A stretch of 64,000 bases of DNA from Mesostigma viride (Eukaryota; Streptophyta; Mesostigmatophyceae; Mesostigmatales; Mesostigmataceae): NCBI GenBank assembly GCA_009746045.1, contig RPFO01000080.1, forward strand, positions 4,689,556 to 4,753,555. The letters are read 5' to 3'. This document shows, in pieces, positions 1-64,000 of this stretch. The notes under the pieces are model-generated. The model had not been told where the DNA came from and did not search any database. It worked only from the letters and a program-made list of their open reading frames with translations. A program made the position numbers and the translations under genes. Each line of letters starts with the position of its first letter. Position 1 is the first letter of the stretch.

Positions 1-185
1 TATGTGATGAGCAAACGCTCCTCGACACAGGCAGCCTGGCGGCTGCGCTAAGCCCTGAAAATACGTCTGCAGCTCCGGCTGCAGCCTTGCCCTCAGGTCC
101 GGAAGGCAGTGGTGACACTAGTCGGGCACTGGTGGTCGCCCAGATCCCTCATTTGATGCCCAGCACGTTGAACGCGTTGTGTCGG
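1..185 (+). mobile_element. Fragment of L1-type ORF1 (5' end)
   Basis: The first 150-185 bases closely match the start of the ORF1-like gene at 62535 and, reversed, bases near 36170-36325. All three share the Met-Ser-Lys-Arg start region and the CTGAAAATACGTCTGCAG block. Here the frame breaks within about 15 codons and homology stops near base 150-185. It is a truncated copy of a dispersed non-LTR element, not a gene. Confidence 0.6.
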
Positions 186-244
186 CACAGCGATCCCCCC
201 TGCATTCAAACAAAGGCACACCGATAACCAAGAAAAGAGTATGC

Positions 245-345
245 AAATGTGTAGCCTTGTTCATTGAAATTATGGCTGGCTTACGCAAAGAGCGAATGTA
301 AGATGACCTATACAGTGGGGCCGGAAACAGGTTGCTTGATGAGGA
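245..345 (+). repeat. Dispersed repeat, partial copy
   Basis: Bases around GAAATTATGGCTGGCTTACG and GGGGCCGGAAACAG recur at 52755-52815 on the plus strand and, reversed, near 1095-1190. This is a partial copy of an unclassified repeat family, with no coding potential that I recognise. Confidence 0.55.
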
Positions 346-2084
346 CGTTAATCGGGCTTCACTGGCCGGGAGTGTCTAGTGGTGAGAACCATTGCTGCGA
401 TCGCTTTCCCACCATTTACGAGGAAATACCCGCAAATGAAAAACCACTGAAACGGTCTAGCTAGTCAGTCATTACATTAGCCATATGCCATGCATGTTTC
501 CAAACGTCCAAGAACTGCACACGGTGCAAATGCAAAAATCCGGAGGACACGACTTCTTGGCTTCATATTTGTATGCAGAAGAATAAATAAGTGACATGCA
601 TTAAGGGCCCGCCTGCATAAAGGGCCTGCAGTCTGATTCGGGCCCAACGGCAGCACCGCCATAGAAGATAAGGGCCCGCAGTCTGATGCGGTCCCCACGG
701 CACCACCGCCATAGCAGAGCTCGAAGGGGTCGTGGTGCGCGTGAAAGGTAATGTATGCCCTTTGTCGGTAGGTACCGTTGGGGTCAAATTGGGTGCCGCC
801 AAAATCGGGCCGACGAGTCAGCAGACTGAGGCCGTCGATGAGTGCCATCGTGCGGCTTGGGTAACTTCTGTTGGAAAACTTCAGGTAAGTTAACTTAATG
901 CAAACCACTGGTCGCCCGCGTCGGGAACCGGCCCAACGGCTCTCCCGCAAAAAATTACGCGGCATACTGCATAAGTCGTCGGATCGTTACATTTCGACGG
1001 TCAAGATTTCATGATGAGGTTTGCGTTCAATTTGCCGCAGTTTGCAACCCAGAGGAAGTAGTCGTTGGACTCGTTGCCCACGATGAAACACAAACAAGCA
1101 AGCTGTGTCCGGCCCCACCGTCTAGGTCATCTAGTCGCTCTTCACGTCAGCCGGCCATTATTTCGCATGTAAGGCTACACATTTCCATCTCCATTCATAT
1201 TCATAATCCTGCACGGCTCGACAGCGCGGACAAGATAACGGCAGGCTCGAGCTACCATGGTCCGGATTCTCCCGATTTCTGACCTGCGCTGGTTGTCTCC
1301 TTGATATTGGCAAAACTCTCCGGTAAGAGGGTTTTCGCAGTTTGGCTGTTTCGAAACGTTACTTAAGTGAGATGCCTTCGGATCAGGAGACTCACACAGC
1401 CGCGAAATCATGCCAAAGGTCCTATGTTCGATCCCTTGCTGGTAGCTTCTGAGCTTTCTTATTTTCTGTGTTCCGCGGAATCTCAGATTTGGGCCGCTAG
1501 CGTTTTCACGTTTGTTGCTTTCTGATCCGACGACAACGTTGTGGCTTGCTCGTGTGACATCTGGCGCATGGTGTGATTCATGTGTATGGGCTGCTTTGCC
1601 ATAAGAGTGAGTGTTGGGTCTTAAATCGTATTCTACACATTTGCTGCATGGACCGTTAGGTGCTGGCGAGCTCTTCCTTGTAGAATGGTGATGTCTATGT
1701 CAAGGATCTGATATCTTTTTGTTCTCTTGCATCTTGTGTCGCGGCTTGCTTGGATTCTTGCAGGCGCCACGGGAATGAAATGGGAGCGGTCAGCATGATG
1801 CCCTAGCAAGCGACCAGCTTCGTTAACCACTAGCTGCTATCGTATAAGATGAAAGGCAATGACGGATGTGTCATAAAGCCATAACAGTGTTGTATAGATG
1901 ATTCATTAAAAATGATCAATGGTTACAATTTCAGAACAGCCTCTGAATGGGTAGTATGAATCGATAGGTTCTTGACGGCTATAAACATTTATTATTTAAA
2001 CATTTTAATGAAGCGATTTTGATTGCCCTGATTTGACCAGTGCTGTTGATTCACGTCCTGTTTTTTGAGATTTTTCTCACGTTT
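346..2084. other. No gene seen
   Basis: Apart from the dispersed repeat at 1095-1330 I see no convincing coding exon, RNA gene or element. The open frames here are short, overlap on both strands and lack domain signal. The last 200 bases become AT-rich. Confidence 0.4.
1095..1330 (-). repeat. Dispersed repeat, fuller copy
   Basis: Read on the minus strand this matches 52605-52820: the GACAACCAGCGCAGG block, AATCCGGACCATGGTAGCTC, the GATGGAAATGTGTA stretch, and the block ending in the CCGGAAACAG-like motif. A partial, more diverged copy lies at 54810-54900. It is probably part of a non-autonomous transposon or the 3' end of a retroelement. No terminal structures are clear. Confidence 0.55.
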
Positions 2085-2490
2085 TCTCCTTTTCTCACCT
2101 TTTTTGGGTCATCTCACCCAGGTGAGAAACGTGTTTTCTCACCCATTCTCAAAGCCGAGTTCCTAGTGAGATCTATCTGCGTTTTTTCCCTCCATATTTT
2201 TTACCATTTTTACCACCGATTTTTTCACCTCCATGGTGGTAATTTTTTACCACCTGTTTTCACCCTCGTTTTTACCACCTGGTGGTAATTTTTTACCACG
2301 ATGGCGGTCAGGTGGTAAAATGGAGGTGGTAAAGGCTTTTACCACCCCCTGTTTTACCACCTTTTACCACCAGTTTTACCCCTTTTTTACCACTTTTTAT
2401 CACTTTTTATCACTTTTTATCACTTTTTACCACTTTTTACCACCGGGTGATATAGATTTTACCACTTTTTACCACTTATATCACCCCCGA
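2085..2490. repeat. TTTTCTCACC / TTTTTACCAC minisatellite
   Basis: Two related decamer-like motifs are tandemly repeated: TTTTCTCAC-type units first, then TTTTTACCAC and its TATCAC variant. A few GGTGGTAAAA inverted units allow hairpins near 2230-2330. The short ORFs across it are repeat artefacts. Confidence 0.85.
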
Positions 2491-2494
2491 GTTC

Positions 2495-2917
2495 CTAGTG
2501 CACCGCCACTCGCCCCGTCTCACCTGGAGAAATCACGACGCGAGCCCGTTGAATAATCGGGTCCGCCGCCGCTGGCCTGTTGCCTCCCCCACTCACCGCC
2601 ACCCACCCCTCTTCTGCCAAGTGCCTCGCTACGTAGGCCGCTTGCACGAATGTTGGAGCGTTTGCTTGGTTACGGTAGGGGAAAAACGCTTGCGCGTCTC
2701 TCTGCTCGTTCGCCTCACCAGCACCGTGGCTGCTTGACGATGAACCAGACATGAAAGCGTGGAAGCAATAGTACGATTTGCGCAGCAACTCGTCAGCAGA
2801 GCTTGTGAGCTCCTGGTCCTTGCCGGCTGGAATGACCCTAGGCTGCTGGCTAGCAACCTTTATCCTCACACCAGGCCTACGACCCTCGATAGGCTCGCCA
2901 CTCGTCGTGACGACCAA
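2495..2917 (-). CDS. Unrecognised ORF, 140 residues
   Basis: An open frame with mixed, non-repetitive composition and a Ser-rich stretch in the middle. It has no family I recognise and no clear neighbouring exon. It lies between a minisatellite and the 3' flank of the Copia element, so it could be a remnant exon or chance. Confidence 0.2.
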   Translation of the reverse strand: MVVTTSGEPIEGRRPGVRIKVASQQPRVIPAGKDQELTSSADELLRKSYYCFHAFMSGSSSSSHGAGEANEQRDAQAFFPYRNQANAPTFVQAAYVARHLAEEGWVAVSGGGNRPAAADPIIQRARVVISPGETGRVAVH

Positions 2918-2929
2918 GGTTCGTGTGTG

Positions 2930-3738
2930 AAGACGCTCGTTGCCTCGTTGAGCCTCGAGCTATATGCAACCTCGTTCCATCCTTGTTCCTCGGTCATGAG
3001 CAACGCTGGGCAACGCTACATTGCCAGAGCCTCGTATCGCTGCCTTGCATCCTCGTTGCAGGCAGCATACAGGAATCTCTGGCTATCCTGTGTCTAGGAC
3101 AGCACAGGACCTGCCACAGTCCTGCAAGGACTTACATCCTTGCAGACCTGCTGGCTGGTTACTGGCTTCTACTAGCCACAGTACCGTTGAGCCCTCAGTA
3201 CACTGTGTCCCAGTCACGTGAGAGTCCAGGCTAAGCCTGTGCAGGCACGGCCTGCCACGTGTCCTGTCCACTATGCCCTGAGTGTGCACCGCCCTCGCCC
3301 ACCGGTCGGCAGTACTTCGGGACTTGATAACTTTCTCGTCCCTTGTCTGTTCTAGGCGGTTGCCCACGGCGTTGGAAAGGTCTCCTCAACCTGCATCCAT
3401 CTAGCACATTGGTGCCCCAATATGCTAACTCCCATACTCGTTCCAACCGTGGAAAATCAGGGGACCTGTCGCCACCTCACCAGCATGGTGGATGGGTCAG
3501 CCAGTCCGTGAAACTCCGCCTTAAGACGGCACCAGGGAATCGAACCCCGCCCACAAACCACAGATCTGGGGAAACCTCAGACTGAGATGAAAACCCCAGA
3601 TAGACATTTCTCCATCAGAGATAATGTCAGACATTCCCACACCAGAGACATGTCTCACCCCTCAAGGTGTGCTCAGGATTATGTACAATCAAGCTCCCAG
3701 CCTGATATCCAGAGACTTAAGCACCCAGCTCTCAGCTT
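2930..3738 (-). other. 3' flank of Copia element; LTR possibly here
   Basis: Lies directly after the RNase H stop of the minus-strand Copia element, so the 3' untranslated region and 3' LTR are expected here. I could not match it to a second LTR copy upstream of gag, so LTR limits are not called. Bases 3531-3548 read on minus contain GGGGTTCGATTCC, a tRNA T-arm-like string, without a foldable tRNA around it. Confidence 0.3.
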
Positions 3739-5061
3739 TTAGACAGATAGACCGACTTGACAGTCAGCATTCATGAGCTTCCTCAGTACATTGTACTGGG
3801 CTGGGGCCTTGTGTGGCAGCTTTGTCAATGCATCAGCAGGGTTCTCCTCGCCAGGGATATGCTTTAAGTCAACCAAACTGGCCAACTCCTTCAGCAACAA
3901 ATAATCCAGGTCCCGGCTTCTGGCCAGCTGTTTGTGAACAAACTGGACCATACCCATGCTGTCTGTTAGCAACAACGTCTCCATCTGCAAGGTCCAAGGG
4001 GTAACTGAAGCCAGCTCCAGCATTAACTCCTTTATGTACAGGCTGGACTGGATCCCCTCGCATATGGCCCTGCATTCTGCCACATCTGAACTGATACAGA
4101 CCCTCTTCTGCAGTCTGCTGTACCAGCTGAACAAACTTGCCCTGCTCTGATAAAAAGCAAACAGAGCAGCAGATCTCCCCCTGACCTTGGTAACCTGGCG
4201 AGCATCCATGGAACTGTCAACAAAGATCTCCAAGGTGATAGGCTGGGCAAAGTCAATCCCAGACAAAATCAGATCAGGGGTACTCTCCACCAACCGGGCT
4301 ATGACTCGAGGCTTCTTATCCTCACTCAAGCACCTCATCAGGCATTCTGCTATGGACCATCAAAGACGGACCACAGATGCTGGCAAACCAGGCCCACATG
4401 CCTCTCAACTCAGGTCCTGCAGCCTGGGTGATCTTCTCTGGCAAGGCCTTCACAATGGTCTGTTTATAATCTCCTCCAGCCTGAAGCCTGATACTCCACT
4501 CCCCATCCCTCCTGAACAGGGTAGCCTGCATTCCACAGAACACTACAGGCTTGTTGGGCTCCTGCCACAGCTCCTTGCCCAGTGAAGACTTGCCACTGAT
4601 GACAGGAATAAACTTCTTCAGCCAGGTCGTGGGGGCTAGCAAATGCAGATCATCTCCATGCAAACTAGCATACACTGGCAGACCCTCCCATTGGGCCAGC
4701 AGCAAACAGGGATCAACTGAAGACACTCTCAAGCCACACTCACTGATCAGAGCTTCCTGCAGCGTGAGTCTCCAGATGATTGGGCTCGACCTGAGTCCTT
4801 CCAGGCCCTTCAGAATAACCAGGAATTGTTGATGCAGCTCCAGCTTCCAGATGGCAGGCACCTCAACACAGTAAGGCTCATCCTGCTTCCACACCCTCCT
4901 GGCCACTTCTGGATCAGATTTTAAAAATGCCCTCTTGAAGTCCAGCAGCACTGATGACATAGCTGCTCCCCTGTTCAGCAACCCCACGTAGAGACATAGC
5001 AAAATTCTCCATGTGTCGTGTAGCATCCCTGGCGTGTACAGCTCCTCTCCTGGCAGACTCC
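3739..5061 (-). pseudogene. Copia reverse transcriptase and RNase H (frameshifted)
   Basis: Two overlapping open frames, 5137-4322 and 4338-3739, are in different frames, so a frameshift separates them. The first carries RT motif A as LLDFKRAFL and motif C as LHGDDLHLL, with the two catalytic aspartates kept but His-Gly in place of the usual Tyr-Val. The second is RNase H-like: it starts near EIFVDSSMD, has the SSDVAECRA block corresponding to the usual SSTEAEY motif, and ends with KHIPGEENPADALTKL, matching the family's KHI...ADxxTK end. It is the 3' half of the interrupted polyprotein gene. Residues before 5061 in the first frame come from the inserted element, not from the retrotransposon. 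Confidence 0.85.
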
Positions 5062-5067
5062 CCGTGC

Positions 5068-5098
5068 CGGGTGGTTTGTTTGGGTTAGGACAGATTTG
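5068..5098 (+). repeat. Left terminal inverted repeat (31 bp)
   Basis: Begins CGGGTGGTTTGTTTGG and ends GGACAGATTTG. It is identical to the reverse complement of 14248-14278. One extra C at 5067 lies between it and the CCGTG duplication. Confidence 0.85.
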
Positions 5099-5100
5099 TC

Positions 5101-5122
5101 CATTTAGGACAGTCCTGCAGCC
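5101..5122 (+). repeat. Subterminal direct repeat, left copy
   Basis: CATTTAGGACAG then CCTGCAGCC with one base between. The same 22 bases, one mismatch, occur in the same orientation at 14223-14244, just inside the right inverted repeat. The AGGACAG core also occurs inside the inverted repeat, suggesting repeated binding sites for a mobilising protein. Confidence 0.7.
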
Positions 5123-5560
5123 AAAGCGTGAAAACATTAGCTTATTGGTGCCTTACGCATGCTTGCTTCTGCATGATAATTTTTTGAATGGGATTCAACT
5201 GTTTTTATGTGTATATAACTGCCGTCTTGTTTCACGTGTATGTATGTGAATACACAAATGTTCTCAGCATTGAGTTATGCACAATGCACATCAATTAATT
5301 TATTAAAAGTAATTAGTAATCATGTAGACTGCGTCACGTGAGCATAGATTAAGTGAGACAACTATTCCTTGACGCAAGGCGGTCCAACGTCGTGTAAGTA
5401 CAAGCCGTTACTAGTTGTATGAGAAATAAATCGTTGTCCTGATTAGCCAAGATGTTGCACTACCACAATACCCATGATGTTGCTCTTAATAATAATGCCA
5501 TGTCCTATAATGCATGAATGGGCGGTGATCTAAGCATGTCATAAAACATCCTATTCCAGC
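5123..5560. other. AT-rich stretch without gene
   Basis: Non-coding, AT-rich. At 5322-5395 it holds the short motifs GACTGCGTCACGTGAG and AAGTGAGACAACTATTCCT, which also occur at 52163-52190 and 52370-52395. It is therefore likely to contain a piece of a dispersed repeat. Confidence 0.4.
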
Positions 5561-6017
5561 GAGCAGCGGGCAGCGGGCAGCGCGCAGCGGGCAGCGGGCA
5601 GCGGGCAGCGCGCAGCGGGCAGCGCGCAGCGGGCAGCGGGCAGCGGGCAGCGGCAGCGGGCAGCGGGCAGCGGGCAGCGGGCAGCGGGCAGCGCGCAGCG
5701 GGCAGCGCGTAGCGGGCAGCGGGCAGCGGGCAGCGGGCAGCGGGCAGCGGGCAGCGGGCAGCGGGCAGCGGGCAGCGGGCAGCGGGCAGCGGGCTGCGGG
5801 CAGCGGGCAGCGGGCAGCGGGCAGCGGGCAGCGGGCAGCGGGCAGCGGGCTGCGGGCAGCGGGCAGCGGGCAGCGGGCTGCGCGCAGCGGGCAGCGGGCA
5901 GCGGGCAGCGGGCAGCGGGCAGCGGGCAGCGGGCAGCGGGCAGCGGGCAGCGGGCAGCGGGCAGCGGGCTGCGGGCAGCGGGCAGCGGGCAGCGGGCAGC
6001 GGGCAGCGGGCAGCGGG
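5561..6017. repeat. GCAGCGG heptamer minisatellite
   Basis: About 65 tandem copies of a 7-bp unit with a few GCGCAGC and GGCTGCG variants. Because 7 is not a multiple of 3, all frames encode the same Leu-Pro-Ala-Ala-Arg-Cys-type repeat. The ORFs here are artefacts. Confidence 0.95.
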
Positions 6018-6111
6018 GCAAAGTACTGCCAAAAAAAGGGACCCTGCTTTGGGCTGGGCGGAGCCAGCGGGTTACTCTAGTAATAATTAGTCACAAGGTC
6101 CTGTTGGGACG

Positions 6112-7445
6112 CTAACGCGGTGGCGCAAATTCGTATGGCACATACATGCGTGGCGCCTCGCGTGGCGCAGATTCACATGGCACATACATGCGCGGCGCCT
6201 CGCGTGGCGCAGATTCACATGGCACATACATGCGCGGCGCCTCGCGTGGCGCAGATTCACATGGCACATACATGCGCGGCGCCTCGCGTGGCGCAGATTC
6301 GCATGGCACATACATGCGCGGCGCCTCGCGTGGCGCAGATTCGCATGGCACATACATGCGCGGCGCCTCGCGTGGCGCAGATTCGTACGGCACATACATG
6401 CGCGGTGCCTCGCGTGGCGCAGATTCGCATGGCACATACATGCGCGGCGCCTCGCGTGGCGCAGATTCACATGGCACATACATGCGCGGCGCCTCGCGTG
6501 GCGCAGATTCGCATGGCACATACATGCGCGGTGCCTCGCGTGGCGCAGATTCGCATGGCACATACATGCGCGGCGCCTCGCGTGGCGCAGATTCGCATGG
6601 CACATACATGCGCGGCGCAGATTCGCATGGCACATACATGCGCGGCGCCTCGCGTGGCGCAGATTCACATGGCACATACATGCGCGGCGCCTCGCGTGGC
6701 GCAGATTCGCGTGGCACATACATGCGCGGCGCCTCGCGTGGCGCAGATTCGTATGGCACATACATGCGCGGCGCCTCGCGTGGCGCAGATTCGCATGGCA
6801 CATACATGTGCGGCGCCTCGCGTGGCGCAGATTCACATGGCACATACATGCGCGGCGCCTCGCGTGGCGCAGATTCGCATGGCACATACATGCGCGGTGC
6901 CTCGCGTGGCGCAGATTCGCATGGCACATACATGCGCAGCGCCTCGCGTGGCGCAGATTCGCATGGCACATACATGCGCGGCGCAGATTCGCATGGCACA
7001 TACATGCGCGGCGCCTCGCGTGGCGCAGATTCGCATGGCACATACATGCGCGGTGCCTCGCGTGGCGCAGATTCGCATGGCACATACATGCGCGGCGCCT
7101 CGCGTGGCGCAGATTCGCATGGCACATACATGCGCGGCGCAGATTCGCATGGCACATACATGCGCGGCGCCTCGCGTGGCGCAGATTCACATGGCACATA
7201 CATGCGCGGCGCCTCGCGTGGCGCAGATTCGTATGGCACATACATGCGCGGCGCCTCGCGTGGCGCATAGTCTGGTGCCGGCACCGCTGCCGCTGTTGCC
7301 GCAGGGGGCGCACTGGCTGCCGGCACCGCTGCCGCCGCTGCCGTGGTGGGCACACCGGCTGCCGCCACCGCTGCTTTGGTGGGTGCGGCGGCTGCCGCCC
7401 CCGCTGCCACTGCCGCCGCCGCCTCTTTATGCTTCTGCAGCAGTC

Positions 7446-7476
<31 letters not shown>

Positions 7477-8871
7477 CTGCTGCAGCTTTGTCATCATGGC
7501 ATTAAATTGCTGCTGTTGCTGTTGCTGTTGCTGCTTCATCATGCTGTCGAATTGCTGCAGCAGCGCTGCCATCCCCTTCGAATTTTCAGCCGGGGCGTCA
7601 GGCTGCTTGGCAGGCGCTGAGCCGTTTTCTGAGCGGCGCTGGCGCTTGACTGGTTTCGTCGCCGCAGCTTCTTTGGCAGGCTGCTTGCTCACGATGCGCT
7701 TGCCGCGCCCATGCACGTTGGTGACCTCCTGCAACGCGGGCAGCCCTGCAATTTGTGGGTCGGGCATGTCAGAGTCTTGTGTTATGCAAGCTGGCAGACG
7801 TGGCAGCGTAGCCGGGTATTTCGCCAAGAGGGCCGATCCTGGAAACTGCTCAGCGGACAAGATGAATGGCGGTGGGCCAGCACTCAATATCTGGGGCAGC
7901 AGGTCCGCCTTGTTCTTGATGGCCCAACTCATCACCGCCTGCATGTCCTCATTCCAAGCGGATGATGGGAGAACGCCCTTGTGCTCCAACCCCAGGGTAG
8001 TGGGAAACGTGGTGGCATTCTTGTCGTTGACAACGATGACCACTGCGTCGAAAAATCCGATCGCGGACGGTCGCCTGGTTGGGCTGCCTTTGAGTCGGTC
8101 GAGCAAGTTTTTAAATTTCTTGTAGCGGCTCTGCCTCACAAAATGCGCGCAGATTGACGAGCTCGCGATTGCCCCCACTACCACCCCCACATGAGGCCAT
8201 TCGGGGATTGCAAGGGCCACGATATCATCCTCGCTGTCGCTGGTGGAAGCACCGCCTGGTGTTTTGTGCATCCCCGGCCCTGCCGGTGGAGGAGAAAAAG
8301 CTAGTTCTTTTCTTGTGTCGCCGACATCGAAATGACGCGACGCCGAAGCCCGAAAGGTACCAGCTGCAGGGCCCGGGGTGTTCTCCTTCTTGGAGGCGTC
8401 GCGCTCAACCACGGGAATGTGCGCGCCGCCAACAGCATGCTTGCCAACCGTGGGGCCCATCGCAGCACGCAAAGCTGCATCACCTTGGCCGCTCTTGTCC
8501 TGATTGCCATCACCCATCGCACCCTTGCCTGCGCCGTTCTTTTCCTCCTCGCCATCACCCATCGCACCATAGCCAGCGCCGTTCTTTTCCTCCTCGCCAT
8601 CACCCATCGCACCATTGCCGCCTGCGCCGTTCTTTTCCTCCTCGCCATCACCCATCGCACCATTGCCGCCTGCGCCGTTCTTTTCCTCCTCGCCATCACC
8701 CATCGCACCATTGCCGCCTGCGCCGCTCTCCTCCTCGACGCCACCACCAAGCGCAACACCGCCTGGGCCGTTCTTCTCCTCGACGCCACCACCCGTTGCA
8801 TCATCATCGACATGACCCTCGTCATGCAATATTATCACCAGAACCCAGCTCACCATCGTCGACCCTTCCAT
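6112..8871 (-). CDS. Repeat-rich nuclear-type protein of the TIR element
   Basis: An open frame of 919 residues. The N-terminus has five Gly/Glu-rich repeats of about 15 residues (GAMGDGEEEKN core, residues about 50-125). A non-repetitive part of about 200 residues follows (around 195-400), containing SRYKKFKNLL and FFDAVVIVVND; I do not recognise it as a known domain. Then come a basic KPVKRQRR patch typical of a nuclear signal, two polyglutamine runs, an Ala-rich stretch, and about 27 copies of a 14-residue repeat (APREAPRMYVPCES) to the end. The frame overlaps the zinc-finger frame 9268-8822 by 50 bases, so the two are probably one gene separated by a frameshift or small intron. The non-repetitive part is the only useful search query. 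Confidence 0.5.
6130..7268. repeat. 42-bp coding minisatellite
   Basis: About 27 units of 42 bp, a few shortened by internal deletions (for example at 6601-6625), encoding the C-terminal 14-residue repeats of the minus-strand protein. Units stay multiples of 3, consistent with selection for the frame, but other frames on both strands are open as well. Confidence 0.95.
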
Positions 8872-9268
8872 CCACGACTCTGGCTAGCTTAACGAGTTTC
8901 CGTGATGGAACCTTAACGACCTTGCCCTTGCCGCCCAGCGAATAAAGAGCACCAAGGCCGGCCAGTTGGGCGTCGACCACCTTTTCCTTAAAATCGACAG
9001 GCGAGGCCTCCTTACTGATGGCGGTAGGCGGCCAAGGGCCGCCACACTCCTGGCAGGTCCACTCTGTGCCATCCTCACCCGCCGATGCATCCCTAAACAT
9101 CCCGGTGCACAGCCCATGCAAGTGCTTGCCACACTGGCCTGAGCATGGATGGTTGGCTCCGCCCAGCAGCTCATTTTTGTCGACACTATCAAATCCGGTT
9201 GCATGATCAGCGCCGGGCAATTTCTTGCATCTATCGCCTGCGTAGCAGGGGCCGCTTGACCCCTGCAT
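8822..9268 (-). CDS. PHD-like zinc-finger N-terminal part
   Basis: 148 residues. Cysteine/histidine pattern: CYAGDRC, then CSGQCGKHLHGLC about 30 residues later, then WTCQEC. A C-x-x-C pair preceded by Trp after an earlier Cys/His cluster is typical of PHD-type chromatin-binding fingers; the spacing is not canonical, so the family call is tentative. Its 3' end overlaps the next frame (8871-6112), and the frame switches near 8822-8871. Together they may form one protein of about 1,050 residues. It starts about 270 bases from the palindrome cluster and is divergent from the plus-strand gene. Confidence 0.45.
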   Translation of the reverse strand: MQGSSGPCYAGDRCKKLPGADHATGFDSVDKNELLGGANHPCSGQCGKHLHGLCTGMFRDASAGEDGTEWTCQECGGPWPPTAISKEASPVDFKEKVVDAQLAGLGALYSLGGKGKVVKVPSRKLVKLARVVDGRVDDGELGSGDNIA

Positions 9269-9459
9269 TCTTCGCTTGCTACAGATTTAACCACCGGAAA
9301 ATAGACAAAGATTGCACGCAACCTTCCAATAATGCCGGCTGCGATTTAACCTTCGTTTGCTGGGCGCTGCACGCTGCAATGTATCGAGTCAATTTGCGCG
9401 GGATCTTTGAATAGGTATATGTTTAGGCAAGAGGCTGCGGCGTCATTTGGCTGCAGCTG

Positions 9460-10145
9460 GGTAACTACTTGCGTCTTGCGGCCAAGATACGCAGCCTGCC
9501 TCGAGAGGGCTGCGTATCTTTGCCGCAGCCTGCCTCACCAGCTAAAAACCTTGCGGCCAAGATACGCAGCCTGCCTCCTCGAGGATATCCTCGAGGAGGC
9601 AGGCTGCGTATCTTGGCCGCAAGGTTTTTAGCTGGTCATTTGGCTGCCAGGGTAACTACTTGCGTCTTGCGGCCAAGATACGCAGCCTGCCTCGAGAGTC
9701 GAGGCAGGCTGCGTATCTTGGCCGCAAGACGCAAGTAGTTACTTCCCCAGCTGCCGAGGCAGGCTGCGTATCTTTGCCGCAGCCTGCCTCACCAGCTAAA
9801 AACCTTGCGGCCAAGATACGCAGCCTGCCTCCTCGAGGATATCCTCGAGGAGGCAGGCTGCGTATCTTGGCCGCAAGACGCAAGTAGTTACTTCCCCAGC
9901 TGCCGAGGCAGGCTGCGTATCTTTGCCGCAGCCTGCCTCACCAGCTAAAAACCTTGCGGCCAAGATACGCAGCCTGCCTCCTCGAGGATATCCTCGAGGA
10001 GGCAGGCTGCGTATCTTGGCCGCAAGGTTTTTAGCTGGTGAGGCAGGCTGCGGCAAAGATACGCAGCCCTCTCGAGGCAGGCTGCGTATCTTGGCCGCAA
10101 GACGCAAGTAATTACTTCCCCAGCTGCCGAGGCAGGCTGCGTACA
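9460..10145. repeat. Cluster of nested perfect palindromes
   Basis: One 28-bp module (CTTGCGGCCAAGATACGC...) and its reverse complement alternate. Exact palindromes: 9537-9636 (100 bp, no spacer, centred on GAGGATATCCTC), 9804-9877 (74 bp), 9911-10068 (158 bp, no spacer), and 9652-9742 (44-bp arms, 3-bp spacer). It lies between the divergent genes of the TIR element, where promoters and a replication or recombination signal could sit. Confidence 0.9.
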
Positions 10146-10570
10146 TTTTGGCGGCAAGTTCCCCAGCTGTTCGCTGCTTAGGCAAGTTGTTGCAACGACT
10201 TCGCCACGTGACTGCCAACAGGGGCGCCTGCGTTCAAGTCTTCAGTGCGTGCCCTGGCGGCACATCATTATTACGTAAATAGCCGTGAAGCTTTCGGTAC
10301 CTTAGCAGTTTATAGTTGGATTTATGGCAGACAAGGCTGACTGCAGGATATTATTTTGTGGTTTAACAAGTGACGCCGAAATGAATAGGCACGGAGCCGA
10401 AAAATAGCCGACGTAGTTGATTTGGAGACGAGTTGTTAGCATTGATGACAAAAATGGGATTAGGTTTACACAGGACAGTAATAGGCGCTGAGCTGCTTAC
10501 TCTTATGAGGTCCGGCATCCATTCAGCGCCGGGGGAGTCCTGCTTTTGGTTTAGGTTGAAACTTTTATAA

Positions 10571-13492
10571 ATGTTAGAGATAAAGGCTAGGATAGCAAAA
10601 TGGCCGAACATGTCGAGTGGGACGGAGGTATTGTCTCCGACTCGGACGACGATGACGATTTTGCGTACCATGACGGAGGGCTCGGTCGTGCTATACTGGC
10701 ATCCCACGTGCCAAATGCTCTGCAACACCGACGTCCCCTGGCCCCCCATGTTGGTGGGGGTGGTGAAGAAGGTAGAGCAGCCTGCCGATGAGGGGGGCAG
10801 CGAGCCTCACCTGGTCCTCTCTGTATACCGTGCCAGGAGCATGACCGATGCTTGGCATCAGTGGGACCCGAACAGCGCCACATGGCCTCTGCCGAGCAAG
10901 TCGTCCGCAAACTCCCACACAGTCACCATCGCAGCATCCGAGGTCATCCTCACCTATTGGATCCCGGCGAAGAAGCCCACCTCGCGCCACTTGGTGTCTT
11001 TGGATGCCAAGAAAAAGCTGTCTGCTGCGTGCCTGACCGCGCTCAAGCAGGTGCCAAGGGACGCAGGTCACCCGACGGTTGACTGGCAACTAGCTTCAAC
11101 TCCCAAGGGTGTGGTGCACATGGCTGAACGTTGCTGGCAAACGATCTTGGAGCAGGTGATGGGTGGCAAGCTCTGCCTGGTAGGACAACTTGTGTGCAGC
11201 TATGAGATTGTGCACGAGTCCGTCGGCGGCCGCACAGTGAACCGTCCTAGAAGATTCCATGGTCAAGTGGCAGCTGTGGACACGGAACATGGCAAGGTGG
11301 CTATGTTTTGGGGTGCTCAATGGGAAGAGCTGGCGGTGACGTGTGTGGACCTCCCAGAATTGGGGAAGAAAATCTGTGGATGCCCCGGTGTGTCGGTCCC
11401 TCCTCTGCAAGCGTCTGAGATCGCCGTTGCCGAGTCCCGCTTACGTGCGGAGGTGCACGCTGCGCTGACCAGCGCAACTGCGCGCAGCTCGCCTGAGGCA
11501 GCGCGCGGCACGGCCGACACAACTAAGCGCAAGCCGCCTGCGCCTGCAGCAACCAGCACAGCCACGCGCAACCCACGTGCGGTGGCGACCAACTTGCGCG
11601 CAGCAGTGCGCGCCCTGAATGATAAGGCTGCAAGTGACTTGCGTGCGCCCGCGCGTGCGGCCACCGGCGCGGCTGCACCTGCCAACTCGCCTGCGCCTGC
11701 ACTCACGACCACCGGCGCGGCTGCACCTAGCAAGTCGCCTACGCCCGCGCGCGCGGCAGCCGGCGTGGCTGCACCTGCCAACTCGCCTGCGCCTGCACTC
11801 ACGACCACCGGCGCGGCTGCACCTAGCAAGTCGCCTACGCCCGCGCCTGCGGCCCCCGGCGCGGCTGCACCTGCCAACTCGCCTGCGCCCGCGCCTGCGG
11901 CCACCGGCGTGGCTGCACCTGCCAACTCGCCTACGCCCGCGCCTGCGGCCACCGGCGCGGCTGCACCTGCCAACTCGCCTGCGCCTGCGCGCGCGGCAGC
12001 ACCTGCCAACTCGCCTGCGCCTGCGCGCGCGGCCACCGGTGTGGCTGCACCTGCCAACTCGCTTGCGCCTGCGCGCGCGGCAGCACCTGCCAACTCGCCT
12101 GCGCCTGCGCGCGCGGCCACCTGCGCGGCTGCACCTGCCAACTCGCTTGCGCCTGCGCGCGCGGCAGCACCTGCCAACTCGCCTGCGCCTGCGCGCGCGG
12201 CCACCTGCGCGGCTGCACCTGCCAACTCGCCTACGCCCGCGCCTGCGGCCACCGGCGCGGCTGCACCTGCCAACTCGCTTGCGCCTGCGCGCGCGGCAGC
12301 ACCTGCCAACTGGCCTGCGCCTGCGCGCGCGGCAGCACCTGCCAACTCGCTTGCGCCTGCGCGCGCGGCAGCACCTGCCGACTCGCCTGCGCCTGCGCGC
12401 GCGGCCACCGGCGTGGCTGCACCTGCCAACTCGCCTACGCCCGCGCCTGCGGCCACCGGCGTGGCTGCACCTGCCAACTCGCCTACGCCCGCGCCTGTGG
12501 CCACCGGCGCGGCTGCACCTGCCAACTCGCTTGCGCCTGCGCGCGCGGCAGCACCTGCCAACTCGCCTGCGCCTGCGCGCGCGGCCACTGGCGTGGCTGC
12601 ACCTGCCAACTTGCCTACGCCCGCGCCTGCGGCCACCGGCGCGGCTGCACCTGCCAACTCGCTTGCGCCTGCGCGCGCGGCATCACCTGCCAACTCGCCT
12701 GCGCCTGCGCGCGCGGCCACCGGCGTGGCTGCACCTGCCAACTCGCCTACGCCCGCGCCTGCGGCCACCGGCGCGGCTGCACCTGCCAACTCGCTTGCGC
12801 CTGCGCGCGCGGCAGCACCTGCCAACTCGCCTGCGCCTGCGCGCGCGGCCACTGGCGTGGCTGCACCTGCCAACTTGCCTACGCCCGCGCCTGCGGCCAC
12901 CGGCGCGGCTGCACCTGCCAACTCGCTTGCGCCTGCGCGCGCGGCATCACCTGCCAACTCGCCTGCGCCTGCGCGCGCGGCCACCGGCGTGGCTGCACCT
13001 GCCAACTCGCCTACGCCCGCGCCTGCGGCCACCGGCGCGGCTGCACCTGCCAACTCGCTTGCGCCTGCGCGCGCGGCAGCACCTGCCAACTCGCCTGCGC
13101 CTGCGCGCGCGGCCACCTGCGCGGCTGCACCTGCCAACTCGCTTGCGCCTGCGCGCGCGGCAGCACCTGCCAACTCGCCTGCGCCTGCGCGCGCGGCCAC
13201 CGGCGTGGCTGCACCTGCCAACTCGCCTACGCCCGCGCCTGCGGCCACCGGCGCGGCTGCACCTGCCAACTTGCTTGCGCCTGCGCGCGCGGCAGCACCT
13301 GCCAACTCGCCTGCGCCTGCGCGCGCGGCCACCTGCGCGGCTGCACCTCCCGACTCGCCTGCGCCTGCGCGCGCGGCAGCCGGCGCGGCTGAAGAAGATA
13401 TGTTGTCTGATTCCCGTCGTCGCCGGGCACACCGTTACATAGTGTGTCCGGACAGTGATAGCGATGGAGCCCCGGAGGCTATGGAAACATGA
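10571..13492 (+). CDS. Plus-strand gene of the TIR element, Ala/Pro repeat protein
   Basis: The long frame has 973 residues, but its first 40 look out of frame. A better start is ATG at 10600, giving an acidic N-terminus (SDSDDDDD), with a frame change near 10660-10690 into the long frame. Residues about 38-290 are non-repetitive and include GSVVLYWHP and PWPPMLVGVV, which resembles the aromatic/proline motif of PWWP-like barrels; this is weak evidence. The rest, to about residue 930, is Ala/Pro repeats (PANSPAPARAA). The C-terminus is Ser/Asp-rich with an Arg cluster. It is divergent from the zinc-finger gene across the palindromes. The function is unknown and it does not look like a transposase. 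Confidence 0.5.
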   Translation: MLEIKARIAKWPNMSSGTEVLSPTRTTMTILRTMTEGSVVLYWHPTCQMLCNTDVPWPPMLVGVVKKVEQPADEGGSEPHLVLSVYRARSMTDAWHQWDPNSATWPLPSKSSANSHTVTIAASEVILTYWIPAKKPTSRHLVSLDAKKKLSAACLTALKQVPRDAGHPTVDWQLASTPKGVVHMAERCWQTILEQVMGGKLCLVGQLVCSYEIVHESVGGRTVNRPRRFHGQVAAVDTEHGKVAMFWGAQWEELAVTCVDLPELGKKICGCPGVSVPPLQASEIAVAESRLRAEVHAALTSATARSSPEAARGTADTTKRKPPAPAATSTATRNPRAVATNLRAAVRALNDKAASDLRAPARAATGAAAPANSPAPALTTTGAAAPSKSPTPARAAAGVAAPANSPAPALTTTGAAAPSKSPTPAPAAPGAAAPANSPAPAPAATGVAAPANSPTPAPAATGAAAPANSPAPARAAAPANSPAPARAATGVAAPANSLAPARAAAPANSPAPARAATCAAAPANSLAPARAAAPANSPAPARAATCAAAPANSPTPAPAATGAAAPANSLAPARAAAPANWPAPARAAAPANSLAPARAAAPADSPAPARAATGVAAPANSPTPAPAATGVAAPANSPTPAPVATGAAAPANSLAPARAAAPANSPAPARAATGVAAPANLPTPAPAATGAAAPANSLAPARAASPANSPAPARAATGVAAPANSPTPAPAATGAAAPANSLAPARAAAPANSPAPARAATGVAAPANLPTPAPAATGAAAPANSLAPARAASPANSPAPARAATGVAAPANSPTPAPAATGAAAPANSLAPARAAAPANSPAPARAATCAAAPANSLAPARAAAPANSPAPARAATGVAAPANSPTPAPAATGAAAPANLLAPARAAAPANSPAPARAATCAAAPPDSPAPARAAAGAAEEDMLSDSRRRRAHRYIVCPDSDSDGAPEAMET
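11640..13390. repeat. GC-rich 36/48-bp coding minisatellite
   Basis: Alternating units of about 36 and 48 bp built on CTGCCAACTCGCCTGCGCC, all multiples of 3. Several blocks are nearly identical over 200 bp (for example 12545-12720 and 12800-12980), a sign of recent homogenisation. Confidence 0.9.
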
Positions 13493-14222
13493 AGTCGCGG
13501 TTGCTACCATTGTTGCTACCAATGATTGCTATGTGTGCACCATGGCTGCCAACATTGCTGCTTCCTTTGCTGCTTCTCCGCTGATATGCCGTGCTTTTGA
13601 TTCACTCTCTGCCATGCATGCCAGTATAGTGCTGCCACCATTGTCATGATGTAACTTGTCAACACCAATGCATGTTCTGATTCTGATGTGATTGATTATA
13701 TTCCTGGCCTGCATGAGTCTGTTGAGGTTGTTTGTCGCTGCTGCGGCTGCTATGACCATTACTAGTGTGCTCATGTGAGTTTTTTGCCATGTCCATTTGC
13801 GCAGTCATGGAGCATTTCAAGGTTTGCCCGAGATTTACGAGACCCAAGTGTCAGTCATTTTCCGCGAAGCCGCGATATAATCCCTGACAGAAACTGGCAA
13901 AAACCACATGGAACATATGCAGAATCCTCCTTGATAATGTCTCATGTAGTAGATACATTCCAGCCTTTGCAATTACAATCACGTCACTAAATTTTTAAGT
14001 ATGCAAAATTACAAGCTGTGAGTGCAATTGTCTCTACTCATCATAAGATACCAGCTTGACAATCATGAATGCCCATTTGGTTACAGCATATAAGGCAACT
14101 TGTCATTATATAACACAATTATTGACTTGAAACTCCTCGACCAATGCAAAAATTTGCCCAAACCTTCTATCAAACTATTTTGGGAAGTCCACAGCATCCA
14201 AAAAACACATTTTTCAAATTTT
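13493..14222. other. 3' flank of the plus-strand gene
   Basis: No coding exon recognised. It would hold the 3' untranslated region and the AT-rich inner right end of the TIR element. Confidence 0.4.
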
Positions 14223-14244
14223 CATTTAGGACAGACCTGCAGCC
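14223..14244 (+). repeat. Subterminal direct repeat, right copy
   Basis: Matches 5101-5122 with one mismatch in the same orientation, although the neighbouring terminal repeats are inverted relative to each other. Confidence 0.7.
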
Positions 14245-14247
14245 TCC

Positions 14248-14278
14248 CAAATCTGTCCTAACCCAAACAAACCACCCG
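14248..14278 (-). repeat. Right terminal inverted repeat (31 bp)
   Basis: Reverse complement of 5068-5098 without mismatch. It is followed by CCGTG at 14279-14283, the right copy of the presumed target duplication. Confidence 0.85.
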
Positions 14279-14283
14279 CCGTG

Positions 14284-16416
14284 ATACTCATTCAGGACAG
14301 GCCTGACATGGGGCACTGATACCTCATCCACAACCTTCCTCTTCAGCACAAATCTCAAAGCAAGCTTCCTTGATGCTGGGGGACGTCTGTCTGTTGGTGC
14401 AGCACACTCAAACTGCAACCACTCCTCCAATGCCTTGGAGAAGGCGAGCTTCCAAGCCTCAAACAAAGTAGGCGAGCTCATCTCTTGGACTAGCTGGTCA
14501 TATGTCAAAGGAGAGTGTGCAGCAAGGCTCCTGTGAGTTATGCCAATACTGCTGGGGTGCAACACAGCTGGAATCACCAAACTGGCTGCTGGGGGCACCT
14601 CCCCTTCATCCCATTTTACACCCTTGACCGGCTTGACCCTGCACCTGATTGGAAATGTTGTCCTGAAATTTTCTAGGGGAATCATCCCCCAGCCATCTCT
14701 TTTCAGAGCTGTAGCTCTGATAGAAATCCCAGGATTGCCCAGAAAATTCTGACCCAAAATCACAGGGCCATCATAGTCCTCTAGGACAAGGAAGGTCACA
14801 TCCACACCCATGACAGGGGCAGTAACCTCTCCCAACACCCTTAGATGCGTCCTACCACTGAAATCAGACACCCAGGGGCAACTTGGTTCTCCGACCAGCA
14901 GTTCTCCTGTATGCTGAGGTCCCATGACAGAAACCTGTGCATTGGTATCTATCTCCATGGCAGCTACCTCAGGTTCATCCAACTGGACAAGCTTGGACAC
15001 CTTAGGCTCCTTCTTGGCTCTTTGCAAAGCCTGTACAATATCTGATAGACGCACACCCCTAGGCCTGGTGTCGGGCCGTTCCGGAGGTGCAGCCTGTCCG
15101 CCTGCTTGCCCAACCACCGTATGTGAAGGTACCCCAGGGGCCGGGCCAGGGTCACCCTGAGGGCTCGATACAGCTGTAGCACCCTGATCAGGAAGCTCCA
15201 CGTCACCCCCGCCTTGTACACCAGCGGGCACCTGGAAGAGGTCTCCTTGATTACCTCCCCGGGGACGGATCTTTGACCAGGACAGACGGTGCACTGCTTG
15301 GGAGCCATCAATGGCCACCCAGCACTTATGGCCAGCGGCTTCTACTCGGGTCACCACCCCATCATGCCAGCTGCCACGTTTCCCTGGAAAGCTTGGTTCC
15401 TTCCACACAACAACCTGTTGTCCAACGTTAGGTTCTAGGACACTCCAGCCCTTGTCTTTCTGCCTCAGCTTGAGGAACTTGGCCTCTAGCTTCTCCTTCC
15501 ATGCCTGCTCAGCATCAGCTGGCAGCATCCTGGTATGCAGCATAAGAGGATTGATGGCAATGTCACCAAAGAACATGGGAGTCCTGAGGTTCAGCCTATC
15601 CTCCACAGAACGTAGCCATGCAGATGTCACAATGGCAGATGACGTCCTTGGAATCCTCTCCACCAGCAGCACAGTCTTGATCTCTTGGATGGCTCTCTCC
15701 ACCACCCCTTGCTGGCCGTGGCTCTCCCTGGGTGTAATCAGCAACTCTGGAAACTCTGGCAGGTTCTCACAGCACTCAAACTGAATGTCACACTGCAACA
15801 ACTCCAACCCAGGGTACCTGCTCCTTGTCAACTTCAGAGCAGCAATTAATGTAGGCTTCTCCATGTCAGGCAGGATCTCTAGGGTCTTGTACTTGGTATA
15901 TCTGTCCACTGCCACCAGCAGCTTCAAACCCCTGATTCTCTGAATATCTACCTGCACATGGCCTGGCTGCAAAATAGGAGTCCTGGCATGAGACTGCTTG
16001 GGCTTTCTAGCAACTAGCCTGCACTTGCAAGCTTGAGCAACCTGTTGGCAGATGGAGTACAACTCACTTCCTCCCAGCCGTCTAGCAACTTGCAAAGACT
16101 GAGCTGCATGGCCAAACATGGTATGCAACCTTGAGGCAATGTCATACAAGAGAGAAAATCTTTTATTGTCATTATTAGCACTCAAGGTATGTACAGATCC
16201 CTTATGTACAGGAGGCACCAGGGTCGTGCCTGTCAGACTGTCTCCAGCCCTATCCTCATCCTGACCATCCTGTGCCAGTCCTGCACGGTCAGAATGCTTC
16301 TGAGATCCACCTGGGTCCACATCACCAGGTCCTACCTCAGGCTCAGCACCGCCATGGCGGGCACGTTGGCGAGTAACCACTGCAGCTACAGCTGGCATAC
16401 TCTCTGTGGTAACCAA
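14284..16416 (-). pseudogene. Copia integrase with retropepsin-like domain
   Basis: A single open frame. Near its start lies DGASLVTTES, the remnant of a DTGAS-type protease site broken by a frameshift around 16410. Then come a GAG-pre-integrase zinc motif (LHTMFGH then paired cysteines, about residues 95-135), an integrase core (Asp in HVQVDIQ, Asp in LLQCDIQ, Glu in GVVERAIQEIK, with spacing a little shorter than DD35E), and a C-terminal integrase barrel-like stretch. About residues 480-570 form a second retropepsin-like unit: EIDTNAQVSVM and, 60 residues on, VILGQNFLG. The frame ends in the N-terminal part of reverse transcriptase (RPVLNEYH), where the 9.2-kb element interrupts it. Finding a retropepsin between integrase and RT is unusual for Copia. 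Confidence 0.8.
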
Positions 16417-16555
16417 GCTTGCCCCATCGTGTCCAATAGGCTCTTCACTAGAGCATGGGGCTGCCCCTCACTGCCGTCACTAGCAGCTACATTACACACC
16501 CCTGGGGGCACCCTCCAGGGTTCAGGGATGTGTGCAGGCTCAAGTCAATGATCAG

Positions 16556-17730
16556 CAGCCTTGCCCTTGCCCTTATCCTGGGATGGACCAGCCTTGTCCT
16601 TGCTGCCACCCTGAGCTGGCTTGCTCTGACCTTCCTGCCTCAGGTACGAGGGACACTCATTCCTGAAGTGACCCTTCCCTGGCAGAAATAACATTCCACC
16701 TGACTGATGTCCCGTGAGGTCCCACTGCTGGGCCCAGCCTTGGGAGGACCACCCACCCTCTTGAAGTCAAACTGGGACTGTGGATGTCCCGACTTCGGCG
16801 GGGTCCCCCGTCCAGCCCTTCTGTCACGCCCCCTCCTGGACCTTCCTCGACCCCTTGAAGAGGTCTCAGGCCCTCTCGAGGGCGCTGGGCCCCCGTGGCC
16901 CGATCCCCTCATGGACTTAACCGCAGGTTCAGCGGCCTCCTCGTCCCCTTGACGAGGGCGCTTACCACCACGTACTTGCCGCTGAAACACTCATACAACT
17001 GGTCCGTCATGGCTGCCCAGCCATGGACCTGTCGCATGTGGATGGTCACATTATCCATGGTGACCGGATCCAGCTGCAGCGACTTGAGAAAGTCGCCCAT
17101 GGCCATCCGATCTGCGACGAAGAATCCCTTGGCCATGGCGTCCTCCCTCAGCTTGACGAAGTCTTCAAAGGCGTGGACCACTAGCTGCCCCTTGATGGGC
17201 TTGTAGTCCAGGTATTCTTGCTTCAGGTGGGACCCATCTATGGTCCTCTTGTCACTCAGGAACACCCTGAGTCGCGTCATAAACGCCGCCCAGGTGTCCC
17301 CCGCCGCGTGTCGCTCCCGAACAAACTTGAACAGCCGCCTCGCCGACTGCCTTATGTAGGCACTAGACGCCAGGATGCGAAGCTTGTCACCGGTGTATAT
17401 CTCCGTGTACAAGTTCATGTCCTCTAACATCCTCTCAGCGTCCCGGGGCTGCCAATTGTCCTTGATGGACTGAAACTGGCCTAGCACCGCGTACCCCTCA
17501 GCCACGGTCGGTCGCTTAGGTGCCGCTTGATCTGCGGCTGGCGCGTTCTGACCGCCCTGCGATCCTTGGCTCTGATCATCTGGCAGCGCAGCCTGGTCTC
17601 CCAGCGCCTGGCCGTCCCCGCGTCCATCGCGTCCACCGCGTCCATCGCGTCCATCTCGTCCATCCATCCCAGCGCCGCGCCGCGCAAAGCCCATAAGGCG
17701 CGCTTGTTGGTCAATAGCACCCTCACTCAT
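16556..17730 (-). pseudogene. Copia gag with broken zinc knuckle
   Basis: The frame 17730-16909 starts at an ATG with a low-complexity Asp/Gly/Arg N-terminus, then a helical capsid-like region (WQPRDAERMLEDMN to MTDQLYECFSGKY) like the gag domain of plant Copia elements. A frame change near 16950 leads to an Arg/Gly-rich stretch and CYFCQG, the first half of a CX2CX4HX4C zinc knuckle. A single missing base right after it puts the His and last Cys in another frame. The gene lies directly upstream of the integrase frame in the same orientation. Confidence 0.75.
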
Positions 17731-17825
17731 GATGGCCTCTGTTCAGATCTGCTACAGCCAGCCAAGTGGCCAAGCAGCAATTAAAGCAATATAAGCTACT
17801 GAACAAGAAAGGAAAATGCCAAGTG

Positions 17826-18752
17826 TTACCACTCAGGCAAGACCACCACGGTCGCCCCAGGCGCGTCCTGGTTCTCCTTGTCGCTGTCGCTGTCGCTGTC
17901 GCTCACCACAATCAGCTCTGGCACCCTGCTACCCGCTGCGCCGTCGTCGACCCGCTGTCGGCCCGCGATGACAGAATCGTCACCGTTAGTATAGTAGACA
18001 GGTGACAACCCGTCGTTGGCACCCCGCGGATTGTATCTTGGCACCTCGTGGTCGCCAAGTGCCTCGTCGCCTAGCCCAGCGACGCCCACTGCTCCCACCT
18101 CAAGGTCACTATCGTAACCAAGAGGGGCAAACTCTTCCCAACGCGTCACACGAACGCGAAGGGGTTGGGGCAGTTCCTGAAAAGGAACCCTTGCTCGCTC
18201 CGGAAACCTGCCGACTCGTGCCGCACGCTGTCCTCCGGTGAAGGCTTCCGCTGTCGCCCCGACCTCTGCAAGCCGCCTGTAGTGCTCCGCTCCGCGTCGT
18301 TCACGTCGAACTGGTCCCGCTGCAACACCCTCGTCGCCGATTACGCCTGCGAAAGTACGTGGTACACCCGCACCCGCTGCTGCCGGCACGAACTCGTGTC
18401 GCACTGCACCAGCTGCCTCCGCAGCCTCTCCTCGCCTAGCCGCCAACTCCGCACGCACCCGCTCAGCTACTGCTGTAATCACCGTCTGGATGCCGACCAA
18501 ACCGTGAAGCTCTTGCTCGAGGTCGTCGATGCTCCGGTGCTCCGGAATGACGATGGTTTGGACGTGCCGCAGAATTCGCTCCCAATCTTCGACCTGGTCG
18601 TCGACGAATTGCACGAAGCTGCGATTAACAGGCGGACGATCTGCAAGCAATAAAGATAAATCTCGAACGACACGACGCAATTCAGGCGAAATTGAACCCC
18701 CAGCAGACTGCCGAAACCGGAAATTCTGCTGCCGTTGTTCTTCCTGCACCAT
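17826..18752 (-). CDS. Unrecognised ORF, 308 residues, acidic tail
   Basis: A clean frame ending 95 bases upstream of gag on the same strand. The N-terminal half is predicted helical (SPELRRVVRDLSLLLADR, DDQVEDWERILRHV), the middle is Ala/Arg-rich, and the C-terminus has a Ser-Asp run (SDSDSDSDKENQ). I recognise no family. It could be an extra 5' ORF of the retrotransposon or part of an unrelated host gene. The position directly between gag and a foldback element argues that it is not a complete host gene. Confidence 0.4.
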   Translation of the reverse strand: MVQEEQRQQNFRFRQSAGGSISPELRRVVRDLSLLLADRPPVNRSFVQFVDDQVEDWERILRHVQTIVIPEHRSIDDLEQELHGLVGIQTVITAVAERVRAELAARRGEAAEAAGAVRHEFVPAAAGAGVPRTFAGVIGDEGVAAGPVRRERRGAEHYRRLAEVGATAEAFTGGQRAARVGRFPERARVPFQELPQPLRVRVTRWEEFAPLGYDSDLEVGAVGVAGLGDEALGDHEVPRYNPRGANDGLSPVYYTNGDDSVIAGRQRVDDGAAGSRVPELIVVSDSDSDSDKENQDAPGATVVVLPEW

Positions 18753-18847
18753 TCACCACCGGACGAGCTCCTCGCGTCGTCAACGCTGCACACCGCAACC
18801 AGCAACGACCCTCCTGGCCGTTCCGCTGAGACTGTTTGTAATTTGAG

Positions 18848-19508
18848 TTAAGGGGACTCGTCACCAAAACACCAAAAAATCAATAAAAATTCAAAACTCA
18901 CATTAAACCTATGCGAACAATGCCCAAATGGGTTTGGGGACCCAAAGTAGCATTTATGACGATTTGTCGTGCACTTACTTGGGGTATTACCCCCGGCATT
19001 TGGCTAAAAATAGCACAAGACGCTAAACCGTTTTTGCCACGCCACGGTCAATAGGAGCATCTGATTGACCTGCCCATACATTCCAAACAAGTTCCCCCTC
19101 TCCGCGACCGTTTGAGTTACTAACATGGTTCAGCGGGTCAGGTTTGTGAGAGTTATTAATTTTCCCGCGAAAAAAGACCGTATTTTGGCGGGAAAATTAA
19201 TAACTCTCACAAACCTGCCCCGCCGACCCATGTTAGTAGCTCAAACGGTCGAGGAGAGGGGGAACTCGTTTGGAATGTATGGGCAGGTCAATCAGATGCT
19301 CCTATTGACCGTTGGGCGGCAAGAACGGTTTAGCGTCTTGTGCTATTTTTAGCCACATGCCAGGCGACATACCCCTAGTAAGTGCACGACAAATCGTCAT
19401 AAATGCTACTTTGTGTCCCCAATCACTTTTGGGCACTGTTTGCATAGGTTTAATGCGAGTTTTGAATTTTTATTGATTTTTTGGTGTTTTGGTGACGAGT
19501 CCCCTTAA
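18848..19508. mobile_element. TTAA foldback MITE, 661 bp
   Basis: A near-perfect inverted repeat with arms of about 310 bp. The left end reads TTAAGGGGACTCGTCACC, the right end its reverse complement, and the centre is around 19170 (TTTCCCGCG...GGCGGGAAA). TTAA at both ends fits the TTAA target duplication of piggyBac- or Kolobok-type transposases. No coding capacity. It lies about 95 bp upstream of the 308-residue ORF. Confidence 0.9.
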
Positions 19509-20254
19509 CGTTCTTAGCAAACGCAATGTGAAGGATATGGTTGCAATGCAGCAATGTGTGAATATGGTTGGAAACGGAGCTTTGTTAAAAATTGGATAAT
19601 GTTACAGCGCTCACACACTTGAGGCTTGTACACGAGTTTGCCAAGTCAAGGCAACACACGTGAGGCGGGCTCGCAAGAGATGCCCAATTGGCACTGGCCT
19701 ATTCTTTATATACTTGTGCACTGTGCTTGCTAGCGATCCTGAGCAGCCTAGGAGGCCTGCTCAGTAATAACACCCCCGGTACAGTATTCACTACCTGTAC
19801 AGCGCCCAGTTCCTATACAGTAGGTCTGCCATACAGGCACAGTGACCACAGAGTACAGTCACCACAGTGATTATTGCATCTGCACCTAGAAGTCCAGGAC
19901 TAGGCCTGCGGTACCACCAGACCACAGGTTAAGGTTCCTATTTCCTGCGTACGACTATTAACCCAATACCGTCGTAGGTTCAGCACCTAATTCCTGTCAG
20001 CCCAGGAATTACTGTCGACCCCATATGTCGTCGGCAAATATTCACGTCCGACTTAGAAGAACAGCCGGCTCGCGCTCGCGCGCGACCGGGAAGTCGGAAC
20101 GCCATAACTTTCTTGATACTTGTCGGAATGAACTCGTTCCGGTGCCGCTGGAATCGCAGAGAAATGCCGAATCAGGATCACGCCAATGCGCTTGGCGTTA
20201 CCTATCGGTACCAAGGTTACGTTCGGTACTGCCTATCACTCCTCCTCCTCTCAT
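19509..20254. other. Unassigned, possible retroelement remnants
   Basis: Non-coding. 19780-19930 is rich in short ACAGT/CCAG repeats of the kind found in LTRs. 19950-20100 holds an inverted GTACGAC/GTCGTA motif. No matching LTR partner was found. Confidence 0.3.
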
Positions 20255-21118
20255 CTAGTAGAACGTCTTAATAGGGTATAGTGGAAGAAGCGCTGAGGCA
20301 CTATGTTAACGGCTCTGGGAGTGATTGGGAGGATTATCTATGCCTGGTAGAGTTCTCCCTTAACAATTGCCCTCAGGCTGCGCATGCCTATACGCCTTTC
20401 TTCCTAGATACAGGTAGACAGCCTCTTACCCCTACCTCTCTCTTAGCTAGTCCTTTACGGGACAGGGACGATGTGTCCCGGGATACCGTAGAAGGGGTGC
20501 AGGCCTTATTAGATAAAATGAAAAATGCACATGACCACGCTATTTCAGGGTACCATAGGGCTCAGGCCAAGTACCTTGCTAGGTTGCGTGCCTCCTTAGA
20601 TAGAAGAGCACCTGAGATAGATAGATATAGGAGATTTAGTATTAGTAGAAGGCCCCCGTGTTGGCCGATTTACTCACAAGTTCGAAGCTGAACTTAAAGT
20701 GAAACTTAGGCCCGCCTTCTTAGGCCTTCTTAGGACCCTTCCGTGTGCTGTCTAGAGTAGGAAATTTCTTATATAAAATAGATATCCCTACCTCTTGGCA
20801 GACTCACTCAAACACCTTCCATAGAAGCCAGCTGAAGCTAGCTTTATCACCAAAGCACGTTCGCTGGTAGAGAATTAGCCCCTGCCCCTTTAGAGCATAA
20901 CCCTGATACTGGTGAGGTAGAAGACGAAGTAGAGAGTATCGTGGCCCATAGGGATATGAAAAAAGGGCCGCGGAACTCAACGCCAGTATAAGGTTAAGTG
21001 GATGTATGCTCGTAGCGAGGTAGATAAAGTATGGTACACAGAGAGTGAGTTAGATTGTTGTAGCCGCTTGTTGCAGGACTACAAAACCCTGCATCAGCTC
21101 TAGCTGTCGACCTGCCCC
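20255..21118 (+). pseudogene. Chromovirus integrase end and chromodomain
   Basis: A Gypsy-type integrase C-terminal part: VEEALRHYV, WEDYLCLVEFSLNN, then TPFFLDTGRQPLTP. After a frameshift near 20640 comes the GPY/F-like module (FLGPFRVL, IDIPTSWQTHSNTFH). A further frame carries a chromodomain (GEVEDEVESIVAHRD and YKVKWMYARSEVDKVWYTE, about 20915-21060). Chromodomains after integrase define chromoviruses, which use them to target chromatin. The 5' end of the element (gag, protease, RT) is missing, and several frameshifts make it a pseudogene. Confidence 0.8.
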
Positions 21119-21179
21119 TCCCTTATATTATGCCTGCTGTCGACGGGTGGTTGGTTGTCCCCTCCCCTCCGCAGCCATC

Positions 21180-22878
21180 ATGGCGGAACCTACCCCTCCG
21201 ACAGAGACCCTGCCGCCTACCCCTGATCCAGAGTTCTACTGTGAGGTCCTTCCGGGCCGGTGGGTTTCCCGTTCCAGCTATCCGGGTGGCCCATTTCATC
21301 CTGCCCTTCAGGCTCATCATGCGGCCTTGGTTCGGGCCGCCCTCTTTGGGGTCTCTTGGTTCGGGGCAGACCCCAATGATCCGCAACAGCTGGTCGTGCA
21401 TGGGTTTGACGATGCTGGGCACTGTCTTTTGGGGTGTGGTTCCCGATGCCCTGCCTAATTGGGCGGGCAAATAGCCGCTGTTCTTCAGTGCCCTAGGGTG
21501 TTCTCCTACCTGTCTACCCATGTGGGCCGCTCCTGCCTCAGGGAGGTTTTCCCTTGGCTTCCCGCCGAGGGCGAGGCCGAGGTAGATGACCACCCCTGCG
21601 ACCTCCTACGGGCGGTTGAATTCATGGAGATTGCGGATCAGTCAGCGGGGATGTTAGCACATGGCGATCCTTCCCCTGCGGATGCGCCGGTAGAGACACA
21701 GTATACGCCAGAGTATTCGGCCTCAGTCGCAGCGTCCTCCTCCTCTGTGTCGGCTCCTTCGATCCCCTGTCCCGTCCTCACCACGGTCGGCCCCGCGCGT
21801 GTCGGTGGAGCCTACCCCTCCGGGCTTGGATCGTGAGCCTGGCCATCTTGCGGCGACTGTTTCTGCGATGCAGGCCCAGATCCAGTCCCTGGCCTCGGCA
21901 TTCGGGGCCTTCATGGCGTCCCAGTCGCATGCTCCAGCCACGCCAGGTGGGGCGTCTGTTGCATCTGTGCCACCTACCCCTCCTGTTGCCTCGGCGACTA
22001 CGGCTTCGCCTGCGCTGTGCGAGCCCTCGGTCGCTGCGGTTTCGTCTGTTGCTGCGGCTCCTACGCCTCCGGCTGCCTCTGCGCCTGCGACCGCCGTACC
22101 TGCGCCTTTGCGCGAGTCTTCCGCCCCAGCGGCCGCGCCCGCCGTCGCTGCTTCCGAGCCTCCACCAGCTCCATCGCAGCCATCGCGGGGCTTCTTTGGC
22201 GATACGAGTGGGCTTCCCAGGCTCTGGGAGGGTGGTCCCCCGCAGAGGATTCCAGTGCCAGACTGGAGCCTGTATGGTAACCAATCTTATGCTAACGTGC
22301 CTGTCCCTACGGGCCCGATTTTCAACATGTGGCCTGAGGGTGCGCCTCCACCAGAGACCAGAGCGCCAGCTGCGGTGGCGGGTCCGTCGCGACCTCCTTC
22401 GGCAGCGGGTCCGGCGCGACCTCCTGTGGTACCGGCGCCGTCTGCGCCTGTGCCGGTTCCTACCCCTGCTTCGGCCCCTGCCCCTTCGGCCTCGCGGTCT
22501 TTGGCGGCGGTTGTTCGGGCTAGCGGCCTTGATCATCGTGCCATCCGTGCTTCTGACTCCCTCCGGCGGGAGTTGTCCCAGGGCGACAGGGACCGGGCCC
22601 CTTCGGTGGTACATGCGACGCCGGAGTCGCGCGATACGCCCGTACCTGGGTACGGTATGTCGGCGCTCGCCTGCCGACAGTGTGACCTGCCGCGCGCCTC
22701 CGCCGAGCTGGCCATTTCGCCCATGTCCTACGGGTTTTCACAGGTGTGTCGGGCGCCGCGGGACCGTGGCCTACCCATTGATACTGATCGGCCTCCTTTC
22801 GATATGGTTATTTTAGCTGATCCTGTGTTTCAGGGCGAGATCTTGGTTCGGCGAGTGACTCCTGTATCGCTGGGCTAG
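21180..22878 (+). pseudogene. Extra ORF in env position of the chromovirus
   Basis: Frames 21180-21458, 21459-21836 and 21799-22878 appear to be one gene broken by frameshifts near 21460 and 21830. The product starts MAEPTPPTETLPPTPDPEFY and has a conserved-looking part (GRWVSRSSYPGGPFHP, FGADPNDPQQLVVHGFDD). A coiled stretch (MQAQIQSLASAFGAF) and a long Ala/Pro-rich region follow, then a non-repetitive C-terminus. It sits between the chromodomain and the 3' LTR of the same element, on the same strand. I recognise no known envelope or other family. A gag from another element is an alternative. Confidence 0.45.
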
Positions 22879-22886
22879 GCGTCACA

Positions 22887-23533
22887 ATGACTTGGACACC
22901 TACGTACGGTGGTTTCCAGTGGGCTTACCCTCCGCCTCTGGGCATTATGGCCTCAGATGCCCTTACGGTAGAGTTTCCTGCGGTGCCGGGTGCTACGTAC
23001 GGCGCGGTTCTCCTGCAGCCCCTCCTGGAGTGGGATGCCCGTCGTCCAGCGCCCCTCCCGGGCCAGGGTCTGGACTCCCGTGGCCATCCTCCCCCTCGGG
23101 CTAGCGACTATACCTAGAGACGTTCGGGTCTCGACAGTGCGCTCGTCGGTGGCGCTCACGTGAGATTCGGCACATCCGGTTGTGGCCGGCTAACGTGGAG
23201 CCTCTGATAGACCTGTTCTTCCCGACGGGTTTGCGCCCTCGGATCCGGTACCATCGCCTACTCCTGCGGGCTCTCTGTTTGATCGCTGTAGAGCCTTTCC
23301 TACGCCTCTTTGCCTGTGGTTTCCTGGACTGGGCCCGTGGCCAGGTTGTTCTTACACAGCATAGGTATTACTGGGCCTTTCTGCTGGGCCTTTTTCCTGA
23401 TGGCGTGTGGGCCGATGTTTTCCTCACTGTACTATCGGATAGGCATGACAATGCCGATGATGTGGCCCACTACCAGGCGTACCTGGATGTTCTGCTGGCC
23501 TCGCGTGGCACTTACCAGACTGATGGCAACTAG
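22887..23533 (+). pseudogene. Continuation of the env-position coding region
   Basis: Two frames, 22887-23117 and about 23110-23533, continue coding-like sequence: YGGFQWAYPPPLG and, in the second, LWPANVEPLIDLFFPTG followed by hydrophobic and aromatic segments (FLRLFACGFLDWARG, HRYYWAFLLGLFPDG). The second frame ends in TAG at 23533, 360 bp before the polypurine tract. No recognised family. It could be the C-terminal half of the preceding ORF or a separate 3' gene. Confidence 0.35.
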
Positions 23534-23895
23534 ATAGAGGGCCTTAGGCCCGACCTGAGGGTGTTGTCCCTCCGGTATATAGAGTCGCCCTCATATTCTG
23601 GCCAGTTGATTGGTCGTTCTTGGTCCTTGGTACTGATTTGTTTACTCTGTGTGTCCTGCCTAGTGCCGTTCCCCCCGGCAAGGCCTCTGTGCCAGCCACT
23701 CTGGCAGTTAGGGGATCCTCCCACCAGGCTTGGTGCTGGTTAACCCTACACCACTCGGGGTGGAACCGAGTTAACATGTTGGTGCTTTGTATCTTGGATG
23801 GCCTGTCGATTGTGTTGGTGTGTGCTGGGTGCATTAGGTTTTTCCTACCCCTTGGTTTCCTCCCTGTACGTAGGGAGAGGGCTCCCTACCTTTGT
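23534..23895 (+). other. 3' untranslated part of the chromovirus
   Basis: Between the last frame and the polypurine tract. Pyrimidine-rich stretches, no coding signal that I can support. Confidence 0.4.
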
Positions 23896-23906
23896 GGGGG
23901 GGGAGG
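23896..23906 (+). promoter_or_regulatory. Polypurine tract (plus-strand primer)
   Basis: GGGGGGGGAGG lies immediately before TGTTACGTC, the start of the LTR. This is the standard position of the primer for plus-strand DNA synthesis in LTR retrotransposons. Confidence 0.8.
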
Positions 23907-24459
23907 TGTTACGTCGCGTAACAATTCGTTGTAGTTACGGACGTAAATTAGGTCTTTTGCCTCGGTCGTTCCTAGGTTTACGTGTAGTTCGAACTGGGAC
24001 ACTGTTGTCCTCGTAACAGTACTGTGGTGCATTGGATGCTTTTGGGCGTCGCGCCGCGTACTTTATTAGTGGTCCTTATCCTTTGGGTAGAATGTAGTGG
24101 ACCAGCGTGTATCTGTGCATCTGTAGGCGAGGGCCAGGTCGGCCCGAGCATGCTGGACCGTTGGTGACCATTTATGCACGTTCTACCCCTCGTGGGGTCA
24201 CTCGGCGTGTGTTAAATGAATTAACACATATAGGCTTGGGTCATGGCAGTGTAGTGTGTTTCCTTCCTCTATTCCTGGAATAAACGGGTTCGGGTAAATG
24301 GTTGTATGGCGTATTACAGCAACACATACGTGAATGCATTGAGATCAGCTCCATCTCGTTCGTCTTTCGCTAGGGGATTGAGTAGAGGTGGCCTGACTAA
24401 TTTAGGTTGGGTTAGGCCAGGTAGAGGTAGAGGTGGAGGTAGAAGTTTAGGACGTAACA
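23907..24459 (+). repeat. 3' LTR of the chromovirus (553 bp)
   Basis: Starts TGTTACGTC and ends GACGTAACA, a perfect 9-bp terminal inverted repeat with the canonical TG...CA ends. It follows a polypurine tract and abuts the stop codon of the non-LTR element at 24461. No second copy is in the window, in line with a 5'-truncated element. Confidence 0.8.
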
Positions 24460-24460
24460 T

Positions 24461-25921
24461 CTAGGTCCTAGTTACAGGGGTGTGGGCACCGCGGCCCGAA
24501 TCGCTATGAATGCCATACTTGGTCACACGCGGAGCCCCCACAGGCTTGGGGGTGGTCTCCTTCATCACTACTTGCCATCTATCCTTGCGCACCATCTGCC
24601 TCCATATTACAGACAAACCAGGAGGCTGCCCGGGGGTGAGCCCGTCACGTCTAGTGTAGCACATGTCCATGCCGAGTCTATCACGAAAAGTCCACGGGTG
24701 GCGGCCCTGCCGCGCGCGGCCGGGGGCACGCCAGGTGAGGACATATCGCCCAGGCTGGGCGGGCTTGCCGGTGCCAGCTAGTCTATCTGATGTACATATC
24801 TACCTGATCTGTGCGGGCCAGGTGCCCGGCTAGGCCCAGGCGCCTGTGCCTAATAATGTGGGAAACATAGGGCAAATCAGCGTACAAATCCTCATTACTA
24901 ATGTGCAAACCAAAGGGGATGTTAAGGGCCTTGCGCAGCATCTTGGTGACGGCGCCGTCGAGTCGTTGCTCCAGCTCCTGCATCAGTGTCCACGTCTCGG
25001 CGCCGTAGGTCAGGATCGTCAGAATGACGACCTTGAAGAGGTCACGCTTGACGATCCGGGTAAGGGCGGGGTTGCTCCACCAGCGGCGGTGGTCATGGAG
25101 GTGCGCCCACGCCATGCCGATCCGTGTCGTCATGTCGTCCTCGCAGTCGGGAAGCCAACTGCTGAGCAGCTTGAAGCGGCCTGAAGGAGGGTAGTTGACC
25201 TCGGCATCGTCTAAGAGGCGGAGTGTGGGTGGGGGCCCTGCCATGCCGAGGGCCAGGGCCTCCGTTTTGGGGCTGATTTCTAGACCAACCGCCCGAGCCT
25301 CGAGCGCCAGGCAGTCCAGCCAAAGTTGGGCAGACTCCGGCTTCTCGATGAGCGTGATGTCGTCGGCATAAATGAGGCCAGCTAGTAAATTCTGCTCGTT
25401 AGTCGGCCCCCCTTCCCCAAGCTCGTTCGTGATCGCTAGGCCAGGGGCACGGCCTGCAATGCTAGCAAAGCGAGCACGTGCCTGGCGCATAACATAATCC
25501 ACTACAATAATAAACAGGTACGGCGACAGGACGCAACCCTGCCAGACGCCGGTCTGCAGTGGGCATGGCGGGGTAATGCCGTGTTGAGTGCGCACCGAAG
25601 TGGTCGACCCCTCATACAGCGTGCGGATGACGGTAATCAGGGGAGTGGGGACGCGAGCGCGAGCAAGTATAGCCCAGAGAGCGTCCCAGAGGACAGAATC
25701 AAAAGCCTTGATGAAGGCGACGAAGATCAAGATTGCGGGAAACTCACCAGGTTGCAGGAGAGCGATTTCCTCGAAGAGGCGACGCGCGACGAAGATGGCC
25801 ATACTGAGTCAAAGGCCTTGACATCAGCCATGAAGACCATGAGTGGACAGGGTACGGCACCTGGGTTCAGCCGCCGCACTTCCTCCCGATAAGCCGGCGT
25901 CACAGCAGCAAAGCCGGCCAT
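24461..25921 (-). pseudogene. Non-LTR retrotransposon reverse transcriptase
   Basis: On the minus strand the frame 25802-24783 has RT motif A-like LIFVAFIKAFDSV, motif B GVWQGCVLSPYLF and motif C LIYADDITL. A thumb/C-terminal part follows (LTYGAETWTL, HRRLGLAGHLAR). After a frameshift near 24780 the C-terminus runs to a stop at 24461 (PGLSVIWRQMVRKDRW). The catalytic Asp of motif A is Ala here. Upstream, 25921-25803 repeats the same region (LMVFMADVKAFDSV), again with Ala at that position, so the motif A segment is duplicated in tandem. The endonuclease and first ORF are absent, so it is 5'-truncated and dead. Confidence 0.85.
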
Positions 25922-25943
25922 AACAGTATCACAGCCGTGGTAC

Positions 25944-26150
25944 GTGGGAGCCCATAATTGGGAATTAATTGATTACCCTAGATGGGACGCGCTCACGCCC
26001 GGGCAGCCTTTTGATTTGCCTGTAATTTGGAGGCAGATGACTTGTAAAGATAGATGGCAGTCTGATGGTTATTATGATGGACACAGCCCCCACGTCGGTG
26101 GGGGCTCTGCGTGTGACCAAATTTGGTAACTGGCCATGGTGATTCGGGCG
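25944..26150 (+). mobile_element. Diverged 3' end of the same non-LTR family
   Basis: Encodes a decayed version of the C-terminal PGQP...VIWRQM..KDRW block, in the opposite orientation to the RT at 24461-25921, followed by the same GATTCGGGC-like tail. Confidence 0.7.
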
Positions 26151-26225
26151 GAGGTGCCCGTACAATCCTACAAATAACAAGAAATGAGATACCTAATGGT
26201 AGCTAGCTCCATCCACCCTATCCCA

Positions 26226-26262
26226 TTCAATACTCCGTGGTCCCCCAACGGGGACATGAGAC
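26226..26262 (+). repeat. Short dispersed tail motif
   Basis: ACTCCGTGG, CCCAACGG and TTTAATAAAT in order. Related strings occur at 37279-37330 and 59911-59955, each next to simple-repeat or TTAATAAAT tails, as at 3' ends of non-LTR elements. Confidence 0.5.
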
Positions 26263-26435
26263 TTTAATAAATTAATGGGATACGTCCTCTATTCAATGCT
26301 CCGAGACGAGACTAATAAATAAATTAAGAGGACGTCTCCCCAACAAGACATCAATATGTACATGTATGTCCATAGCTAACTAGCCTTAAGTATGGCCTCG
26401 AGCTAAACTAAGTACAAACTATACTTCCCATTATT

Positions 26436-26729
26436 TTGGTAATGTCCTCACCTGGCGTGCCCCAGGCTCAGTGCGCGCGGCAGGGCCGCCACCCGTGGAC
26501 TTTCCGTGATAGACTAGGCATGGACATGAACTACCCTAGACGAGACGGGCTCACACCCGGGCAGCCTCCTGGTTTGTCTGTAATATGGAGGCAGATGGTT
26601 CGCAAGGATCGATGGCAAGTAGTGATGAAGGAGACCATCCACAAGTCTGTGGGGGCTCCGCGTGTGACTGCGCATGGCATTCATAGCGATTCGGGCCGTA
26701 GTGCCCACAACCCTATAACGAAGAACTAG
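26436..26729 (+). mobile_element. Inverted copy of the non-LTR 3' end
   Basis: By eye about 90 percent identical to the reverse complement of 24461-24740, covering the end of the reverse transcriptase ORF including VIWRQMVRKDRW and the stop. It starts abruptly near CCTCACCTGGCG, consistent with strong 5' truncation. Confidence 0.8.
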
Positions 26730-27793
26730 ATAGCTAGCATAATCTATTCCCCATGTTCCCCTCCCACTGAGGACTTAAGCTCACAGGACGCAGTCAGGTG
26801 TCTATTTATTAAGTCATTAATGCTTACCATGCTTTTTAAATTTCCTAGGAACCACAGTTGGGGGGTAGTAGTCTTACCAATCCCATACCCATCCCACTGA
26901 GAACTTCATTAACACCTAGACTGCGTCACGTGAATTCAGAAGGTTTTGGCTTCCAGCTGACACCAGTCACCCATAATTGCGTCCCTTACCTCACCATATG
27001 AAGGAATTATACTATGTGATGGAGCCTTAAGCGCTTGCATCAATTTTCTTAGATACTTCCTTCAACTAATGGACAGTCACCAGGACATTGGCTGCCTTGA
27101 CAAATGTACATAAGGTAGTTCCAAACTAACTATATTAACTATAATGAATATATTAACTGTATCATAACTTGTTCCAAAAGCTGTAATTTATTAAAGTGGG
27201 GATATATCAAGAAAAACATCCCCTGTGAAAGGGAAAGTAAATTCATAACCTCCCAGAAAATTTTCTCACAACGGGAGGAACGATGACAGTCGGACAAAAA
27301 TGGTACAATATATGTATATATACATGGGATATGCAACGCTGAATCCATGGATCCAGCTTTGCAACCTGCTGGACTCACATGCAAGATACAGCTAGAAACC
27401 TACTATACCATGATCCACAAACATCCCCTAGACCCTGGAGCCAGTCAGTACGCACATTTGCCCCCCCCACTGTACAATTGCCCACGGGGCAACAGTATCC
27501 AACTATATTAAAAACCAACAGTATTCTGCATCTATAAACCAAGGCAAACACATGCACCGATGATACAAACCACATGTACGGATGACTACCAGCTACCAAC
27601 ATATCTATGTGGAAGACCTACTAGCAAATCTATGTGAAAGACAAACAAGCATACAGACGCGATGCTATCCAGCCATACATTCCATACATAGGACAGTTGC
27701 CTCAGCCAGTTTACGCAATTGTCGGTGGCAGTAACTCCCCCCCCCCCCCCTCTTTTATCCAGTCACACCCAATCCAGTGTGCTCTTTATTAAC
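26730..27793. other. Intergenic, no gene seen
   Basis: AT-rich. Contains the CTAGACTGCGTCACGTGA motif at 26926 that is shared with 5322 and 52163, and a run of C at 27738-27750. AATAAA on the minus strand at about 27785-27790, just past the stop of the next gene, could serve its polyadenylation. Confidence 0.4.
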
Positions 27794-30700
27794 CTAGACT
27801 CTCTGCTGGCAAACGTAGTCCAGGGGCCCAGGCACAAAGTTGCCCGTACAGTCCTTGGTTGAGCCAGTCGAGCCGCAGTTGGCGGGACAGTCGACGCAGT
27901 TGTCCTGGTAGGTAGGTCCCCCGCCCCCTGAGCCAGTTCCAGCCGCGCAGCAGCAGACACCGTGGGAGTGGCAGGGGTTGCCCCCCACACTGCTGCAGTT
28001 TGGGCCATCACAATCCTTGATGCACGCACAGATCTTGCTCGAACCGCCGCGCTTCTGGCACGCCGCGTTGGAGCAGAGCAGGTCACAGGTAACCCCCGAG
28101 GGCTTTGGCAGGCAGCCGATACCTGAGCAGCAGCAGCCGCCGGAGCACTGGCTGTCGCTTGTGCACGCTGCCGTGACAGTCAAGACCACAATGGGGCATG
28201 CAACCCGAAGAAACGGACAGGTGTCATGCCAAGAAGAAAACAGAAAGCATTATGCCAAACTCCCCCCCCCACCCCCCACCCCCCACCCCACCCCACCCCA
28301 CCACGTTAGGTTCCCATCTCAGGGCCACGGCATTAAAAACTTTGTGAAAGCCAAACACAGGTAGCAGCCTGCTGCTTCATTCCCAACACTTGCCAGATGC
28401 CTAAATGCACCTGTTCCACCATTACCGTAAACACTAGTAAGAGACCCACTCACTACCAAACCCATGGGTAGACAGCTAGAGTGCAGCAACCAATGAAAAA
28501 TAAATCCTGCCCTTATGCAGATCCCAGCCCCCCCAAAGAACTTGCATCTGTGGAAAATGGAGCTACAAGTGAGTGCAAAGCATGGCGGAAAACAAAAAAG
28601 ATGAAGGGCAGTAGGCGTGCGCTTGTGTGGTCGCACGCCTGCAAGCACAAAAGCTGAGGACTCACTGCAACCGGTGATAGGCGTGTGGCTGCAGCTGTCC
28701 GTCGCCTCGTTGCAGGAATCCTGGGTGCAAGGGTTTGTGTCATCGCAGTTAATCGCCGTCCCTGCCTGGCACCCTGCCGTGGCACTACACGTCTCCTGGC
28801 CGTTGCAGTACAGCCCATCATCACACAGCGAGTTGCTGGGATTGTGGTCGCAAGAGTCGGTCGCCTCGTTGCAGGCGTCCACGGTGCAAACCACATTGTC
28901 ATCGCAGTTAATCGCCGTCCCTGCCTGGCACCCTGCCGTGGCACTACACGTCTCCTGGCCGTTGCAGTACAGCCCATCATCACACAGCGAGTTGCTGGGA
29001 TTGTGGTCGCAAGAGTCGGTCGCCTCGTTGCAGGCGTCCACGGTGCAAACCACATTGTCATCGCAGTTAATCGCCGTCCCTGCCTGGCACCCTGCCGTGG
29101 CACTACACGTCTCCTGGCCGTTGCAGTACAGCCCATCATCACACAGCGAGTTGCTGGGATTGTGGTCGCAAGAGTCGGTCGCCTCGTTGCAGGTGTCCAC
29201 GGTGCAAACCACATTGTCATTGCAGTTAATCGCCGTCCCTGCCTGGCACCCTGCCGTGGCACTACACGTCTCCTGGCCGTTGCAGTACAGCCCATCATCA
29301 CACTGCGAGTTGCTGGGATTGTGGTCGCAAGAGTCGGTCGCCTCGTTGCAGGTGTCCACGGTGCAAACCACATTGTCATTGCAGTTAATCGCCGTCCCTG
29401 CCTGGCACCCTGCCGTGGCACTACACGTCTCCTGGCCGTTGCAGTACAGCCCATCATCACACTGCGAGTTGCTGGGATTGTGGTCGCAAGAGTCGGTCGC
29501 CTCGTTGCAGGTGTCCACGGTGCAAACCACATTGTCATCGCAGTTAATCGCCGTCCCTGCCTGGCACCGTCCGTGGGCATCGCAAGTCTCCTGACCATTG
29601 CAGTAGTTGCCGTCATCGCAGCGGGCATTCGTACATGCTGCGGATGGCAGTTGGTCGCCCAGAGATATGGGAGAAGAGGTCACAGGGATCCACGTGTTAA
29701 GTCAGTTAGAAGAACACGCTCCTCACCCCTTGCCCATGACAGCCAGTAAATGGAACGGCAAGCCCCCCCCGATGAAACTGTAGGCAACGTGCAACTTCAC
29801 TACAGCTATATATTCACAACTGCAGCGACCTACTGCCCATCGGGAGCAGCATAGGGTGAAAACAAGGGTGAGAAAAGACTGCATTCAACGAGCTCTGCAA
29901 GGGACTCCGCAGCTACCGTTCGCCTCAAGCCCACTCCACACCGCTCGATGGTTTTTGTTGCTTAAAGAGACAGCCAGATCTTTCATGCGCGTTCGGGAAC
30001 CACGTATGCGGTCATCGGACATCCTTCCAAGCACACACGTCACATGCAACCATGCAGACACGTCACATGCAACCATGCAGACACGTCACATGCAACCATG
30101 CAGACACGTCACATGCAACCATGCAGACCCATACAACGGTATTGCACCCAGCTAACGAGTAAATTTACAAGTGCACGAGACAGGAGCCGTAGCAAGCGAG
30201 GGGGGGGAGGGGAGACTTACTGGGCGGCACAACAATGTCCGTCACCGAGATGTAGCCGCAGTCGCACTTGGACGAGGGCTTCGGGTACGTGGCCAGCACG
30301 CTGTTGCACACTGTCTCACCCCCCCCCGTGGACCAGCTGGTGCAGTAGGGCAGCGACAGCCGGTTCGTGCCGTCATTCCGGCATTGCACGGTCACGGAGC
30401 CGACCTGGTGTGCACGGACGGGGTGGTGGTGGTTTATAGATTTAGGTCTATAGATTCATTTAGGTTTATAGATTCAGTTTCCTGGGGAAGGGTATAGAGT
30501 TGAAAGGGGAAGGAATGCCTAGTAAGAACACCTGACCCGGATCACCTTGCCTGGCTCCCAAGAATTCAGCTTTTCTCAAGCAACCAACCAACCAATCTGG
30601 TAAAGTGAATGCCCGTGTGCAAGCTTACAGCCACTGTCAGAACAGACAAGCGCTTTACTAGACCCCCTTGTGCCTGTGAAATGCATTTCTAACCTGTATC

Positions 30701-32174
30701 CAGCTTTGTAACAGCTGACTTACGCGCGACACCTGGGCCATCCATTGCAACCGGGCCACCAACCGGTGCAACAGGACGCAGCAGCTGACATACTAGGTTT
30801 AGTACTTTTAACGGTTTTAACCACCAAAATTTCCGCAGCCAGCCTGCCTTCACACGTTCACCAACCTGGCTCGATGGGATGGTCACAGGGGAGGACGTCC
30901 CAGCAGGGATGTCTCCGCAGGCGTCAGTGTCCACGTCGAAGCCCCCACTCGTCGGCAGGGAAATGACGGCGCACACGCCTGTTTGTGAAGATAGCAACGG
31001 AGCGGGCACGCAGCAAGATCCATAAGAAAGTGAATAAGCATTCAAGATGCACGTCAGCCATTGAAAACCACGCAAATGTCGGCCAAGTACACATGGCCGT
31101 GTAGAAAGTAAACAAAAGAAGGAGAAATCGCAAGCTGCAGCTAACGTCACCTGAAAACAATAGAAACAGCCAAAACTAACTCCTTGCCAACAAAATTCCT
31201 TGCCAGCATTGAACCTTGTGCACAGAATCCGCTGCGGTTTTGGCTAATGTACCGAAGAGAAAATACCAAACCAGAAAACAGTTCTGCAGCACACGCAGCA
31301 TGCCTTTCGTTCAAGATGGCACGTGCTTACCATTCGTGCTTCCTTTTTTCAATCCAGGCCTGACTTTGAAACAGATCCTGAGCAGACTGTACCAATTAAT
31401 TGATAATCATGCAGACTGCACCAAACCCCGAGCACCATCCCACAAATCCACCACGCACACCATGCCAGATTAAAGTGCCAGCGGTTGCTAGCCGGTCTGA
31501 CCCAGCTGAGGTCTGAGTGACACTAGCACATTGACCCGCCATACCTGTCCGAGAGGAGTCGCCATTGGGGTCGCCATCCTCCGAGATCCACAGCCCGAAG
31601 TCGTAGCGGTTGGCCCCGGTGTTGAACTGGATCAGCCAGTCGGCAGTGAAGGTGACGGTGTCGCTGGAGCTGGTGCAGCCGTCGTCCAGCACCTGGACGT
31701 TCTGCAGCTGTCCAAGGGAGATCTCGTTGGCCGTGCAGCTAAAACCGCCGCCGCCGCCGGCTGCGGTCTGCGCAGGCCATGGCCGTCGTTACAAGGCAAC
31801 CAAGGGGGAGCTGGTCATTAAAAGGATCTAAACCTCCCGCAGCGGTCTGGTGTCCCCCTCAAAATTGCCCCCGGTGTGGGCAACCCTAAGTTGGCATGGA
31901 CAAAAGAAATTAGGTCAAGGCTGCTGGTGGCCTGTAAGTCCAAGGAACACGATGCGAGTGTTTTTAATCGCACAAGTGCAGAAAACGCAGTACCCATGTG
32001 GCGAAGTCTATGCTATTGTAAAATTTCCAAGTCCAAGGAACATGTTGTGACGGGTGCTCATACCTTCATGCACACTTGATTGTCCGCAGACATGCCGGAG
32101 ATGCCCATCAGGTCAAGTGACACCGCCATCACGAGCCATGCCGCCAGCAGCGGCGACAAACGCTTGGGACCCAT
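27794..32174 (-). CDS. Secreted cysteine-rich repeat protein, six exons
   Basis: Model on minus: exons 32174-32064, 31767-31545, 30978-30866, 30404-30221, 29637-28666, 28167-27794. All junctions are GT-AG, phases agree throughout, and the total of 1,977 nt gives 658 residues. Exon 1 encodes a signal peptide (PLLAAWLVMAVSL core), so the protein enters the secretory path and is probably extracellular or in the cell wall. Exons 2-4 form one domain with paired cysteines (DDGCTSSSDTVTF, RYDFGLWISEDGD, DACGDIPAG, SKCDCGYISV); similar secreted modules occur in bacteria and algae, but I give no function. Exon 5 holds six 53-residue repeats (CDDGLYCNGQETC...CNEATDSC, 8 Cys each), reminiscent of the Dictyostelium CTDC repeats. 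Exon 6 is a separate Cys-rich C-terminal domain. There is no membrane anchor. Confidence 0.85.
28666..29637 (-). repeat. Six tandem 159-bp coding repeats in one exon
   Basis: Units are nearly identical at DNA level (a few differences such as GTGTCC/GCGTCC and CGCAG/TGCAG), except the first and last, which are more diverged. The pattern fits recent tandem expansion from the middle units. Confidence 0.95.
30035..30128. repeat. 23-bp minisatellite in intron 4
   Basis: Four copies of ACACGTCACATGCAACCATG-type units, 23 bp period, within intron 4 of the cysteine-rich gene. Confidence 0.9.
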
Positions 32175-32374
32175 GGCAGCCACCTGCAGGCCAGGAAAAC
32201 AGCGGAAAAAAACGTCAAAAGAACCGTTATAAGATGCACTGGCAGGCCCTCTCAATTAATGAGTGGGAGAAGGAGACGCAACTTCACAAATGTACTATAT
32301 GCCATGCCTGCATGTTAGCAGGTCATTGCGATTTTGGGGGCTGCCCACTTCCAGATAGCCAATGGAACCTCAAG

Positions 32375-32540
32375 AAAGGAATAGGATAGAGAGAGACAGG
32401 GCAACCTCAAGAAAGGAATAGGATAGAAAGGAATAGGATAGAAAGGAATAGGAAAGAAACAGCCAGGGGAACCTCAAGAAAGGAATAGGATAGAAAGGAA
32501 TAGGATAGAAAGGAATATGATAGATGGGAATAGGATAGAG
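32375..32540. repeat. GGAATAGGATAGAAA minisatellite
   Basis: A short array of AGGAATAGGATAGA units about 200 bp upstream of the start of the cysteine-rich gene. Confidence 0.85.
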
Positions 32541-32572
32541 ACAACATGCCACAGAGCAGGAACGCACTGACT

Positions 32573-33200
32573 GTGCCAGCTCCAGGCAGCGTGGGAGGAT
32601 GAAGGCACGGTGCTTCAGCCACAGCCTATCATGCACACTGCACTCGGGAAATCCATAGGCCAAAGCTGAATACACGCCAGCATAAATGAACAGTAGCACG
32701 AGCACAAATGCGCAGGAACCCAAAAGTTTGTGTCTAAAAAAAGATTGGCAAGTAAACAATTCAGCATCAGTGACCTAACACGACACTTCATAAATCCAGC
32801 TTAGCATGACAGGTGGTGGTAACAAATAGCCTTGCTGTAGCCTTCTCATCGTTCAGCGAACCTCGCCATTCTTTTTGAAAGAAAGGGGCGTTCCAGATCA
32901 AGCACATCGCCAAAACAATCCAAGGACTTTCGAACCAGAGCGACAAGCCCAAGTGATCAAACTGTATCACATCAGGACTCTTAAAATTTGCAAGCAAATC
33001 ATGCAGTTCTATGCTCGCAAAGCTTACCAGTGATCAGGGTAATATGGAGGGCCGCGTCTGATGACACATGTTTGAGACAACCGTAAGGAATCAGGCGAAG
33101 AAACAACACACGTTGTTAGCTTGAACAGCTACGAAAGCAGGAAAGGCTTACGCATAGGTCACCCACAGAAGCATTAAACAAGCAATGTGGAGGTGGAACA
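32573..33200 (-). CDS. Possible exons of a membrane protein (uncertain)
   Basis: Minus strand. A hydrophobic segment (HIACLMLLWVTYA) ends at a good donor at 33152 (GC|GTAAGC). A 30-bp exon at 33057-33028 is flanked by CAG and GTAAGC in matching phase (RGPPYYPDH). Hydrophobic sequence resumes near 32980-32870 (SPWIVLAMCLIWNAPFF), and after a strong pyrimidine tract and AG at 32735 (KLLGSCAFVLVLLFIYAG, ending near LPRCLELAQ). No complete model was found and the last junctions do not agree in phase. It may be a truncated or decayed multi-pass protein gene. Confidence 0.25.
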
Positions 33201-35565
33201 CGTGCAAACGTTGGAAGAGACGTTTTCTTCTATCCCTTTCGAGACATACCTAATTTTTACTTCTGAATGCAGACCGTGTGCAGCAGAGGCTGAGCGAACG
33301 GAGCAGGGGTGGGAGGTCAGCCTGCAAAGACGCAGCTGGAAGTTGCTCAAGGCATGCAATGGCCCGGGCTTTTGTACAAGCAGATGTGCTTGGAGAGAGA
33401 GTTGGCATTGCGCAAATGACGTCCGCATGGTGCATTAAGAAACCCGGAATTACAACGATACTTGGTTTGCTAAACCATGTCAGACTTAACGGCCGGGATT
33501 ATCTTGCAGGCCGAAAAATCTTCATTCAGACGGAAATCCATCCACGCCAATCAGTATGCACCTCAGCGATGAACGTCAAACCATGAAAAAGCCGTCAGAA
33601 GAAAACAACAGCCCTTCCTCAGTATACTAACAGGTACATGTCAAAACCGACGCCGTCAAGTAAACTCTCCGGTTTAGCCTAGTACCAATGAAGCGCGAAG
33701 TGGACCTGCGGCGACATGCGCTCTTCTGGGCGTTCGCCACGTCCATTGCGCCGGTGACCTAGTAAGCATCGGCGCAATGGCATTTTCAACATCGTAGGGC
33801 CATACAGTAGCAATCTATTGCGACTTCGTGAGACGCTGCCTGTGGATATTCTGCACAAGAGACCGAGCATGCATGCGCCTGTAAAATTTGTCTAACTTTA
33901 ACATCCATCCTGCATTCAGCACGCAGTATCGTAAGGATATTTGGTAACCGCTTATAAAATTTCGGTGACCACTGCACGATGCATTTTCTCCCTCAACATT
34001 TTTCAGCATCTGGGAGCGTTCAGGACATCAAAGCTGCACAAAATTAATATCCATCCGCCATCGTCCTCGCTCTGTCATCATGATGCCTACGATGCGCTGG
34101 CTGAAGGCGCCAGATGGCGACAGTAGAGAACATACTCGGCGGGCCGGCCATACAAGTTCACCACGTGGCATTCCCTCACGAAACCAGTCCACGGCTAGCT
34201 TCGCTACGGTACGTAATATATCCGGCCCTCGGCCACTATAGATTCTCTGCTACCCATGTGCGGCGTGGGACACAACAACAACAACAACAACGGTACGTAC
34301 TACGTACCGTACCGTAGAAATGCAGAAATCTGGCCACGGTTTTCTGAGGGGTATTTTCAGAACTTGCCATCACCATATCACCTGCTGTCACATGACTTTT
34401 TGCCGCTAGGGCATTATTATCGCCACAGCGCGCAGGGCATTATTATCGGTCTGGCCTGTGCACACCGGCTGTTGGTGCTACTGTAGCAATTCGTAGAGCA
34501 TCCTTAGCAGCCATGGGCGACTAAGTTGACGATGCTGGTCATGGCCGTTCGCGATGGCGGGGACGAGATGTTTGTTGTGCAACAGGAAAATGTTTTGGAC
34601 CTTCAGATCAAAGGATGGGCGCCCGACAGGGAATCATGCAAGGGCATGCCTGACAATACGCAAGTCGACGTTCCAGGGCATGGCATGCCACGCGAGCGAA
34701 GGCTCACATAATGGGTGGCTGCATTACGCACGCTTCAATGGGGTGCGCAAGTGCACGTCTGCACGATCATCCGCTAAACGGGCGTTTCGTGTCAGGCTGC
34801 CCGGGGAGGCTGAGAAGCGGGCCATCAAGCCGGGCGGCAGGATTCTGCTCGATTACAGATTGCGGCCGCGGCCCGGGCCCTGTTTAGGGGCGGTATGATG
34901 GATGAGGAGCCAGAGATCGAGGAGAGTGACGTATTGTGCTGTTGACCATCACGGGCATGTGCAGTTTTCAGGGGTGTTGGCAGTCACGAGCACTCGACAA
35001 CTATTGTAGCAATGGTGGCCTAGTCTGCGCGACGTGCACCTTGTGTTTTTGGCCATCAAGCCATGTGCAGTTGGATTCACAGCCATGCTCATGAAGCATG
35101 TTCATAATGCATGCTGGCCAAGTCGGTGTGCATGTTGTATTGCTGGCCATGGAGTCATGAGCACGTTTTCAAAGGGGATGACAGTCAAGCCCCTTGATCA
35201 TGTGAATAATAATAATCCCTAATTCTGGAGCAGCATGCACGTTGACAGTTTTGTGTTTGAAGGGCCATCATGCCATGTTCATTTTTCTCTTATGACAACA
35301 CTTAGATGTGAAATTGTATATGGCAAGCATGATGGTGTCGGAGGCTCATACCCAGTGGATGCCATGCTGTGCTCGTGTGATCACATGTGGAAACGCATGT
35401 GCTTTGTTACATTCAAAGTGATGCATGCTCAGATATTCTTAACCTACAAAAAGTAAAAAAAAAAAGCTATGTAGCATTTTACCGTACTTATGCATATTAT
35501 ACAGCGTTCTAGCGTATTATGGACAATACGCCTCGGGACCGTATTTTACCGTCCTGCGTACTATT
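33201..35565. other. No gene seen
   Basis: Several short open frames, none with domain signal. There is a short (CAA)n at 34275-34290 and a GTACGTACTACGTACCGTAC inverted string at about 34292. AT content rises near 35270-35540. Confidence 0.35.
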
Positions 35566-36325
35566 TTACTCTAGCTGCTGGGCGGCAATGTCCTTCACCG
35601 CCTGGGCGGTGAGGCCTGCGGTGTTTTGCAGGCACTCGATGGCGATGGCGTTGTCCTTGAGGCGCGTGTCGATGTCGAGGAGCTGGGCGGTGATGGCGTC
35701 GGTGGCGGTGGAGGCGAGAAGCTTGGAGGCGGCGGTAGCGGTGGTGGAGAGGAGGGGAAGCTCGGCAGCCAATGTGCCTCCCATGGCTGCCACATCTGCA
35801 GCGAGGGGGGTCACTTGCTGCTCAAAGGCTATAGGGTGCGAACGATGCCGGTGTTGGTCGTGACGGTGGGAGGGGGGGCCCAGATATCGGCTTTGGAGCG
35901 CTCGAGGAGGGAGCAGAGGGCGAGGCGCTGAAGCCGGGGGCGGGGCATGCGTGGCAGGTCGTCGACAGTGAAGCAAAGCGGGGTGCCATTTGGCATATGG
36001 CCTCGGTTTTGGCGGAAGAGGTGCGTGCACAGTTCAACAAGCGAGGTGTGCGTGCCGTAAAACTGTGCATCGTCCATGAAGGCATACGGTTTTCGGTTCC
36101 AGTAGCCAAAGGAGTTGACGTCAAAGGCGACCTTGGCCCAGCGAGGTTCGTCAGGGCGACTGCGTTAATTTGGGCTCAGGCGATACCGATGGAGAGGTGA
36201 GCCCGGGAGGGACCTGGGCGACCTCCAGTGCCTGACTAGTGGCACCACTGCATGCCATCCGGGCCTGCATGAGGGCGAAGTTGCAGCCGGAGCTGCAGAC
36301 GTATTTTCAGGGCTTAGCCACCAGG
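35566..36325 (-). mobile_element. L1-type ORF1, truncated copy
   Basis: On minus, 36325-36170 matches the ORF1 start at 62535 and window bases 1-150. Frames further on encode FYGTHTSLVELCTHLF, AADVAAMGGTLAAELPLLS and DTRLKDNAIAIECLQNTAGL, parallel to the copy at 62830-63340. Frameshifts separate the parts, and it stops at 35566 before the RNA-binding region. Confidence 0.75.
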
Positions 36326-36338
36326 CTGCGTCGCCTTG

Positions 36339-37272
36339 TCCGTTTGTCCGTCCGTCCGTCCGTCCGTCCGTCCAGGCGTCCGTCCGTCCGTCCAGGCGTC
36401 CGTGCGTCCGTCCAGGCGTCCCTGCGTCCCTCCCTCCTTCCCTTCCTCCCTCCCTCCCTCCCTCCCTCCCTCCCTCCCTCCCTCCCTCCCTCCCTCCCTC
36501 CCTCCCTCCCTCCCTCCCTCCCTCCCTCCCTCCCTCCCTCCCTCCCTCCTCCCTCCCTCCCTCCCTCCCTCCCTCCCTCCCTCCCTCCCTCCCTCCCTCC
36601 CTCCCTCCCTCCCTCCCTCCCTCCCTCCCTCCCTCCCTCCCTCCCTCCCTCCCTCCCTCCCTCCCTCCCTCCCTCCCTCCCTCCCTCCTCCCTCCCTCCC
36701 TCCCTCCCTCCTCCCTCCCTCCCTCCCTCCCTCCCTCCCTCCCTCCCTCCCTCCCTCCCTCCTCCCTCCCTCCCTCCTCCCTCCCTCCCTCCCTCCTCCC
36801 TCCCTCTGTCCCTTCCTCTGTCCCTCCCTCCGTCCCTCCCTCCGTCCCTCCGTCCCTCCCTCCGTCCCTTCCTCCGTCCCTCCCTCCGGCCGTCCCTTCC
36901 TCCGTCCCTCCCTCCGGCCGTCCCTTCCTCCGTCCCTCCCTCCCTCCCTCCCTCCCTCCCTCCCTCCCTCCCTCCCTCCCTCCCTCCCTCCCTCCCTCCC
37001 TCCCTCCCTCCCTCCCTCCCTCCCTCCCTCCCTCCCTCCCTCCCTCCCTCCCTCCCTCCTCCCTCCCTCCCTCCCTCCCTCCCTCCCTCCCTCCCTCCCT
37101 CCCTCCTCCCTCCCTCCCTCCCTCCCTCCTCCCTCCCTCCCTCCCTCCGGCCCTCCCTCCCTCCCTCCCTCCCTCCCTCCCTCCCTCCCTCCCTCCCTCC
37201 TCCCTCCCTCCCTCCCTCCCTCCCTCCCTCCCTCCCTCCCTCCCTCCCTCCCTCCCTCCCTCCCTCTCTCCA
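36339..37272. repeat. (CCGT)n then (CCCT)n tetranucleotide array
   Basis: About 80 bp of CCGT/AGGCGTCC units followed by about 840 bp of CCCT with occasional CCT slips and CCGT interruptions. All three frames on each strand are open and meaningless (Leu-Pro-Pro-Ser or Glu-Gly-Gly-Arg repeats). Adjacent to the L1-type ORF1 copy. Confidence 0.98.
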
Positions 37273-37278
37273 TCGGGG

Positions 37279-38744
37279 TTAATGCTCCGTGACTCCCCAA
37301 CGGAAGCACGAGTTTAATAAATAAATAAAGTAATTAATTATTTATGCTCCTGTTTTCTCCCCACGGGCCCCGCGGCCCGTTGCTAGCCAGGGTAGAAGTC
37401 CGCAGATGGAGGTTATTGGTCCTGAGGATAGCCGCTACACTACCGCCTCGTCTGCCATTACAGTAGAGGACAGCTCGGATGAGGATTACATCCCCATCTA
37501 GTGCTTAACGGTTGGGGGATGATGCAGACGATATTTGTTTAAACTTTTGTGTAATTATTTTTCTAATGAGATTAGCATAGTACTCCGTGGCATGCCTTTG
37601 CGCATGACACGCAAGTACTTACTTACTTAATTAATTATTTATGATCATCACAGGAATAGCTGTCTCAGTTTGACATTCCTCAAGTGCTCAATGCGCGAAG
37701 TTTAAAAAATACAAACGGCAGACCACTCACAGGGTTTCATGCTGCATCACATCATCATGAGCTACGCTGCCTAGGCATAAAGCATAATCCCCAGCTGCTA
37801 TATACATGTTTGCTGTTTATCATCATGCCCGCACGTGACCAGCCACGGTGCAATGGCTACGATGATAGAGAAATCTCTCCATATCAGCAAATGGGAAACC
37901 CAGTACCCCCCCTTTCCCCTGTGTCAGCACACCTTTGTGTGGCCCTATCATGGGAAGCCGTGAGCCCTGGGGCCTGGCAGGCCAACGGTTGTGGTCATTG
38001 GGGAACAACTGATAAGGGCCACAAGCTTATATTAATTCTGGTTGGGACATGATGCAGACGATATTTGTAACTTTCGTGTAATTTCTTTTTCTAATGAGAT
38101 TAGCATAGTACTCCGTGGCATGCCAAGTTCTTACTTACTTACTTAGTTATATTAATGGCGCTCCCCAGCTCCACACAAGTGTGGGCACCCCATCAATGGC
38201 CACTGAGTCAGTATCTATGCGTGAATCGTTTTTAACCATTTTCTCCACCTGCGTGCATCAAGAGAGCGCATTTACAGAAGCAAACAGACATACATGTCAA
38301 GAAAATAGTTGATCAATGTGAGGTTCTATGCAGCAGAAAACATGCCCTCTTATGCATATAATACTACCAAGACACACAACAGTCTAAACACGTATGGTAC
38401 TAATTAATTAATTGACTAACTTATTAATTAAGAACATACCTCCGTGGGGAGGATATGTAACACATATCCCTGAGAAGGGGTATATGATTTTTAAACCCAA
38501 TACATTCTAAGCAACACCCTGCCGGTGGGGGATGTATACTGCCACCGGCTCTGGGTGCTCAAGGTGCTGACATGGGGTGGAATATGATCATGGTTAGACA
38601 ATAGCAAGGGCATAGCTTCTCAGCAGAGAGTGGCTCTCTGCATAGGCACAGTTGGCTAGTAAGAGGCTAATACATCATCAGGTGGGGGTCCCATCATGGG
38701 CATAAGCATGGGCGTGGGCTCCATCAGCTGAGCTTTACTACGCC
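37279..38744. other. AT-rich intergenic with dispersed tails
   Basis: At 37279-37330 lies the GCTCCGTGACTCCCCAACGG tail motif with TAATAAATAAATAAAG. At 37560-37635 and 38075-38145 the same block (TAATGAGATTAGCATAGTACTCCGTGGCATGCC) occurs twice, each ending in TTACTTACTTA. No genes seen. Confidence 0.5.
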
Positions 38745-38935
38745 GCACTACTACTATACTAAGCTAAGGTCTCCAGGCTGGGGTTGCTGGGGTCGGCTGC
38801 CATGGCTTGTGGTCATGTGGACGTAGATGGCAGCCCCCCTCCAGTAGACTGCCTTCTTCCCTGCTGCGCAGCAACACATACGGCTTCTTCCCCGCGGTAT
38901 GGTATGCGTGATGCTATGGCCAATAACCTTAAGTA
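38745..38935 (-). mobile_element. 3' fragment of L1-type ORF1
   Basis: On minus this matches 63820-63985: the YWRGAAIYV-like block, HKPWQPTPATPA, and the tail GTATAGTAGTAGTG. It is only the C-terminal end of ORF1 and a separate copy from 35566-36325. Confidence 0.65.
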
Positions 38936-39235
38936 ATAACTACCCCAATAACCATAAGTAATAACTACCCCAATAACCTTAAGTAATAACTACCCCAATA
39001 ACCTTGAGTAATGACTACCCCAATAACCTCAAGTAATGACTACCACAATGGCCTTATGTAATAACTACCCCAATAACCTTGAGCAATAACTACCCCAACA
39101 ACCTTAAGTAATAACTACCCCAATAATCTTATTAATAACTACACCAATAACCTTATGTAATAACTACCCCAACAACCTTATGTAATAACCACCCCAATAA
39201 CCTCAAGTAATAACTACCCCAATACCGCCACTAGT
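38925..39235. repeat. AATAACCTTAAGTAATAACTACCCC minisatellite
   Basis: Thirteen or so copies of a 25-26-bp unit with scattered changes. Confidence 0.95.
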
Positions 39236-39283
39236 AATTCCAGACCATACACCTGCAACCGCAGGCAGCGTCGCTCTGTCTTC

Positions 39284-39712
39284 AGGAATTATCTCCTTGT
39301 CTAGACTCTTGTTTCCCTTGGAAGTTGCTTATAACCTCATCCCCATGAAATAAGCCGAATGAGTTATCTCCTTGTCTAGACTTTTGTTTCCCTTGGAAGT
39401 TGCGTGTAACCTCGTCCACATGAAATAAGCCGAATGAGTTATCTCCTTGTCTAGACTTTTGTTTCCCTTGGAAGTTGCGTATAACCTCATCCACATGAAA
39501 TAAGCCGAATGAGTTATCTCCTTGCCTAGACTTTTGTTTCCCTTGGAAGTTGCGTATAACCTCATCCACATGAAATAAGCCGAATGAGTTATCTCCTTGT
39601 CTAGACTTTTGTTTCCCTTGGAAGTTGCGTATAACCTCATCCACATTAAACAAGCCCAATGAGTTATCTCCTTGCCTAGACTTTTGTTTCCCTTGGAAGT
39701 TGCGCATAACCT
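39284..39712. repeat. 75-bp minisatellite
   Basis: Nearly six units of 75 bp (25 codons), open on minus in two frames (RNFQGKQKSRQGDNSFG). The unit length is a multiple of 3, but no gene context supports translation. Confidence 0.95.
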
Positions 39713-39968
39713 CACCTTGTCCACATCAAATAAGAACTGTGCATAAGCCCGCCGGTGGCAGCTGCTCTCCCAGCATCTTCACTACTCTACTCTACGTGAT
39801 CCATACCTGCTGCAATAGGCGGCACTCCCTGTACCGATAAAAAAGTTGACAATCTGTAATAACAACCACGAGAGATTCTTAGCGCTAATCAAATTATTAG
39901 AGACAATCAACGAAGTTAATTATCTCCAATAACAACGGCGATGGCGAGGAGGACGGCGACAACACTGA

Positions 39969-40560
<592 letters not shown>

Positions 40561-40592
40561 CCACCACCACAACAGTATTACAGCGGTCGTAC

Positions 40593-50819
<10,227 letters not shown>

Positions 50820-53319
50820 GCTTGGCAGTGTCTGCGAATGTCGAGTAGCCAGCGAAACAGCAGCGGTGACATAATGGCAATATGAACGTAGAATGAACTT
50901 TTGGGATCGAAACAAGATTTTCAAAACGCTTAAGGACGCATACCGAAATGCACAACGGTGGCCAGAAGACTAGGCATGGGCGGCCGTCCTAAAGGAAACT
51001 GGTCCCTTAAGGACTTAGAAGAACAGGTTTTTCACTTAAAAGACGATCTATTACGTCAAAGAGCTGAAAACGCGAAAACTACAATTCTTACATCTTCTGA
51101 CGGCGTCAGCCCAACCATTTTGCTTTAGATAAATTAAAAGATAAACTAATTATGGTGAAGGGATAAAATTGCCAATGATAACCTCTCGCAAAGGTGGTTT
51201 CCTCAAATGATAGGCAAAAGGCAGATTTAAAGGAAGCTGTTTCCGAGAAAGATTACATAGGCAGCATGCCGCTAGTATATACTATCATGGTATTCCATAC
51301 TTGGCCTTGAAAAGGCTATGCGCAAGCGTAAAGCTGTGTTCTGACCCACAATTCTGCTGTCCATTTATTGGCTATGGTAATTGCCTGGTGTCTCCGCTGC
51401 ATCTTTGTGGTCTTCTACGGGAAAACCTGCCCATATGAATTCTCGCGTAAATGGGTATAAAATGAAAATTCGGTAATCCAGAAGAATTGCTAAAACAGCT
51501 CTTTCGAGTTTGGTGAGGTATGCCAGCGCCTGTGACCAGTCGAAGAAAATGGCTGCTGCCTCCTCACACGCGGCCCTCCTGATCGCTGCATGGACTGCCC
51601 GCCGGCGGGTGATGCGGCGGCGCACGTGTGCACGTGGAGAGGGCCAGGAGCTCTTGAGGTTCAGCCCGCCAGCTTCTTGCACGAGGCAATGTTGATGATG
51701 CGGGCTAAACTAGGTTGGACTTGCACTCAGCGGCAAACCAACATTGTAGTAAGAACATGAGACTCACAAACACTGAGCCGGAAAAGATACCGGCTATGAA
51801 ACTGACTCGGAACTGACAATGACCAAATCCGGCCGCGGCATTGAAATGATTGCTGACTGAGCGCAGTCATGATGACCGTGGCGGCCGGCGGCTGGATGCC
51901 GCCTCTGCCGATATTATCAGCATGAAGTCGGTCGCCGGCCAGTCGGTGCCACAGTCGGCCAGTTAGTTCTAACCGCGCGGCGGGCCACCACCCATCATGA
52001 TTGATCAGTGATGATGATAATTGGCCGTACCAAACAAAGATTAGCTGACCTTTTATAGTGAAAACCGATTTTCTCCGTCTGCTTCAGTGACCTACAGTTT
52101 AGTTTTTGCTTCGTGGAGGAACTACACTCACAACTTTCCGCAACATTAATTAGTTAAACGTAGACCGCGTCACGTGAGATAAATATCAAATCCTCAATGG
52201 TGTTGACATGCAGATGGAGAGGGAAGTTGCGAAAACTATTACTCAGCGCGGCAACATCGATCTTATCCTCATTAAAAGTTGGTGGTAACACTCATGATGG
52301 GGCATGGCATTCAGTTGAGAAAATGCACTTCATGCGATGAGACTAGAATAGTGCTCCCTGGCATGCCTAATAAGTGAGACAACTATTCCTGGATGCGCAT
52401 TACACGCAAGTACTCCCTTTACTTACATGCGAGGGCGTGAGTCAGCACGTGTGCTCAGTCAGAGCACTAACTGCCCCACTGTCAGCGAGACAACTGAATG
52501 TGAATGATGGGCTTGCGTAAGTACAGCAACCTGCACCACACATGCCTCAGAAATCAAACTTAAGGAAGACAACTATATTACACGCGGTCCGTTGGGAAGC
52601 CGCGGAGCATCAAAGAGACAACCAGCGCAGGCCATGAGAAATCGGGAGAATCCGGACCATGGTAGCTCGAGCCTGCCGTTATCTTTTCCGCGTTTTCGAG
52701 TCGTTCAGGATGATGAAGATGAATGGTGATGGAAATGTGTATCCTTGTGCATTGAAATTATGGCTGGCTTACGTGTGGAGCGACTAGATGACCTAGACGG
52801 TGGGGCCGGAAACAGCATCATCTGATGCTTGATCAGGGCGTGTGTTTCGAGCCTAACTGGCCGGGAGTGTCTATGGAATGCGGCTATGCGCCGCTACTGG
52901 CTGTTAGCTCAGGAACAACACAGGGTGTGGGACCCAGGGCCCAATAACGACAAGCCCAGCCCGCTCCAACTTTTTCATGATCTACTGGGCCGTAATCAGG
53001 TATTCACCAGTATGCCTCATGGCGACATTACTCAGGTCCAATGGCTTCCCTGGTCTAATAACGCGCCCTATTAGCCTTTCACCTGTCACCGCCACACGTG
53101 TGTGTGCCCACCTTAATTAGGATTCGCTGATACTCATTTCCCCTCTCACCTCTTTGGTCCATAATTGGCTAATAAAATATACCCATTTCCCCGAAGTTCG
53201 CTTTATCTAGGTAAAGAATTGCAACGATTGAATTTAAATTTTTCGTCAGTTTCGTCCTTACATGAACCGCTTACCGCGTTTGCGCATCTTGACGCCCAGG
53301 GGCGCGTGCGCAGTTTAAC
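50820..53319. other. Intergenic with dispersed repeats
   Basis: 52163-52190 and 52345-52430 share GTCACGTGAGAT-like and GGCATGCC/GTGAGACAACTATTCCT motifs with 5322-5395 and 37580. 52605-52820 is a full copy of the dispersed repeat also seen at 1095-1330. Around 51500-51690 is a GC-rich island without a recognised product. The region lies between the divergent MAN1-like and Nudix genes. Confidence 0.4.
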
Positions 53320-56300
53320 ATGCGATTAGCGCCCTCTCGGCTCAGCTCGCTACTGGCCGCTAAGCCAGCTGCCAGAAAGAAAGAATACATAGGTAGAAAG
53401 AGCGGGCACATCATGACGTACGCGAAGCATACTGAGCATCCCAACGGCGAACCTACGGGAGACAGTTCTACGACCGACATGCCTGACCCTAACTACAGAT
53501 TGAACGTGGGAATTTGCCTCGTGAAGGACAATAAGGTCTGGTTCGGAAGCGTGGTTGGAAAAGGGGGCAGTCTCGTGTTGTCTTTAATGTTTCCCAGTTA
53601 TGCCACAAGTCTTACCCTGCAATGTAGTTCTTTGCTGTTATGCTACGTAATCCCTTTAATTTAGCAACCCCATTTTAGTGACTTGTAAGGGCCATCTTAT
53701 CTAGTGATCCTTGATGACCACCGCTTCGTCGTGACCTTGATTGGCCACCCATTTCTGTCAATATCGAGATCAGATAACTGCCTAGCAGGGCAACGCGCAT
53801 GCTTCCTGTAACAGCCTGCAAAGTGACCGCGCCTCATCAAATATTTGGGTAATGCACTAGACATGTGTAACCGTTGCCCACACTGCACGTTCGTACGGTC
53901 GCCAACACGCTTGTGCAGGTGTTCCTCGGCAAACGTCGGGAACAGCCGTGGAGCGGATGGCAGATGCCGCAGGTAAGGAAACTTGTTGGGGGCAGGTGAC
54001 AGGCGTAAGGCAATTACTTCACATCCTATGCCGATGTCATCGTGGTATTGATTTAGCTGGATGCCATCCTGCGGTTTCTAACAACGCACAGGTATGCTGT
54101 TGTCTGGCCCTTCTGCCAACGTGAGCTGTGGCGGAAGATATATCAGGATGGTGCAGTCTCCTGCATTACCTTGACACATTCGGCTCCTGACCGCCCGCCC
54201 ATCCACCCACCCACACAACCACCCACCCACACAACCAACCACCCATACACCCACACAACCACACACCCACTAGTCTGTCTACCCTTTCTGCCACTCAACG
54301 AATGCATGCATTGCCGCGCCTACCTGAGCATACAAGGCATAGACCCATCAGCCCTCGGCCTTGTGACTAAAGCGGAAGAGTGCACTACTGGCAGTCATCT
54401 GCCCTCGGCTCTACTGCGTGCCCGAGCCACTGTTTTGCCCATTCCCATGGGCTTGCCCAAGGGGTCCTCGTGTGTTGGTGCTATACTTGGCACATCATCC
54501 TGCAGAACCGTCGCTGTCATGCGCTTTGGCGTGCTCCCGTCTGAGGGGTCTTCGTGTGTTTTCGCTATGCCTGCCACGTCACCTTGCAAATTAATTCTTG
54601 TGACGTGTTCTGGTAACGTGCTCTCTAATGCCCTGGTACGAGGGGCCTTCAGGGCGGCGTTGATGATGGTGAGGACGTGAAGGAGGCGGCACTTCGGGAA
54701 CTTTTCGAGGAGACGGGCGTAAAGCCAAAGCACGTGGAGATCCTTGCAGAGGTACGGGTGTGAGAATAAACACGGGCCAGCCACGGTATGCAGTAACCAG
54801 TAATTGCATCGACGAGACAACCAGCGCAGGTCTGAAATTCGGAATGGAATTATCCGACCATGGAAGTCAAACTGCCGTTATTCGTTATGCATTTGTGTTT
54901 GACAACATCTGGGTGAGATGAGGTGGGAAATGAAGATGTAATTACTGTTAAAGTGATGCATTTAGATTTTGTTCACGGGGTAAGCGCTGCCGACAAGCCC
55001 TCCCTGCTCCCAAGCCTGCGTGCCGCAATGATGCTGCACGCTGCCCCCGCTGCCACCGTACACGCATGGGTAGCAAGATCCCCATTTTTCTCCTCCTATG
55101 TGTCAGCATAGCTTTGGTAGAGAAGGTTGGGGGTAGTGGGAAGCTCGTGGGTTTTTCGGGTGAGAAAGCCGTTGCAGCCATAGGCTCGGAGGATGATGTT
55201 CACCGATACTGTTTAGTATGTTCACCGATACTGCATAGTATGTTCATCGATACTGCATAGTATGTTCACTGATACTGTCTAGTATGTTCACCGATACTGT
55301 ATAGGATCATGTTCACCAGTTCATCGATACTGTGTGGTACTGCAGCTGGTTGGTTCATCAGGCAAGAGGAACAAATTTGGGCACCGCAGAAAACATTGCC
55401 TGCAATGCAAGTTTTCGTTCTCAGGATTGCTGTAAGTTATAATACAGTGTGTTTGAATTCGCTGACTTTGGCATTGGACGTCTGCCAAGCAGTGTGTCAT
55501 GGTCCAACGCACGGCGGCATTCATGCAAGGGCAGATACAGAGCTTCGGATGGGCTGACTGGGGCCACATTGTCATGCAGGAGCTGGGTAAAGGTGCTTGG
55601 GGGAAACGCGGGCCTAGCAGTGGCAGCATGTCTGGTTATTGCCATGCACTTCACTGACATTGTTGTGATGTTGACAACCTAAGCCCATGCACTCCACGTG
55701 CAATAGACTTCCTGTAACATTCTTCATATGCCGGCTGATAACCGTGCTGGATGCTTACGATGAAAGAACTGCTAGAAGAAGTTGACTCAAAAGCCAGGCA
55801 TCTGTTATCGAAGCACCCTACCGAAAAGTGCTTGCATGAGCGCTGGACTCACCAGCGTCCTGGTGTTCTCGCTCTGGTCTTGCCTCGTTTGACTCCTGGC
55901 CCCCATCTACTGAGTCAGGGTATGGGCTTAAAATCTGGTACCATGTTTGCTTGTTTTCTGTGTGTGTGATGCATGGTACTTGTCATATTTTTCCGGGGTG
56001 GGGGTGGCTGGATGATGGCACGGTCGGCGGGGTCCTGTGGCGGCTGCAAGCATGTGCCAGCTCCCCCAGTGGCTCAGCTACGACTTTCCCCCAGAGGCCA
56101 AGATCACGGACAAAATGCGGAAGTACAAGGGGCAGACACAGCGGTGGTGAGTGGCCCATGACACACTATCAGGGAAACGCTATCATGGACCGTATTATAC
56201 GTCATGCTCTACATGGCAGTAGTAGATACTAGAAATGGCAGAAGCCATACTATAAATGCCCTGCCCTCCCCCTTGCTTCCTTGCGCACCGTTCCTCCCCG

Positions 56301-59300
56301 CGTTCTTCCTTCCCTTATGCTTCCAACCTGCCAGCCCTCCCCCACCCAACCCCCCACCTAAGTCCCAGCATCAACCACTGTGCTTCTGGCGCCTGTACGT
56401 GTCGCCCATCGGTGTAAGAGGACGCGCTTATGATTTGAATGCGCATCTTGCTATGGAACACGTAGCAGTGGCTTCCTGACCGGGCACCCTGTCCAGTAAT
56501 ATATTTAGTTGTACCTCTTTATCTCACTAGTGCTAGGTAAACTACTAATAGTATATAGTAGCTCACAGGCATGCCCATGCGTGTCAGTATTCGGACTCCT
56601 TTTGAGCCCGTCGCCTCTCAAGACCGATTGGCTGGCCTATCTCATGCGCTGGCTGCGTGGCATCCGGCTTCATGTCTCAGATCTGATAGTGGAATATGGA
56701 TGCTGTCAACTGTCCCAGTGCCGACCCATCCCTCCACCCCGCTTGATCCTCGCCCGCCAGCCCTCGTGCCTGAGCTCTAATAATGACACGCTGACTCACT
56801 AGAACGGCTCCGCTGCATGGTGGGCATTATCCAGCTGCTGGCATTGCCGAGGAGTCCGCACCGCGGCGATTGCCACCACCTGGTCCCCGCCCATTTTCTG
56901 CTGTGCTCCCAGGCTGTAGCCACTTGTCTTACGAAGAGCGAGCAGGTAGTGGCAGCACTGGCAGCATGCGTGGGGAAGTATGCGCACTGTATGGGTTCTT
57001 TATATTCACCAAGCTCTGTATCCATGCATGGCTGTGGCTGGCCACCCCTGGCAGGTACCTGATGCGCTTCCTCGGCACAGACAGCGAGATCGACATCCAC
57101 GGGCATGGCGCAGAGTTCAGCGAGTGGAAGTGGGCCTCCATGCAAACCGCGGTGGATGAGGTAAGGCATGCTGTCATGCGCCCATCAACGTGCACAGGTG
57201 TGTTTACGCTTGCACTAGCATGATCTTTGCCAGGGCGCCTGGAACGGAGCTTCTGATCACCTTTTCCACGGGTCGGTCCCGCAGAACAATGTATCACCCA
57301 ACCAGGGGTTGTAGCTATCTGCGATACTTGACAGTACCTCTGTGGACAGCGGTTTATGTAAGTGACATATTCATTTATTGTTGTGTTGTGAGCGAGCCTC
57401 TGTCGACACTGCCGAGGGGTATAACTGTGCGGGCAGGTACCATTCATTCGTGACACACAAGTGAAACTCCCATGTTGTTCGGCAAGAAATGATTTCTTAA
57501 CCCCTAAATGGTCTGGCTGCCGATTTTCCGCCTAAAACTGAGTTACAGCCGACACGTCGGCCCCTTCTCGGGGGACCAAATGCCGCGAAAACTATTGAGA
57601 ATTAGGAAAAGTTTAGCTGAGAAGATCGAAAGTTTATAATTTTCCTCACAGCATGGTACTAGGGTTTGCATACTTCTTACAAAGTTATAGAGGTGTTCTG
57701 GCCGGTCAAAGTACAAGGGGTCAGGGTACTTTTTCACGTACAACGTGCATTCCGGAGAACGACGACCTGGCCATGGCGGCTTGCGCCCACGCATGGCATT
57801 TACGTTTTCGTTCGAATTTTCTGACCAAACTCAGGAAATTGATTTTATACGTCCTAAAGATGATACAGGCCAATTTTTGGTTCGCAGGAATGCCATTTGA
57901 TAGGTGTCGGCAGCGTTCTTGCTGGAAAAAACTGCGATCAGGCCGGACGATAGAAACGTTGACAGCAATACCTTTCCGGCGTATTTTAAAGGATATATTG
58001 GTTTCTTTGTACTTTTTATGATACATAGTAGTCGTAAGCGTGCAAGGGTGGCCAGAAATCGCCGAATCCAGCGACCATGCTGCACAACTTTGGTGTGCCG
58101 AAATGCGCCATTTTGCGGCCACCGCCTGGGCCAAGGTAATGCCAGCCATGCCAGGTAAAGCTGAGTTATCGTTTTCTTGTCGATGTTTGACGTTTATATA
58201 TACGTTCTAGCTTGTGTAGCACATTCTTTTTGCATTATTCATGCTCTTTGTTGACCCTGGCCTGGCCCCTTTCTAAAACACCCTTCTTAGATGCTTCCCT
58301 CAGTCAGTTGACCTGCCACAGGGTGATGGTGATAAGTTTCAGAGGCTGTATGGGTTTGAATACCTCCATATATGTTTGTTATACATTTCCCATACACATA
58401 TTGCATGAGTGTGAGGCAGTTGGCTGGTCTCTGTGGCATCATCAAGCATGTAACCGGTGAGTAGAAGCTTCCCATTGTCAGCATGTGCCACCAGGTGTGC
58501 TGGCCATCACCTGGCAAGCTATAGCAGCTTAGGCCTAGTTTATCCTTGCTAGGGCAAGCTGAAATAGGCTTAAAATCACTAGTTTGTTGGTGGCTGCCTC
58601 CTAGAATGCATGCCTTGCGTAGGGTATCCGTACCACGTTACCTACGTGCATGGACAAGGTGGCACCTGCACATAGGTGCCATGTAAGGGCAGTGTGATGA
58701 TGCAGTTATGTTTCCCCATCATTGTGGAAGGGAAATGTATTGTGTGGCATGGTTGGGGGCCATATTAGTAGGTATTAGTAGGTAGTATGCCCATTCCTAC
58801 CCCCTTGGTTGCTTTTTACCAACGGTACCCCTATGGGCTGTACTGGGTGTAACTGCTGGTATACCCACCCAAATGATGACCCCAATGGCTCAAACTGTTC
58901 AGCAACTAATTGTTTATCATCCCTGAAGTGGTTGGTGCCTAGCTCTTACAACCTAATTCAAAATGCACATTCTACCAAAAATGAAAACGCTCGTCTTGAC
59001 CCCCCTGACTTTGACGGCAGTTATACATGGCCTACCCTGCATATATGTAAGGTTGTGATATACCAACCCGAAGGGCAACTCATGGACATGCTTGGCCCCC
59101 AAGGACAGCCATTGGATATGGGTGGGTTGGATGGCATTTGGTTTGCAAAATTGTGAAGTTACAGCCGATGCATCGGCAGTATTTCTGCCCATTTAGGGGT
59201 TAAGTGGTACCCGACTTCCAGCGTGCATGGTAAGGGATTGAGAAATGCTACCTGATCGGCTTCTGGAACCTCATTAGGACACATTGTGGTCCGCGCTAAC

Positions 59301-59702
59301 TTCTTTCTGACGCAGAATCTATCACATGAGTATCTTTTTAAGTGTCCCTGTTGGAATACGCTCGCTGCTGGACCACCTACAGAAGCCATACACAGGTTTA
59401 CTAAGCAGTAGTTGTCTGATATTGACGGTTTGCAGGTGTGCTTGTGTTTGTCCTACATTACAAAGCAATGGTGTGAGTGTGCTAGTTAGAGCACCCCTTC
59501 CATTATATTTTCATTGCAATGTGCAATAAGAAGCAGTGCTACATACAACATGGCGCCCCGGTGCTCATTCCAGCTACTCGCATCTGCACAACTATTGCAT
59601 TGGCAATCCTGCTAACTGATGCAGGTGATACCCTTCAAGAAAGCCGTCTGCCAAAAGGTGGCAGATGCGTTCATACCAATTATCAACAGAGAAGTACATT
59701 GA
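53320..59702 (+). CDS. Nudix hydrolase, Ap4A/RppH type, six exons
   Basis: Exons 53320-53535, 53919-53972, 54653-54751, 56061-56146, 57055-57160, 59625-59702. All junctions are GT-AG, phases agree, and 639 nt give 212 residues, the usual length for plant-type NUDX25/26/27 enzymes. The basic, Ser/Ala-rich start ([20 protein letters not shown]) suggests an organelle transit peptide. The catalytic domain begins at [12 protein letters not shown], continues VFLGKRREQ and GWQMPQ, then a perfect Nudix box GX5EX7REUXEEXGU in exon 3 (GGVDDGED...RELFEETGV). Exon 4 has [10 protein letters not shown] and KGQTQRW, exon 5 the EFSEWKWA motif, exon 6 [16 protein letters not shown] and the stop. Known relatives split diadenosine tetraphosphate or remove pyrophosphate from RNA 5' ends using Mg2+ held by the box glutamates. 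All key residues are present, so it is likely active. Confidence 0.92.
54183..54275. repeat. CCACCCACACAA microsatellite in intron 2
   Basis: A run of CCACCCACA/CAACCACCCA units inside the second intron of the Nudix gene. Confidence 0.9.
55195..55325. repeat. 22-bp GTTCACCGATACTG minisatellite in intron 3
   Basis: Six units of ATGTTCACCGATACTGCATAGT with small changes. Confidence 0.9.
57497..59203. mobile_element. TTAA-flanked element in Nudix intron 5
   Basis: TTAACCCCTAAATGG at 57497-57511 is matched by CCATTTAGGGGTTAA at 59189-59203. Both ends also have a subterminal palindromic GCCGA..TCGGC motif beside GTTACAG (57541-57560, 59159-59176). TTAA ends and CCC-starting repeats fit piggyBac-type elements. 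No transposase recognised in the 1.7 kb. It enlarges intron 5 without touching the exons. Confidence 0.65.
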
Positions 59703-59873
59703 CAGTGCTAACTAATTACATGTGACCGCGTCGCATACCAACAAAGCAACCTCCTATACAACAAGGTACCTCCTGAGAGGTGTTTTGTCAACACCTAGGT
59801 CACAGGGATTTCGTCAAGTCGTGTTTGAAGGGTAGACTAGGCCAAGGATAGCATACGAGATAGAACCGTAAGA

Positions 59874-59955
59874 CATCCATCCATCCATCCATCCATCCAT
59901 CATTGTGGGGTGATACTCCACGACTACCCAACGGGAGCACGTGTTTAATTATTTA
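59874..59955 (+). repeat. (CATC)n and non-LTR tail motif
   Basis: Seven CATC units followed by GATACTCCACGACTACCCAA, CGGGAGCACGTG and TTTAATTATTTAA, the third occurrence of the tail motif seen at 26226 and 37279. A target-adjacent tetranucleotide repeat is common at the 3' end of some non-LTR elements. Confidence 0.6.
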
Positions 59956-60479
59956 ACCCATAGTCCGGAAACAGCACGATATATCGTGCTGTTTGGCCCC
60001 CCGGTGGCGCGGCGCCCGTGACGGATGTGAGTTGACCAGTGGGTCCGGGAACATTCAACAAAGGTGCTGATATATGGGTTTGGGGGGTAATTTCGCGATA
60101 GCCCAGTTGCAACAATGTGCCATAGGTAAACTATCACGTGACTTTGGCGAGAAATTTTCACTCGCGGCGTGCGCCATCAAGATATGGCTGCCAACGTGCC
60201 GTTATCACGGAAATTTTGCGTCTCGCGGCTTGAAACGGTTCAGAATGTTGCTCGGAATGACGATGCATGATTTTCGTAGGTCAGGCATGGCCAGATGTCT
60301 AGGGCTGGGAAAATACAGCTAGTTAGGAAAATAGTTTGGGTTGTGGGTGAACCCTGGGTATGCCCCTAAAAAACCCTCCGGCTGCGGGAGAAGCCTTTAT
60401 ATTCTCCTGGGCTACCGGGGGTTAGCATGCAACCTACCCCCACACCCGTCATCATGGCCGAGCGTACAGTCGTTTTGGA
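59956..60479. other. No gene seen
   Basis: Short frames only. 60360-60430 is rich in CCCC/GGGG and could fold, but no known RNA is recognised. Confidence 0.35.
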
Positions 60480-61051
60480 TACCGTAGTGGTTACAATATA
60501 TGTACGCGTAATTATCGTACGAATACTTTTAGGAATTTTTGTTACGTGTACGAGAACTTTTGGGAATTATTTTTACTGTACGTACGTATAATGTCAGGGT
60601 ATATTCAAGGGTGCGCGAGTACCTAGTAGGTAGTTCAGTTCAGTTTGACTGAACTGCATGTAGGTACTAGGTAGTAGCCATTAGATAGTAGCCAAGGAGG
60701 GACGTGGTAGTGCCATCTGGGGTCAGGAATTTACCCCACAAGCCGTCCAGAGTACGTTGCTTTTTCTCACCCATAGCCACCTAGCTATCCATAACCTAAC
60801 GAGAGAACACCAACGGAGCACACCACGAAACGAGGCACCTACCCACATATCAACGCAGATCAAACGAAGTTTGCGCGCGAAAACTCCCTCCGGGCGCCGC
60901 GCCACGGGTAGCTAGGCTTTAAGGTCTGCGCCGCGCTGCGCTGGTGGTACCTAATTTTGAGGTGTACGAGGCCCGGAAGAGGGTTTTTTTGGGCCTGTAC
61001 GAGGTCGATTCGTACATAATTACGCGTACATATATTGTAACCACTACGGTA
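60480..61051. mobile_element. TA-flanked MITE, 572 bp
   Basis: The left end TACCGTAGTGGTTACAATAT and about 15 further bases are repeated inverted at the right end (about 61014-61051, ending CCACTACGGTA). The TA at each edge is the likely target duplication. The inside has no gene, with CGTAC-rich short palindromes near the ends. Confidence 0.75.
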
Positions 61052-62534
61052 GTCCGGATGACGCGGAGTTGCCATCTGCAACTCCAGACCTGGACTTGCC
61101 TTTGCGGGTGCAGTATCCGCGTAGAAAAGTACCTCATCGGGGACTCCGTGGCGCATGCCTTCAGTGCATGTTCACGCATTTACTTACTTACTTAGGAAAA
61201 TAGTGCCTTCTTGGTCGTCAGTGCCAGATGAGTTATCACTTCTCAAATTTCGATTTTCTCCTTACGGCCGGGCAATCTGTGCCAGCCCGGGCATCCAGTT
61301 TTGGTACGGGGCGTCCGCTGCTGCGTTTGCTGGGAATGCGGACGCGTTAAGTGGTCATCTTTGCACACGGAACATCGACCTGGTAACGAGTCGTTGAAAA
61401 AATGCCTCCGAGCTGGAGTTGTAGTTGAGACTAAATAAATAGTCGTGCCAGCGATAGCTGGAAGGGCTCGGGCGGGGTACGCGACGCAACGCGACTGATT
61501 GGTACTACTGTACGGCGGTGTTGGACGGAATTCCCGGTCAGGGAAGCGGATTTTACATCTCACGTTACATGGAGAGGGGTCTTTCCGTCGCGCTGTGCTC
61601 TGCTGAACTGCTTTTCCGCCGTCAGATTGCACCGCGATGCTCGTCGATTAACCCAACGCAAGCCAAGTACGAAACGAAGTAGAAAAGAGCGCTGCGGAAG
61701 TGATAGATGAATTTTGTTAGTCATAGAACTCGTAGCCCCGCGATATGTACCGCGTGAAGCAGTCCGCAGGTAGTACGTCTAGGTAGTCTGTAAGATAGGG
61801 CTTGCGGCACTTGCCGCAAGGGGAATCGAAAATACGGGGAAACTCTTGCAATATTTTCAATTTTTACCTACGATTACGATTTAATTGTTGACTTTTTTAC
61901 TTTTCCAACTCGGGTGGTGAGCCAACAGTAGAAAATAGAAACTGGTAGTCATGGCGGGTCATGCATTATGCGGCTATGGTGGCCTGTGCCTGTAGAGCAT
62001 CAGTATGTGTGATCGATATGACGGGTCCCGGCCAGCAGAATCCGGTAAGGTGGTGGTCGAGGCAGGTATGGCAACATGTTTGCATGTCGTTTACATGGTA
62101 ATCTGTCGTTGATATGTCTTTGTTTGACGAGTGTATCAGTGCCTGTTGCAGCAGGTTTCCATGCCTGCTGTATGAGTGGTATTGGCCTCAGTGCTCAGTT
62201 TATGGTGGTTAAAGGACACCATGCTGTTAGGCGTGCCATGCAGGATAAGGGGAGGTGGAAGACCATTGTCCAGGCCCATGAGCCTGAACCTGTTGGCAAG
62301 CCCCCCAGGCTGGGGCGTAGGTTAGATTAGTGTAGTTTAGTTTAGCTAGGATTTTGTAGGTAGTTTTTACGCGGCTCCATCCACCCCCGTTGGACGAGCC
62401 ACGAGGTAGCCATGGCTGTCGGAGCTCATAACTTTCACGTTTGAGCACCGAATTCAGCTGTGAATATCACAATCGCTTCGTCTTTCTTAGACGCACATGC
62501 TGATATAATTTTCCGAAGCTATAACGCACTATAC
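61052..62534. other. No host gene; possible non-LTR tail
   Basis: 61141-61200 carries the GGACTCCGTGGCGCATGCC tail-like motif with TTACTTACTTACTTA. The frame 62076-62330 ends in KGRWKTIVQAHEPEPVGKPP, which resembles the C-terminus of a non-LTR reverse transcriptase, but the match is short. Confidence 0.35.
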
Positions 62535-63953
62535 GATGAGCAAACGCCTCTCGACGCAACGCAGCCTGGCGGCTGCGCTCAGCAATGAAAATACGTCTGC
62601 AGCCCCGGCTGTGCACAGCTTCGCCAACCGGCCCAGAAGGCAGCGGCGCCACTAGCCAAGCTCTAGTGGTCGCCCAGCCCCCTGCTGAGCCCGCCTCGCC
62701 CGCAGCGTCGCCTGAACCCAAGCGCAGTCGCTCTGCCGAGCCGAGTTGGATAGCGGCCGACTTTGTCGCCGAAGCCAGCCAGCCCGGCTTCCTTGACACG
62801 CAGTTACCACGGAACGCATCCTGGTCTGCGTGTTTCATGGAACGCACGCCTCGCTTCTTGCACTATGCAAGCAGCTCTTCAACCAAGGTCGCCTCTTTGA
62901 CCCTCGCTGGATTCGTATCTCCTGTTTCGACACCATTCCCAGCCTCCACCGCCCCTACCTCCAGCAAGTCGCTCTCTTTTCCCTCCTTGGACGCTCCATC
63001 GGGGAGCTTTGGCCCCCCAAGCCTCTCACCACCACCTTAACCGAATCCTCCATCCGCTCACTCCTTAAGGAGGCCCTCGAGGAGCACGTGGACCCCATTG
63101 CTGCAGATGTGGCGGCCATCGGCGGCACGCTGACTGCCGAGCTTCCCCTCCTTTCCACCGCCACCTCCACCATCTCCACCGCCACCTCCACCCTCCTCGC
63201 CTCCTCCACCGCCACCACCTCCACCTCCGACGCCATCACCGCCCAGCTCCGTGACATCGACCAGCGTCTTAAGGACAACGCCATCGCTATCGAGGTTCTA
63301 GCTGCAGAACACCGCAGGCCTCACCGCCCAGGCGGTGAAGGACATTGCCGCCAAGCCAGCCCCGGCTGCCGGGCCTGGCCGGCGATGCTCCTCCCATCAC
63401 CACCTGGGCGGACATGCTTAAGCAACATACCACCTCCACCACCTCCGCCGTCGCAGCCCAGCTCACCAGCGGCAGACGCTTGACCTCCGCGAGGAGGCCG
63501 AGCTCTCCAAGCGCAGCCTCAACGCCATCCTCAAGAACTTCGACCTGGTGGAAGGTGAGAATTCCGAGAAGCTTGCACGTGCGTTTGAGAGCAAAATCCT
63601 TGCACGCATGGGCCTCCTTGGTGAGATTAAGCTGACCGCCCACCGCCTCCCCGCGCGCGGGGTAAGGCAGGGGCGCCTCCGCTTCTTCTCATCTTTAAGA
63701 GCCCAGCGGACAAGGTTTCGTTCCTCAGACGCCGCAAGCGGCTCGAGAACACTCCCTTCACCGTGGACGACGACTTGACCCTGGCGCAGCAACAACGGCG
63801 ACGGGAGCTATGGCCGACCTACCTCCAGCTCCGGCAGACCAAGGCGGGCCAGCCGGTGTACTGGAAGGGGGCGGACATCTACGTCGGCCACAAGCCCTGG
63901 CACGCGACCCCCTCAACCACCCCGGCCCCAGCGACTCCGGCAGCCCCAGCCTA
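62535..63953 (+). pseudogene. L1-type non-LTR retrotransposon ORF1, frameshifted
   Basis: Starts ATGAGCAAACGC. Frames switch several times: the beginning in one frame, 62600-62830 in another (QALVVAQPPAEPASPAAS), 62830-63310 in the next (FHGTHASLLALCKQLF, SLLKEALEEHVDPIAADVAA, DIDQRLKDNAIAIEVL). Then come LSKRSLNAILKNFDLVEG and RAFESKILARMGLLGEIK, and, after another shift near 63660, LLLIFKSPADKVSFLRRRKR, DDLTLAQQQRRRELWPTYLQ and YWKGADIYVGHKPWH to a TAG at 63953. The last two blocks resemble the RRM and C-terminal domain of L1 ORF1p-type RNA-binding proteins, a role in packaging element RNA. Other copies: 1-185, 35566-36325, 38745-38935. ORF2 would lie past the window. Confidence 0.7.
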
Positions 63954-64000
63954 GGGGAATACAGCAGCAGTAGTGTAGAATAGATAGACAGTGGCCTTGT

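Follow-up and report, generated by a model that had tools for sequence, protein, structure and literature searches.

The window, a stretch of 64,000 nucleotides of Mesostigma viride DNA, carries a retroelement-like gene interrupted by a 9,209-bp insertion that ends in perfect inverted repeats and contains two divergent, partly decayed genes. The features of this locus, in window coordinates, are as follows.

4322-5068, minus strand: interrupted retroelement gene, other part (from the joined frame)
5066..5068, no strand: left 3-bp target duplication, GCC (from paired copies, the empty site and the restored frame)
5069..14277, no strand: whole element, 9,209 bp (from comparison of copies, pairs with target duplications and the empty site)
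5069..5098, plus strand: left terminal inverted repeat, 30 bp, perfect
5557..6017, no strand: array of a 7-bp unit (CAGCGGG), 66 copies
6112..9268, minus strand: accessory gene, its N-terminus weakly PHD-like (two frames: 8822-9268, N-terminal, and 6112-8871)
9461..10115, no strand: nested inverted repeat cluster between the two divergent genes
10600..10791, plus strand: native start of the putative transposase, MAEHVEWDGG, 63 aa and then a stop
10675..10678, plus strand: GGAG microhomology, junction of a 2,423-bp deletion of the DUF7869 part
10679..13492, plus strand: C-terminal remnant of the putative transposase with a repeat-rich tail (from comparison with long copies)
14248..14277, minus strand: right terminal inverted repeat, 30 bp, perfect
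14278..14280, no strand: right 3-bp target duplication, GCC (from paired copies, the empty site and the restored frame)
14281..16467, minus strand: interrupted retroelement gene, upstream part (from the empty site and the joined frame)

Inverted repeats at the element ends gave two matches against none expected (100 shuffles). A search of the host genome with the left 234 bp (window 5067-5300), in which 40 matches were scored among 89 candidates, placed the boundary precisely: 30 of the 40 begin at the third query base, which makes 5069 the first position of the element and GGGTGG its opening sequence. The perfect repeats reported in the preliminary description of this DNA are real, but they measure 30 bp and not 31, since the copies diverge at 5069 and the thirty-first pair belongs to the flank. 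A short word, TTAGGACAG, recurs near and within the ends at 5085, 5104, 14226 and, reversed, 14253. The genome search suggested in that description for other copies with the same ends revealed a multi-copy element, a 25-bp end sequence giving 99 matches with two or fewer mismatches in the 440-Mb host genome (50 forward and 49 reverse), against none for a reversed-pattern control. Five of these matches carry a related end, GGGTTGTTTGTTTGGGTTAGGAGAG, and a sixth differs from GGGTTGTTTGTTTGGGTTAGGAGAG by a single base. Pairing by position and strand produced 36 pairs, which account for 72 of the 99 matches, the other 27 being unpaired or outside the examination.

A constant-length duplication accompanying inverted repeats, a feature of cut-and-paste transposons with such ends, is present: exactly 3 bp are duplicated in 32 of the 36 pairs, against a mean of 1.7 and a maximum of 7 in 2,000 shuffles, the exceptions being L014, L017, L018 and L025. 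One of the 32, C921, lies within a 4-bp tandem repeat and matches over 7 bp too. The duplicated words include GCC, CCC, TCC, GCA, TAA, GGT, ATA, GTG, CTA, GAA and TTA. Nested insertions are probably present in four of the 36 pairs, whose ends lie 17 to 72 kb apart.

The empty-site comparison, also suggested beforehand, agrees with this length. In a sister copy of the retroelement, GACTCCCCGTGCCGTGATACTC reads through the window's insertion point with 229 of 233 bases identical, and the window flanks minus one GCC equal the sister sequence. When the flanks are joined with 3 bp removed, a single 977-aa frame runs over the junction, whereas removal of 5 bp breaks the frame, leaving 778 aa and a stop soon past the junction. 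That sister copy itself holds another copy of the element (C1106:10850340-10863317), 46 bp from the position of the window's insertion point; the spacing perhaps reflects a preferred target, or else chance.

That one gene is split by the insertion had been recognised from the outset, and this part of the claim stands; its assignment to Copia is not confirmed, Pfam listing no model of a reverse transcriptase in the flanking gene and matching rve alone, below threshold (E 0.18). The gene resembles one for a retroelement polyprotein, in which a stretch that may be protease-like (DTNAQVSVM ... VILGQNFLG) lies between integrase-like and reverse-transcriptase-like parts, none of them above the Pfam cut-off, and this order would be unusual for Copia. 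Elsewhere in the window, a retroelement reverse transcriptase occupies 24786-25808 on the minus strand (Pfam RVT_1, E 3.8e-14), an inverted repeat with arms of 327 nt, 93% complementary, and a 9-nt loop lies at 18847-19509, and a Cys-rich 460-aa frame at 28322-29701 (minus strand) consists of near-identical 159-bp repeats (98% matches), with a Dicty_CTDC match just below threshold.

The coding capacity of the element became apparent from its other copies. Among the 40 left-end matches, 20 were read, up to 10 kb each, together with the window, and four of them (L009, L013, L019 and L025) have a plus gene longer by about 2.4 kb, namely by 2,423 bp in L013, L019 and L025 and by 2,422 bp in L009. 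The plus frame of these long copies starts with MAEHVEWDGG, corresponding to window position 10600, and extends for 1,463 aa in L013, 1,484 aa in L019 and 1,463 aa in L025; in L009 it is frameshifted, with 576 aa. An identical deletion junction at GGAG is found in the window and 15 other copies, the position of the junction in L010 being outside the stretch read. Because the deletion shifts the frame, only 63 aa of the native plus frame are left in the window. The 973-aa frame beginning at 10571, which had been read as the plus gene, measures 74 to 1,173 aa in the 15 other deletion copies; it is therefore not a conserved gene, and it is better described as a by-product of the deletion. The remark that the element encodes no familiar transposase is correct for the window copy, but only since the DUF7869 part, retained in the long copies, has been deleted.

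Shared ends, 3-bp duplications and a shared internal deletion thus uphold the suggestion of a DNA transposon in non-autonomous form and support the classification of the window copy as such. As a transposon copy the 9.2-kb insert is genuine and has moved recently, but its own transposase is lost. In a tree of unique segments built from 20 of the 21 sequences (L010 was dropped as too short, and 14 had the right-end segment), the long copies, all four, cluster together with a support of 0.91. The window copy shows no difference from L015, L018 and L026 over 4,235 compared bases, nor from L016 over 3,457. The flanks of L015 and L026, on two contigs, are alike at 54 of 60 bases, which suggests that the two are probably one site; the window copy would then match copies at three other sites throughout the compared segments, a sign of very recent movement. 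Near-identical copies diverge in a short stretch beside the palindromes (96.6%), and total lengths differ, L018 (9,424 bp) and L015 (9,788 bp) both exceeding the window copy (9,209 bp). Differences of hundreds of bases among L015, L016, L018 and the window lie mainly in tandem-repeat stretches and reflect either fast repeat change or assembly error.

The plus-gene product of the long copies matches Pfam DUF7869 (PF25273) with an E value of 7.7e-14 and 52.2 bits, the curated cut-off being 26. No other Pfam model was returned for it at E up to 1, and neither a CACTA nor a Harbinger transposase model was among the results. In the host genome the DUF7869 model matched at all 150 places scored among 275 candidates, many of them in open frames longer than 500 aa, whereas none of 14 control genomes gave a match. 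At least five families of DUF7869 genes are present in the host; besides the element's own, those sampled are A (by L088), C (L092), D (L030) and E (L090), all of which exceed the cut-off and thus share the domain with the element's protein. An alignment of the five families has invariant residues D371, D463 (in QxDGG), and D502 and D504 in a GHTHxDxDQ motif (L019 numbering), as well as an invariant CxxC pair at 313/316 that precedes the first candidate D. Comparison of the element's family with C and A yielded dN/dS values of 0.32 (dS 1.2) and 0.26 (dS 1.7), respectively, with dS near saturation. From these conserved positions we infer a DDE/D-type transposase with D371, D463 and either D502 or D504 as candidate catalytic acids. 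Two AlphaFold runs reached mean pLDDT values of just 45 and 43, too low to lend support to an RNase H fold. In family A (L088:4856-6650), a 1.8-kb GC-rich repeat array breaks the alignment of this protein just past the DUF7869 part.

Searches for more distant relatives returned none for residues 60-620 of the protein among 5.8 billion proteins, none for the five-family alignment in the same collection (7,995 candidates scored), none for the N-terminal part of the 973-aa frame in it, none for the protein family in the viral contigs scanned and none in a PDB sequence search, so that the protein and viral-contig searches link DUF7869 to no proven transposase. The Pfam entry assigns the domain no function, its role in transposition being proposed here, and no mention of DUF7869 was found in a literature search that largely covered papers outside subscription.

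The minus gene is a single open frame of 917 aa in L009 and of 894 aa in both L013 and L025; it stops after 338 aa in L019, and in 12 deletion copies, the window's among them, it runs out of frame past residue 148. An exact probe for its start was not found in L010, L014, L021, L022 or L028. Its N-terminus has a sub-threshold Pfam PHD match (E 0.0054). Between L009 and L013, a dN/dS of 0.59 was obtained from 20 differences in residues 1-560, a value that hints at constraint, if weakly. In family A a counterpart of the N-terminal part is 50.6% identical over 83 positions and is likewise divergent from the transposase gene; no counterpart was found in the stretches read, as opposed to whole elements, of families C, D and E. 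In family E (L090:170-1258, minus strand), a 362-aa frame divergent from the transposase gene has no Pfam match and is unlike the window's minus gene. Since a relative with the same divergent layout occurs in a second DUF7869 family, the minus gene is probably the element's own rather than captured cargo, which weighs against the idea of a cargo-carrying element. Its product may serve target choice, regulation or assistance to the transposase.

The connection between DUF7869 and transposition could be followed in a second family, D, whose putative transposase is 33.6% identical to that of the window's element over 723 positions and whose terminal repeat is different (GAGGGGATTCATAAGTG, a GAGGGG-type end). 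A 29-base pattern of this repeat has 294 matches in the host genome and none in the control, and among the matches listed, nine of ten pairs show a 3-bp duplication, against a mean of 1.0 and a maximum of 7 in 5,000 shuffles. By coordinates, four of these nine pairs enclose a DUF7869 match, as does the one pair lacking the duplication, C2; the other five may be deletion derivatives, and the DUF7869 scan scored 150 of 275 candidates. Ends and duplication length were thus scored in two DUF7869 families, the window element's and D, which have different ends and share both DUF7869 and the 3-bp duplication.

Several other readings were weighed against these data. The original proposal of a giant new element with a 5-bp duplication drew on the presence of CCGTG on either side of the insertion; this is a chance match around GCC, a 5-bp duplication being found in none of the 36 pairs and the empty site and restored frame giving 3 bp, and an assembly join is excluded by the many copies at other sites, leaving either version a negligible chance of being correct. 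No more credible is the notion that the short form is original and that 2.4 kb was inserted later into the long copies: the overlap of eight bases with one mismatch seen at the junction in local alignments could mimic a target duplication, but the additional sequence makes one open frame complete, and such a gain is ruled out by families A and C, which align with the long protein on either side of the junction and across it. It is also quite improbable that DUF7869 is a passenger and that an unrecognised protein, for instance the minus-gene product, is the transposase. The poor predicted structures, with catalysis by the DUF7869 protein deduced rather than observed, leave some room for this; against it stand the DUF7869 gene and 3-bp duplication common to two families with different ends, the lack of a minus-gene counterpart in the stretches read, from partial elements, of families C, D and E, and the 16 copies without DUF7869, which are near-identical derivatives, as dependents should be.

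A harder question is whether the element falls within a superfamily already named. With PIF/Harbinger (PHIS) it shares a 3-bp duplication, two genes and ends rich in G and T, as plant Tourist elements have; the second protein is of the Myb/SANT type in PIF/Harbinger, whereas only a weak PHD match was obtained here, and Pfam returned no Harbinger transposase model for the element's protein. The preliminary description had considered Transib, for which it gave 5-bp duplications and CAC ends; both features are absent here, with 3 bp and GGG instead. Jordan of Volvox, the subject of Miller et al. 1993 and likewise algal and non-autonomous, reportedly makes a 3-bp duplication, and is set apart by its description as a 1.6-kb element with 12-bp inverted repeats and no long frame, compared with 9,209 bp and 30-bp repeats here. 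The Harbinger target is TWA (PMC4482050), in contrast to the duplications here, which follow no fixed sequence (5 of 32 are TTA or TAA). CACTA/EnSpm relatives (CMCT) make duplications of 2-5 bp, 3 bp in some EnSpm as here, and mostly end in 5'-CA..TG-3' (PMC12730594); CAC..GTG termini are absent, the ends being GGG..CCC here and GAGGGG in family D, and Pfam gave no CACTA transposase model. Zator (3-bp) and AcademX (3-4 bp) are alike in duplication length (PMC10045372) and are set apart by the Pfam result, which gave DUF7869 as the sole model for the element's protein.

That the element belongs to such a named superfamily with a duplication of about 3 bp (a divergent CACTA/EnSpm, PIF/Harbinger, AcademX or another Repbase entry), with DUF7869 as a mere Pfam label, has a considerable chance of being right, although the balance leans against it; the mechanism would not change in that case, and the lineage would simply carry an older name. 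Jordan, with its reported 3-bp duplication, speaks for this reading. It has been likened to En/Spm and CACTA (PMC5093975), and several named groups make duplications of this length (PMC10045372, PMC12730594, PMC4482050). Opposed to it are the Pfam result, the GGG or GAGGGG ends instead of CAC, target words other than TWA and the silence on DUF7869 in the literature searched. No description of such an element was found in the titles or abstract openings of the literature on 3-bp superfamilies and on algal or PHD-bearing transposons, mostly outside subscription papers and Repbase. The early claim of a new DNA transposon family thus survives as to the DNA transposon and fails as to the 5-bp duplication, and an undescribed family may well be where the element belongs. 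The broader proposal, that DUF7869 proteins are transposases of an uncatalogued eukaryotic superfamily of cut-and-paste elements with 3-bp duplications of variable sequence, GGG or GAGGGG ends, a divergent accessory gene in at least two families and at least five families in this genome, one of them recently moved with a deletion derivative, is put forward tentatively, at almost even chances.

The 9.2-kb insertion is thus very probably a non-autonomous copy, with an internal deletion, of a cut-and-paste transposon whose fuller copies encode a putative DUF7869 transposase and an accessory protein. In such copies, two divergent genes flanking the palindrome cluster would specify the transposase (1,463-1,484 aa) and its companion (894-917 aa). 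The DUF7869 protein would bind the 30-bp ends, cut the element out and join it to target cuts made 3 bp apart, with no fixed target word. Faulty repair of the gap left by excision most likely produced the 2,423-bp deletion at GGAG; the deleted form, having kept both ends, could then have spread, moved in trans by enzyme supplied from fuller copies.

What emerges looks like a DUF7869-type lineage of cut-and-paste transposons, and a domain of unknown function acquires a likely job, transposition, for which the ends, the target duplications and the empty site all speak. Activity could be tested directly in the host, given the near-identical copies found there at several sites, and, if the lineage proves to be unnamed, DUF7869-labelled genes of other genomes would deserve a check as transposons.
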